From Candidatus Aquabacterium excrementipullorum (GTDB taxonomy: Bacteria > Pseudomonadota > Gammaproteobacteria > Burkholderiales > Burkholderiaceae_C): DNA of 40,894 nucleotides. Position numbers and translations under genes: made by a program. Of the stretch, positions 1-40,894 are shown piece by piece. The notes under the pieces were generated by a model. The model was not told the origin of the DNA. It made no database searches and saw only the letters and a program-made list of their open reading frames with translations. The stretch lies in the NCBI GenBank assembly GCA_019112875.1, contig DXIO01000102.1, forward strand, positions 1-40,894. Direction: 5' to 3'. Position 1 is the stretch's first letter; every line of letters starts with the position of its first letter.

Positions 1-1
1 G

Positions 2-2869
2 CGCCCGTGGAACGTCTACCTCGCGCAGATCCTGCAGTTCCAGTGCCAGCTCTCGGGCGTGTTCAGCGACAACGATGTGGTCGTGACCGTGCCGGACAAC
101 TGCGACCAGATCCGAACCGTGCTCGACGAGGCGCGCAAGGAGATCGAAGCCCTGCAGAAGACCTACGCCGAAAGCACCAAGAAGCTGGTCGAGGCGCTGG
201 CCGGCGGCAAGCCCACCAAGGAAGAAGCCAAGCAACTGGCCGACCAGGTGCAGGGCAGCTATGCCGAGCTGTTCGAGCTGTCCGAGAAGCTCTCGGGCGT
301 GGAAGCGGGGCAGGGCGCCTTGCCCGCCAACCGCCTGCTGCTCAACAGCGGCTTCGTGCAGTTGCCGCCGGCGGGCTACCTGCCGGTGCAGCCGGGCAAG
401 ACGCCCGTGCAGGAGCAGCTCTCGCGCCTGTTCGGCGAAGGCGTGCGCCTCTTCCTGCGCGCCGCGCGTGCCGACGTGCTGCCGCACCTGCTGGAAGAGG
501 CGCAGCACATGGAGCGCATCTCGCTCACCAAGGGCCTGGACCAGCCCAACGCGCTGGAAGAGGTCGAGGTCTTCGTGCCCGATGGCCAGGCCGTGGACGT
601 GGCTGTGAAGCACCCGGGCACCTGGTGGTCCGTGGACATGAGCACCAAGGCCATCGAGCTGCTGGACATGCTGGTGTCCGGAGGCAAGGACGCCGAGGAA
701 CTGCCCGAGGAACCGGCAGAAGAACAAACGCAGTCCGTGATCGGCCTGCTCAAGGCCGCACCGCCCAAGGCTGGCGCCAAGACCACCGCCAAGGCCCCGG
801 CCAAAGCCACCAAGCCCGCCGCCAAGGCCGGCAAGGCCCGCGCGCAGCCTCAGGCACGCGCCGGTGCCGCGCAGACCAGCGTGCCCGTGGGGGGCACCGC
901 GCCCGCCAAGGCGACGAACCTGCGCCTCAACAAGGCCCGTGACGCCCTCAACGCGAACGCCAGCGTCGTCGAACAGGACGACGACACCAGCCTGCCACTG
1001 CAAGGCCTGGCCCGAACAGAAGGCGAACGCGAGGACGACAGCTTCGGCCTGGCGCTGGCCGTGTCGCTGGACCCCGACTATGTGTTCGGTGCCTACAGCC
1101 AGTCCAGCACCTACAGCCAGAGCCTGCGCAAGGCCCTCGCCCGCGCCAAGCGCCTGGACGACACCGGCACCGACGAGGATGAAGACGAAGACGCCGACAC
1201 CGCGTTCTCGCTCTACCTGTCCGCCGACATCGCCACCGACCCCTTCGATCTGGCCGTGGGCGACGAGACCACGCTCAAGGCCGAGTTGCGCGAACTGATG
1301 CGCCGTGGCGACTTCGGCTTCGTGGGCGATGCGCGCCTGTCGGGCACGCTGTCGGTGCTGTCCCGCCAGACCAAGAGCCAGGGCCGCACCCTGCTGATCG
1401 TCGAGCTGGACGTGGTCAGCAGCCTCAAGCTCCTGCGCCAGAAGACCGGACAGACCCAGTCGCGCAACGTCCGCATCGTGCAGCGCCTGGGCCTGGTGCG
1501 CCAAGGTGATGGCGCCACCGGCGTGCTGCTGCTGGACGACGACCAGTTCGACGAGAAGTCGCCGCCGCTCACCGTCGACTGGGACGACGCGCCCCGCCTG
1601 GCCACCGTCACCATGAGCCGCACCGCGCTGCGGTCGCCCCTGGGCAACATGCTGCGCGCCATGGGCACCGGCAACGCCAACGACAACGCCAGCATCTACG
1701 GCGGCGACCAGACCGGCGAGGGCGATGAGGCCGGCGCGTTCACGCTGGCCCAGCTGCAGGGCCTGAACCAGGCACCGCAACCCGCCAGCCCCATCGGCGC
1801 GCAGGCGCTCACCACCCTGGTCGGCCTGTCGGATGCCACGAGCGACACGGCCTTCCTGGCGCGGGCGCGCAAGCGCCTCTTCCCGGCGCTCGACACACCC
1901 GGCCAGCAGGACATCACCGCCGTGCTCGACTGGGTGCTGTTCCGCCGCCGCCGGCCCACCTTCTGCGACCCGGCCTGCGTGCCGACTGTGGCGGCCGGCA
2001 CCGAGGCCTTCCAGGTCTGGCACATCAAGGTCGAGTCCGAGGAGGCGCTCAAGGCCCTGCGCACCGCGCTGGACAACGACAACGCCGATGCGCTGTCCAA
2101 CTTCAAGCTCCAGCCCGTGGGCGTGCTGCGCTACCAGAACGACAACACCGAGCCCGAGGAAACACCCGCCAAGGTGCTGGCCATGTGGCAGCAGGCTGCC
2201 CCAGGCAGCCAGGTGGCGCTGGGCCGTGCCTGGGAGACCACGCCCACGGCCGGCCAGGGCTGGCAGAACCACTTCCGCCTGCGCGCCATGCTGGCCCGCA
2301 TCAGCAGCCTCACCACGCCACCGCCTCAGGGCGACGGCAGCATCGCCACGCTGGCCAAGGCGCCCGCACCGCTGGCGGGCCAGTCGCTGGATGGCGGCTT
2401 CCTGGTCGTCACCATCGGTGCGAAGGCCGCCATCACCAACAAGCACCGCGTGCTGCTGGTGAGCAACAGCCTGTGGTCCGATGCCGAACCCTCCTTCCAG
2501 GAAGGCAACAGCGAGCAGGGTTGGAAGGAACTCAACGAACTCATCAAGCCCGACAACGAGCCGGTGCAGGACCTGGTGCTGGCGTTCAGCGACAACACCT
2601 TGTCGGCCGACCAGAATGATCTGCTCAAGAAGGCCGATGAGGCCTGGCTGGCCCAGAACGGCAACGGCAACCCCTACCAGCGCACGGCCCACCGCCTGGA
2701 CAGCACGGCCATCGGCGATGGCGAGAAGCCGTCGACGCAGACCAAGCTCATCGCCAAGGCCTTGGATGCCACGGTCTCGGTGAGTTACCAGGTCGCCGGC
2801 CAGACCGATCTGGGCAGCGGTGCCGACATGCTCACGGTGATCGTGTACGACAGCATCTCTCCGCAGTGA
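2..2869 (+). CDS. Large protein of unknown function, 5' truncated by window edge
   Basis: I do not recognise this protein. The frame is open to the left edge, so the true start lies outside; the GTG at 59 is not needed as a start because the reading continues upstream. At least 955 residues are present. A charged, probably helical N-terminal part is followed by a Lys/Ala/Pro-rich low-complexity linker at about residues 250-310. An acidic Asp/Glu run lies near residue 390. After that comes a long mixed region with a CDPAC cysteine pair inside an Arg-rich patch. I see no signal peptide or membrane segment. It ends 35 bases before the DUF4157 gene on the same strand, which suggests one operon. 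Both proteins carry Lys/Ala/Pro-rich linkers. By context it could be an accessory or structural protein of a contractile injection locus, but nothing in the sequence proves this. Confidence 0.8.
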   Translation, partial: RPWNVYLAQILQFQCQLSGVFSDNDVVVTVPDNCDQIRTVLDEARKEIEALQKTYAESTKKLVEALAGGKPTKEEAKQLADQVQGSYAELFELSEKLSGVEAGQGALPANRLLLNSGFVQLPPAGYLPVQPGKTPVQEQLSRLFGEGVRLFLRAARADVLPHLLEEAQHMERISLTKGLDQPNALEEVEVFVPDGQAVDVAVKHPGTWWSVDMSTKAIELLDMLVSGGKDAEELPEEPAEEQTQSVIGLLKAAPPKAGAKTTAKAPAKATKPAAKAGKARAQPQARAGAAQTSVPVGGTAPAKATNLRLNKARDALNANASVVEQDDDTSLPLQGLARTEGEREDDSFGLALAVSLDPDYVFGAYSQSSTYSQSLRKALARAKRLDDTGTDEDEDEDADTAFSLYLSADIATDPFDLAVGDETTLKAELRELMRRGDFGFVGDARLSGTLSVLSRQTKSQGRTLLIVELDVVSSLKLLRQKTGQTQSRNVRIVQRLGLVRQGDGATGVLLLDDDQFDEKSPPLTVDWDDAPRLATVTMSRTALRSPLGNMLRAMGTGNANDNASIYGGDQTGEGDEAGAFTLAQLQGLNQAPQPASPIGAQALTTLVGLSDATSDTAFLARARKRLFPALDTPGQQDITAVLDWVLFRRRRPTFCDPACVPTVAAGTEAFQVWHIKVESEEALKALRTALDNDNADALSNFKLQPVGVLRYQNDNTEPEETPAKVLAMWQQAAPGSQVALGRAWETTPTAGQGWQNHFRLRAMLARISSLTTPPPQGDGSIATLAKAPAPLAGQSLDGGFLVVTIGAKAAITNKHRVLLVSNSLWSDAEPSFQEGNSEQGWKELNELIKPDNEPVQDLVLAFSDNTLSADQNDLLKKADEAWLAQNGNGNPYQRTAHRLDSTAIGDGEKPSTQTKLIAKALDATVSVSYQVAGQTDLGSGADMLTVIVYDSISPQ

Positions 2870-2904
2870 ACAGGCCCCGCATCGGTCCACCAAGGAGATA
2901 GCCC

Positions 2905-5900
2905 ATGGCCAGCGCCCCACCCGTCGCCGACACCAAGAAGCCCGCGCCCAAGCCGCCCGAGAAGAAGGACGGGCAGACGGGCGGCAAGGCCCCCGAGGCA
3001 GGTGCCAAGGATGCCAAGCCCGCGCAAGGCAAGCAGGACGCGGGCGCGAAAGCCGCGGCCACGCCCGCCAAGCCCGAAGGCAAGGCCGGTGCTGCAGGCG
3101 GAGACAAGGCCGCCCAGCAGCGCGTGGACCGCATGGCCGTGCGCGCCAAGCTCAGCGTCAGCGAGCCGGGCGATGCGGTCGAGAAGGAAGCCGACCAGGT
3201 GGCCGAGAAGGTCACGCAGCGGCTGAGCGATCCGAAGGCTGCGGCCGGTGGGGCGGGTGCGGCAGGGGCGGCCGCCACACCGGGCAGCGGCGAGCCTCTG
3301 CAGGTGCAGCGCCGCCCTGCCGGGGTGATGCGCGAAGCCGCGCCACCGTCCACCGACCAGGCCGATCACCAGCAGATCAAGGGCCGCAGCGGCGCCGCCG
3401 ACCCGCAGCAGCGTCTCAAGGCCCAGGCTGGCCTGGGCCCGTCCATCCCCGCGCCGCTGCGCGCCAAGCTCGAAAGCCAGTTCGGTCAGGATCTGTCGGC
3501 CGTGCGCCTGCACACCGACACCGAGGCCGATGCCCTGGCGCGCGACTACCGCGCCGAGGCCTTCACCGTGGGCAACGACATCTACTTCGCCTCGGGCCGC
3601 TACCAGCCCGACACGCCGGGTGGCCTGAACCTGCTCGCGCACGAGCTGACCCACGTGGTGCAGCAGGACGCGCCCGCCGCCGCGCCCGGCCAGGCCGTGG
3701 GACGCCGCGTGATGCGCAAGGCTGCGGCGGCTGCCGCGGCGCCCTCGGCCGCCAGCGCCGGCAGCAGCGCCGCCGGTGTGGTCGACCACGCGGCCAAGAC
3801 CATCACCATCCCCGTGCTGCAGATCCCCAGCTACGACCGCAAGGCGGCGGCCATCGGCTCGTCCGTCACCTTGCCCAAGAAGTACGTGCGGCCTGATGAC
3901 CAGCGCAAGGTCTGGGGCGAGGGCATCCTGAAAACCGGTGGGTACGCCGACGCCGTGCGCAGCAACATCGACACCAAGCGAGGCAAGAAGAGCGCCAAGA
4001 CCGGCAAGATGATCCACGTCATCAAGCCCAAGGCCTCCAACACCTACATCATCGGCGACGCGGATTCGCTGCCGGCCAAGGTGGCCCTGCCGCGCTGGAA
4101 CAAGAGCGGCGCGCACTCGATGTACGACGTCGACCACAAGAACGAGATGCAGCTGGGCGGCACCAACACCCTGCCCAACATGGAGATGCTGGATGCCTCG
4201 GCCAACCGCAGCTCCGGCTCGCTGATCAGCAAGGAGGTGGCCTCCAAGCTGAACGACGCTATCCAGCCCGAGGTCGGCAAGGGCAAGAAGTGGAAGAAGG
4301 CGCCCGATCTGAAGAAGCTGCAGTCCGACTACACCATCACCTTCACGGCCACCTCGCCTTCGCTGAAGGTGGCCGGCAACCCCGCCAATTTCTGGTCGGT
4401 GGACGATGTGACGACCGGCGTGCACATGCAGGCCACCAAGACACTGACGGCCCGCGAGATCGATGACAAGGGCCTGATCGGCGACGAGACCCACCTGGTG
4501 CTCTATCCGCGCATCTCGGGCGGTGGCGCCAAGACCATCCCCTGGAAAGACGGCGCGCCCACCTCGCTCAAGGGCAAGGGCATGTTCAAGAACTTCGAGG
4601 CCACCGGCATCAGCTACACCCCGGGCGCAGGCGGCACCCTCACCGGCACCAAGAAGTTCGGCAAGGACCTGCTCGAAAAGAAGACGGTGAGCTGGGGCCT
4701 GACCGAGATGGAGGGCATGGACTACACCGTGAACGTGGACCGCGCCTCGGTCGAGAAATCGCTGGTGAGCATGAAGCTGCCTGGCGCTTCACCCGTCACC
4801 TTCAGCGAGATGGAGCTGGACGATGAGGGGGCGCTCAGCGCCACCGGCATCCTCAGCCCTGACCTGCCGCTGCTGCGCGGCCTGGCGCTGGACCTGACCG
4901 TCAGCGACGACCAGGTCTGGCTGAGCAAGACCTTCAGTGGCGCCGAGCTGCAGTTCCCCGGCCCGGTGCAGGTGACGGGCTCCTCGCTCACGCTGTCGGC
5001 CGGCACCGGTGGCCTCAAGGTCGAAGGCGATGTCGACTACGAGATCACCAAGCTGGGCAAGGGCCGCATCAGCGGCCTGGGCACCTTCGGCGGGGCCACG
5101 GGCGCGGGCTTCGGCATCAAGGGCAACTTCGAGCTGGACAAGTCCGTGTTCGATGGCGAGGCCACCATCGAGGCCGGCTACGAGAACGAGGCCTTCTGGG
5201 CCAAGGGCCACCTCAGCATCGCCGATGGCAAGGTCAAGGGCATCCAGTCGGCGTCCATCGACGCGTCCTTCGCGCAAGGCGCCTTCTCGGCCACGGGCAC
5301 GGTGGTGCCCAAGATTCCGGCGGTGGAATCGGCCTCGCTCAGCATCGACTACAGCGAGGCGGCGGGCCTGAAGTTCACAGGCGACCTGGGCTTCAAGAGC
5401 AACCCGCTCATCAACGGCGGCAAGCTGCACATCGAGGCGGCGCAGCCACCGGGCGGCGATGGCTTCAAGGTCAAGGGCAATGGCAGCGCGACACCCAACA
5501 TCCCCGGGGTCAAATCCGAGCTGACGGCCGATTACGACGACGGCGCCTTCAACGCCAATTTCAGCGGCGCCTATGCGAAGGGCATGCTGTCTGGCCAGAT
5601 CAGCGTGGGCGTGACCAACCGCAGCGTCGACGCGCAGGGCAAGCTGGGCGCGTTGGCCGACCCGGACGCACCGCTCACCGTGTACGGCAGCGGCAGCGCC
5701 ACCATCCGCATCGCGCCCTGGCTGCAGGGCACGGCGGGCATCAAATTCTCGCCCACGGGCGAGGTGACGGTGTCCGGCGACATCGGCTTGCCCGGCGAGG
5801 TGCAGTTGTTCGACCGCAAGGAAATCAACAAGTCGCTCTTCAGCCTGTCCACGCAGATCCCCATCGTGCCGGGCATCGTGGCCGAGGTGGGCGGCAGCCT

Positions 5901-6450
5901 GTCGGCCAAGGCGGGCATCGGCCCGGGTGTGCTCGACCAGATGCGCATCCACGTCGACTACAGCCCCTCGAATGAAGAGAACACCCATATCACCGGCGAT
6001 GCGCACCTGAACGTGCCAGCCGATGCGGGCTTGCGGCTGGCGGCGCGCGCGGGCATCGGCCTGGGCATCACCGGCGCCAGCGCCACGGGCGGGCTGGAGC
6101 TGGGCGGCAGCCTGGGCATCGAGGGCGCGGCCGAGGCCGGCGTGCACGTGGACTGGATGCCGAACCAGGGCCTGCGCATCGATGCCAACGCGGCCTTCCA
6201 TGCCGAGCCCAAGTTCAAGTTCGACGTGTCGGGCTATGTGGCGGTCACCGCGCTGGGCTTCAGCGTATACGACCAGCGCTGGCAACTGGCCGCGTACGAG
6301 CTGGGTTCGAACCTGCGCTTCGGCGTGAACTTCCCCGTGCACTACGTGGAGGGGCAGCCCTTCTCGGTGTCGATGAGCGACGTCGAGTTCGAGGTGCCGG
6401 ACGTGGACCCGGCGGCCATGATCGGCCAGGTGGGCGACGCGATCTTCTGA
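2905..6450 (+). CDS. DUF4157 protein with HNH-like segment and long beta-rich tail (possible eCIS effector)
   Basis: The 1181-residue product starts at an ATG behind a good ribosome site (AAGGAG, 2892-2897). Residues 1-70 are Lys/Pro/Ala-rich and disordered-looking. Around 80-100 is the PGDAVEKEAD motif that usually precedes DUF4157. The DUF4157 domain (about 185-255) carries a zinc-peptidase signature HELTH at 246-250. An Ala-rich linker follows. Residues 407-438 hold an HNH-like pattern: D410-H411, GG at 418-419, N425, N434, then SSG. From about 540 to the end the sequence is Gly-rich alternating beta-strand with recurring short motifs and no obvious membrane anchor. DUF4157 proteins are known to be enriched in extracellular contractile injection system loci and often carry C-terminal toxin modules. 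The nuclease-like part is an inference from motif spacing. It converges with the LysR gene 31 bases downstream. Confidence 0.85.
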   Translation: MASAPPVADTKKPAPKPPEKKDGQTGGKAPEAGAKDAKPAQGKQDAGAKAAATPAKPEGKAGAAGGDKAAQQRVDRMAVRAKLSVSEPGDAVEKEADQVAEKVTQRLSDPKAAAGGAGAAGAAATPGSGEPLQVQRRPAGVMREAAPPSTDQADHQQIKGRSGAADPQQRLKAQAGLGPSIPAPLRAKLESQFGQDLSAVRLHTDTEADALARDYRAEAFTVGNDIYFASGRYQPDTPGGLNLLAHELTHVVQQDAPAAAPGQAVGRRVMRKAAAAAAAPSAASAGSSAAGVVDHAAKTITIPVLQIPSYDRKAAAIGSSVTLPKKYVRPDDQRKVWGEGILKTGGYADAVRSNIDTKRGKKSAKTGKMIHVIKPKASNTYIIGDADSLPAKVALPRWNKSGAHSMYDVDHKNEMQLGGTNTLPNMEMLDASANRSSGSLISKEVASKLNDAIQPEVGKGKKWKKAPDLKKLQSDYTITFTATSPSLKVAGNPANFWSVDDVTTGVHMQATKTLTAREIDDKGLIGDETHLVLYPRISGGGAKTIPWKDGAPTSLKGKGMFKNFEATGISYTPGAGGTLTGTKKFGKDLLEKKTVSWGLTEMEGMDYTVNVDRASVEKSLVSMKLPGASPVTFSEMELDDEGALSATGILSPDLPLLRGLALDLTVSDDQVWLSKTFSGAELQFPGPVQVTGSSLTLSAGTGGLKVEGDVDYEITKLGKGRISGLGTFGGATGAGFGIKGNFELDKSVFDGEATIEAGYENEAFWAKGHLSIADGKVKGIQSASIDASFAQGAFSATGTVVPKIPAVESASLSIDYSEAAGLKFTGDLGFKSNPLINGGKLHIEAAQPPGGDGFKVKGNGSATPNIPGVKSELTADYDDGAFNANFSGAYAKGMLSGQISVGVTNRSVDAQGKLGALADPDAPLTVYGSGSATIRIAPWLQGTAGIKFSPTGEVTVSGDIGLPGEVQLFDRKEINKSLFSLSTQIPIVPGIVAEVGGSLSAKAGIGPGVLDQMRIHVDYSPSNEENTHITGDAHLNVPADAGLRLAARAGIGLGITGASATGGLELGGSLGIEGAAEAGVHVDWMPNQGLRIDANAAFHAEPKFKFDVSGYVAVTALGFSVYDQRWQLAAYELGSNLRFGVNFPVHYVEGQPFSVSMSDVEFEVPDVDPAAMIGQVGDAIF

Positions 6451-6481
6451 GCCCGCACGCCTGCCTGGCACTGCCGAGGCA

Positions 6482-7441
6482 TTACCGGGGTGGCGCGCGC
6501 CGGCGCGAGGGGCGCTTGCCACTGGCCAGCGATGCATCGTGCTCGGCCAGCAGGTCGATGAATTTCAGCCCGGCCCCGGACACCGTGCGATGCTTCAGCC
6601 AGGCCACGCCGAAGCGCGGCCGGGTGCCCAGCGCGATCCCGTCGATCACGGTCAGCAGGCCCGCGCGCACTTCGGCCTCGACCATGAAGCGCGGCATCAT
6701 CGACACGGCATCCGAGTCCATCAGCATGGCCTTGAGCACGCTGGAGCTGTCGCATTCCAGCGTGAGTGGCCCATTGCGCAGCGCCGCCGCCCGCCGCTCG
6801 GCGGGCATGCCGGCGGCGAGGGCCTTGGCCGCGTGAGGCGGCAGGCGCGGTCCGGCCAGCGGGTAGGCGAACAGATCGTCAAGCTGTGGCGAGGGCAGGG
6901 CCGCCAGCGGATGCCCGGCGCGGCACACCACCACCACCTGGTGGGCCGACAGCGCGCGCGACGCGAAATCCTCGAGCTGCTCGACCTCGCTGAGTTCCAG
7001 CACGATCAGGTCCACATCGCGCGCACGGGCGCGTTCGGGCAGCTCCTGCCAGGGCGCCACGGTCAGCTTGACGCGCAGGCGCGGGTGCAGGCGGTTCAGC
7101 CGCCCCACCACCGGCCCGATCAGGGCCGAGCCGCCAAAAGGCCCCACGCCGATGCGCAGCTCGCCCAACGCCAGCCCGCGCGCCAGGCGGATCTCGTGCG
7201 CCAGATCCTGCGCGGAAGCCTCGAAGGCCTGCGCGTGGCGCAGCAGCACGCGCCCGAGTTCGGTGGGCTCGATGCCGCCACGCTGGCGCTCGAACAGCGC
7301 GCCGCCCACCTGCGCCTCCAGGCCCTGGATGCTGCGCGAGAGCGCTGGCTGGGTGATGTGCAGCGCCTCGGCGGCGCGGCTGAAGCTGGCGTGCTCGGCC
7401 AGCACCTTGAGGTGGCGCAGGTGGCGCAGTTCGATGTTCAT
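6482..7441 (-). CDS. LysR-family transcriptional regulator
   Basis: 319 residues. The winged helix-turn-helix lies at residues 5-65 with the typical FSRAAEALHITQPALSRSI segment, followed by a substrate-binding-type effector domain. The length is normal for LysR. It is divergent from the alkylsulfatase gene with a 90-base gap. A perfect -35 and an inverted repeat lie in that gap, so the sulfatase gene is the likely target. The C-terminal tail is Arg/Pro-rich (SRRRAPP). The effector is unknown; an alkyl sulfate or its alcohol product would fit the context. Confidence 0.93.
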   Translation of the reverse strand: MNIELRHLRHLKVLAEHASFSRAAEALHITQPALSRSIQGLEAQVGGALFERQRGGIEPTELGRVLLRHAQAFEASAQDLAHEIRLARGLALGELRIGVGPFGGSALIGPVVGRLNRLHPRLRVKLTVAPWQELPERARARDVDLIVLELSEVEQLEDFASRALSAHQVVVVCRAGHPLAALPSPQLDDLFAYPLAGPRLPPHAAKALAAGMPAERRAAALRNGPLTLECDSSSVLKAMLMDSDAVSMMPRFMVEAEVRAGLLTVIDGIALGTRPRFGVAWLKHRTVSGAGLKFIDLLAEHDASLASGKRPSRRRAPPR

Positions 7442-7476
7442 GCTTTCAACTCATGGTGAACATGCCTATGATGCAT

Positions 7477-7505
7477 TTGACACATGGATGGTCATTCTCC
7501 ATCAT
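7477..7505 (+). promoter_or_regulatory. Candidate promoter and LysR operator of the alkylsulfatase gene
   Basis: A consensus -35 (TTGACA, 7477-7482) is followed 17 bases later by a weak -10 (CATCAT, 7500-7505). Between them lies the inverted repeat GATGG-N7-CCATC (7487-7503). The repeat fills the spacer and touches the -10, so a bound regulator would control the promoter directly. A weak -10 is common in activator-dependent promoters. Confidence 0.5.
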
Positions 7506-7531
7506 CGCTGGCGCTCTTCGCAGGAGACACC

Positions 7532-9586
7532 ATGAGCAAGAAGCACGCTGGCGCAACCCGCGCCGACCAGACCCAAGCCGAGACCCTTCGCACCGACATG
7601 CCGCCATCCCCGAGGCCGCTGTTGCAGGCCGCTTCGCTGCTGGCCGGCACGGCCATGCTGGCCCTCACCGCCGCGTGCGCCAGCACCGCGGCCCCGGCGA
7701 CGGCCCAAAGCCCGGCCTCGCCCACCGTGATCAAGGCCAATGCCGCCGTCGCCCAGGCGGCGGACCTGTCCGACCCGGTCAACTTCGCCGATGCGCAGCG
7801 CGGCTTCATCGCGGCGCCCACCGGCCAAGTCAAGGACGAGCAAGGCCGCGTGGTCTGGGATTTCGACGCCTTCAGCTTCGTGAAGGGGCCTGCCCCGGCC
7901 ACCGTCAACCCCAGTCTGTGGCGCCAGGCCCTGCTCAACAACCACGTGGGCCTGTTCAAGGTGCGCGACGGCATCTGGCAGCTGCGTGGCTTCGATCTCG
8001 CCAACATCAGCCTCATTCAAGGTAAGACGGGCTGGATCGTCGTGGACACCGGCACCGCGCGCGAAACAGCCGCCTTCGCGATGGCCTTCGCGCGCCAGCA
8101 CCTGGGCGACCAGCCCGTGTCGGCCGTGGTCTTCACGCACAGCCACATCGACCATTTCGGCGGTGCGCTGGGTGTGATCTCCGCCGAAGAAGCTAAACAG
8201 CGCAAGGTGCCCGTGGTGGCACCGGTGGGCTTCATGGAGGAGGCCACCAGCGAGAACGTGCTGATGGGCACGGCCATGGGCCGCCGCTCGCTCTACATGT
8301 ATGGCAACCGCCTGCCCACCAGCGCCGAAGGCGTGGTCGACAACGGCCTGGGCAAGGCCGTGGCGCATGGCCGCGTCGGCCTGCTGCCCCCCACGGTGGT
8401 GGTCGAGAAGCCCGATGAGGAGATGCTGCTCGACGGCGTGCGCTTCGTCTTCCACAACGTGCCGGGCAGCGAGGCGCCCTCCGAGTTCACCTTTTCGCTG
8501 CCGGATCTGAAGGCCTTCTGCGGTGCCGAGTTGATGGGGCAGACGCTGCACAACCTTTACACGCTGCGTGGTGCCAAGGTGCGCGATGCGCTGAAGTGGT
8601 CTGGCTACCTGGACGATGCGCTGACGCAGACCGCCGGTGCCGAGGTGGTGTTCACGCAGCACAACTGGCCGGTGTGGGGCGCCGATCACATCCGCACCTC
8701 CATTGAGCGCCAGCGCGACATCTACAAGTACATCCACGACCAGACCGTGCGCCTGATGAACGCCGGCCTGACCGCGCCCGAGATCGCCGAGACGCTGCAG
8801 CTGCCCAAGGTGCTGCAGGACGAGCTGACGATTCGCGGCTACTACGGCACCGTGCGCCACAACATCAAGGGCGTGTACCAGTACTACCTGGGCTGGTACG
8901 ACGCCAACCCGGCCAACCTCGACCCGCTGCCCCCGGTGGACGCGGCCAAGCGCTACGTGGCCCTGGCCGGCGGCATCGACAAGCTGGTGGCTTCGGCGCA
9001 GCAATCGTATGACGCGGGCGACTACCGCTGGGCGGCGGAGCTGCTCAAGCACGCCGTCTACGCCGAGCCGGACCACAAGGCCGCGAAGGAGCTGATGGCC
9101 AAGGCCTTCGAGCAGATGGGCTACATGGCCGAATCCGGCCCATGGCGCAATGTGTACCTGACCGGTGCGCTGGAGTTGCGCCAGGGCGCGCCGGCCAAGG
9201 GCCTGCCGCGCGACGCGCTGCTGGAGATGCTGCAGTACACGCCCATCGAGCGTTTCCTAGAGGCGATGGCGGCCTCGCTCAACGGCCCCAAGGCGGGTGA
9301 TGCGCGTCTGGGCATCAACCTGGTCTTCTCGGACCTGGGCGAGAGCTACGTGCTGCGCATCGCCAACGGCGTGCTGCACATCGAGAAGGCCGCGCCTGCG
9401 CCGGATGCCAACGCCACGCTCACGCTGACCAAGGCCTTCTTCCTGCGCATGGTCACGGGCGGCGCGGGTGCGAAAGACCTGCTGCTGTCCGACCAGACCA
9501 AGATCGACGGCAGCAAGCTGGATCTGGCGCGCTTCTTCTCGCTGATCGAGAAGGCGCCCGGCAATTTCCCGATCGTCACGCGCTGA
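7532..9586 (+). CDS. sdsA: Alkyl/aryl sulfatase, SdsA-type (metallo-beta-lactamase fold)
   Basis: 684 residues from the ATG at 7532, which follows AGGAG at 7522-7526. A longer reading from 7484 has no ribosome site. The N-terminus has a hydrophobic export segment (about 30-52) ending in LTAAC, a weak lipobox, so the protein may be a lipoprotein or a secreted periplasmic enzyme. The metallo-beta-lactamase signature is THSHIDH with H203, H205, D207 and H208; further ligands lie in PGSEAPSE and GAELMG. An alpha-helical dimerisation region follows, and the last ~120 residues resemble the SCP2-like domain of SdsA1-type enzymes. Known relatives hydrolyse primary alkyl sulfates such as SDS to alcohol plus sulfate. 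It is divergent from a LysR gene and ends at a bidirectional terminator. Confidence 0.93.
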   Translation: MSKKHAGATRADQTQAETLRTDMPPSPRPLLQAASLLAGTAMLALTAACASTAAPATAQSPASPTVIKANAAVAQAADLSDPVNFADAQRGFIAAPTGQVKDEQGRVVWDFDAFSFVKGPAPATVNPSLWRQALLNNHVGLFKVRDGIWQLRGFDLANISLIQGKTGWIVVDTGTARETAAFAMAFARQHLGDQPVSAVVFTHSHIDHFGGALGVISAEEAKQRKVPVVAPVGFMEEATSENVLMGTAMGRRSLYMYGNRLPTSAEGVVDNGLGKAVAHGRVGLLPPTVVVEKPDEEMLLDGVRFVFHNVPGSEAPSEFTFSLPDLKAFCGAELMGQTLHNLYTLRGAKVRDALKWSGYLDDALTQTAGAEVVFTQHNWPVWGADHIRTSIERQRDIYKYIHDQTVRLMNAGLTAPEIAETLQLPKVLQDELTIRGYYGTVRHNIKGVYQYYLGWYDANPANLDPLPPVDAAKRYVALAGGIDKLVASAQQSYDAGDYRWAAELLKHAVYAEPDHKAAKELMAKAFEQMGYMAESGPWRNVYLTGALELRQGAPAKGLPRDALLEMLQYTPIERFLEAMAASLNGPKAGDARLGINLVFSDLGESYVLRIANGVLHIEKAAPAPDANATLTLTKAFFLRMVTGGAGAKDLLLSDQTKIDGSKLDLARFFSLIEKAPGNFPIVTR

Positions 9587-9606
9587 GCGCCGCAACGCGG
9601 CCCAAC

Positions 9607-9638
9607 AAAAAAGCCGCCCCAACCCGGGCGGCTCTTTT
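9607..9638. terminator. Bidirectional rho-independent terminator
   Basis: The stem is GCCGCCC (9613-9619) with GGGCGGC (9626-9632) around a six-base loop. A T-rich tract (TCTTTT) follows on the plus strand, and an A6 tract at 9607-9612 gives T6 on the minus strand. It lies between the converging sulfatase and azoreductase genes and can stop both. Confidence 0.88.
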
Positions 9639-9663
9639 CATGGGCGGGTCGGGCGGATGTCGA

Positions 9664-10260
9664 TCACACCGTGGCGATGTCCTTGCGGGCCGACACCAGG
9701 GCGGCGTCGCGGGCATCGGGGCCCATGGCCAGGCCTTCGGCGGTGATCACGCGGAAGTCCGTGATGCCCAGGAAGCCGAGCACCTGCTTGAGATAACCCA
9801 CATGGGCCTGACCCGAGGGCTGGTTGGCGTGCACGCCACCAGCCGTGGCCACGATCACCACGCGCTTGCCCTTGGCCAGGCCTTCGGGGCCGTTGGGGCC
9901 GTAGCGGAAGGTCACGCCGGCCACGGCCACCTGGTCGATCCAGGCCTTGAGCTGCGTGGGCACCGTGAAGTTGTACATCGGGGCACCGAGCACGATGGTG
10001 TCGGCGGCCAGGAACTCGGCGATCACGGCATCGGCCTGGGCGGCCAGGGCGGCCTGCTGGGGCGTGCGCTGGTCGGCGGGCGTGCTGCGGGCGCCGAGCA
10101 CGGCGGAGTCCAGTGGCAGGGCGTCGGGCGCGGCCAGGTCGCGGTAGGTCACGGTCACCGAAGGCTCGGCCAGCTTGATGGCTTCGACGACTTCGGCGGT
10201 CAGCAGGCGCGAGGTGGAATGGGCGCCGAGGATGCTGGAATCAAGGTGCAGCAGTTTCAT
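9664..10260 (-). CDS. azoR: FMN-dependent NADH-azoreductase / NAD(P)H-quinone reductase
   Basis: 198 residues, the normal length for AzoR. The flavodoxin-like fold is indicated by the N-terminal LHLDSSILGAHSTSRLL (FMN phosphate binding), the central GAPMYNFTVPTQLKAWID motif and TAGGVH, all hallmarks of the AcpD/AzoR family. The family reduces quinones and azo bonds in the cytosol in two-electron steps and protects against thiol-reactive compounds. It is divergent from a LysR gene. The ribosome site is TGGAG just upstream of the start. A T-N11-A LysR box lies in the shared upstream region, so regulation by that neighbour is likely. Confidence 0.96.
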   Translation of the reverse strand: MKLLHLDSSILGAHSTSRLLTAEVVEAIKLAEPSVTVTYRDLAAPDALPLDSAVLGARSTPADQRTPQQAALAAQADAVIAEFLAADTIVLGAPMYNFTVPTQLKAWIDQVAVAGVTFRYGPNGPEGLAKGKRVVIVATAGGVHANQPSGQAHVGYLKQVLGFLGITDFRVITAEGLAMGPDARDAALVSARKDIATV

Positions 10261-10309
10261 GATGGGCTCCAGGAAACAGGTTGTTCAGTTCGATGGAGTC
10301 ATCGTATAT

Positions 10310-10322
10310 TTGCTGCATGCAA
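10310..10322. promoter_or_regulatory. LysR-type T-N11-A operator between azoR and lysR
   Basis: TTGCTGCATGCAA is an exact T-N11-A element with matching arms (TTGC/GCAA), the classical LysR recognition pattern. It sits midway between the divergent azoR and LysR starts. On the azoR side a TATACG -10-like element overlaps its edge. A second inverted repeat, GGAA-N6-TTCC, lies at 10343-10356 near the LysR start. Confidence 0.55.
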
Positions 10323-10339
10323 GGCACTAGTCGGCAAAA

Positions 10340-11290
10340 ATGGGAATGACTGTTCCATCAATGGGTCAAATCAACCCGAATGGCGAGCTGCCTGACCTGA
10401 ACGACTACCGTTACTTCGCCGTGGTGGTGGATTGCGGCGGCTTCTCGGCGGCGGCGCGGCAACTGGGCCTGCCCAAATCGCGCCTGTCGCGTCGGGTGGC
10501 GGGGCTGGAAGCGCGCCTGGGTGTGCGCCTGCTGCAACGCAGCACGCGGCGCATCACCGTCACGCACGTGGGGCAGCAGGTGCTGGCGCACTGCCAGGCG
10601 CTGCTGCGCGAGGCCGAGGCGGCCGAGTGCGCGGCGGCCCGGGTCAAGGCCGAGCCCTCGGGCCGGGTGCGCGTGAGCGTGCCGATGAACCTGCTGGACA
10701 TGATCCTGATCGGTGTGTTCGAGCAGTTCCTGCTGGACCACCCCAAGGTCACGCTGGACCTGATCCAGACGAGCCGCCGCGTCGACCTGATCGAGGAGGG
10801 CATCGACCTGGCCCTGCGCGTGCGCACCACCGACGATGAGGACCCGCAATGGGCCACGCGCCGCCTGACGCCGACCCGGCCGGTGCTGGTGGCCAGCCCG
10901 GCCTTCACCGAGGCGCATGGCGGCCTGCGCACGCTGGCGCAACTGGAAGGTGCTGTCGCCTTGGGCGCGGCTTCGCCCGACGGCAAGGTGCACCTGCGCC
11001 TGGAAGCGCCGGACGGCGAGCTCAAGGACATCGCCCTGACATCCCGCCTGTCCACCGACCATTTCGCCTTGCGCGCGCGCGCGGCGGTGCAAGGGCTGGG
11101 CGTGACGATGTTGCCGGAGCTCTTCGCGCTGCCCGAGATCAAGGCCGGGCGGCTGGTCGAGGTGATGCCGGGCTGGCGCTTCCAACTCAACCACCTGCAG
11201 GCGGTCTATGTGAGTCAGCGGGGGCTGTCGCCAGCGGTGCGGGCCTTGCTGGACGCCCTGGCGCAGGCCGACACATCGGCCGGGGTGTGA
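10340..11290 (+). CDS. LysR-family transcriptional regulator (azoR neighbour)
   Basis: 316 residues from the first ATG. Alternative ATGs at 10346 and 10361 are possible, and 10361 would give the more usual short N-terminus; no start has a convincing ribosome site. The helix-turn-helix is at about residues 22-80 (FSAAARQLGLPKSRLSRRV), followed by an effector-binding domain. The SGRVRVSVP and LALRV stretches resemble the subgroup that often sits beside quinone- or flavin-reductase genes. It is divergent from azoR. About 57 bases after its stop is a long stem-loop that could act as terminator. Confidence 0.92.
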   Translation: MGMTVPSMGQINPNGELPDLNDYRYFAVVVDCGGFSAAARQLGLPKSRLSRRVAGLEARLGVRLLQRSTRRITVTHVGQQVLAHCQALLREAEAAECAAARVKAEPSGRVRVSVPMNLLDMILIGVFEQFLLDHPKVTLDLIQTSRRVDLIEEGIDLALRVRTTDDEDPQWATRRLTPTRPVLVASPAFTEAHGGLRTLAQLEGAVALGAASPDGKVHLRLEAPDGELKDIALTSRLSTDHFALRARAAVQGLGVTMLPELFALPEIKAGRLVEVMPGWRFQLNHLQAVYVSQRGLSPAVRALLDALAQADTSAGV

Positions 11291-11347
11291 ACGTCAAGGA
11301 TCTGGGAAGGCATCATCAGGCGTTGTGGCGTGCACGGTGCCTGGGAG

Positions 11348-11386
11348 GGGATTGCCGGGCGACACGCTGGCGTGCCACCCGGTCCC
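11348..11386. other. Strong imperfect stem-loop in convergent intergenic region
   Basis: GGGA (11348-11351) pairs with TCCC (11383-11386), CCGGG (11355-11359) with CCCGG (11378-11382) and CACG (11363-11366) with CGTG (11371-11374), giving about 13 pairs with small bulges. It lies in the 245-base gap between the converging LysR and methyltransferase genes. No clean T-run follows on either side (only TGTTGCTTTGTCTGT). It may be a weak terminator, a transcript-end stabiliser or part of a small RNA. I see no gene in the rest of this gap. Confidence 0.4.
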
Positions 11387-11535
11387 GTGTTGCTTTGTCT
11401 GTCTCACTCCACCAGGGGCACCCCGCAGGGCCCTCCTGTTGCGGCTGATTCTAGGGACGTGAACGCGGCTGCCATCCCCACACTCAGGGGGGATCCTCCG
11501 GGATAACCCGTGGCTCACCCGAGGGGCGGAGTACG

Positions 11536-12327
11536 TCAACGTGGCTTCTGCGCCCAGAGCAGTCCCGTTTGCGCGGTAAAGCTGCCGTCTGGCTCGATGG
11601 CCAGCGCCTGGCGAACCTCGTCGGGCGCGCCTTGCTGCAAGGCCCTGAGGGCATCCACGTGCAAGGCCGGCGTGCGCATGCGCGCCACCCAGGAGGCGAA
11701 TTCCAGCCGCACAGGCCACTGCGCCTGGGCCTGGGCCTGCACGTCGAAGCCGGTCTGGGTCAGCAACGCGTGCCACTGCGAGAGCGCGCGGTTGCGCACA
11801 TGCGATCGGTCGCGCAGCAGTTCCATGGCCTGCAGATGTGTGTCCACGAGCGCGTCCTCCTCGCCGAGGATGTCGATCACGAGCAGGTAGCCGCCGGGCT
11901 TGAGCACGCGGTGCATCTCGCGCAGCGAAGCCTTGAGCGCGGTCCAGTGGTGGGCGCTGTAGCGTGTGGCCACGGCGCAGAAGTGGCCGTCGTCGAAAGG
12001 CAGCCGATCGGCCTGGGCCTGCGCGGTGTCGATGTTGCCCAGGCCGCGCGCCTGGGCCGCTTGCCGCACGGTGTCCAGCATGCCGGGCGAGGGATCGACG
12101 GCGGTGACCTGCTTGACCTGCGAGGCCAGGGCGAAGGACAGGTGGCCGGCGCCGCAGCCCACGTCGAGCACGCGGGCCGTGGCGGCGGGCAGGTGCTGCG
12201 CGGCCAGTTGCCGCGCATGGGCCAGATCCGGGCCCTGGGCATGCACGGCGCTGCCCAGGTAGGCCTGCGCCTGGGCGTCGAACTGTTGCTGGATGGTCTG
12301 TTGGTGGGGGACGGCGGTGGTCGTCAT
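11536..12327 (-). CDS. Class I SAM-dependent methyltransferase (UbiE-like)
   Basis: 263 residues from the second of two adjacent ATGs; GGAG lies six bases upstream of it. The SAM-binding motif I is VLDVGCGAGHLSFALA. The motif II-like acid follows in VDPSPGML, then the LPFDDGHF and LKPGGYLLVIDI segments of the Methyltransf_11/UbiE type. The substrate cannot be told from sequence; such stand-alone enzymes methylate varied small molecules. It is divergent from an XRE/MmyB-type regulator, and that pairing (regulator plus oxidoreductase or methyltransferase) is common for the MmyB family. A perfect TATAAT on the minus strand (12407-12402) lies 75 bases upstream. Confidence 0.9.
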   Translation of the reverse strand: MTTTAVPHQQTIQQQFDAQAQAYLGSAVHAQGPDLAHARQLAAQHLPAATARVLDVGCGAGHLSFALASQVKQVTAVDPSPGMLDTVRQAAQARGLGNIDTAQAQADRLPFDDGHFCAVATRYSAHHWTALKASLREMHRVLKPGGYLLVIDILGEEDALVDTHLQAMELLRDRSHVRNRALSQWHALLTQTGFDVQAQAQAQWPVRLEFASWVARMRTPALHVDALRALQQGAPDEVRQALAIEPDGSFTAQTGLLWAQKPR

Positions 12328-12393
12328 CATCGGCTCCGGGGTGGGTCTGGAAGCCAACGATACGCAGAGCGCGATGCTGGTACAAGTTGCTTG

Positions 12394-12409
12394 CTTATCC
12401 TATTATAAG
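12394..12409. promoter_or_regulatory. Palindrome and -10 in methyltransferase/XRE divergent region
   Basis: CTTAT-N6-ATAAG (12394-12409) is a perfect inverted repeat. It contains a consensus minus-strand -10 (TATAAT, 12407-12402) pointing at the methyltransferase gene; no good -35 is visible. It lies 24 bases before the XRE gene start. A regulator bound here would block the methyltransferase promoter and could also autoregulate. Confidence 0.45.
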
Positions 12410-12432
12410 GACTGCCCGCTTCATCCTTGCCC

Positions 12433-13284
12433 ATGCCTTCGAACCTCACCCCCAACAGTGCGCCGGTGTCCCACGATGCCGAATCCAGCAATGCGCTGGG
12501 CGAGTTCCTGCACGCCTGCCGTGATCGCCTGAGCCCGCGTGATGTGGGCCTGCCTCAGGGTGCCCGCCGTCGTGCGCCCGGCCTGCGCCGCGAAGAGGTG
12601 GCCACGCTGTGCGGCATCAGCCCCACCTGGTACACCTGGATCGAGCAGGGGCGAACGCGCGCCGTGTCCACCGAAACCTTGGGCGCTTTGGCGCGTGGGC
12701 TGCTGCTGTCGGCGGCCGAGCGCGCCTACCTGTTCGAGCTGGCCGCCCGGTCGCTGCCGACGGCCGCCAGTACGGGGGCGGCCGATGACGAGCATCTGCC
12801 CTCGCTGAACGCGCTGGTGAATGCGGTGCGCACCCCGGCCTATGTGCTCGACCGCCACTGGGATGCCGTGGCCTGGAACCGGCCGGCCGCGCAGCTGTTC
12901 GAAGACTGGTTGGGCGGCGGGGCCAAGCGCACGGCCCAGGCGCCGGGCAGCCGCAACCTGCTGCGCTACGTGTTCCTGCACGCGGGCGCGCCGGCCCTGA
13001 TCGGCGATTGGGACGAGCGCGCGCGCCGCCTGGTGGCCGAGTACCGCGCAGACACGGCCTCGTGGCGCGACGATCCGGTCGCCCAGGCGCTGGTGGACGA
13101 GCTGCAATGGGCCAGCCCGGCCTTCAAGGCCGCGTGGCGTTCTCAAGCCGTGCTCTCGCGCGAGGGCGGGCTGCGGGGCTTCGAGCACCCGCGCCTGGGC
13201 CACCGCGAGTACGAGCAGTTCACGCTGCGTGTGGCCCAGCACCCGGCGCTCAAGCTGATCGTGCTCACGCCGCGGGCGGCCTGA
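12433..13284 (+). CDS. XRE-family regulator with MmyB-like ligand-binding domain
   Basis: 283 residues from the ATG at 12433. An N-terminal helix-turn-helix (about residues 20-90) carries the typical RRAPGLRREEVATLCGIS start and the TWYTWIEQGR recognition helix. The C-terminal MmyB ligand-binding domain has its usual AYVLDRHWDAVAWNRPA opening and the closing GHREYEQFTLRV plus LKLIVLTP. MmyB-type proteins are thought to bind a hydrophobic ligand and regulate an adjacent gene. Here the divergent methyltransferase is the natural target. Confidence 0.93.
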   Translation: MPSNLTPNSAPVSHDAESSNALGEFLHACRDRLSPRDVGLPQGARRRAPGLRREEVATLCGISPTWYTWIEQGRTRAVSTETLGALARGLLLSAAERAYLFELAARSLPTAASTGAADDEHLPSLNALVNAVRTPAYVLDRHWDAVAWNRPAAQLFEDWLGGGAKRTAQAPGSRNLLRYVFLHAGAPALIGDWDERARRLVAEYRADTASWRDDPVAQALVDELQWASPAFKAAWRSQAVLSREGGLRGFEHPRLGHREYEQFTLRVAQHPALKLIVLTPRAA

Positions 13285-13325
13285 AAAGGGCTTGCTACAG
13301 TGGGGCACAAAAGCCAAGGAGCCCC

Positions 13326-14849
13326 ATGACGGAGACCAGTGATCGCAAGGCGGTGAGCCTGCCCGATGGCGACAGCCCGTGGATGCGGGTGTGGCAGCAC
13401 GAAGGAGCCGCCGCCGTGCCTGAGCCGGCCGCACCGGCGCGGGCGCCTCGCGTTGAGCGCGAAGGGTTGAGGCCCGGGGCTTTGGGGCCCTGGTGGGCGG
13501 CGGGGCTGCGCGCGGCCACCTTCCGGCCTGTGCAGGGCCTGGACGCCTTGCAGGCCACGCCAGCTGTGGTGGCCTGGCTGGTGGTGTTCAACCTGCTGGT
13601 GCAGGTGCTGTGGCAGCGGTTGGCCACCGAGGGGCCCGCGAACTTCCATTGGCAAGGGCTGTTGCAAGGCGGGCTCGACCTGGCCGTGCTGGCCTGGATC
13701 TGTGCCTGGGTGAGTGCGCCCGGGCCAGGGCGGATCCGCCTGCTGTGCCTGGTGCTGGGCATCGATTTCGTGGTCAGCCAAAGCAGCGGCCTGCTGTGGG
13801 TGCTGGTCAGCCAGGCGCAGGCCACCGGGCTGCTGCGCGACCTGGGCATGGGGCTGATCTGGCTGCTGTGGCTGGGGCCCATGGTGTGGTGGCTGGCGGC
13901 CCTGGCCACGGCGCTGTGGCGCCAGGGCGATCACCACGTGCGCCCCTGGCTGCTGGGCGTGGCTTTGCTGGCGGGCCTGATGGGATTGCATTGGGTGCTG
14001 CCTTCGCAGCAGGTCTGGACGCCTGCGCCAGTGGCCCGGGGCGACGACGATGAATTTGCCCGCCTATTCCTGACCGAGCCGGTGCTGCGTGCCCAGGCCA
14101 CCTTGCTCGATCAGCAACTGGCCGCGCTCAAGCCCCAGCGCCCCGGCGTGGTCGATGTGTACGTGCTGACCTTCGCGCCCTACGGTGAAGAAGAAGTCTT
14201 CCGCCGTGAAAGCGCCATGGTGGCCGAGGTGATGCGCCAGCGCTTCGACGCGCAGGGCCGCGCGCTGCAGTTGGTGAACAACCCGCGCACGGCCGAGCAA
14301 CTGCCCTGGGCCACCACCGACAACCTGCGCCGCGCACTGCAGCGCATCGGCCAGGTGATGGACCCGCGCGAGGACGTGCTCTTCATCCACATGACCTCGC
14401 ACGGCGCGCGCAACGGCCACCTGGCCACGGGCCTGTGGCCGCTCAAGCTCGATGCCGTCACGCCCGAATCGCTCAAGGCGGCGCTGGATGACGCCGGCAT
14501 CCGCCGCCGCGTGGTGTCGATCTCGGCGTGTTTCTCGGGCAGCTGGATCGCGCCGCTGGCCGACGAGGATTCCCTGGTGATGACGGCGGCCGACGCGGAC
14601 CACACCTCCTACGGCTGTGGCCGCCGCTCACCGCTGACCTTCTTTGGCAAGGCCATGTACGACGAACTGCTGCGCACGCAGACGCACTCCTTCACCGAGG
14701 CGCATGCCAAGGCGCGCGCGCTGATCCTGCAGCGCGAGGAAGAGGCCGGCAAGGACGATGGCTACTCGAACCCGCAGATCCGTGTGGGGTCGCGCATCGG
14801 GCCGGTGCTGGAGGCCTTGCAGCGCCGGCTGGAGGCACCGCCGCGCTGA
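13326..14849 (+). CDS. Membrane-anchored C13-family (legumain-type) cysteine peptidase
   Basis: 507 residues starting five bases after AAGGAG (13316-13321); the gene begins 42 bases after the XRE gene. Residues 1-75 are a Pro/Ala-rich cytosolic stretch. Five hydrophobic segments follow at about 80-96, 114-130, 138-160, 172-196 and 207-225. The C-terminal half is a clan CD peptidase domain with the His in MTSHG (H359) and the Cys in ISACFSG (C402). This is the same His-Gly/Ala-Cys arrangement as legumain and caspases. Such bacterial C13 proteins are widespread in proteobacteria but their substrates are mostly unknown. The peptidase domain probably faces the periplasm, as an odd number of segments precedes it. 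Confidence 0.9.
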   Translation: MTETSDRKAVSLPDGDSPWMRVWQHEGAAAVPEPAAPARAPRVEREGLRPGALGPWWAAGLRAATFRPVQGLDALQATPAVVAWLVVFNLLVQVLWQRLATEGPANFHWQGLLQGGLDLAVLAWICAWVSAPGPGRIRLLCLVLGIDFVVSQSSGLLWVLVSQAQATGLLRDLGMGLIWLLWLGPMVWWLAALATALWRQGDHHVRPWLLGVALLAGLMGLHWVLPSQQVWTPAPVARGDDDEFARLFLTEPVLRAQATLLDQQLAALKPQRPGVVDVYVLTFAPYGEEEVFRRESAMVAEVMRQRFDAQGRALQLVNNPRTAEQLPWATTDNLRRALQRIGQVMDPREDVLFIHMTSHGARNGHLATGLWPLKLDAVTPESLKAALDDAGIRRRVVSISACFSGSWIAPLADEDSLVMTAADADHTSYGCGRRSPLTFFGKAMYDELLRTQTHSFTEAHAKARALILQREEEAGKDDGYSNPQIRVGSRIGPVLEALQRRLEAPPR

Positions 14850-14871
14850 TGGCTGGCGGGCACAGGCCGCG

Positions 14872-15294
14872 TCAGGCCGCCCAGAGCTTGCCCAGCAGCA
14901 GCACCCACATCACCGCCGCCACCCCATTGCTCACGGCGAACACCGTGAGCCGGTGCGCCACGTGGTTGTAGCTCAGGTAGATCAGCGAGTGCAGCACACG
15001 CAGCGCCACGTAGGCCCAGGCCAGCGCGATCAGGGTGGGCGTGGCGTGCTGCGTGACCACGGCCACCAGGCAGGCCAGGTAGAACAGCACCGGCACTTCC
15101 AGCAGGTTCATGAACACGCGGTTGGGCACGCGCGTGGCGGTGGGCACCCGCGCCGATTCGCCGTATTTGAAGTCGTCGAGTTCGACCTCGCCCCGCGCCC
15201 CGGCCTTGAAGCGCGCGATGGGCACGAGCAGCAGCACGAGCAGGGTCCACAAGGCCAGCACGGCCATGGGTTGCAGGATGGTGTGGGGTGTCAT
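14872..15294 (-). CDS. MAPEG-family membrane protein
   Basis: 140 residues with about four hydrophobic segments. The motif RVPNRVFMNLLEVPVLFYLACL is shortened here to its core NLLEVPVLFY; together with LRVLHSLIYLSYN it is diagnostic of the MAPEG family (membrane-associated proteins in eicosanoid and glutathione metabolism). The start is the ATG at 15294 behind AGGAG. It lies 40 bases after mtnN on the same strand, so the two are probably co-transcribed. Bacterial MAPEG proteins may be glutathione transferases or peroxidases, but many are uncharacterised. The gene converges with the C13 peptidase gene. Confidence 0.9.
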   Translation of the reverse strand: MTPHTILQPMAVLALWTLLVLLLVPIARFKAGARGEVELDDFKYGESARVPTATRVPNRVFMNLLEVPVLFYLACLVAVVTQHATPTLIALAWAYVALRVLHSLIYLSYNHVAHRLTVFAVSNGVAAVMWVLLLGKLWAA

Positions 15295-15334
15295 CGTGGT
15301 TCTCCTGGCGTGGGGTGTTCTCAAGATGGAAGGA

Positions 15335-16078
15335 TCAGGGCCAGCGGTGCAGGGTGCCGCGCACGATGTCCAGCGCCACGTGGCGTGCCACCTCGTCGAT
15401 GAAGCGGGCGAAGTCCACATGGGCCGTGTCGTCGGCGCGGTCGGAGATGGTGCGCACCACGGCGAAGGGCACCTGGAAATCGTGGCAGACCTGGGCGAGC
15501 GCGGCGCCTTCCATCTCGACAGCCAGGGCGTCGGGCAGGGCCTGGCGCAGGGCGGTGCTTTCGCTGGCGCTGGAGACGAAGCGGTCGCCGCTGACGATCA
15601 GGCCCTGGTGCACGGTGGCCGGCGTGTCCTTCAGCAGACGCGTGCCATGGCCGGAGGCATGGCTCAGGGCCTCGCGGGCCGCCGCGCATACGGCGCCGGA
15701 CAAGGCCGGGTCGGTGGGAAGCCGCGACTTGCCCAGCCCCGGGATCTGGTGCCGGGGGAACAGCGGCGAGGCGTCCATGTCGTGCTGCAGCAGCTCGGTG
15801 GCCACCACCGCGTCGCCCACCTGCACACCCGCGCCCAGCCCGCCGGCCACACCGACGAAGACCACGGCCTGCGCTTCGAACTCGGTGAGCAGCAGGGTGG
15901 TGGTGATGGCCGCGGCCACCTTGCCGATGCCCGAGAGCACGGCGACCAGCTCGCGGCCCTCCCAGTGCCCGACCCAGAAGTCGCGGCCCGCGCGCTGCAC
16001 CCGGCTTTCGTCGGGCATCGCGTCGAGCAAGGTCTGCAGTTCCTGCGGCATGGCTGCCACGATGGCCAGGCGCCCCAT
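15335..16078 (-). CDS. mtnN: 5'-methylthioadenosine/S-adenosylhomocysteine nucleosidase
   Basis: 247 residues from the ATG at 16078 (GRLAIVAAMPQEL start). The PNP/UDP phosphorylase-fold motifs are present: SGIGKVAAAITTTLLL, FVGVAGGLGAGVQVGD, the ribose-binding acidic motif VEMEGAALAQV and the catalytic aspartate in TISDRADD. The enzyme cleaves methylthioadenosine and S-adenosylhomocysteine to adenine plus thioribose or homocysteine derivatives in the cytosol, relieving product inhibition of methyltransferases. It is divergent from the yjfI-pspA operon and probably transcribed together with the MAPEG gene. Confidence 0.93.
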   Translation of the reverse strand: MGRLAIVAAMPQELQTLLDAMPDESRVQRAGRDFWVGHWEGRELVAVLSGIGKVAAAITTTLLLTEFEAQAVVFVGVAGGLGAGVQVGDAVVATELLQHDMDASPLFPRHQIPGLGKSRLPTDPALSGAVCAAAREALSHASGHGTRLLKDTPATVHQGLIVSGDRFVSSASESTALRQALPDALAVEMEGAALAQVCHDFQVPFAVVRTISDRADDTAHVDFARFIDEVARHVALDIVRGTLHRWP

Positions 16079-16167
16079 GTGTGAAGTCCTTCCGTGCGGG
16101 TTCGGCGGGGATTGTCCCACCGCGCGACAGCATGATCTACCCCATGCGCGCCTCATCGCGAACCCTG

Positions 16168-16196
16168 TTGACATGTTATGTCGAAGGCCCTACATT
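16168..16196 (+). promoter_or_regulatory. Near-consensus sigma70 promoter of the yjfI-pspA-flotillin operon
   Basis: A perfect -35 (TTGACA, 16168-16173), a 17-base spacer and a good -10 (TACATT, 16191-16196) lie 45 bases before the first start codon. The predicted transcription start is near 16203. The perfect palindrome GACAT-GTT-ATGTC (16170-16182) overlaps the -35 and spacer, the usual place for a repressor. An inverted repeat CCGCCA/TGGCGG (16199-16223) lies at the start of the transcript. I see no sigma54 (GG-N10-GC) element, unlike classical psp operons. Confidence 0.72.
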
Positions 16197-16241
16197 GACC
16201 GCCATGGGACGTCGTTGTGGCGGCCTTCAACAGGGAGTGAC

Positions 16242-16658
16242 ATGAAACCACTGCTTGATCAACTCCAGGGACTGGACACGCTGATCAGCCAGGCCATGGG
16301 GGGCCTGTCGGTGCAACTGCAACCCATTCCGGGCGACGTGCCGGTGGTGCAGGTCACCATCGACGGGCGCCAGGAGCTGCCCATCTTCCTGACGGGCTCG
16401 CAGGCGCAGATCCTGTGCATGTGCTACCTGTGGACGGACGACGAAGTGAAGGCCGAGCGCCGTACCGAGCTGCTGGGCTGCCTGCTGGACCTGAACCCGT
16501 CGGTGCCGCTGTCGTCCTTCGGCCGCGTGGACGGGCGCTATGTGCTGTTCGGCGCGCTGTCGGCCGATGCCCGCGCCGAGGACATCGCCCAGGACGTGGC
16601 CGTGCTCAGCGACAACGCGCTCGATGCACTCGACGCGCTGTCGGAATTCCTGAACTGA
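16242..16658 (+). CDS. yjfI: DUF2170 (YjfI-like) protein
   Basis: 138 residues, acidic and soluble. The LPIFLTGSQAQILCMCYLW segment followed by RTELLGCLLDLNPSVPLSSFG is typical of the DUF2170/YjfI family. Family members are nearly always encoded directly before a pspA-like gene (YjfJ in E. coli). No enzymatic motif is visible. The ATG at 16242 follows GGGAG by four bases. It is the first gene of the six-gene operon, and its stop lies 17 bases before pspA. A role as PspA partner or regulator is inferred from conserved neighbourhood only. Confidence 0.92.
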   Translation: MKPLLDQLQGLDTLISQAMGGLSVQLQPIPGDVPVVQVTIDGRQELPIFLTGSQAQILCMCYLWTDDEVKAERRTELLGCLLDLNPSVPLSSFGRVDGRYVLFGALSADARAEDIAQDVAVLSDNALDALDALSEFLN

Positions 16659-16675
16659 TCGACCGAGGACACACC

Positions 16676-17380
16676 ATGACCGTCATCAAGAAACTGGTCA
16701 CCCTGTTGCGCGGCAGTGCCCGCGAGCTGGGCGAAAGCGTGGTCGATGCCAATGCCACGCGCATCTACGAGCAGGAGATCGTCGACGCGCGCCACAGCAT
16801 CGACCAGGCCCGTGGCGATCTCACCGGCGTGATGGCCAAGGAGATGCAGACCGCGCGCGCCATCGAGAAGCTCAAGGCCGAGGTGGGGCGCTACGAAGGT
16901 CTGGCGCTCGAAGCGCTCAACAAGACGCAGGAGGCGCTGGCGTTGGAGGTGGCCGCCAAGGTGGGTGCGCTCGAGCAGGAGCTCGACGAGCAGACCAAGG
17001 CCCACGCGTCCTACGCCGTGCAGGTGGCCAAGCTCAAGGCGCTGATCAAGTCGGCCGAGCTGCGCATCCGCGAGCACGAGCGCGAGCTGGCCATCGCCAA
17101 GACGACCGAGAGCGTCTACCGCGCCACGCGCTCGATCTCCGAGAACATCGGCAGCAGCGGCTCCAAGCTGGTCAACGCCCGGCAGTCGCTCGAGCGCATC
17201 AAGCAGCGCCATGAGGACCTGTCCGACCGCATGGCTGCCGCCGAATCGCTCGATGCCGAGTTCGGCCACGCCGCGCTCGAGAAGAAGCTGGCGGCCGCCG
17301 GCATCGGCGACGACGCCGACCGTGCCCGCAAGGTGATGGACCGCGTGCGCGCCCGCCAGGCCTCCGAAGGACAAGGATGA
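16676..17380 (+). CDS. pspA: PspA/IM30 family membrane-stress protein
   Basis: 234 residues, close to E. coli PspA (222). It is almost entirely helical coiled coil, rich in Glu, Lys, Ala and Arg, with the usual amphipathic N-terminal helix (MTVIKKLVTLLRG) and the SARELGESVVDANATRIYEQEI opening of YjfJ-type PspA proteins. The family forms ESCRT-III-like rods or arcs on the inner membrane and protects against proton leakage. The gene follows yjfI by 17 bases and overlaps the next gene by four bases (ATGA, 17377-17380), so translation is coupled. No pspF, pspB or pspC is visible in the window, so this is not the classical psp system. Confidence 0.95.
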   Translation: MTVIKKLVTLLRGSARELGESVVDANATRIYEQEIVDARHSIDQARGDLTGVMAKEMQTARAIEKLKAEVGRYEGLALEALNKTQEALALEVAAKVGALEQELDEQTKAHASYAVQVAKLKALIKSAELRIREHERELAIAKTTESVYRATRSISENIGSSGSKLVNARQSLERIKQRHEDLSDRMAAAESLDAEFGHAALEKKLAAAGIGDDADRARKVMDRVRARQASEGQG

Positions 17381-17748
17381 GCCTCAAGCGCAAGCCGGCG
17401 CGCTGGCAGGGCTCGGACGATGCGATCCGGGCCGTGCAGGTGGCCTTCGATGTGGAGCAGGCGGTGATGGAGGCGGTGCGTCATGCCGCCTTCAGCAACC
17501 ACCTGTCCACCTCGGACCAGATCCGGCAGTTGCTGGACCTGCCCACCTCGGCGCGCCCACAGCGCCCCCGGCTCACGGTGTCGCTCAGCGGCGCCGACTA
17601 CGAATTGCTGTCATCGCGGTACAAGCTGCCGGCCGACGACCGGCTGGGCATCAAGGAGCGTGTCACGCAGGAGCTCATCGCTTTTGCGCAGGGAGGTGAC
17701 AACGCGCCGCCCGGCAAGAAACCGGTCCCGCCCAAACGCCAGACCTGA
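17377..17748 (+). CDS. Small basic protein of unknown function in the pspA operon
   Basis: 123 residues, not recognised. The N-terminus is basic (SLKRKPARWQG). A helical segment with VEQAVMEAVRHAAFSNHLSTS and IRQLLDLP resembles a small DNA-binding or oligomerisation helix pair. A second helical part has LTVSLSGADYELLSSRYKL and a Pro/Lys-rich tail ends the protein. I see no signal peptide or membrane segment. The ATG overlaps the pspA stop, and AAGGACAAGG provides a ribosome site inside pspA. The overlap says it is made in step with PspA. It could be an operon-specific regulator (the paired-helix look and the palindrome at the promoter would fit) or a PspA adaptor. Both are guesses. Confidence 0.85.
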   Translation: MSLKRKPARWQGSDDAIRAVQVAFDVEQAVMEAVRHAAFSNHLSTSDQIRQLLDLPTSARPQRPRLTVSLSGADYELLSSRYKLPADDRLGIKERVTQELIAFAQGGDNAPPGKKPVPPKRQT

Positions 17749-17813
17749 CAAGGCCTGCCTAGAATCCAGAGACGACAAGTCATACAGGCCACAGGCCAAC
17801 AGAAGGGGAGTAC

Positions 17814-18449
17814 ATGGGAAGTTTTCTCGATGCGGCCATGGGGTATCCCACGGCGGTCTACACGACGCTGCTCGGTGTCGTGCTGCTGTACTGGGTGATG
17901 GCGGTGCTGGGCGTCGTGGACTTCGAGTCCAGCGGCATCGACATCGACCTGGACATGCACGCTGATGGCCAGATCGACGACCTGGGCGTGTTGGCCGGCT
18001 ACGTGGTGGGCTTCGGGCTCAACGGCGTGCCCTTCTCCATCGTGGTCAGCCTGATCGTGCTGGTGTCCTGGACGCTGAGTTGCCTGGCCGGCATGTGGGT
18101 GCTGGCCTGGGTGCCCACCGTGCTGTTCAAGGCCCTGGCCGGCACGGCCGTGCTGGTGGGCAGCTTCCTCACGTCCATTCCGGTCACGGCGCGCGTGGTG
18201 CGGCCGATGCGCGGCCTGTTCGTCAGCCACACGGCCATCGGCAATGCCGCGCTGGTCGGCCTGACATGCAAGGTGCTCACGCAATCCGTCGATGAGAAGC
18301 TGGGCCGCGCCGAGGTGGCGCGCCGTGGCGCCAACATCAACATCCGCGTCTGGGCCACCACGCCCAACACGCTGGCGCGGGGCGACAGTGCCCTGATCGT
18401 CGAGTACGACGAGGCCGCCGGCCGCTACCTGATCGAGTCCGAGCGCTGA
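17814..18449 (+). CDS. yqiJ: YqiJ-like inner-membrane protein with OB-fold (DUF1449)
   Basis: 211 residues. Hydrophobic segments lie at about 13-34, 72-100 and 103-125, with an acidic loop (DIDLDMHADGQIDD) between the first two. A C-terminal soluble region (about 140-211) has the beta pattern expected of the YqiJ OB-fold; GRAEVARRGANINIRVWA and LARGDSALIVEYD are typical. Strong ribosome site AAGGGGAG. Family members are encoded next to flotillins in many bacteria, and this one precedes a flotillin gene by 66 bases. The likely role is to act with the flotillin in membrane microdomains, comparable to NfeD-flotillin pairs. Confidence 0.9.
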   Translation: MGSFLDAAMGYPTAVYTTLLGVVLLYWVMAVLGVVDFESSGIDIDLDMHADGQIDDLGVLAGYVVGFGLNGVPFSIVVSLIVLVSWTLSCLAGMWVLAWVPTVLFKALAGTAVLVGSFLTSIPVTARVVRPMRGLFVSHTAIGNAALVGLTCKVLTQSVDEKLGRAEVARRGANINIRVWATTPNTLARGDSALIVEYDEAAGRYLIESER

Positions 18450-18515
18450 ACGCGCCGGGCCGATGTTTCTTTCTCGCTTTTTCGTTCCTGCTCACTGCCT
18501 ACAAGAGGACCCCTC

Positions 18516-20609
18516 ATGGAGCCGATCTTTGTCGCCGTTGGCGTGCTCACGCTGTTCATCCTGGGCATGTTCGCCATGCTCGCCAAGTTCTATCGCAAGA
18601 TCGAACAGGGGCATGCGCTCATCGTCAACACGCTCAGGGCCGAGCCCGAGGTGACCTTCACCGGGCGCATGGTCTACCCCATCATCCACAAGGCCGAGCT
18701 GATGGACATCTCGGTCAAGACCATCGAGATCGAGCGCAAGGGCCGCGAAGGCCTGATCTGCAAGGACAACATCCGCGCCGACATCGACGTGAAGTTCTTC
18801 GTGCGCGTCAACAAGACGGCCGACGACGTGCTCAAGGTGGCGCAGGGCATCGGCTGCACGCGCGCCTCCAGCCAGGAGACGCTGGAGGAGCTGTTCTCGG
18901 CCAAGTTCTCCGAGGCGCTCAAGACGGTCGGCAAGAACATGGACTTCATCGACCTCTACCAGGCCCGCGACCGCTTCCGCGACGAGATCGTCGCGCAGAT
19001 CGGTGACGACCTGTCTGGCTACGTGCTCGAAGACGCGGCCATCGACTTCCTGGAGCAGACGCCGTTGGGCGACCTGGACTCCAACAACATCCTCGATGCA
19101 CAGGGCATCAAGAAGATCACCGAGCTGACGGCGGTCGAGCACGTGCGCACCAACGAGCTGCGCCGCAACGAGGAAATGCAGATCAAGAAGAAGAACGTCG
19201 AGACGCAAGAAGCGCTGCTGGAGCTCGAACGCCAGCAGGCCGATGCGCAGGCCAAGCAGCAGCGCGAGGTGGCCACGGTGCGCGCTCGCGAGGAGGCCGA
19301 GACCGCCAAGATCCAGTCCGAAGAAAAGGCCAAGTCCGAGATGGCACGCCTGCAGGCCGAGCAGACCGTGGCCGTGCAGCAGGAGAACGTGCTGCGCGAG
19401 AAGGAAGTGGCCGAGAACAACCGCAAACGCGCCGTCGCCATCGAAGAAGAGAAGGTGACGCGTGCCCGCGAGCTGGAGGTGGTCGACCGCGAGAAGGAAG
19501 TCACCCTGCAGAAGATCGAGAAGGACAAGGCCGTCGAGGTGCAGAAGAAGGCGATTGCCGACGTGATCCGCGAGCGCATCGTGGTCGAGCGCACGGTGGC
19601 CGAACAAGAAGAAGCCATCAAGGAACTGCGTGTCGTGGCCGAGGCCGAGCGCACCAAGAAATCCACCATCATCATCGCCGAGGGCCAGGCCGAGGAGAAG
19701 CTGGTGCTGGAGGTGAAATCCGCCGAGGCGCAGGAGCGCCGGGCCCGCCACAAGGCCACCGAAGACCTGACGCTGGCCGACGCCAAGCTCAAGATCGCCG
19801 AGCGTGACGCCGAGGCCAAGAAGCGCGAGGCCGAGGGCGTGGAGGCCATCAGCGCCGCCACGGGCCTGGCCGCCGCCAAGGTGCAGATCGCGTCGGCACA
19901 GGCGCAGCTGGCGCAGTTCGAGGCCGAAGCCAGCGGCAAGCAGAAGGTGGGCCTGGCCGAGGTGCAGGTGAAGACGGCCGATGCCGACGCCACGCTCAAG
20001 GCGGGCCAGGCCGAAGCCCAGGTCAAGGAGCTGCTGGGCCTGGCCGAGGTGAAGGTGCGCACCGCCGACGCGGAAGCCGACCTGAAGGCCGGCGAGGTCG
20101 AGGCGCAGAACACCGAGGCCAAGTTCCATGCCGAAGCCAAGGGCCTGCGCGACAAGTTCGACGCCATGAAGGAGATGAGCGAGCACACCCGCGCGCACGA
20201 AGAGTTCCGCATGCGCCTGGAGAAATCGCACATCGAGACGCTCAAGGGCATCGATGCGCAGACCGTCATCGCCAAGGAGCAGGCCGAGGTGCTCAGCACC
20301 GCGCTGGGCAACGCCAAGATCGACATCGTGGGAGGCGAGGGCGGCTACTTCGACAGCTTCGTCAAGGCGCTGGCCGTGGGCAAGGGCATCGATGGCGTGA
20401 TCTCGCGCAGCAACACGCTGCAGATCGGGCTGAAGGACCACCTCAACGGTGAGCGCGACATGGTGGGCGACGTGCGCGAGCTGATCGGCGCGCTGGGCTC
20501 GTCGGCCGGCGAGCTGCAGAACCTGAGCGTGGCCGCCCTGATGGCCAAGGTGGCGCGTGATGGCGACGACAGCCAGAAGGCCGCACTGAAGACCTTGCTG
20601 GCCCGCTGA
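18516..20609 (+). CDS. yqiK: Flotillin-like SPFH-domain protein (YqiK-like)
   Basis: 697 residues, longer than E. coli YqiK (about 553). One N-terminal membrane segment (about 3-22) is followed by the SPFH domain (about 25-200) with YRKIEQGHALIVNTL at its start. A very long Ala/Glu/Lys coiled coil (about 210-570) with many EAE/AEA repeats comes next, including two tandem 29-residue units at 479-507 and 508-536, and then a mixed C-terminal domain. Ribosome site AGAGGA. Flotillins scaffold ordered inner-membrane patches and oligomerise through SPFH and coiled-coil regions. The next gene starts one base after its stop, so flotillin and the AAA+ protein are translated together, which suggests a physical complex. 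Confidence 0.94.
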   Translation: MEPIFVAVGVLTLFILGMFAMLAKFYRKIEQGHALIVNTLRAEPEVTFTGRMVYPIIHKAELMDISVKTIEIERKGREGLICKDNIRADIDVKFFVRVNKTADDVLKVAQGIGCTRASSQETLEELFSAKFSEALKTVGKNMDFIDLYQARDRFRDEIVAQIGDDLSGYVLEDAAIDFLEQTPLGDLDSNNILDAQGIKKITELTAVEHVRTNELRRNEEMQIKKKNVETQEALLELERQQADAQAKQQREVATVRAREEAETAKIQSEEKAKSEMARLQAEQTVAVQQENVLREKEVAENNRKRAVAIEEEKVTRARELEVVDREKEVTLQKIEKDKAVEVQKKAIADVIRERIVVERTVAEQEEAIKELRVVAEAERTKKSTIIIAEGQAEEKLVLEVKSAEAQERRARHKATEDLTLADAKLKIAERDAEAKKREAEGVEAISAATGLAAAKVQIASAQAQLAQFEAEASGKQKVGLAEVQVKTADADATLKAGQAEAQVKELLGLAEVKVRTADAEADLKAGEVEAQNTEAKFHAEAKGLRDKFDAMKEMSEHTRAHEEFRMRLEKSHIETLKGIDAQTVIAKEQAEVLSTALGNAKIDIVGGEGGYFDSFVKALAVGKGIDGVISRSNTLQIGLKDHLNGERDMVGDVRELIGALGSSAGELQNLSVAALMAKVARDGDDSQKAALKTLLAR
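19950..20123 (+). repeat. Tandem 87-bp in-frame repeat inside the flotillin gene
   Basis: Two adjacent 29-codon units begin at 19950 and 20037, each with GLAEV then TADA then LKAG at the same offsets. 19 of 29 residues match. The register keeps the coiled-coil heptads in phase, so the duplication lengthens the rod without breaking it. Confidence 0.8.
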
Positions 20610-20610
20610 G

Positions 20611-23600
20611 ATGAACGACACCCACCGGACGGACGCTGCGGACGCCACCGACAGCCTGGTGGCCGGCAGCGGCAGCTACGACCTGCTCAAGAAGCGGCTG
20701 GAACAGCAGGGCGCCGCGCTGCAGCAGCAGGCCCAGGCCCTCAACGAGGCCCGCGTGGCCGAGTTCGGCCGCGCTGACCAGGTGCTGCTGCTGCGCACCC
20801 GCGCCCGTACCGAGAACAACTGCGTGGCGCGCGACATCGTGCGCATCGGCGATGTGCTGCTGTTCGGCTACAACGTCTTCATCGGTTTGCGCAAGGAGAC
20901 GGCGGTCAGCGACGTGTTCGCGCTGTACCGTCTGGCCGAGCACGAGGGCGCCGACGAGCTGCAGCCCGTGCCCCTGGCCGGCAGCTTCCTCGAAGACAGC
21001 CGCTTCGTCTCGGATTTCCGCGAGCTGCACGCCTACTACAAGCACGCCACGCTGCTGCAGCTGCGCGTGACGCAGGACAAGCTGCTGGCCGCCTTCCAGA
21101 TCGGCCAGCAGGTGCACGACCTGCGCGTGTTCCGCTGGCAGATCGAGCGTGACGGCAGCGTGCGCTACGTGGATAACCGCGGCGAGCGCGACATCGCCCT
21201 GCCGCCCAGCCACGATTTCGAGTGGACGCCCACCACGCGCGACGACCACGTCGCCGGCCGCCATCCGCACATCAACGTGCTGGACACCGTCTTCGTCGAG
21301 ACGGTGGGCGGTGACCTGACCATCAAGGTCGAGAACAACACCGAGACCGGCCTGGGCATCTACAGCGAGCCGGTCGAGGACAAGAACCAGTCGCTCACCG
21401 ACGCCGACATCGCCTATGCCCGCCTGGGCATGCTGATCCTGCTGCGCGTGCGCCCCTACCGCGAGCAGACCACGCGCTACCTGGTCTACAACCAGCGCAC
21501 GCAGCAGGCCGAGCGGCTCGATGCCATCGGCGGCTCGTGCGTGCAGCTGCCCGAGGACCACGGCATCATCTTTCCTGGCGGCTACTACCTGCAATCGGGC
21601 GAGCACAAGCGCTTCGATCTGCCTCAGGACATGGTGGCCGGCCTGCGCTTCAAGCGCATGGTCAAGTCGCCCAACGGCGAGGACGTGGCCTATGTGTTCT
21701 ACCAGCCGGGCTCGGGCCACTACGCGCTCTTCACCTACAACCTGATCAACAAGACGCTGAGCACGCCCATCGTGGCCAATGGCTACGCGCGCTTCGCCGA
21801 CGGCCGCATGCTGGTGTTCCAGGTGGACCGGGGCGAGCCCACGCGCGTGCATCCGATGCAGCTGTGGCAGACCCCTTTCGCCACCGAGGACCACGCCACC
21901 GCGCAGCCCGCGGCCCAGGGCTTCTTCGGCAAGATCGGCAACGCCGAGCTGGTGCGTGGCGTCTCCGACCTGATGGGCATCGCCCGCGCGGTGCGCGAGC
22001 AGGCGCCCACGCGCACCGCCTACGACGACCTGATTCGCCAGTGCACGCGCGTGTCGGATGCCTACTTCTGGCTCGAAGCCCCCGAGGCGGGTGGCCTGTC
22101 GGACTTGCTGCGCCAGATCGCTGACGGCGCGCGCGCCACGCTGGCCGAGTTCGAGAAGGTCGACAGCATCCGCCGCGACACGGCCCGTGCGCTGGCGCAG
22201 GCCGAGGCCGAGCAGCACGCCCTGCTGACCGACATCGCCAGCACGATCTGGCGCCTGCCGGCCGATTTCGTCAAGGCACTGGGCCGCCTGCGCGAACGGC
22301 GCGGGCGTCTGCAGCTGGTGCGCGAGCTGCGCTATGTGGACACGGCCCGCGTGGAGGCGATGGACGCCGCGCTGGCCACCGAGCAGCAGCGCGTGGGCGA
22401 GCGCGCCCTGCAGTTCCTGGCCGATCCCACCGCGTTCGACGCGCAGCGCCAGGCCCTGAACGGCCTGGCCACCGAGTTGCCCGCCGCCACGACCACGCCG
22501 GTGCTCGACAAGCTGCTCGCCACCCTGGACGACGAAGCCGCCGGCCTGGACCTGCTCAGCGAACAGCTCGGCACCCTGCCTGGCGGCGATGCCGTGGTGC
22601 GCACCACCATCCTGGACAGCATCTCGGGCCTGTACGCCGACATCAACCGGCTGCGGGCCGATGCCCGTGTGCGTCGCAAGACCATGGGCGTGGGCGAGGC
22701 GCGCGCGGAGTTCGGCGCGCAGTTCAAGCTCTTCGGCCAGGCCGTCGAGAACGCGCTGGAATTCGCCGACAGCCCCGAGAAATGCGACGAGGCCCTGACC
22801 CGCCTGCTGGCCCAGCTCGAAGAGCTCGAAGGCCGCTTCGGCGAGCACGAGGCCTTCATCGCCGACATCGCGGCCAAGCGCGAATCGATGGTCGAGGCCC
22901 TGGCCGCGCGCCGCCAGATGCTGGTGGATGCCCGCCAGCGCCGCGCCCAGGCCATGGCCGAGGCGGGTGCCCGCATCCTCGAAGGCGTGCCGCGCCGCGT
23001 GGCGCAGATGCGCGAGCTGGCCGATGTGCACAGCTACTTCGCGTCGGACGTGCTGCTGGCCAAGCTGGGCAAGGTCATCGCCGATTTGCGCGCCATGGGC
23101 GCCTCGGTGCAGGCCGATGACCTGGCCACGCGCCTGCAGACCGCGCGCGACATGGCCGTGCGCGCCGTGCGTGACCAGCGCGAGCTGGCCGTCGATGGCG
23201 GCAACACGCTCAAGCTGGGTCGCCACGCCTTCACCATCAACCGCCAGGCGATCGACCTGACCCTGGTGTCGCATGGCGAGGGCCAGGCTTTCCAGATCAC
23301 CGGCACGGACTACCTGGCCCCGGTGCACGACGACAGCCTGCTGGCGCTGCGCCCCTATTGGGCGCAGGCCCTGGTGTCCGAGACGGCCGATCTGTCGCGC
23401 GCCGAGTACCTGGCGGGCCACCTGCTCAAGGGCTGGCTCTCGGGCCAGGCCCGCGATGGCGAGGCCGCGATGGACTGGGCCCAGGTGCGCGCCCTGTTCA
23501 CCGAAGACCCGATGCACCCGACCTTGCTGGAGCAGGTGCGCCGCGAGGCCGCAGCCCGTTACCAGGAGGGCTACCAGAAGGGCGTGCACGACGAGGACGC

Positions 23601-25794
23601 GCTGCGCCTGCTGGCCGCGCTGGTCGCCATGCAGGATGCCGCTGGCCTGTTGGCCTGGGGCCCGGCCGAACGTGCGCTGGCCCTGATGTACTGGCAGGAG
23701 GGGCTCGATGAGGCCGGGCGCGATGCCCTGCAGCGCCAGGGGCGCGCCTGCCTGCAGATGCAGGCGCTGTTCGGCCAGGCCCAGGCTTTGCAGGATCTGG
23801 AAGGCACGCTCGGCCAGGCCCTGCAAGCCTTCATGGACACGGCCATGCCCGAGCTGGCGCAGGCCGGGGAGGGCCATGCCGCCATGGGCCGCGCCGCCGC
23901 CGCTTACCTGGTGCGCCAGGTCAGCGTAGGGCATGGCACCGAGGCCTGGGCCGTGTCCGGCCTGGGTGATGACCTGGCCCAGGCCCTGCTGCGAGAGCTG
24001 GAGCGCCATGGCCGCCAAGACGAGGTGCGCCGCGACCTGGACGCCGCGCCCGTGGCCGAGCGCTGGCGCATCGCCCGCCAGTGGGTACAGGCTTTTGCCG
24101 CCACGCAGGACGCCGCCGCGCAGGCCTGGGTGGACGATGCCGCCAGCGTGCTGGCCTTGCCCGCGCGACGCCAGCGCATCAACGCCACGCTGGACCAAAC
24201 CGTGGAGGGGCTGCGCAGCGAACACCCGCGCATCGACGGCGGCCACATGGCGCTGAACCTCAACGACTACTGGCGCCGCCTCGAGCACCACCATGCCCAC
24301 ACCGTGCCGGCCTATCAGTCGCTGCAGCACCGCCGCCATGAACTGCTGGCACAGGAGCGCCGCCGCCTGCGCCTGAACCAGTTCCAGGCCAAGCCGCTGT
24401 CGTCCTTCGTGCGCAACCGCCTGATCGACGAGGTCTACCTGCCGCTGCTGGGCGACAACCTGGCCAAGCAGCTCGGCGCGGCGGGCGATGCCAGCCGCAG
24501 CGACCGCATGGGCCTGCTGCTGCTGATCTCGCCGCCGGGCTATGGCAAGACCACGCTGCTGGAGTACGTGGCCGACCGCCTGGGCCTGGTCTTCGTGCGC
24601 ATCAACTGCCCGGCGCTGGGCCACGCCGTCACCTCGCTGGACCCGAGTGCGGCACCCAACAGCGCCGCGCGCCAGGAGCTCGACAAGCTCAACCTGGGGC
24701 TGGCGATGGGCAACAACGTGATGCTCTACCTGGACGACATCCAGCACACCGACCCGGAGTTCCTGCAGAAGTTCATCGGCCTGGCCGACGGCACGCGCCG
24801 CATCGAAGGCGTGTGGAACGGCGAGCCGCGCACGCACGACCTGCGCGGCAAGCGCTTCGCCATCGCCATGGCCGGCAACCCCTACACCGAGTCGGGCGAT
24901 GTCTTCAAGATCCCCGACATGCTGGCCAACCGCGCCGACATCCACAACCTGGGCGATGTGCTCTCGGGCCACGATGCGCTGTTCGCGCTGTCCTACCTGG
25001 AAAACTGTCTGACGTCGCACCCGCTGCTGCTGCCCCTGGCCTCGCGCGAGCCGGCCGATGTGCACCGGCTGGTGGCCCTGGCTCAGGGCGAAGAGGTGGC
25101 GGCCAGCGCGTTCTCGCACAGCTACAGCGCACTCGAACTCGAAGAGCTCTCAGCCATGTTCAAGCGGCTGTTCCAGGTGCGCGACCTGCTGCTCAAGGTG
25201 AACCTGGCCTACATCGCCTCGGCCGCGCAGAAGGACAGCTACCGCACCGAGCCGCCCTTCAAGCTGCAGGGCAGTTACCGCAACATGGGCAAGCTGGCCG
25301 CCAAGGTCACGCCGCTGATGCGCGAGGACGAGATCGATGCGCTGTTGCGCGACCACTACCGCGGCGAGGCCCAGACCCTGACCACCGGCGCCGAGGAGAA
25401 CCTGCTCAAGCTGTCGCAGCTGCTGGGCCGTCCCACGCCCGATGAGGCGACGCGATGGCGTGAGATCTGCGACGAGTTCGTGCGCCAGCGCAAGCTGGGC
25501 GGTGACGATGCCGACGGCAGCACGCGCATCGCCTCGACCGTGCTCGATGTGGCCCGCGCCGTGGAGCACCTCAAGCCCTCACCCGAGCCGCCAGGCCCGT
25601 CGGACGGCCTGCGGCTGGCCGAGGCCGTGCTGGAGATGGCGGTGACCTACCGGCAGCTGATCATGCCGCTGGTGGCCGCCACCGAACGCCGGCTCGACCT
25701 GGACCAGTCCATCCGCAAGGAGGTCGAGCGCGTGGCCGAGCAGCTCGAGAACCGACGGCAGGCGCAGCGGCCCACGCCGCCTGACGCGGGCTGA
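20611..25794 (+). CDS. Giant AAA+ ATPase ('DNA repair ATPase' family) coupled to flotillin
   Basis: 1727 residues. The AAA+ core is at about 1260-1500: Walker A PPGYGKTT (1308-1315), Walker B LYLDDIQH (1372-1379, acidic pair 1375-1376) and sensor-1 Asn in MAGNP (N1423), followed by an ANRAD segment that may hold the Arg finger. The first ~500 residues are beta-rich and look like a repeat or propeller-type domain. The middle (about 500-900) is charged and helical, with probable coiled coil. The family is usually labelled 'DNA repair ATPase' (DUF3686-type), a name without firm support. Its constant position after a flotillin argues for a membrane-remodelling or chaperone role with the SPFH scaffold. 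It starts one base after the flotillin stop and ends at a stem-loop, closing the operon. Confidence 0.93.
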   Translation: MNDTHRTDAADATDSLVAGSGSYDLLKKRLEQQGAALQQQAQALNEARVAEFGRADQVLLLRTRARTENNCVARDIVRIGDVLLFGYNVFIGLRKETAVSDVFALYRLAEHEGADELQPVPLAGSFLEDSRFVSDFRELHAYYKHATLLQLRVTQDKLLAAFQIGQQVHDLRVFRWQIERDGSVRYVDNRGERDIALPPSHDFEWTPTTRDDHVAGRHPHINVLDTVFVETVGGDLTIKVENNTETGLGIYSEPVEDKNQSLTDADIAYARLGMLILLRVRPYREQTTRYLVYNQRTQQAERLDAIGGSCVQLPEDHGIIFPGGYYLQSGEHKRFDLPQDMVAGLRFKRMVKSPNGEDVAYVFYQPGSGHYALFTYNLINKTLSTPIVANGYARFADGRMLVFQVDRGEPTRVHPMQLWQTPFATEDHATAQPAAQGFFGKIGNAELVRGVSDLMGIARAVREQAPTRTAYDDLIRQCTRVSDAYFWLEAPEAGGLSDLLRQIADGARATLAEFEKVDSIRRDTARALAQAEAEQHALLTDIASTIWRLPADFVKALGRLRERRGRLQLVRELRYVDTARVEAMDAALATEQQRVGERALQFLADPTAFDAQRQALNGLATELPAATTTPVLDKLLATLDDEAAGLDLLSEQLGTLPGGDAVVRTTILDSISGLYADINRLRADARVRRKTMGVGEARAEFGAQFKLFGQAVENALEFADSPEKCDEALTRLLAQLEELEGRFGEHEAFIADIAAKRESMVEALAARRQMLVDARQRRAQAMAEAGARILEGVPRRVAQMRELADVHSYFASDVLLAKLGKVIADLRAMGASVQADDLATRLQTARDMAVRAVRDQRELAVDGGNTLKLGRHAFTINRQAIDLTLVSHGEGQAFQITGTDYLAPVHDDSLLALRPYWAQALVSETADLSRAEYLAGHLLKGWLSGQARDGEAAMDWAQVRALFTEDPMHPTLLEQVRREAAARYQEGYQKGVHDEDALRLLAALVAMQDAAGLLAWGPAERALALMYWQEGLDEAGRDALQRQGRACLQMQALFGQAQALQDLEGTLGQALQAFMDTAMPELAQAGEGHAAMGRAAAAYLVRQVSVGHGTEAWAVSGLGDDLAQALLRELERHGRQDEVRRDLDAAPVAERWRIARQWVQAFAATQDAAAQAWVDDAASVLALPARRQRINATLDQTVEGLRSEHPRIDGGHMALNLNDYWRRLEHHHAHTVPAYQSLQHRRHELLAQERRRLRLNQFQAKPLSSFVRNRLIDEVYLPLLGDNLAKQLGAAGDASRSDRMGLLLLISPPGYGKTTLLEYVADRLGLVFVRINCPALGHAVTSLDPSAAPNSAARQELDKLNLGLAMGNNVMLYLDDIQHTDPEFLQKFIGLADGTRRIEGVWNGEPRTHDLRGKRFAIAMAGNPYTESGDVFKIPDMLANRADIHNLGDVLSGHDALFALSYLENCLTSHPLLLPLASREPADVHRLVALAQGEEVAASAFSHSYSALELEELSAMFKRLFQVRDLLLKVNLAYIASAAQKDSYRTEPPFKLQGSYRNMGKLAAKVTPLMREDEIDALLRDHYRGEAQTLTTGAEENLLKLSQLLGRPTPDEATRWREICDEFVRQRKLGGDDADGSTRIASTVLDVARAVEHLKPSPEPPGPSDGLRLAEAVLEMAVTYRQLIMPLVAATERRLDLDQSIRKEVERVAEQLENRRQAQRPTPPDAG

Positions 25795-25805
25795 TCCGCC
25801 GGGGC

Positions 25806-25838
25806 CGGCCTGCACAGCCGGGGGCTTTCGGCAGGCCG
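25806..25838 (+). terminator. Stem-loop at the end of the pspA-flotillin operon
   Basis: CGGCCTGC (25806-25813) pairs perfectly with GCAGGCCG (25831-25838), with an inner AGCC/GGCT helix. It starts 12 bases after the ATPase stop. There is no T-run, so it may stabilise the 3' end or work with Rho rather than be a classical terminator. Confidence 0.55.
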
Positions 25839-25904
25839 ATGCCGTGCGCTCGCCGGGTGCTGGCATCATGGGCGCACAAGCATCCAACACGCCTGGGGAC
25901 CCGC

Positions 25905-26582
25905 ATGTACACGCTCTACATCGCCAACAAGAACTACTCGTCCTGGTCGCTGCGGCCCTGGGCCCTGCTGACCGAACTGGGCATCCCGTTCAAGGAGCAA
26001 CTGTTCCCCTTCGGCGCCGGCTCCAACTGGGACGAGTTCCGCCAGTTCTCGCCCAATGGCAAGGTGCCCTGCCTGCTGGACGATGGCCTGACGGTGTGGG
26101 AATCGCTGGCCATCGTGGAGTTCCTGGCCGAGCGCCATCCGGGCGTGTGGCCTGAGCAATCGGCCGCGCGGGCCTGGGCGCGGTCGGCCGCGGCCGAGAT
26201 GCACGCGGGGTTCAGCACCTTGCGCACGCGGTGCCCCATGAGTTGCGGCATCCGCGTGCGCCTGCACGAGATCGGCCCTGCGCTCAAGACTGATCTGGCA
26301 CGCCTGGACGAGCTCTGGCGCGATGGCCTGGACAAGTTCGGCGGCCCCTTCCTGGCCGGCGACACCTTCACGGCAGTCGATGCCTTCTTCGCGCCCGTGG
26401 CCTTCCGCGTGCAGACCTACGGCGTGCCCCTGAGCGACGAATCGCTGGCCTATGTGAAGCGCCTGCTGGACACGCGCGCGCTGCAGCAATGGCAGCAGCA
26501 GGCCCTGGCCGAGCCCTGGCGCGAGCCAGGCCACGAGGCTGATTGCTTGGCCTACGGCACGCTGGTGGCCGATTTGCGCTAA
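25905..26582 (+). CDS. Glutathione S-transferase family protein
   Basis: 225 residues from the ATG at 25905. An N-terminal thioredoxin-fold domain (about 1-80) has KNYSSWSLRPWALL, the glutathione-binding start of this subfamily, and WESLAIVEFLAERHPG with the conserved acidic/Ser contact. The all-helical C-terminal domain follows. The Ser residues in NYSSWS are the likely catalytic position. The family conjugates or reduces electrophiles with glutathione in the cytosol. Its start is 110 bases after the ATPase gene and past the stem-loop, so it probably has its own transcription. A GC stem plus T4 follows its stop. Confidence 0.92.
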   Translation: MYTLYIANKNYSSWSLRPWALLTELGIPFKEQLFPFGAGSNWDEFRQFSPNGKVPCLLDDGLTVWESLAIVEFLAERHPGVWPEQSAARAWARSAAAEMHAGFSTLRTRCPMSCGIRVRLHEIGPALKTDLARLDELWRDGLDKFGGPFLAGDTFTAVDAFFAPVAFRVQTYGVPLSDESLAYVKRLLDTRALQQWQQQALAEPWREPGHEADCLAYGTLVADLR

Positions 26583-26594
26583 GCCTGCGCGACG

Positions 26595-26616
26595 GGGCGC
26601 AGCCCGCCGCCCTTTT
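26595..26616 (+). terminator. Possible rho-independent terminator after the GST gene
   Basis: GGGCG (26595-26599) pairs with CGCCC (26608-26612) around an eight-base loop and is followed by TTTT. The short stem and short T-run make it weak. Confidence 0.45.
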
Positions 26617-26750
26617 GGTGGTGCGTGTTTATTTCGGATGGCGGTCGGATGGGGGGCCGCTGCGCCTGCGTGGCCGAATCCGTGTGGAAGTCCACAATCC
26701 CGCGCTGCGCGTGTTTTCGGCATCCTTGCGGCCATTGCGCGAGGTGTGCC

Positions 26751-28160
26751 ATGACGACCCAGACCCATTCCAGCATCCCCACTGTCCCCACCACCAAGCC
26801 TGCCTGGTACAAGTCCTTGTACGTGCAGGTGCTCACCGCCATCGCCATCGGCGTGCTGCTCGGCCATTTCGCGCCGACCACGGGCGAGGCGATGAAACCG
26901 CTGGGCGAGGGCTTCATCCGGCTGATCAAGATGATCATCGCCCCGATCATCTTCTGCACCGTCGTGCTCGGCATCGCCGGCATGGACGACATGAAGAAGG
27001 TGGGCAAGACCGGCGGCCTGGCGCTGCTGTACTTCGAGGTGGTCAGCACGCTGGCGCTGATCATCGGCCTGGTGGTCGTGAATGTGCTCAAGCCCGGCGC
27101 GGGCATGCACATCGACCCGGCCTCGCTGGACACGAAGGGCATCGCCGCCTACGTGGGCCCGCACAAGATGGCGACCACGACCGAGTTCCTGATGAACATC
27201 ATCCCCACCAGCGTGGTTGATGCGTTCGCCAAGGGCGACATCCTGCAGGTGCTGCTGTTCTCGATCCTGTTCGGCTTCGCGCTGCAACGCTTCGGTGGCC
27301 GCCAGAGCATCGTCTTCACCTTCATCGACAAGCTCTCGCACGTGCTGTTCGCCGTGGTGGGCATCGTGATGAAGGTCGCGCCCATCGGTGCCTTCGGCGC
27401 GATGGCCTTCACCATCGGCAAGTACGGTGTCGATTCGCTGCAGCAGCTGGCGCAGCTGATGTTTGCCTTCTACCTGACCTGCATCGTCTTCGTCGTCGGT
27501 GTGCTGGGCGTGGTGGCCCGCATCCATGGCTTCAGCGTGCTGCGCTTCATCCGCTTCATCAAGGACGAGCTGTTGATCGTGCTGGGCACCTCGTCGAGCG
27601 AAAGCGTGCTGCCCCGCATGATGGCCAAGCTGGAGCACGCCGGCGCGCACAAGTCGGTCGTGGGCCTGGTGATTCCCACGGGTTACTCGTTCAACCTGGA
27701 TGGCACCTCGATCTACCTGACGATGGCCGCGGTGTTCATCGCCCAGGCCACGGACACGCCGATGACCCTGGTGCAGCAGCTGACCCTGCTGGCCGTGCTG
27801 CTGCTGACCAGCAAGGGCGCCGCCGGCGTCACGGGCTCGGGCTTCATCGTGCTGGCCGCCACGCTGAGCGCGGTGGGCGGCGTGCCGGTGGCTGGTTTGG
27901 CGCTGATCCTGGGCATCGACCGCTTCATGAGCGAGGCCCGCGCGCTGACCAACCTGGTGGGCAACGGCGTGGCCACGCTGGTGGTGGCCAAGTGGTGTAA
28001 GCAGCTGGACAGCGAGCGCCTGGATGCGGTACTGGGCGGCCGTGTGGAGACGCCGGCGCAGCTGGAACCATCGCCGGCCGAGGCCATCGAGCAGCTGATG
28101 CCGCCGCAGCCCGCGCACGTGGTCGCCAGCCATCAAGACGCTGTGCGTGCGCGCGCATGA
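26751..28160 (+). CDS. dctA: C4-dicarboxylate transporter DctA (DAACS family)
   Basis: 469 residues, somewhat longer than E. coli DctA (428) through an N-terminal Thr/Pro-rich lead and a C-terminal tail. The family signatures are complete: [20 protein letters not shown], the serine-rich [13 protein letters not shown] hairpin, the NLDGTSIY motif and the [17 protein letters not shown] end. It is a proton- or sodium-coupled importer of succinate, fumarate and malate in the inner membrane, with about eight transmembrane helices and two re-entrant loops. I see no DctB/DctD genes in the window. It ends at a clear terminator. Confidence 0.97.
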
Positions 28161-28222
28161 GCACCGTGACGTGATGATTGGTGCGTGGCGGTGAACCACC
28201 GCTGGCGCATGAAAAGCAGGAG

Positions 28223-28242
28223 GGCGCCACGAGCGCCTTTTT
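28223..28242 (+). terminator. Rho-independent terminator of dctA
   Basis: GGCGC (28223-28227) pairs with GCGCC (28233-28237) around a CACGA loop, followed directly by T5. Confidence 0.85.
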
Positions 28243-28269
28243 GCGCTTGGGTTGCATCGCGGCTGGGTA

Positions 28270-28284
28270 TGAGAATGATTTGCA
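28270..28284. promoter_or_regulatory. Weak Fur-box-like element upstream of the LtaS-type gene
   Basis: TGAGAATGATTTGCA matches 11 of 14 defined positions of the 7-1-7 Fur consensus. It lies in the AT-richer part of the 255-base gap between dctA and the sulfatase-fold gene, about 130 bases before the latter's chosen start. The rest of that gap holds only the dctA terminator and no visible gene. Confidence 0.25.
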
Positions 28285-28415
28285 GTGATGGCAAGTGTGC
28301 TGGTACGGCAGATCATTTATTCGCGCCTGTCGATCTATGATGCCCGCTTGCACGCCCATGCAATCTCGTGATCTGTTTCTGGATGATCACGGATGACAGC
28401 ATCGATCGACACATC

Positions 28416-30386
28416 ATGCAAACACGCACCACCCTGCGCGACGCGGCTCGTCTCCCGTTGTTCATCGCCGTACTCTGGACCGCCGTTTTCACCTTGTTGC
28501 GCCTCGGCCTGCTGCTGTACCTGGGGCCGACCTCGGTGCCATGGGCGTTGTGGCCCGGTGTCATGCTCAAGGGCGTCATGTTCGATCTGGCGGTCGTGTG
28601 TATCACCACCGCGCCCGTCTTCCTCTACGAAGCCCTGATTCCCAACGCCTGGCGCCGGCAGCGCTGGCACCGCGCGCTGCGCTGGACGTGGGTATGGGTC
28701 TCCGTCCTGGTCATGCTCTTCGGCGCGGGATCCGAAGTGACGTTCTGGCTCGAGTTCGCCACCCGCTTCAACTTCATCGCGGTCGACTACCTCATCTACA
28801 CACAGGAAGTCATCGGCAACATCCGCCAGTCCTACCCGGTTCCGGCCATCGTGACGGGCCTGGGCTTGGCCGCAGCGGCAGTGACGATCGGCCTGCGGAA
28901 GCAGGTGCACCTCGCCAATGCCGTGGTGCTGAGCTGGCGGCACCGGGCCGCGCTGCTGCTGTCCGCCGTGGCGCTGCCCCTGCTGTCCGTGTCGCTCACC
29001 AACGTGGACCAGATGCAAGGCGCCGGCAACGCGTATGCAGAGGAGTTGTCGGGCAATGGCCTGTACTCGCTGGCCGCGGCCATGCGCCGCAATGAACTCG
29101 ATTACGACAAGTTCTATCGCACCATGCCGCAGGCACAGGCCGATGCGATCCTCAAGGGCCTCGACGTCGAGCGGCAGCCGCTGAGCCAGGCCATCCAGGT
29201 CGATGAGGAGGATCCGGCCTCGGACCCCTTGCCCTTCAAGCGTCGGCCACGCAATGTGGTGCTGATCTCCGTGGAGAGCCTGTCCGCGTCGTTCATGGAC
29301 ACGTTCGGGGCGGGCAAGCACCTCACGCCCCGGCTGGACCGCCTGGCCAGGGAGGGCCTGCTGTTCGAGCACATGTACGCGACCGGCACCCGCACCGTGC
29401 GGGGGTTGGAGTCCTTGTCGCTGGGCACGCCCCCCGTGCCGGGGCAGGCCATCGTCAGGCGGCCGAACAACGAGCACCTGGCCACCTTGGGCGAGATCCT
29501 CAAGCCGCAGGGCGTGGACAGCTTCTTCTTCTACGGGGGGTACGGCTACTTCGATAACATGAGCGCCTACTTCGATGCGAACGGCTACCAGGTGTTCGAC
29601 CGCACGGACATTCCAAAGGCCGACGTGGTGTTCGAAAACGTCTGGGGCGTCGCCGATGAAGTGATGTTCAACCACGTGATCAAGACCCTGGGCGCGGAGG
29701 CCGGCAAGCATCGCCCCTTCTTCGCGCACGTCATGACCACGTCGAACCATCGGCCCTACACCTATCCCGATGGCCGCATCGACATCAAGTCGCCCGGGGG
29801 GCGCGATGGGGCGGTGAAGTACACCGACTACGCGATCGGCAAGTTCATCGACGATGCCCGCCGGCAGCCCTGGTTCAAGGACACGCTGTTCATCATCATC
29901 GCGGACCACTGCGCCTCCGTGGCGGGCAAGACCAAGCTGCCTGTCGACGGCTACCACATTCCCCTGATTTTCTATGCGCCGGATTTCGTGCAGCCAGACG
30001 TCTTCAAGCCCGTGGTGAGCCAGCTGGATCTGGCGCCCACAATCGTCGAGATGATGGGCAAGAACGGCGACGACCACTTCTATGGCCGCCCCTTCTTCGA
30101 GGACGGTCCGCCCCTTAACCGGGCGTTCATCAGCAACTACCAGGAGCTGGGCTATCTGCGTGACGGGATTCTGACCGTGCTGCTGCCCAAGCGGCGTGTG
30201 CAGGCCTACAAGGTAGACGAGGCCACGTTGGAGACCACGCCCACGCAGGTCAACGAGGTCTTGATGAACGAAGCCATCGCCTACTACCAGACGGCATCCC
30301 GCGCCTTCAAGCAGGGAGCTTTGCGGATCGACCTGCGAGGCCGCTGGCTAGGCCACAAGCCCGGACCCAAGGGAGACGGCGGCTGA
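28416..30386 (+). CDS. LtaS/EptA-like alkaline-phosphatase-fold membrane transferase
   Basis: 656 residues from the ATG at 28416. Upstream in-frame starts at 28368 and 28383 add only a polar lead, and none has a clear ribosome site. Five or so membrane helices occupy about residues 10-190. The catalytic domain starts near 278 with NVVLISVES (metal ligand E287). The probable nucleophile is T327 in TGTRTVRGLESL, and the metal-binding IIIADHCAS follows. The arrangement is that of LTA-synthase-family sulfatases, which in Gram-negatives transfer phosphoglycerol (as OpgB/MdoB) or phosphoethanolamine onto periplasmic glucans or lipids. I cannot tell which headgroup is moved. Codon use is slightly less biased than in its neighbours. 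Confidence 0.9.
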   Translation: MQTRTTLRDAARLPLFIAVLWTAVFTLLRLGLLLYLGPTSVPWALWPGVMLKGVMFDLAVVCITTAPVFLYEALIPNAWRRQRWHRALRWTWVWVSVLVMLFGAGSEVTFWLEFATRFNFIAVDYLIYTQEVIGNIRQSYPVPAIVTGLGLAAAAVTIGLRKQVHLANAVVLSWRHRAALLLSAVALPLLSVSLTNVDQMQGAGNAYAEELSGNGLYSLAAAMRRNELDYDKFYRTMPQAQADAILKGLDVERQPLSQAIQVDEEDPASDPLPFKRRPRNVVLISVESLSASFMDTFGAGKHLTPRLDRLAREGLLFEHMYATGTRTVRGLESLSLGTPPVPGQAIVRRPNNEHLATLGEILKPQGVDSFFFYGGYGYFDNMSAYFDANGYQVFDRTDIPKADVVFENVWGVADEVMFNHVIKTLGAEAGKHRPFFAHVMTTSNHRPYTYPDGRIDIKSPGGRDGAVKYTDYAIGKFIDDARRQPWFKDTLFIIIADHCASVAGKTKLPVDGYHIPLIFYAPDFVQPDVFKPVVSQLDLAPTIVEMMGKNGDDHFYGRPFFEDGPPLNRAFISNYQELGYLRDGILTVLLPKRRVQAYKVDEATLETTPTQVNEVLMNEAIAYYQTASRAFKQGALRIDLRGRWLGHKPGPKGDGG

Positions 30387-30450
30387 GCCGCGGACTCACA
30401 ATTCGATCGAGGAGCGGATCCCGTCATGAAGAGGCCTGGTGAGCGGCTGG

Positions 30451-31314
30451 TCAGCGTGCGTAGCGCCGGGCACCGGCCACGCAACTCACGGCGCCGAGCG
30501 TCACCACCAGCATCACCCAGCTCACCTCCTCGTGCAGCAGGGCCGCGGCCAGGCCCAGGCCCATGAAGGGCTGCAGCAACTGCAGTTGCCCTACCGCGGC
30601 AATGCCCCCCTGCGCCAGCCCGCGGTACCAGAAGACGAAGCCCAGCAGCATGCTGAACAGGGAGACATAGGCCAGGCCGGTCCAGGCTGGCGTGCTCACG
30701 TGGGCCAGGTCGGCGGGCACGGTCAGCAGGGCAATGGGCAGCATGATGGGCAAGGACAAGGCCAGCGCCCAGCTGATGACCTGCCAGCCGCCCAGACGCC
30801 GCGACAGGTTGGCGCCCTCCGCATAGCCCAGGCCGCACACCAGGATGGCCGCCAGCATGAGCAGGTCGCCGTGCAGCGAGGCGGACAGCCCTTGCCTTGC
30901 CGCGTAGCCGGCCACGAACACGCCGCCCAGCACCGAGAACAGCCAGAAGGCAGGCCGGGGCGATTCACCGCCGCGCAGCACGGCGAACAAGGCGGTGCAC
31001 AGCGGCAGCAGCCCCAGGAAAACCATGGCATGCGCGGAGGTCACGTGCTGAAGCGCCAGCGCGGTCAGCAGCGGAAAGCCCACCACCACGCCCAGCGCGG
31101 TGATGGCCAGCGCCGGCAGATCCGGCACCCGGGGCCGTGGTTGCCGAAAGAGCGCCAGCAACAGCAGGCCCAGGATGGCCGCGATGCAGGCGCGCGCGCT
31201 CGTCAGGAAGACCGGCGGCAGCTCGGCGACCGCCACGCGCGTGGCCGGCAGCGAGCCGGAGAAGATCACCACGCCCATGAAGCCGTTCAGCCAGCCGCTT
31301 GTTGCCTTGTCCAT
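30451..31314 (-). CDS. EamA/DMT-family permease
   Basis: 287 residues from the ATG at 31314 behind AAGGAA. There are ten hydrophobic segments in two five-helix halves, each with the EamA pattern; the first half has WLNGFMGVVIFSGSLPATRVAV and the second VFWYRGLAQGGIAAVGQLQLLQPF. Family members export amino acids or small metabolites across the inner membrane. It is divergent from a MocR-type regulator, a frequent pairing that suggests efflux controlled by a PLP-sensing regulator. It converges with the LtaS-like gene. Confidence 0.93.
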   Translation of the reverse strand: MDKATSGWLNGFMGVVIFSGSLPATRVAVAELPPVFLTSARACIAAILGLLLLALFRQPRPRVPDLPALAITALGVVVGFPLLTALALQHVTSAHAMVFLGLLPLCTALFAVLRGGESPRPAFWLFSVLGGVFVAGYAARQGLSASLHGDLLMLAAILVCGLGYAEGANLSRRLGGWQVISWALALSLPIMLPIALLTVPADLAHVSTPAWTGLAYVSLFSMLLGFVFWYRGLAQGGIAAVGQLQLLQPFMGLGLAAALLHEEVSWVMLVVTLGAVSCVAGARRYAR

Positions 31315-31363
31315 CGTCGGTTCCTTGTTCGATGTTGACAGTGGACCTGTTTGGCGCTGGCGC

Positions 31364-31389
31364 ATCCATGAGCAGATCCATACAATCCA
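31364..31389. promoter_or_regulatory. Direct repeats, candidate MocR operator
   Basis: ATCCAT occurs at 31364-31369 and again at 31376-31381, twelve bases apart, with a partial third copy (ATCCA, 31385-31389). MocR regulators bind direct repeats near their own promoters. TACAAT (31381-31386) could be a -10, and a TTGACA lies at 31335-31340, though the two are not at standard spacing. Confidence 0.4.
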
Positions 31390-31400
31390 AAGAAACTGTT

Positions 31401-32867
31401 ATGGGCAAAACACCAGAACACCCAGGCCGATCGCTGGCCAAGGCCCCGACCCGGATCGAAGTCGTCATGGCCGAGGTGCGCTCGCGCATCGCCTCGCGCG
31501 CCGATCCGCCGGGCACCCGCCTGCCGTCCGTGCGCGCCCAGGCGCAGGCGATGAAGCTCTCCGTCTCGACCGTGCTGGAGGCCTACGAGCGGCTGGCCGC
31601 CGACGGCGTGCTGACCTCGCGGCGCGGCTCCGGCTTCTACGTGGCCGGCACGGTCGCGCCGCTGGCGCTGGCGGCCATCGGCCCCAAGCTCGACCGCGAG
31701 GTGGATCCGCTGTGGGTCTCGCGCCAATCGCTCGAATCGGACGACGCGACGCTCAAGCCCGGCTGCGGCTGGCTGCCGACCTCGTGGATGTACGAGGAGG
31801 GCGTGCGGCGCGCCCTGCGCATGGCGGCGCGGGTGGGTGGCGCCGAGCTGACCGAGTACGCGCCACCCCTGGGTCTGCCGGCCTTGCGCCAGCACCTGTC
31901 GCGCCGGCTGGGCGCCAACGGCATCGACGCGCCGCCCGCGCAGGTCATGCTGACCGACTCCGGCACGCAGGCCATCGACCTGATCTGCCGATTCCTGCTG
32001 GAGCCCGGTGACACCGTGCTGGTGGACGACCCGTGCTACTTCAACTTCCACGCGCTGCTCAAGGCACACCGCGCCACGGCCATCGGCGTGCCCTACACGC
32101 CCACTGGGCCCGATGTGGAGGCCTTCCGCACGGCGCTGGAGACGCACAAGCCGCGCCTGTACATCACCAACTCGGGCATCCACAACCCGACGGGCGCGGT
32201 GTTGTCGCCAGTGGTCGCGCACCGCGTGCTCAAGCTGGCCGAAAGCCACGGCCTGACCATCGTCGAGGACGACATCTTCGCGGACTTCGAGACCACGCCC
32301 GCACCCCGGCTGGCCGCTTTCGATGGGCTGGAGCGTGTGCTCCACATCGGCAGCTTTTCCAAGTCGGTGTCGGCGTCGATCCGGTGTGGCTTCATCGCGG
32401 CGCGTGCCGACTGGATGGAGGCGCTGACCGACCTGAAGATCGCCACGGCCTTCGGCGGCGGGCGGCTGGCCTCGGGCGTGCTGCTGTCGGTGCTGACGGA
32501 CAGCGGCTACCGGCGCCACATGGAGTCGGTGCGCCAGCGCCTGGCCGAGCAGATGGCGGCCACCATCAAGCGGCTCGCGCCCTTGGGCATCACGCCCTGG
32601 CTGGTGCCGCAGGCGGGCATGTTCCTGTGGTGCCGGCTGCCGCAGGGCGTGGAAGCAGCCCGCGTGGCGAGGTTGTGCCTGCAGGACGGCGTGGTGCTGG
32701 CGCCGGGCGATGCCTTCAGCCTGTCGCGCAGCGCGGGCAATTTTTTGCGCTTCAACGTGGCGCAGACCAGCGATGCGCGGCTGTTCGAGGTGCTGTCGCG
32801 TGCCTTGGCGGAGGCAGGCGTGATGGGCGTTACGGGCGTTTCGGGCGCCACGGGCAACGGCGCTTGA
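31401..32867 (+). CDS. MocR-type GntR regulator with aminotransferase-like domain
   Basis: 488 residues from the ATG at 31401. The N-terminal GntR winged helix (about 15-85) has GTRLPSVRAQAQAMKLSVSTV. A linker leads to a fold-type I aminotransferase-like domain (about 120-480) with DSGTQAIDL and YFNFHALL, the NPTGAV turn, and the PLP-binding lysine in SFSKSVSASIR (K321). MocR proteins are regulators that use PLP as a sensor and seldom keep enzyme activity. It probably controls the divergent EamA permease. The C-terminus is a short Gly-rich repeat (GVTGVSGATGNGA) encoded by repeating GGGCG units. Confidence 0.93.
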   Translation: MGKTPEHPGRSLAKAPTRIEVVMAEVRSRIASRADPPGTRLPSVRAQAQAMKLSVSTVLEAYERLAADGVLTSRRGSGFYVAGTVAPLALAAIGPKLDREVDPLWVSRQSLESDDATLKPGCGWLPTSWMYEEGVRRALRMAARVGGAELTEYAPPLGLPALRQHLSRRLGANGIDAPPAQVMLTDSGTQAIDLICRFLLEPGDTVLVDDPCYFNFHALLKAHRATAIGVPYTPTGPDVEAFRTALETHKPRLYITNSGIHNPTGAVLSPVVAHRVLKLAESHGLTIVEDDIFADFETTPAPRLAAFDGLERVLHIGSFSKSVSASIRCGFIAARADWMEALTDLKIATAFGGGRLASGVLLSVLTDSGYRRHMESVRQRLAEQMAATIKRLAPLGITPWLVPQAGMFLWCRLPQGVEAARVARLCLQDGVVLAPGDAFSLSRSAGNFLRFNVAQTSDARLFEVLSRALAEAGVMGVTGVSGATGNGA

Positions 32868-32879
32868 GGGATCGCCCTT

Positions 32880-32909
32880 GCGCCGAAGGCGCGCCTGCCG
32901 TGATCAGGC
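32880..32909. other. Paired stem-loops between converging MocR and TetR genes
   Basis: GCGCC-GAA-GGCGC (32880-32892) is followed at once by GCCTG-N7-CAGGC (32893-32909); the second runs into the TetR stop. No T-run is present, so terminator function is uncertain. Confidence 0.35.
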
Positions 32910-33521
32910 GCGGCGCTCGTAGCAGCCCAGGAACATCGCCACGGCGGACTCCGCCACCCGCTTGCGCTCGGCTGCGGTGAGGGGCGGCTGCCCGAGGGTG
33001 ACCTGTGGCCAGAACGCGAAGCTCTTCACCAGCCCCTGCAACTGGTGGCTCGCGAAGTCCGCGTCCACCTTGGTCAGGCGCTTGTCCGCGATGGCGGCGC
33101 GGATCCAGGCGGTCTCGCCACTGTCCTTCTCGCCCATGCGGCAGACGATGTCCTGGGCGCGCTCGGGCGAATGGATGATCTCGGCCAGGGCCACGCGCGC
33201 CAGGTCGATGAAGCCCGGGTCCGCCAGCACTTCCAGCTTCTGCATCAGCAGGCGTTTCAACTGCTGATCGAGCGGCTGATCGGGCCGGTAGGCCACGTCG
33301 ACGCTGGCCGTGCTGCTCTCCCACAGGTGCTCGAGCATCAGCGTGAACAGCGCTTCCTTGCTGGGGAAGTGGTTGTAGACCGTGCGCTTGGAGACGCCCG
33401 CCGCCGCGGCGATGCGGTCCATGCTCGTGGCCTCGTACCCGGCGGTGCGGAACTCCGCCACGGCCGCCTGCACGATGGCTTCGCGTTTGCGGTCGGTGAG
33501 GCGTTGCGGTGCTGAAGGCAT
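32904..33521 (-). CDS. TetR/AcrR-family repressor
   Basis: 205 residues. The N-terminal helix-turn-helix (about 10-57) reads TSMDRIAAAAGVSKRTVYNHF followed by PSKEALF, typical of the AcrR/AefR branch. The helical C-terminal domain has the QLLRL-like dimer region and an SFAFWPQ segment characteristic of the AefR-like C-terminal family. It is divergent from a metallo-beta-lactamase-fold gene. Two perfect palindromes in the 106-base gap are its likely operators, so it represses both itself and the hydrolase. The ligand is unknown. Confidence 0.95.
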   Translation of the reverse strand: MPSAPQRLTDRKREAIVQAAVAEFRTAGYEATSMDRIAAAAGVSKRTVYNHFPSKEALFTLMLEHLWESSTASVDVAYRPDQPLDQQLKRLLMQKLEVLADPGFIDLARVALAEIIHSPERAQDIVCRMGEKDSGETAWIRAAIADKRLTKVDADFASHQLQGLVKSFAFWPQVTLGQPPLTAAERKRVAESAVAMFLGCYERRA

Positions 33522-33552
33522 GAAAGGCGGTCGGCGGGGTGTACGGAAATTT

Positions 33553-33568
33553 TACACCGCACGGTGTA
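33553..33568. promoter_or_regulatory. TetR operator 1
   Basis: TACACCG-CA-CGGTGTA is a perfect 16-bp palindrome 32 bases before the TetR start. On the minus strand an extended -10-like TGTAAAAT abuts it, so it would control tetR itself. Same half-site family as operator 2. Confidence 0.8.
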
Positions 33569-33577
33569 CTTTATTGT

Positions 33578-33607
33578 TTGACAACACTACACTGTGCAGT
33601 GTACTTT
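33578..33607 (+). promoter_or_regulatory. Promoter of the MBL-fold gene with TetR operator 2
   Basis: The -35 is TTGACA (33578-33583) and the -10 TACTTT (33602-33607) with an 18-base spacer. The perfect 16-bp palindrome TACACTG-TG-CAGTGTA (33588-33603) fills the spacer and overlaps the -10, an ideal repressor position. Its centre is 35 bp from that of operator 1. Confidence 0.8.
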
Positions 33608-33627
33608 TGTGCCTGAACTGCTCCGCC

Positions 33628-34713
33628 ATGAAGCACCGCCTCATCGCCCTCTTTGTAGTCCTTCTAGGAATCCTTGCCGTGACTGCCCTGACCTGCTGCG
33701 CTCAACAGACCGAACCGAGCCATGCCGAATCGCCCCAGTACCGCGACGGCCGCTTCCGCAATGTCCAGCCCAAGCCCGCGACCGGCTTCTGGCAAGGCCT
33801 GAAGCTGACATGGACCTTCCTGTTCGCCAAGCCGGAAGGCACGGTGCCCGACAAGCCGATCCCCGTGCAGGCGCTGACCCGTGCCCAGCTGGAGGCCGCG
33901 CCCGACCGCAGCCTGTACCGCCTGGGCCACTCCACCGTGCTGCTCAAGCTGCGCGGCCGCTACTGGCTCACCGACCCGGTGTTTTCCGAGCGGGCCTCGC
34001 CCGTGCATTGGGCCGGCCCCGCGCGCTTTCATGCGCCGCCGATCAGCATTGACGAGCTGCCACCGATCGCCGGCGTGATCCTGTCGCACAACCACTATGA
34101 CCACCTCGACCACGCGGCGGTGCTCAAGCTGGCGGGCAAGACAGGGCGCTTCATCGCGCCCCTGGGCGTGGGCGACCAATTGATCGCCTGGGGCATCGAT
34201 CCCAAGCAGGTGCAGCAGCTGGACTGGTGGCAATCCACCGAGGTCGATGGCCTGCGCCTGACGGCCACGCCAGCGCAGCACTTCTCCGGCCGAGGCCTGA
34301 CGGACAGCGACAAGAGCCTGTGGGCCTCCTGGGTGATCCAGGATGGCGACCTGCGCGTGTTCTTCAGTGGCGACACCGGCTACTTCGATGGCTTCAAGGC
34401 CATCGGCCAGGCGCTGGGCCCCTTCGACATCACGCTGCTGGAAACCGGCGCCTACAACCAGCAATGGGCCTTCGTGCACATGCAGCCCGAAGAGACGCTG
34501 CAGGCCCACCTCGACTTGCGCGGCCGCTGGCTGCTGCCCATCCACAACGGTACTTTCGATCTGAGCCTGCATGCCTGGCAGGAACCGTTCGAGCGCATCG
34601 CCGCGCTGGCCACGCAGCGGGGCGTGGCTTTGAGCACGCCGGAGATGGGCGAGCGCGTGGACCTGCGCGCGCCGCATGCCGGCTCAGCCTGGTGGCGCAA
34701 GCTGGTCGATTGA
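33628..34713 (+). CDS. Metallo-beta-lactamase-fold hydrolase (UlaG/NAPE-PLD-like), exported
   Basis: 361 residues from the ATG at 33628. An N-terminal hydrophobic stretch (about 4-22) ends in Cys-Cys (LTCCAQ), so the protein is probably exported and may be lipid-anchored, though the lipobox is imperfect. The zinc signature is SHNHYDHLDH (H154, H156, D158, H159). Later ligands lie in FSGDTGYFDGF and LPIHNGTFD. GHSTVLLKLRGRYWLTDPVF is the usual start of the NAPE-PLD-like branch. Relatives act on phosphodiesters or lactones; the substrate here is unknown. It is under control of the divergent TetR by sequence evidence. Confidence 0.92.
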   Translation: MKHRLIALFVVLLGILAVTALTCCAQQTEPSHAESPQYRDGRFRNVQPKPATGFWQGLKLTWTFLFAKPEGTVPDKPIPVQALTRAQLEAAPDRSLYRLGHSTVLLKLRGRYWLTDPVFSERASPVHWAGPARFHAPPISIDELPPIAGVILSHNHYDHLDHAAVLKLAGKTGRFIAPLGVGDQLIAWGIDPKQVQQLDWWQSTEVDGLRLTATPAQHFSGRGLTDSDKSLWASWVIQDGDLRVFFSGDTGYFDGFKAIGQALGPFDITLLETGAYNQQWAFVHMQPEETLQAHLDLRGRWLLPIHNGTFDLSLHAWQEPFERIAALATQRGVALSTPEMGERVDLRAPHAGSAWWRKLVD

Positions 34714-34735
34714 CGCACCCTCAGCGTTCATGGGG

Positions 34736-35980
34736 TCAGCGGCGATTGAGCCGCAGCCCCACCAGCCCGGCCGAGGCGATGCCCAGCACCAGCACCAGCG
34801 CCGCGCCGTAGAACACGCCGTTGGCCTGGCCGTGGTCCAGCATGAAGCCGAACACCGGCGCGGCCACCGCGAAGCCCACGTCCAGGCCCGAGTACACCGT
34901 GCCATAGACCCGGCCCGTGGCGCCCGGGGGCGCGGCACGCTTGATCAGCATGTCGCGCGAAGGGCCGGCCAGGCCCGTGCCGAAACCAGCCAGTGCCGCT
35001 GCGGCCGAGGCCACATAAGGCGGCAGCCAGCCCGTGGCCGTGAGCAGCAGCAGGCCGGCGGCCAGGGCCATCGCCACGGCGATGGTGCGCTCCAGCCGCG
35101 CCACGCGCGCCACCAGGAAGCCGCCGATCACCATGCCCGTGGCGCCGCACAGCATGTAGCCCGTCACCACGAAGGCCGTGACCGATTCGGGCAGGCCGTA
35201 CATGCGCATCAGCGCGGGGCTGGCGAAGCTCTGGATGGCGCTGAGCGCGGCCGTGGTCCAGAAGAAGAACGAGAAGCACAGCCACACCGAGGGCAGCTTC
35301 AAAAAGGCCATCGGGTGTTCATCGACGGGCGCGGCGGCGGTGCCCGGCTTGGCCGCGTGCTCCCACGAACCCTGCCGGTCATCGATCGCATCGCGGTTCA
35401 GCACCAGCAGCACCAGCACCGCCAGCGCCACCAGCGCCGTGCCCAGGTAGGCCGTGCGCCACTGGCCCCCGGCCCAGCCCGTGAGGCCGATCAGGAAGAT
35501 GGGTGCCAGCGCCCAGCCCAGGTTGCCCGTGATGCCGTGCACCGAGAAGGCATGGCCCAGGCGCGGCGCCGACACGCGCTTGTTGAGGATGGTGAAGTCC
35601 ACCGGGTGGAAAGGCGCATTGCCCAGCCCCGCCAGCGCCGCCGCCAGCATCAGGCCTGGGTAGCCATGCGCGGTGGCCGCGGCCAGCGAGGCGCACACGA
35701 ACATCGTCAAGGCGGCGAACAGCACCGGCCGCGCGCCCACGCGGTCCACCAGGAAGCCGGCCATGGCCTGCCCCACGCCCGAGATCACGAAGAACACCGA
35801 CACCAGCAGGCCCAACTCCGAATAACTCAGCCCGAAATCCCGGATGAACAGCGGGAACAGCGGCGGCAGCAGCATGTGGTTGAAGTGCGAGGTGCCGTGG
35901 GCCAGCCCGATCAGGCCGATGGTGGTGGCGTCCTGCCGGGCGCTGGCGGGGGCGGGGGTCGCGAGGGTCGTCGTGTTCAT
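34736..35980 (-). CDS. MFS transporter (12 TM drug-efflux-like)
   Basis: 414 residues from the ATG at 35980; an upstream in-frame ATG at 36001 would lie within the promoter region. Twelve hydrophobic segments, the inter-helix 2-3 motif GFLVDRVGARPVLF and the DFTILNKRVSAPRLGHAFSVHG region are similar to the fosmidomycin-resistance-like subgroup. It is an inner-membrane proton-coupled exporter or importer of small molecules; the substrate is unknown. It is divergent from an AraC-type regulator with only 64 bases between starts. Confidence 0.93.
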   Translation of the reverse strand: MNTTTLATPAPASARQDATTIGLIGLAHGTSHFNHMLLPPLFPLFIRDFGLSYSELGLLVSVFFVISGVGQAMAGFLVDRVGARPVLFAALTMFVCASLAAATAHGYPGLMLAAALAGLGNAPFHPVDFTILNKRVSAPRLGHAFSVHGITGNLGWALAPIFLIGLTGWAGGQWRTAYLGTALVALAVLVLLVLNRDAIDDRQGSWEHAAKPGTAAAPVDEHPMAFLKLPSVWLCFSFFFWTTAALSAIQSFASPALMRMYGLPESVTAFVVTGYMLCGATGMVIGGFLVARVARLERTIAVAMALAAGLLLLTATGWLPPYVASAAAALAGFGTGLAGPSRDMLIKRAAPPGATGRVYGTVYSGLDVGFAVAAPVFGFMLDHGQANGVFYGAALVLVLGIASAGLVGLRLNRR

Positions 35981-36025
35981 GCCCGCACTGTAGGCGGGCA
36001 CGGCCTGTCCGGGTTACGATAGATT

Positions 36026-36038
36026 GACAAGTTCTGTC
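36026..36038. promoter_or_regulatory. Inverted repeat in the MFS/AraC divergent region
   Basis: GACA-AGTTC-TGTC lies seven bases before the AraC start. A second inverted repeat, GCCCGC-N7-GCGGGC (35981-35999), abuts the MFS start and could fold in its leader. With only 64 bases in the gap, one regulator site could serve both genes. Confidence 0.35.
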
Positions 36039-36044
36039 GAAATC

Positions 36045-36950
36045 ATGCCAAAACGCGCCGACGCCCCTTCCGCCGCCCATGCGCCGCCCCCGACTGGCAC
36101 TGGCAAACGCACCATCCCGCCGCTGGACCCGCAGCGCTATGGCCCCAGCGTCGCGCGTCCGGTGCGGGCCAAGGCGCGCGTGCTCACGGCCGATCTGCAG
36201 GTGGAGCCGCACAGCCATGCCTGGGGCCAGCTGGCCTTCTCGGCCACGGGCGTGGCGCGGGTCACCGCCGGGCGCAGCACCTTCATCGTGCCGCCTTCGC
36301 GCGCCGTGTGGATCCCACCGGGCGTGGTGCACGCCGTGACGGTGGTGGAGGACGCGGACATGCGCACCGTCTACCTGCACCAGCCCGAGGGCGAGGTGGG
36401 GCCGGGCGTGCCGCCCGCGCAGCGGGCCGTGTGGCGGCAATGCCGGGTGCTGGAGGTGTCGCCTCTGATGCGCGAACTGGTGCTGGAGCTGGCCCGCGTG
36501 CCCGCCCCGGACCGCGATGCCAGCGGCCAGTTCCCGGTGAGCGAGCCCACCGAGCGCGAGCGCTGCCTGGCCGCGCTGATCACCGACGAGATGCGCCAAG
36601 CCAAGCCCGTGCCGCTGGGCGTGGCCCTGCCGGTGGACAAGCGCCTGCGCGCCCTGTGCGAGGCCGTGATCGACCAGCCCGCGCGCCACGACAAGCTGGC
36701 CGGCTGGGCCGCCGAGGTGGGCGCCAGCCCGCGCACCGTGGCCCGCCTGTTCCGCGACGAGCTGCAGACCAGCTTCGCGCAATGGCGCCAGCAGGTGCTG
36801 CTGGCCAAGGCCCTGCAGCTGGCCGCGCGCAAGCGGCCCATGAGCCACATCGCGGCCGAGCTGGGCTACGCGAGCGCCAGTGCCTTCACGGCCATGGTGA
36901 CGCGCTCGGTGGGCATGCCGCCCAGCCGGTTCTTCGCGCTGGGGCATTAG
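36045..36950 (+). CDS. AraC-family regulator with N-terminal cupin
   Basis: 301 residues from the ATG at 36045; a TTG start at 36024 is possible but overlaps the inverted repeat. A disordered Ala/Pro-rich lead is followed by a cupin-type sensor (about 45-115: EPHSHAWGQLAF, VPPSRAVWIPPGVVHAV) and a C-terminal double helix-turn-helix (about 200-300: LAGWAAEVGASPRTVARLF, SHIAAELGYASASAFTAMV). This architecture is common in regulators beside MFS exporters. The divergent MFS gene is the expected target. Confidence 0.94.
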   Translation: MPKRADAPSAAHAPPPTGTGKRTIPPLDPQRYGPSVARPVRAKARVLTADLQVEPHSHAWGQLAFSATGVARVTAGRSTFIVPPSRAVWIPPGVVHAVTVVEDADMRTVYLHQPEGEVGPGVPPAQRAVWRQCRVLEVSPLMRELVLELARVPAPDRDASGQFPVSEPTERERCLAALITDEMRQAKPVPLGVALPVDKRLRALCEAVIDQPARHDKLAGWAAEVGASPRTVARLFRDELQTSFAQWRQQVLLAKALQLAARKRPMSHIAAELGYASASAFTAMVTRSVGMPPSRFFALGH

Positions 36951-37093
36951 CGGGCCCGGGGCGATCTCTTGGCCTCGTGGTGATCGAGGCCATCGGCATC
37001 AAGGTGGTGCGTGACAGGCCTGCACAGCCGCACGTGCTTGGCGCGGATCTTGCCGTTTGGATGGCATCGCCCGCTTCCGAGAGGACCGTGCCC

Positions 37094-37996
37094 ATGAAGA
37101 CGTTCATCCGCGCCGCCGAGGTCTGGCTGCCCACGGCCGATCAGGCCGAGCTCACCCACGGTGGTGGCCTTTCCGGGCCCGAGGCGCGGGCCTTCGGCGC
37201 CTTCAGCCAGTCGGTGCGCTTCCGGCATGGCGAGGGCCTGCCGGGCCTGGCCTGGGCCGAGGGCAGACCCCTGCTGCTGCGCCATTTCGAGGGCACGCCC
37301 TTCCTGCGCACCGAGGCCGCCCACGCGGCGGGCCTGCGCTGCGCCATTGCCTTGCCGGTGTTCGTGCGCGAGGCGCTGACGGCGGTATTGGTGTTTTTCT
37401 GCGGCGACGACGACGAACAGGCCGGCGCCATCGAGCTGTGGCGCAACGATCCCCGCGTCACCACCGACATGACCCTGGTCGACGGCTTCTACAGCCACAG
37501 TGCCAGCGCGCTGGAGGCCGTGTCGCAGGACACCTACCTGCCGCGTGGCACGGGTCTGCCGGGCCTGGCCTGGCAGCAGGGCCGGGCGGTGTTCATGGAA
37601 GACTTGGCCAGCGCGCCGCGTTTCCTGCGCGGTGAGACCGCCTCGGGCGCGGGCATCGAGCGTGGCCTGGCGCTGCCATGGCCGGCGCGCACGCAGGCCG
37701 AGTACGTGGTGACGCTGCTGTCGTCCTCGCGCACGCCGGTGGCGCGGCGGGTGGAGGGCTGGGCGCCGGGGGATGATCCCCGGGTGCTGCAGCGCGGTTT
37801 CGGGTTCGACGAGACCGAAGGCCACCTGGGCGATGCCGCGCTGGCGCTGGACGCGGACGCCGGCCCCATCGGCGCGGCCTACGCCAGTGGCGTGCCGCAG
37901 GTGGCTGTGCAATCGCCTGAGGGGCGCGGGCAACTGGTCGTTATCCCCGTGGTCAGCGAAGGCGTGGTGGCCGAGGTAGTGGCGCTGTACCTGTGA
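37094..37996 (+). CDS. Double GAF-like domain protein
   Basis: 300 residues from the ATG at 37094, eight bases after GAGAGGA. The frame is open further upstream, through the AraC gene, but that part is shadow. Two similar halves are visible. The first has EGLPGLAWAEGRPLLLRHF and CAIALPVF; the second has TGLPGLAWQQGRAVFMEDL and RGLALPWP. Each matches the pattern of GAF domains that follow a G-LPG-W motif. No output domain (kinase, cyclase or HTH) is present, so it is a stand-alone sensor or binding protein. A CGDDDEQ stretch ends the first half. It is 143 bases after araC on the same strand. Confidence 0.8.
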   Translation: MKTFIRAAEVWLPTADQAELTHGGGLSGPEARAFGAFSQSVRFRHGEGLPGLAWAEGRPLLLRHFEGTPFLRTEAAHAAGLRCAIALPVFVREALTAVLVFFCGDDDEQAGAIELWRNDPRVTTDMTLVDGFYSHSASALEAVSQDTYLPRGTGLPGLAWQQGRAVFMEDLASAPRFLRGETASGAGIERGLALPWPARTQAEYVVTLLSSSRTPVARRVEGWAPGDDPRVLQRGFGFDETEGHLGDAALALDADAGPIGAAYASGVPQVAVQSPEGRGQLVVIPVVSEGVVAEVVALYL

Positions 37997-38038
37997 GCAG
38001 GGCTCGCAAGCGCGCCGTGGCGGGCCTTGATGGCGCGG

Positions 38039-38566
38039 TCAGGCCGCGTCGCGCAGCAGCAGCGGCACGGCCTCGGGCCCTTCGAAGGCCAGCAGCGCCT
38101 GCTTGCGGTGCAGCCCGCCCGCATAGCCGGTGAGCGCGCCGCCATGGCCCAGCAGCCGGTGGCAGGGCACGATGATGGACCAGGGGTTGCGCCCCGTGGC
38201 CGCGCCCACCGCGCGCGAGGCCTGCGGCCGCCCGATGGCCCGGGCCACCTGCCCGTAGGCCTGCGTGATGCCGAAGTCGATGCGGGCCAGGGCCTGCCAT
38301 ACCTGCTGCTGGAAAGGCGTTCCCACGGGCGCCAGAGGCAGATCGAAGCGATCGCGTTGCCGCGCGAACCAGGCATCGAGCTGCTGGCCGGCCTCGCGCA
38401 GCAGCGCGTGATCGGTCTCGCGCACCCAGTGGGTTTGCGGGCCGCTGAAATGGCGTTGTCCTTCGAACCAGGCACCGAGCAGGCCCGCGTCATTGGCGGC
38501 CAGGATCATTGGGCCCAAGGGGGTGTCGTGGGCGGTCCAGACGGGGTGGAAGTTGCGCATGGTCAT
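38039..38566 (-). CDS. ogt: Methylated-DNA-protein-cysteine methyltransferase (Ogt)
   Basis: 175 residues. The active-site motif is IIVPCHRLLG with acceptor C135; GTPFQQQVWQAL and ASRAVGAATGRNP are the helix-turn-helix and Asn hinge segments of the family. It transfers the alkyl group from O6-alkylguanine or O4-alkylthymine to itself, a single-use repair in the cytosol. Start and preceding stop overlap (ATGA, 38563-38566), so it is translationally coupled to the Ada-AlkA fusion gene. Together the two proteins carry the functions that E. coli splits between Ada and AlkA. Confidence 0.96.
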   Translation of the reverse strand: MTMRNFHPVWTAHDTPLGPMILAANDAGLLGAWFEGQRHFSGPQTHWVRETDHALLREAGQQLDAWFARQRDRFDLPLAPVGTPFQQQVWQALARIDFGITQAYGQVARAIGRPQASRAVGAATGRNPWSIIVPCHRLLGHGGALTGYAGGLHRKQALLAFEGPEAVPLLLRDAA

Positions 38567-40131
38567 GCTCCTGTCGGATGGGGTTCGTGGGCGGGCGTGG
38601 GCAACGTCGGCAGGCCTTCGCCCAGGCGGCGCCACAGGTGCAGCGTGGCGTAGCCGCGCCACGGGCTCCACGCTTCGGCGATGGCATCCGCGTGCGCGGC
38701 CTTGCGCACGCCCAGGGCCTTGTGCAGCGCGATGTCGCCGCTGGGCCAGGCATCGGGCCAGCCCAGCGCCCGCAGGGCGATGTAGCGCGCCGTCCAGCGG
38801 CCGATGCCGGGCAGGGCTTCCAGCTGCGCCATCGTGGCCTCGACATCGGCGGCCGGGCCGATGTCCAGCCGGCCTTCGGCCACCTCGCGCGCCAGCGCCT
38901 GGATGGCGCTCACGCGCTGGCGCACGATGCCCAGCGAGCCGATCTCGTCGGGCGAGGCATCGGCCACGCGCTGCGCGGTGGGAAAGAGGTGCGTGAGCGT
39001 CTCGAAGGGGGTGTCCAGCGGCTCGCCCAAGGCGCGGGCCAGGCGCCCCGCCAGCGTGTGCGCGGCCCTCACCGTGACCTGCTGGCCCAGCACCGCCCGC
39101 ACCGACATCTCGAAACCATCGAAGGCGCCGGGCACGCGCAGGCCGGGCGCATCGGCGCCCAGATCGCCCAGCACCTGGCCCACGGCCTGTGGATCGCAAT
39201 CCAGATCGCACAGGCGGCGCACGCCGGCCAGCACGGCAGGCAGCGCGCGCAACAGCCCGGCGGACACGGTGACGGCCAGCGCCTCGCGCCCCGCCGCCTG
39301 CGTGATCTCCAGCCAGCCCGTGGGCGCCTGCGGCCCCTGGCCCATACGCACGGTGCGGCGGTAGGCGGTGTCGTCCACTTGCTCTACACCGGCGATGCAG
39401 CGCCCCTGCAGGAAGGCCAGCAGGCGCGGCCAGTCCAGCGGCGGGCGGTAGCCCAGTTCGAAACGCAAGGTGGGATCCGGCACGGCCGCGTCCGCTGCCT
39501 TGGTGTGCCTGGCCGAGGCATCATCCGCCACCATGTTGCGCCGCAACTGGCTGGGCGCCAGCCCATAGCGCTCGCTGAACAGCGTGTTGAAGCGCCTCAG
39601 GCTGCCGAAGCCCGCCGCCAGCGCCACCTCGGTGATCGGCAGGCCCGTGTCGGCCAGCAGCCGCTTGGCCATCAGCAGGCGCTGCGTCTGTGCGTAATCG
39701 ATGGGGCTCACGCCGAAGGCATCGGCGAACACACGCCGCAGGTGCCGGTCGGTGATGCCCAGCCGTGCGGCCAGGCCTTCCATGCCGTGTTCATCGAGTT
39801 CACCCGCCTGGATGCGCTGCGCGGCGGCCCACGCCAGCCGCGAACTGGCGTCGATGGGTGCCTGACCGGGGGCTCGTTCAGGCCGGCAACGCAGGCACGG
39901 CCGAAACCCCGCCTGCTCCGCCGCCGCGGCGTGCCCGAAGAACAGGCAGTTGGCCGCCTTGGGCGTGCGCACGCGGCACACCGGCCGGCAGTAGATCCCC
40001 GTGGACGTGACCCCGACGAAGAAGCGCCCGTCGAAACGCGCATCCCGCGCCACGAGCGCGGCGTAGTGCGCTGCATGCTCGGGCTGCTCGGTCGGATCGC
40101 CGTGTCGGGCGGGCTTGCGGATGGATGACAT
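38563..40131 (-). CDS. alkA: Ada methylphosphotriester/AraC/AlkA glycosylase fusion
   Basis: 522 residues from the ATG at 40131. Residues 20-90 form an Ada-type zinc module: C48, C52, C79 and C82 have exactly the spacing of E. coli Ada C38, C42, C69 and C72, so C48 is the likely phosphotriester methyl acceptor. An AraC-type double helix-turn-helix follows (about 95-195: GLAARLGITDRHLRRVF, EVALAAGFGSLRRFN). The rest is an AlkA 3-methyladenine DNA glycosylase with an AlkA_N-like domain, then the helix-hairpin-helix LPGIGRWTARYIALRAL and the catalytic Asp in WPSGDIAL. The protein probably senses methylation, activates its own operon and excises damaged bases. Long known in actinobacteria and proteobacteria as an Ada-AlkA type. 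Confidence 0.95.
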   Translation of the reverse strand: MSSIRKPARHGDPTEQPEHAAHYAALVARDARFDGRFFVGVTSTGIYCRPVCRVRTPKAANCLFFGHAAAAEQAGFRPCLRCRPERAPGQAPIDASSRLAWAAAQRIQAGELDEHGMEGLAARLGITDRHLRRVFADAFGVSPIDYAQTQRLLMAKRLLADTGLPITEVALAAGFGSLRRFNTLFSERYGLAPSQLRRNMVADDASARHTKAADAAVPDPTLRFELGYRPPLDWPRLLAFLQGRCIAGVEQVDDTAYRRTVRMGQGPQAPTGWLEITQAAGREALAVTVSAGLLRALPAVLAGVRRLCDLDCDPQAVGQVLGDLGADAPGLRVPGAFDGFEMSVRAVLGQQVTVRAAHTLAGRLARALGEPLDTPFETLTHLFPTAQRVADASPDEIGSLGIVRQRVSAIQALAREVAEGRLDIGPAADVEATMAQLEALPGIGRWTARYIALRALGWPDAWPSGDIALHKALGVRKAAHADAIAEAWSPWRGYATLHLWRRLGEGLPTLPTPAHEPHPTGA

Positions 40132-40464
40132 GCAGCCATTGTGAGCCTGTGCCGCCAACCCCGCTCGCCGTTTTCGGACACGATGTTTCGGCGCGAGGTG
40201 ATGCCACCGAAACGCCCGTTGGAGCTTTCATGAAGCACACGTTGGGCAAGGCCTCCCCCCCCACACAGCGTAGCGCGCGGTGTATCGAAGGCTGGGCAGC
40301 GGGGATGGGCGGGCGCAGGGACCATTCGCGGTGTCATGGCTCGTGACCCGCATGGTCGGTGTTCAAGAGGAAAAAGCGTCGAACCTCGGTCGCCCCCCGC
40401 GTGGGGACCGGAGAACGCCCATCCTCGCTGCCTGGCCTGTGCTCGACCCACCCCAAGCGAAGCC
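40132..40464. other. 333-base intergenic region without a gene
   Basis: No open frame here has coding character. It holds the TTTCGG/CCGAAA inverted repeat (40185-40211), which could belong to the alkylation-repair promoter, and a C8 run ending at 40262. A stem-loop follows at 40387-40410. No recognisable Ada box is visible. Confidence 0.5.
40371..40410 (-). terminator. Possible terminator of the phytase-like gene
   Basis: CGGTC (40387-40391) pairs with GACCG (40406-40410), extended by CCC/GGG. On the minus strand a T5 tract follows about 11 bases later (40375-40371), farther than usual. It lies 54 bases past the stop of the minus-strand gene. Confidence 0.4.
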
Positions 40465-40894
40465 TCACTCACCCCAGGACCACAGCCAGTCCAGCAACCA
40501 CCCGCGCCCCTTGTCCAGGTCCAGCGGCTTGTCCAGCTTGATCCGCAGGAACTCCGTGTTGTCCGACGCCAGCGTCCGGCCACCACCGCCGGGGTAGTTG
40601 TTGTCGTTGATCACCAGCAGCGTGCGCTCATCGAGCACCAGCACATCCTCGATCGTCACGTAGGGGAACGTGAACGTCGTGCTCCCATCGCCATTCAGAT
40701 CGTTCGGATCCGCGATGTTCATCAGGTCCACCACCTCCGTCTTTTGCACGAAGCCCTCGGCGTCCACCTTCTTCAGGTCGATCTTGAAGATCTTCTTGAA
40801 CGGCGCCAGCGTGGTCGTGGCCGTGCCGCCGTTGCGCTCGATCACCAGGAACTCGTGGTCGTTCACGGCCGTCATGTCGCCGATGTTCGTGCCC
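40465..40894 (-). CDS. Esterase-like phytase-family protein, C-terminal part (cut by window edge)
   Basis: About 143 residues are visible and the frame runs off the right edge, so the N-terminus is missing. The sequence has [10 protein letters not shown], the [21 protein letters not shown] segment and a final [11 protein letters not shown] strand. These fit the 'esterase-like activity of phytase' beta-propeller family, usually secreted calcium-dependent proteins of 400-700 residues. The [13 protein letters not shown] stretch is Asp/Asn-rich and might bind calcium. The substrate is not known. Nothing lies between it and the Ada-AlkA gene but a gene-free gap. Confidence 0.8.

What the first reader, a model, noticed from the sequence alone, without database searches (positions are those of the whole stretch)
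16168..25838. Six-gene PspA-flotillin-AAA+ membrane-stress operon with an unknown small member
One promoter, very tight spacing (4-base overlap, 1-base gap) and a closing stem-loop bind yjfI, pspA, a 123-residue unknown, yqiJ, flotillin and a 1727-residue AAA+ protein into one unit. PspA (ESCRT-III-like), an SPFH scaffold and an AAA+ motor would parallel the ESCRT-III/Vps4 logic of a membrane polymer plus a disassembling ATPase. Associations between PspA, flotillin and AAA ATPases are noted in comparative genomics, but as far as I know the whole six-gene machine has not been characterised biochemically.
Basis: partly seen in the sequence, partly recalled or inferred. Interest (0 to 1): 0.82.

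Follow-up and report, generated by a model that had tools for sequence, protein, structure and literature searches.

The report
PspA-flotillin operon with own DNA-binding switch
The six-gene membrane-stress operon is real and largely described already, but its unknown small protein looks like a DNA-binding switch that comes with its own recognition site and, in some related bacteria, may command other membrane-stress genes as well.

Summary
In detail: yjfI, pspA, a 123-aa ORF, a yqiJ-like gene, a flotillin and a 1727-aa AAA+ gene lie in order behind one sigma-70-like promoter. The closing stem-loop is no better than chance. The operon type is known: Ravi 2024 described it from gene neighbourhoods, Wallart 2024 studied the bac operon of P. 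aeruginosa. New here is the 123-aa protein. It is conserved (78 named loci, 54 with all six genes in order) and looks like two ribbon-helix-helix (RHH) units. Its carriers have a palindrome, GACATNNNATGTC, over the -35 box of yjfI: 86 of 88 loci at <=1 mismatch, against 1 of 18 yjfI loci in genomes without it. In several genomes the site also precedes a split-off yqiJ-yqiK-AAA operon, pspA, NfeD-SPFH operons or HtpX-like genes. Of 11 long-YjfI operons without the small gene, 8 carry a different palindrome. The small member is most likely an autoregulator of a PspA/SPFH membrane-stress regulon; binding and repression are inferred, not shown. The Vps4-like machine is untested; the ATPase core resembles MoxR-type NorQ.

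The parts
16168..16196 (+). sigma-70-like promoter TTGACA-17-TACATT
   Evidence: only promoter-like site found in 15900-26700; same arrangement (TTGACA made by the site, TAnnnT 16-18 bases on) in 67 of 86 loci, 0.18 loci expected in shuffles
16170..16182 (.). palindrome GACATGTTATGTC, proposed operator, overlapping the -35 box
   Evidence: the only exact copy in the 4.75-Mb genome (about 1 expected by composition genome-wide, 3e-5 in a 166-base stretch); conserved upstream of yjfI in 86 of 88 loci with the small gene at <=1 mismatch
16242..16658 (+). yjfI/bacA, DUF2170 (CesT/Tir-type chaperone fold in its P. aeruginosa relative); short form without N-terminal extension
   Evidence: Pfam PF09938 E 9.2e-28; alignment with long forms (long forms among themselves)
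16676..17380 (+). pspA/bacB, PspA/IM30 family
   Evidence: Pfam PF04012 E 2.5e-31
17377..17748 (+). 123-aa protein, proposed tandem ribbon-helix-helix autoregulator
   Evidence: conserved family, 78 named loci; two helix pairs each after a conserved extended stretch; sub-threshold RHH hits in some members; co-occurrence with the palindrome
17814..18449 (+). yqiJ-like membrane protein (bacC position)
   Evidence: gene order and homologues in a 15-row alignment; weak YqiJ_N hit in 1 of 15
18516..20609 (+). flotillin-like SPFH protein yqiK (bacD position)
   Evidence: Pfam Band_7 E 1.1e-8; homologues 54-87% identical
20611..25794 (+). large AAA+ protein: DUF3686, DUF7902, C-terminal AAA+ core
   Evidence: Pfam; model of residues 1226-1625, pLDDT 83, nearest MoxR-type NorQ

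Best explanation
This is a PspA-flotillin-AAA+ membrane-stress operon of the bac/YjfI type that carries its own transcriptional switch. The 123-aa protein (its start overlaps the pspA stop, so it is probably made in step with PspA) is most likely a tandem ribbon-helix-helix protein that binds GACATNNNATGTC over the -35 box of the yjfI promoter and represses the operon. In some relatives the same site also precedes separate PspA, SPFH/NfeD, HtpX-like and DUF350 genes, so there it would govern a membrane-stress regulon. Shown: gene order, conservation, palindrome, co-occurrence, position on the promoter. Inferred: that the small protein is what binds; that it represses; that membrane stress relieves it, perhaps through YjfI-PspA sequestering it. 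In long-YjfI operons without the small gene, the N-terminal extension of YjfI and a different palindrome may do the same job. The effector part (PspA polymer, flotillin scaffold, MoxR-like ATPase acting on membrane complexes) is taken over from earlier predictions.
For: Palindrome upstream of yjfI: exact in 77 and <=1 mismatch in 86 of 88 loci with the small gene adjacent (one locus, L083/L202, counted twice), against 0 exact and 1 with one mismatch of 18 yjfI loci in genomes without it; shuffles 0.5-1.2% at <=1 mismatch. The two misses (G337, G464) and G544 and G493 carry CCCATAWTATGTC there instead, and their small proteins have a variant first strand. In the set chosen by DUF2170/DUF3686, not by the small gene, 15 of 15 genomes with the small gene have a site of either form before a yjfI; of 18 yjfI loci without it one has (G566, CCCAT form; its contig ends about 120 bases after the expected start of the gene) (Fisher p 1.5e-8). 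Families f1 and f163 hold both states and the site follows the gene. It forms the -35 TTGACA in 80 of 86 loci. In 40 genomes of named carrier loci (41 given, 1 not held) GACATNNTATGTC occurs in 38, the reversed control in 2; in 26 it lies only at the fetched locus. In G400 sites precede yjfI, a split yqiJ-yqiK-AAA operon, pspA-pspC, SPFH, NfeD-SPFH and DUF350 genes; in G664 and G665 NfeD-SPFH, in G493 a separate pspA, in four Oceanimonas M48 (HtpX-like) and Tim44 genes. RHH signs: FitA-like_RHH in 6 of 62 members (best E 7e-4); NikA-like E 1e-4 and RHH_1 E 0.016 on the two units of one of 7 further members; CopG and Arc align on 33-34 residues at 0.8-1.0 A.
Against: No RHH family reaches its cut-off and most members give no RHH hit; the AF2 monomer is mediocre (pLDDT 71, pTM 0.36) and shows no strands; Foldseek E-values are all above 1; the two units do not align to each other by profile (hhalign probability 0.1). 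Binding is not shown. The palindrome as such is not specific: exact copies occur somewhere in 13 of 20 genomes without the small gene too. I looked at 28 exact sites away from yjfI; 7 lie inside ORFs, 5 of them in one Massilia MAG, and 21 further sites in the carrier genomes were not looked at. The split yqiJ-yqiK-AAA operon of G500 has no exact site. By composition about one site is expected in the own genome. The strand/operator covariation may be common descent: other members with altered strands keep GACAT.
Confidence: 0.75

Rival explanations
1. The palindrome is read by a transcription factor encoded elsewhere, and the small protein has another task in the operon (for example an adaptor that binds PspA or YjfI).
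For: The small gene overlaps pspA by four bases, as a partner subunit might; RHH hits are all below cut-off and absent from most members.
Against: The site before yjfI is present with the small gene and absent without it, also inside family f1; in 26 of 40 carrier genomes GACATNNTATGTC occurs only at this locus, which suits a locally encoded regulator.
Confidence: 0.15
2. One reading: the six products form one ESCRT-III/Vps4-like machine with the small protein as a structural part.
For: PspA is an ESCRT-III homologue (PMC8281802, abstract in listing); an AAA+ protein and a flotillin are encoded beside it; Ravi 2024 proposes ATP-dependent remodelling for PspA-AAA+ pairs (passages).
Against: The small gene also occurs with only yjfI and pspA, without yqiJ, yqiK and AAA+ within the fetched stretch, in 7 loci not cut by a contig end, and yqiJ-yqiK-AAA occurs without it (L014, L016). 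The AAA+ core is nearest to MoxR-type NorQ among the rows shown, no MIT domain.
Confidence: 0.08
3. The palindrome is only a conserved promoter shape and the correlation with the small gene reflects shared ancestry.
For: It overlaps the -35 box in 80 of 86 loci; kinship was not corrected for.
Against: A second copy 15 bases away occurs in 34 pairs of sites over the 86 loci; the conserved letters go far beyond TTGACA; the site recurs before other membrane-stress genes.
Confidence: 0.02

Closest known systems
CesT/Tir(DUF2170)-PspA operon with band-7/flotillin, YqiJ and AAA+ (Ravi et al. 2024, PMC11237479; section 19 read whole, other passages)
   Same: Same gene content: DUF2170, PspA, YqiJ-type TM protein, flotillin, AAA+ with N-terminal propeller/coiled coil.
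   Different: Section 19 does not mention the 123-aa member in this operon class; a word search of the main text finds no 'palindrom' or 'operator'. It notes an RHH transcription factor as last gene of some operons of its second, polyamine-linked class.
bacABCDEF operon of Pseudomonas aeruginosa (Wallart et al. 2024, PMC10948618; abstract, section 3.6 and passages seen)
   Same: YjfI-type BacA, PspA-type BacB in a six-gene operon shown by RT-PCR; the bacA mutant accumulates the other Bac proteins.
   Different: The authors propose a sigma-54 promoter; BacA is of the long type (the NCBIfam BacA model has 206 positions); no small RHH-like gene is described in the passages I saw.
Canonical psp system (PspF-PspABC) of E. 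coli
   Same: PspA as effector of membrane stress with a dedicated switch.
   Different: Control by the sigma-54 activator PspF there (passage, abstracts); here a sigma-70-like promoter with an overlapping palindrome.
Ribbon-helix-helix repressors (CopG, Arc, FitA/VapB, NikA; tandem form TraY recalled)
   Same: Two strand-helix-helix-like units, short palindrome, gene position suited to autoregulation.
   Different: Below every family cut-off; single chain with two units; linked to PspA.
MoxR AAA+ ATPases (NorQ, CbbQ)
   Same: Nearest solved folds of the AAA+ core in the rows shown.
   Different: Here fused behind DUF3686 and DUF7902 in a 1727-aa protein.

Membership tests
DUF2170-PspA-YqiJ-flotillin-AAA+ operon class (Ravi 2024 / bac) | DUF2170 gene followed by PspA_IM30 gene | tested here: met
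   Pfam above cut-off for both
DUF2170-PspA-YqiJ-flotillin-AAA+ operon class (Ravi 2024 / bac) | YqiJ-type TM protein and band-7 flotillin | tested here: inconclusive
   Band_7 met; YqiJ_N only in 1 of 15 homologues, E 0.006
DUF2170-PspA-YqiJ-flotillin-AAA+ operon class (Ravi 2024 / bac) | large AAA+ protein with N-terminal propeller/coiled coil | tested here: inconclusive
   DUF3686 E 5e-201 and AAA over cut-off; that DUF3686 is the propeller was not tested
ribbon-helix-helix transcription factors | match to a curated RHH family above cut-off | tested here: not met
   FitA-like_RHH in 6 of 62 members, best E 7e-4; NikA-like E 1e-4 (22.9 bits, cut-off 27) in 1 of 7 further members; the window protein has none
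ribbon-helix-helix transcription factors | beta-alpha-alpha unit pairing its strand in a dimer | tested here: inconclusive
   two helix pairs each preceded by a conserved extended stretch; strands not formed in the monomer model; CopG 34 residues at 1.0 A; dimers could not be modelled
ribbon-helix-helix transcription factors | binds a short palindromic operator | not testable with these tools
   candidate operator found; binding needs the bench
ESCRT-III/Vps4 system | Vps4-type AAA+ ATPase with MIT domain | tested here: not met
   no MIT hit at E <= 1; in the 50 fold matches shown of 1516 the first are NorQ, then RuvB, Cdc6, Lon; by sequence Rix7/VCP at best, E 1e-4 (60 of 103 rows shown)
ESCRT-III/Vps4 system | ESCRT-III-type polymer protein | tested here: met
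   PspA_IM30; PspA/IM30 homologous to ESCRT-III by PMC8281802 (abstract in listing)
PspF-controlled psp operon | sigma-54 (-24/-12) promoter | tested here: not met
   best GG-N10-GC match 6 of 12 scored letters at -240 in the window's 250 upstream bases; a sigma-70-like site instead

The most novel reading that the evidence does not exclude
A new regulon: a tandem RHH protein encoded between pspA and yqiJ reads GACATNNNATGTC (CCCATAWTATGTC in one clade) and switches PspA, flotillin/SPFH-NfeD, HtpX-like and DUF350 genes together, independently of PspF and sigma-54; in the bac-type operons a MazE-like domain fused to YjfI, with the palindrome YTTACATGTAAR, has taken its place, so that YjfI/BacA would be a repressor-chaperone and the link between PspA state and transcription.
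Probability: 0.5. Interest if true: 0.78.

Novelty: new variant of a known kind. Interest (0 to 1): 0.62.

Why it matters
How the YjfI-PspA-flotillin systems are switched on is open: the bac study infers negative control by BacA and proposes a sigma-54 site, without a shown mechanism. A named candidate regulator and operator make that testable with a band shift and a reporter, and the sites give a first list of genes that some of these bacteria may treat as one membrane-stress response, linking PspA with SPFH/NfeD proteins and an HtpX-like protease.

Tried and rejected
Sigma-54 promoter upstream of yjfI as proposed for P. aeruginosa: in 76 upstream regions the best GG-N10-GC matches score mostly 4-9 of 12 (once 10) at differing places, some regions have none. 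Anti-phage system: PADLOC gives only two weak matches, both of PspA to long coiled-coil proteins. Plasmid link of the small gene: one record of 72,556, 23.5% identity, E 0.05, dismissed. Internal repeat by profile: not significant. Residue-level code between the first strand and the operator: considered and dropped, since D25/E25 does not follow GACAT/CCCAT. My first count took L195 and L196 as misses; they and two genomes with the small gene on another contig (G544, G493) carry the CCCAT form. Sites in the Massilia MAG, L264 and L266 were judged chance because they lie in ORFs. The pattern was typed with K where R was meant and does not allow an initial A, so it misses some long-YjfI sites (for example those of G479).

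Selection to bear in mind: the 78 loci were fetched with peptide patterns that include the first strand, so its conservation among them is partly by selection; the palindrome was not selected for. The letter counts are of sites chosen at <=1 mismatch and prove no conservation by themselves. The further sites that I opened were mostly those with AT-rich centres (9 of 30 away from yjfI in carrier genomes), G650 C23 and G656 C104 were not opened. No shuffle control was run for YTTACATGTAAR.
Full report
1. What is in the window. Six genes on the + strand lie between 16242 and 25794: yjfI (DUF2170), pspA, a 123-aa ORF, a yqiJ-like gene, a band-7 flotillin and a 1727-aa DUF3686/DUF7902/AAA+ gene. 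Gaps are 17, -4, 65, 66 and 1 bases. The one sigma-70-like site found in the region is at 16168-16196. The stem-loop after the last gene is not better than shuffles and has no T run. A phosphorylase-family gene reads away on the left and a glutathione S-transferase gene follows on the right.

2. Already in print. Ravi et al. 2024 (PMC11237479; section 19 read whole; other passages) describe the CesT/Tir(DUF2170)-PspA pair with flotillin, AAA+ and YqiJ, and propose a chaperone-like role at the membrane; they also note an RHH transcription factor as last gene of some operons of another, polyamine-linked class. Wallart et al. 2024 (PMC10948618; abstract, passages and section 3.6) show by RT-PCR a six-gene operon bacA-F in P. 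aeruginosa, solve BacA, and find the other Bac proteins accumulated in the bacA mutant. A 2026 paper predicts BacA-BacB binding (PMC13092808, passages). I found no mention of the 123-aa member in the flotillin/AAA+ class nor of its operator (paper searches, listings only; open-licence papers only; figures and supplements of Ravi 2024 were not seen).

3. Spread. DUF3686 is in 9 of 200 genomes of the family, and a homologue of the AAA+ protein in 1 of 42 of the genus, the own one: a patchy, accessory operon. Of the eight other family loci, two have all six genes with the small one (62 and 69% identical, same 4-base overlap), four have a long YjfI and no small gene, two have only yqiJ-yqiK-AAA. 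A scan of 84,980 species with the small protein gave 78 named loci (Variovorax, Hydrogenophaga, Acidovorax, Azoarcus, Chitiniphilus, Massilia, Tahibacter, Oceanimonas and others). By profile 54 of 78 have all six in order; 9 have only yjfI-pspA-small, 7 of these not cut by a contig end within the fetched stretch; 13 others lack one or more genes, some at contig ends; 1 has small and yqiJ only and 1 the small gene alone. So the small gene goes with yjfI-pspA rather than with the flotillin/ATPase half.

4. The small protein. Two conserved blocks, RAVQVAFD + two helices and RPRLTVSLS + two helices. AF2 (62 sequences) gives helices 28-40, 45-52, 72-82, 89-106 at modest confidence, strands not formed. 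RHH families ring below cut-off: FitA-like_RHH in 6 of 62 members, best E 7e-4; of seven further members one gives NikA-like E 1e-4 on unit 1 and RHH_1 E 0.016 on unit 2, six give no RHH hit. Foldseek: CopG 34 residues at 1.0 A, Arc 33 at 0.8 A, single-chain Arc, VapB, but all E above 1 and helix-turn-helix proteins rank first. The two units do not match each other by profile.

5. The operator. Upstream of yjfI the carriers share GACATNNNATGTC, often twice, most often 15 bases apart. With the small gene adjacent: exact 77, <=1 mismatch 86 of 88; without the small gene in the genome: 0 exact, 1 with one mismatch, of 18 (L083 and L202 are one locus; 3 of 91 loci had no yjfI and were dropped). 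The site makes the -35 TTGACA in 80 of 86 loci and a -10-like hexamer follows at 16-18 bases in 67 (0.18 expected; this set of 86 leaves out L195 and L196). In the own genome it is the only exact copy, though about one is expected by composition. In 40 genomes of named carriers (41 given, L054 not held) GACATNNTATGTC occurs in 38, the reversed control in 2; 26 have it only at the fetched locus, 11 also or only elsewhere, one (G656) was not placed. In the four Oceanimonas the yjfI site has one mismatch and the exact sites lie elsewhere.

6. A less biased set. 27 of 369 class genomes have DUF2170; with the eight family genomes this makes 35. Fifteen have the small gene, and all 15 have a site before a yjfI: 11 of the GACAT form (G440 with one mismatch at the small-bearing locus and exact at a second yjfI), four (G337, G464, G544, G493) of the form CCCATAWTATGTC. 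Of 18 yjfI loci without the small gene one (G566) has the CCCAT form, and its contig ends about 120 bases after the place where the gene would start. Fisher p 1.5e-8, not corrected for kinship; families f1 and f163 hold both states and the site follows the gene. Against this, exact copies of the palindrome occur somewhere in 13 of the 20 genomes without the small gene: only the place before yjfI is specific.

7. Regulon. In G400, exact sites precede yjfI, a DUF350 operon (36 bases), a yqiJ-yqiK-AAA operon on another contig (95; its AAA+ gene has an in-frame stop), a 100-aa ORF followed by pspA and pspC (158), an SPFH gene (48) and a 73-aa ORF followed by NfeD and SPFH (50). In G664 and G665 they precede NfeD-SPFH operons (19-21), in G493 a separate pspA (111), in four Oceanimonas genomes an M48 (HtpX-like) gene (26-28) and a Tim44-domain gene (43) (Tim44 checked by Pfam in three of four). 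Others: NhaA-like, CutA1, an ABC transporter. Of 28 sites away from yjfI that I opened, 19 are promoter-placed, 1 overlaps a start, 7 lie inside ORFs, 1 is unclear (my sorting). Of 30 such sites in the carrier genomes I opened only 9, mostly with AT-rich centres; 21 were not looked at, so the regulon is a lead with examples, not a count. G500's split yqiJ-yqiK-AAA operon has no exact site.

8. The other branch. Of the 18 yjfI loci without the small gene, 11 have a long YjfI. Eight of these 11 carry ATTACATGTAAT-like palindromes at <=1 mismatch, usually two 13-26 bases apart around TTGACA (three are weaker, 2-4 mismatches; no shuffle control; places in genomes); the seven short-YjfI loci have 3-5 mismatches, and their regulator is unknown. 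The extra N-terminal residues match MazE-like at E <= 1 in 8 of 10 scanned, one of them at 6e-4 and the rest at 0.1-0.24, all below cut-off. The solved DUF2170 chain (8q8o) matches only from residue 74 of a long form. This could explain the negative control by BacA. P. aeruginosa itself was not looked at.

9. The ATPase. Residues 1226-1625 model well (pLDDT 83, pTM 0.74) and come nearest to NorQ hexamers (MoxR class; TM-score about 0.43-0.56 over the target, 0.28-0.38 over the query), then RuvB, Cdc6, Lon and CbbQ in the rows shown. This suggests a MoxR-like remodeller rather than a Vps4 relative; 'works like Vps4' is untested.

10. Verdict. Operon: known kind. New: the small member as probable RHH autoregulator, its operator, leads to a regulon, and a second palindrome in the long-YjfI branch.

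Noticed in passing
L022 13275-13820, L032 14720-15283, L179 9249-9797: A Zn_ribbon_TFIIB protein of about 182 aa lies between yqiK and the AAA+ gene in some relatives and divergent from yqiJ in G400 with the palindrome in between; the window lacks it between yqiK and AAA+.
   Followed up: partly
L065, L067, L076-L079, L081-L084, L086, L088-L091, gene just before the small gene: In Lysobacterales and Oceanimonas loci the pspA position holds a strongly diverged, often shorter coiled-coil relative that BLAST at E 1e-4 did not find; a profile finds most of them.
   Followed up: partly
L011, L012, L211, L212, L214-L217, upstream of yjfI: Palindrome like ATTACATGTAAT around the -35 box of long-YjfI operons.
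   Followed up: partly
L032 13412-14467: A 351-aa gene resembling a PDDEXK-type nuclease by eye sits between yqiK and the AAA+ gene, as if inserted.
   Followed up: no
G400 C42 (L104, L179): The AAA+ gene of this genome has an in-frame TGA although its operon keeps the palindrome.
   Followed up: no
window 13008-14849: ORF with HMTSHG and SACFSGSW stretches that look like a C13-type peptidase, by eye only.
   Followed up: no
L257 3861-8345: Exact palindrome and a second near copy directly before an ABC transporter gene pair.
   Followed up: partly
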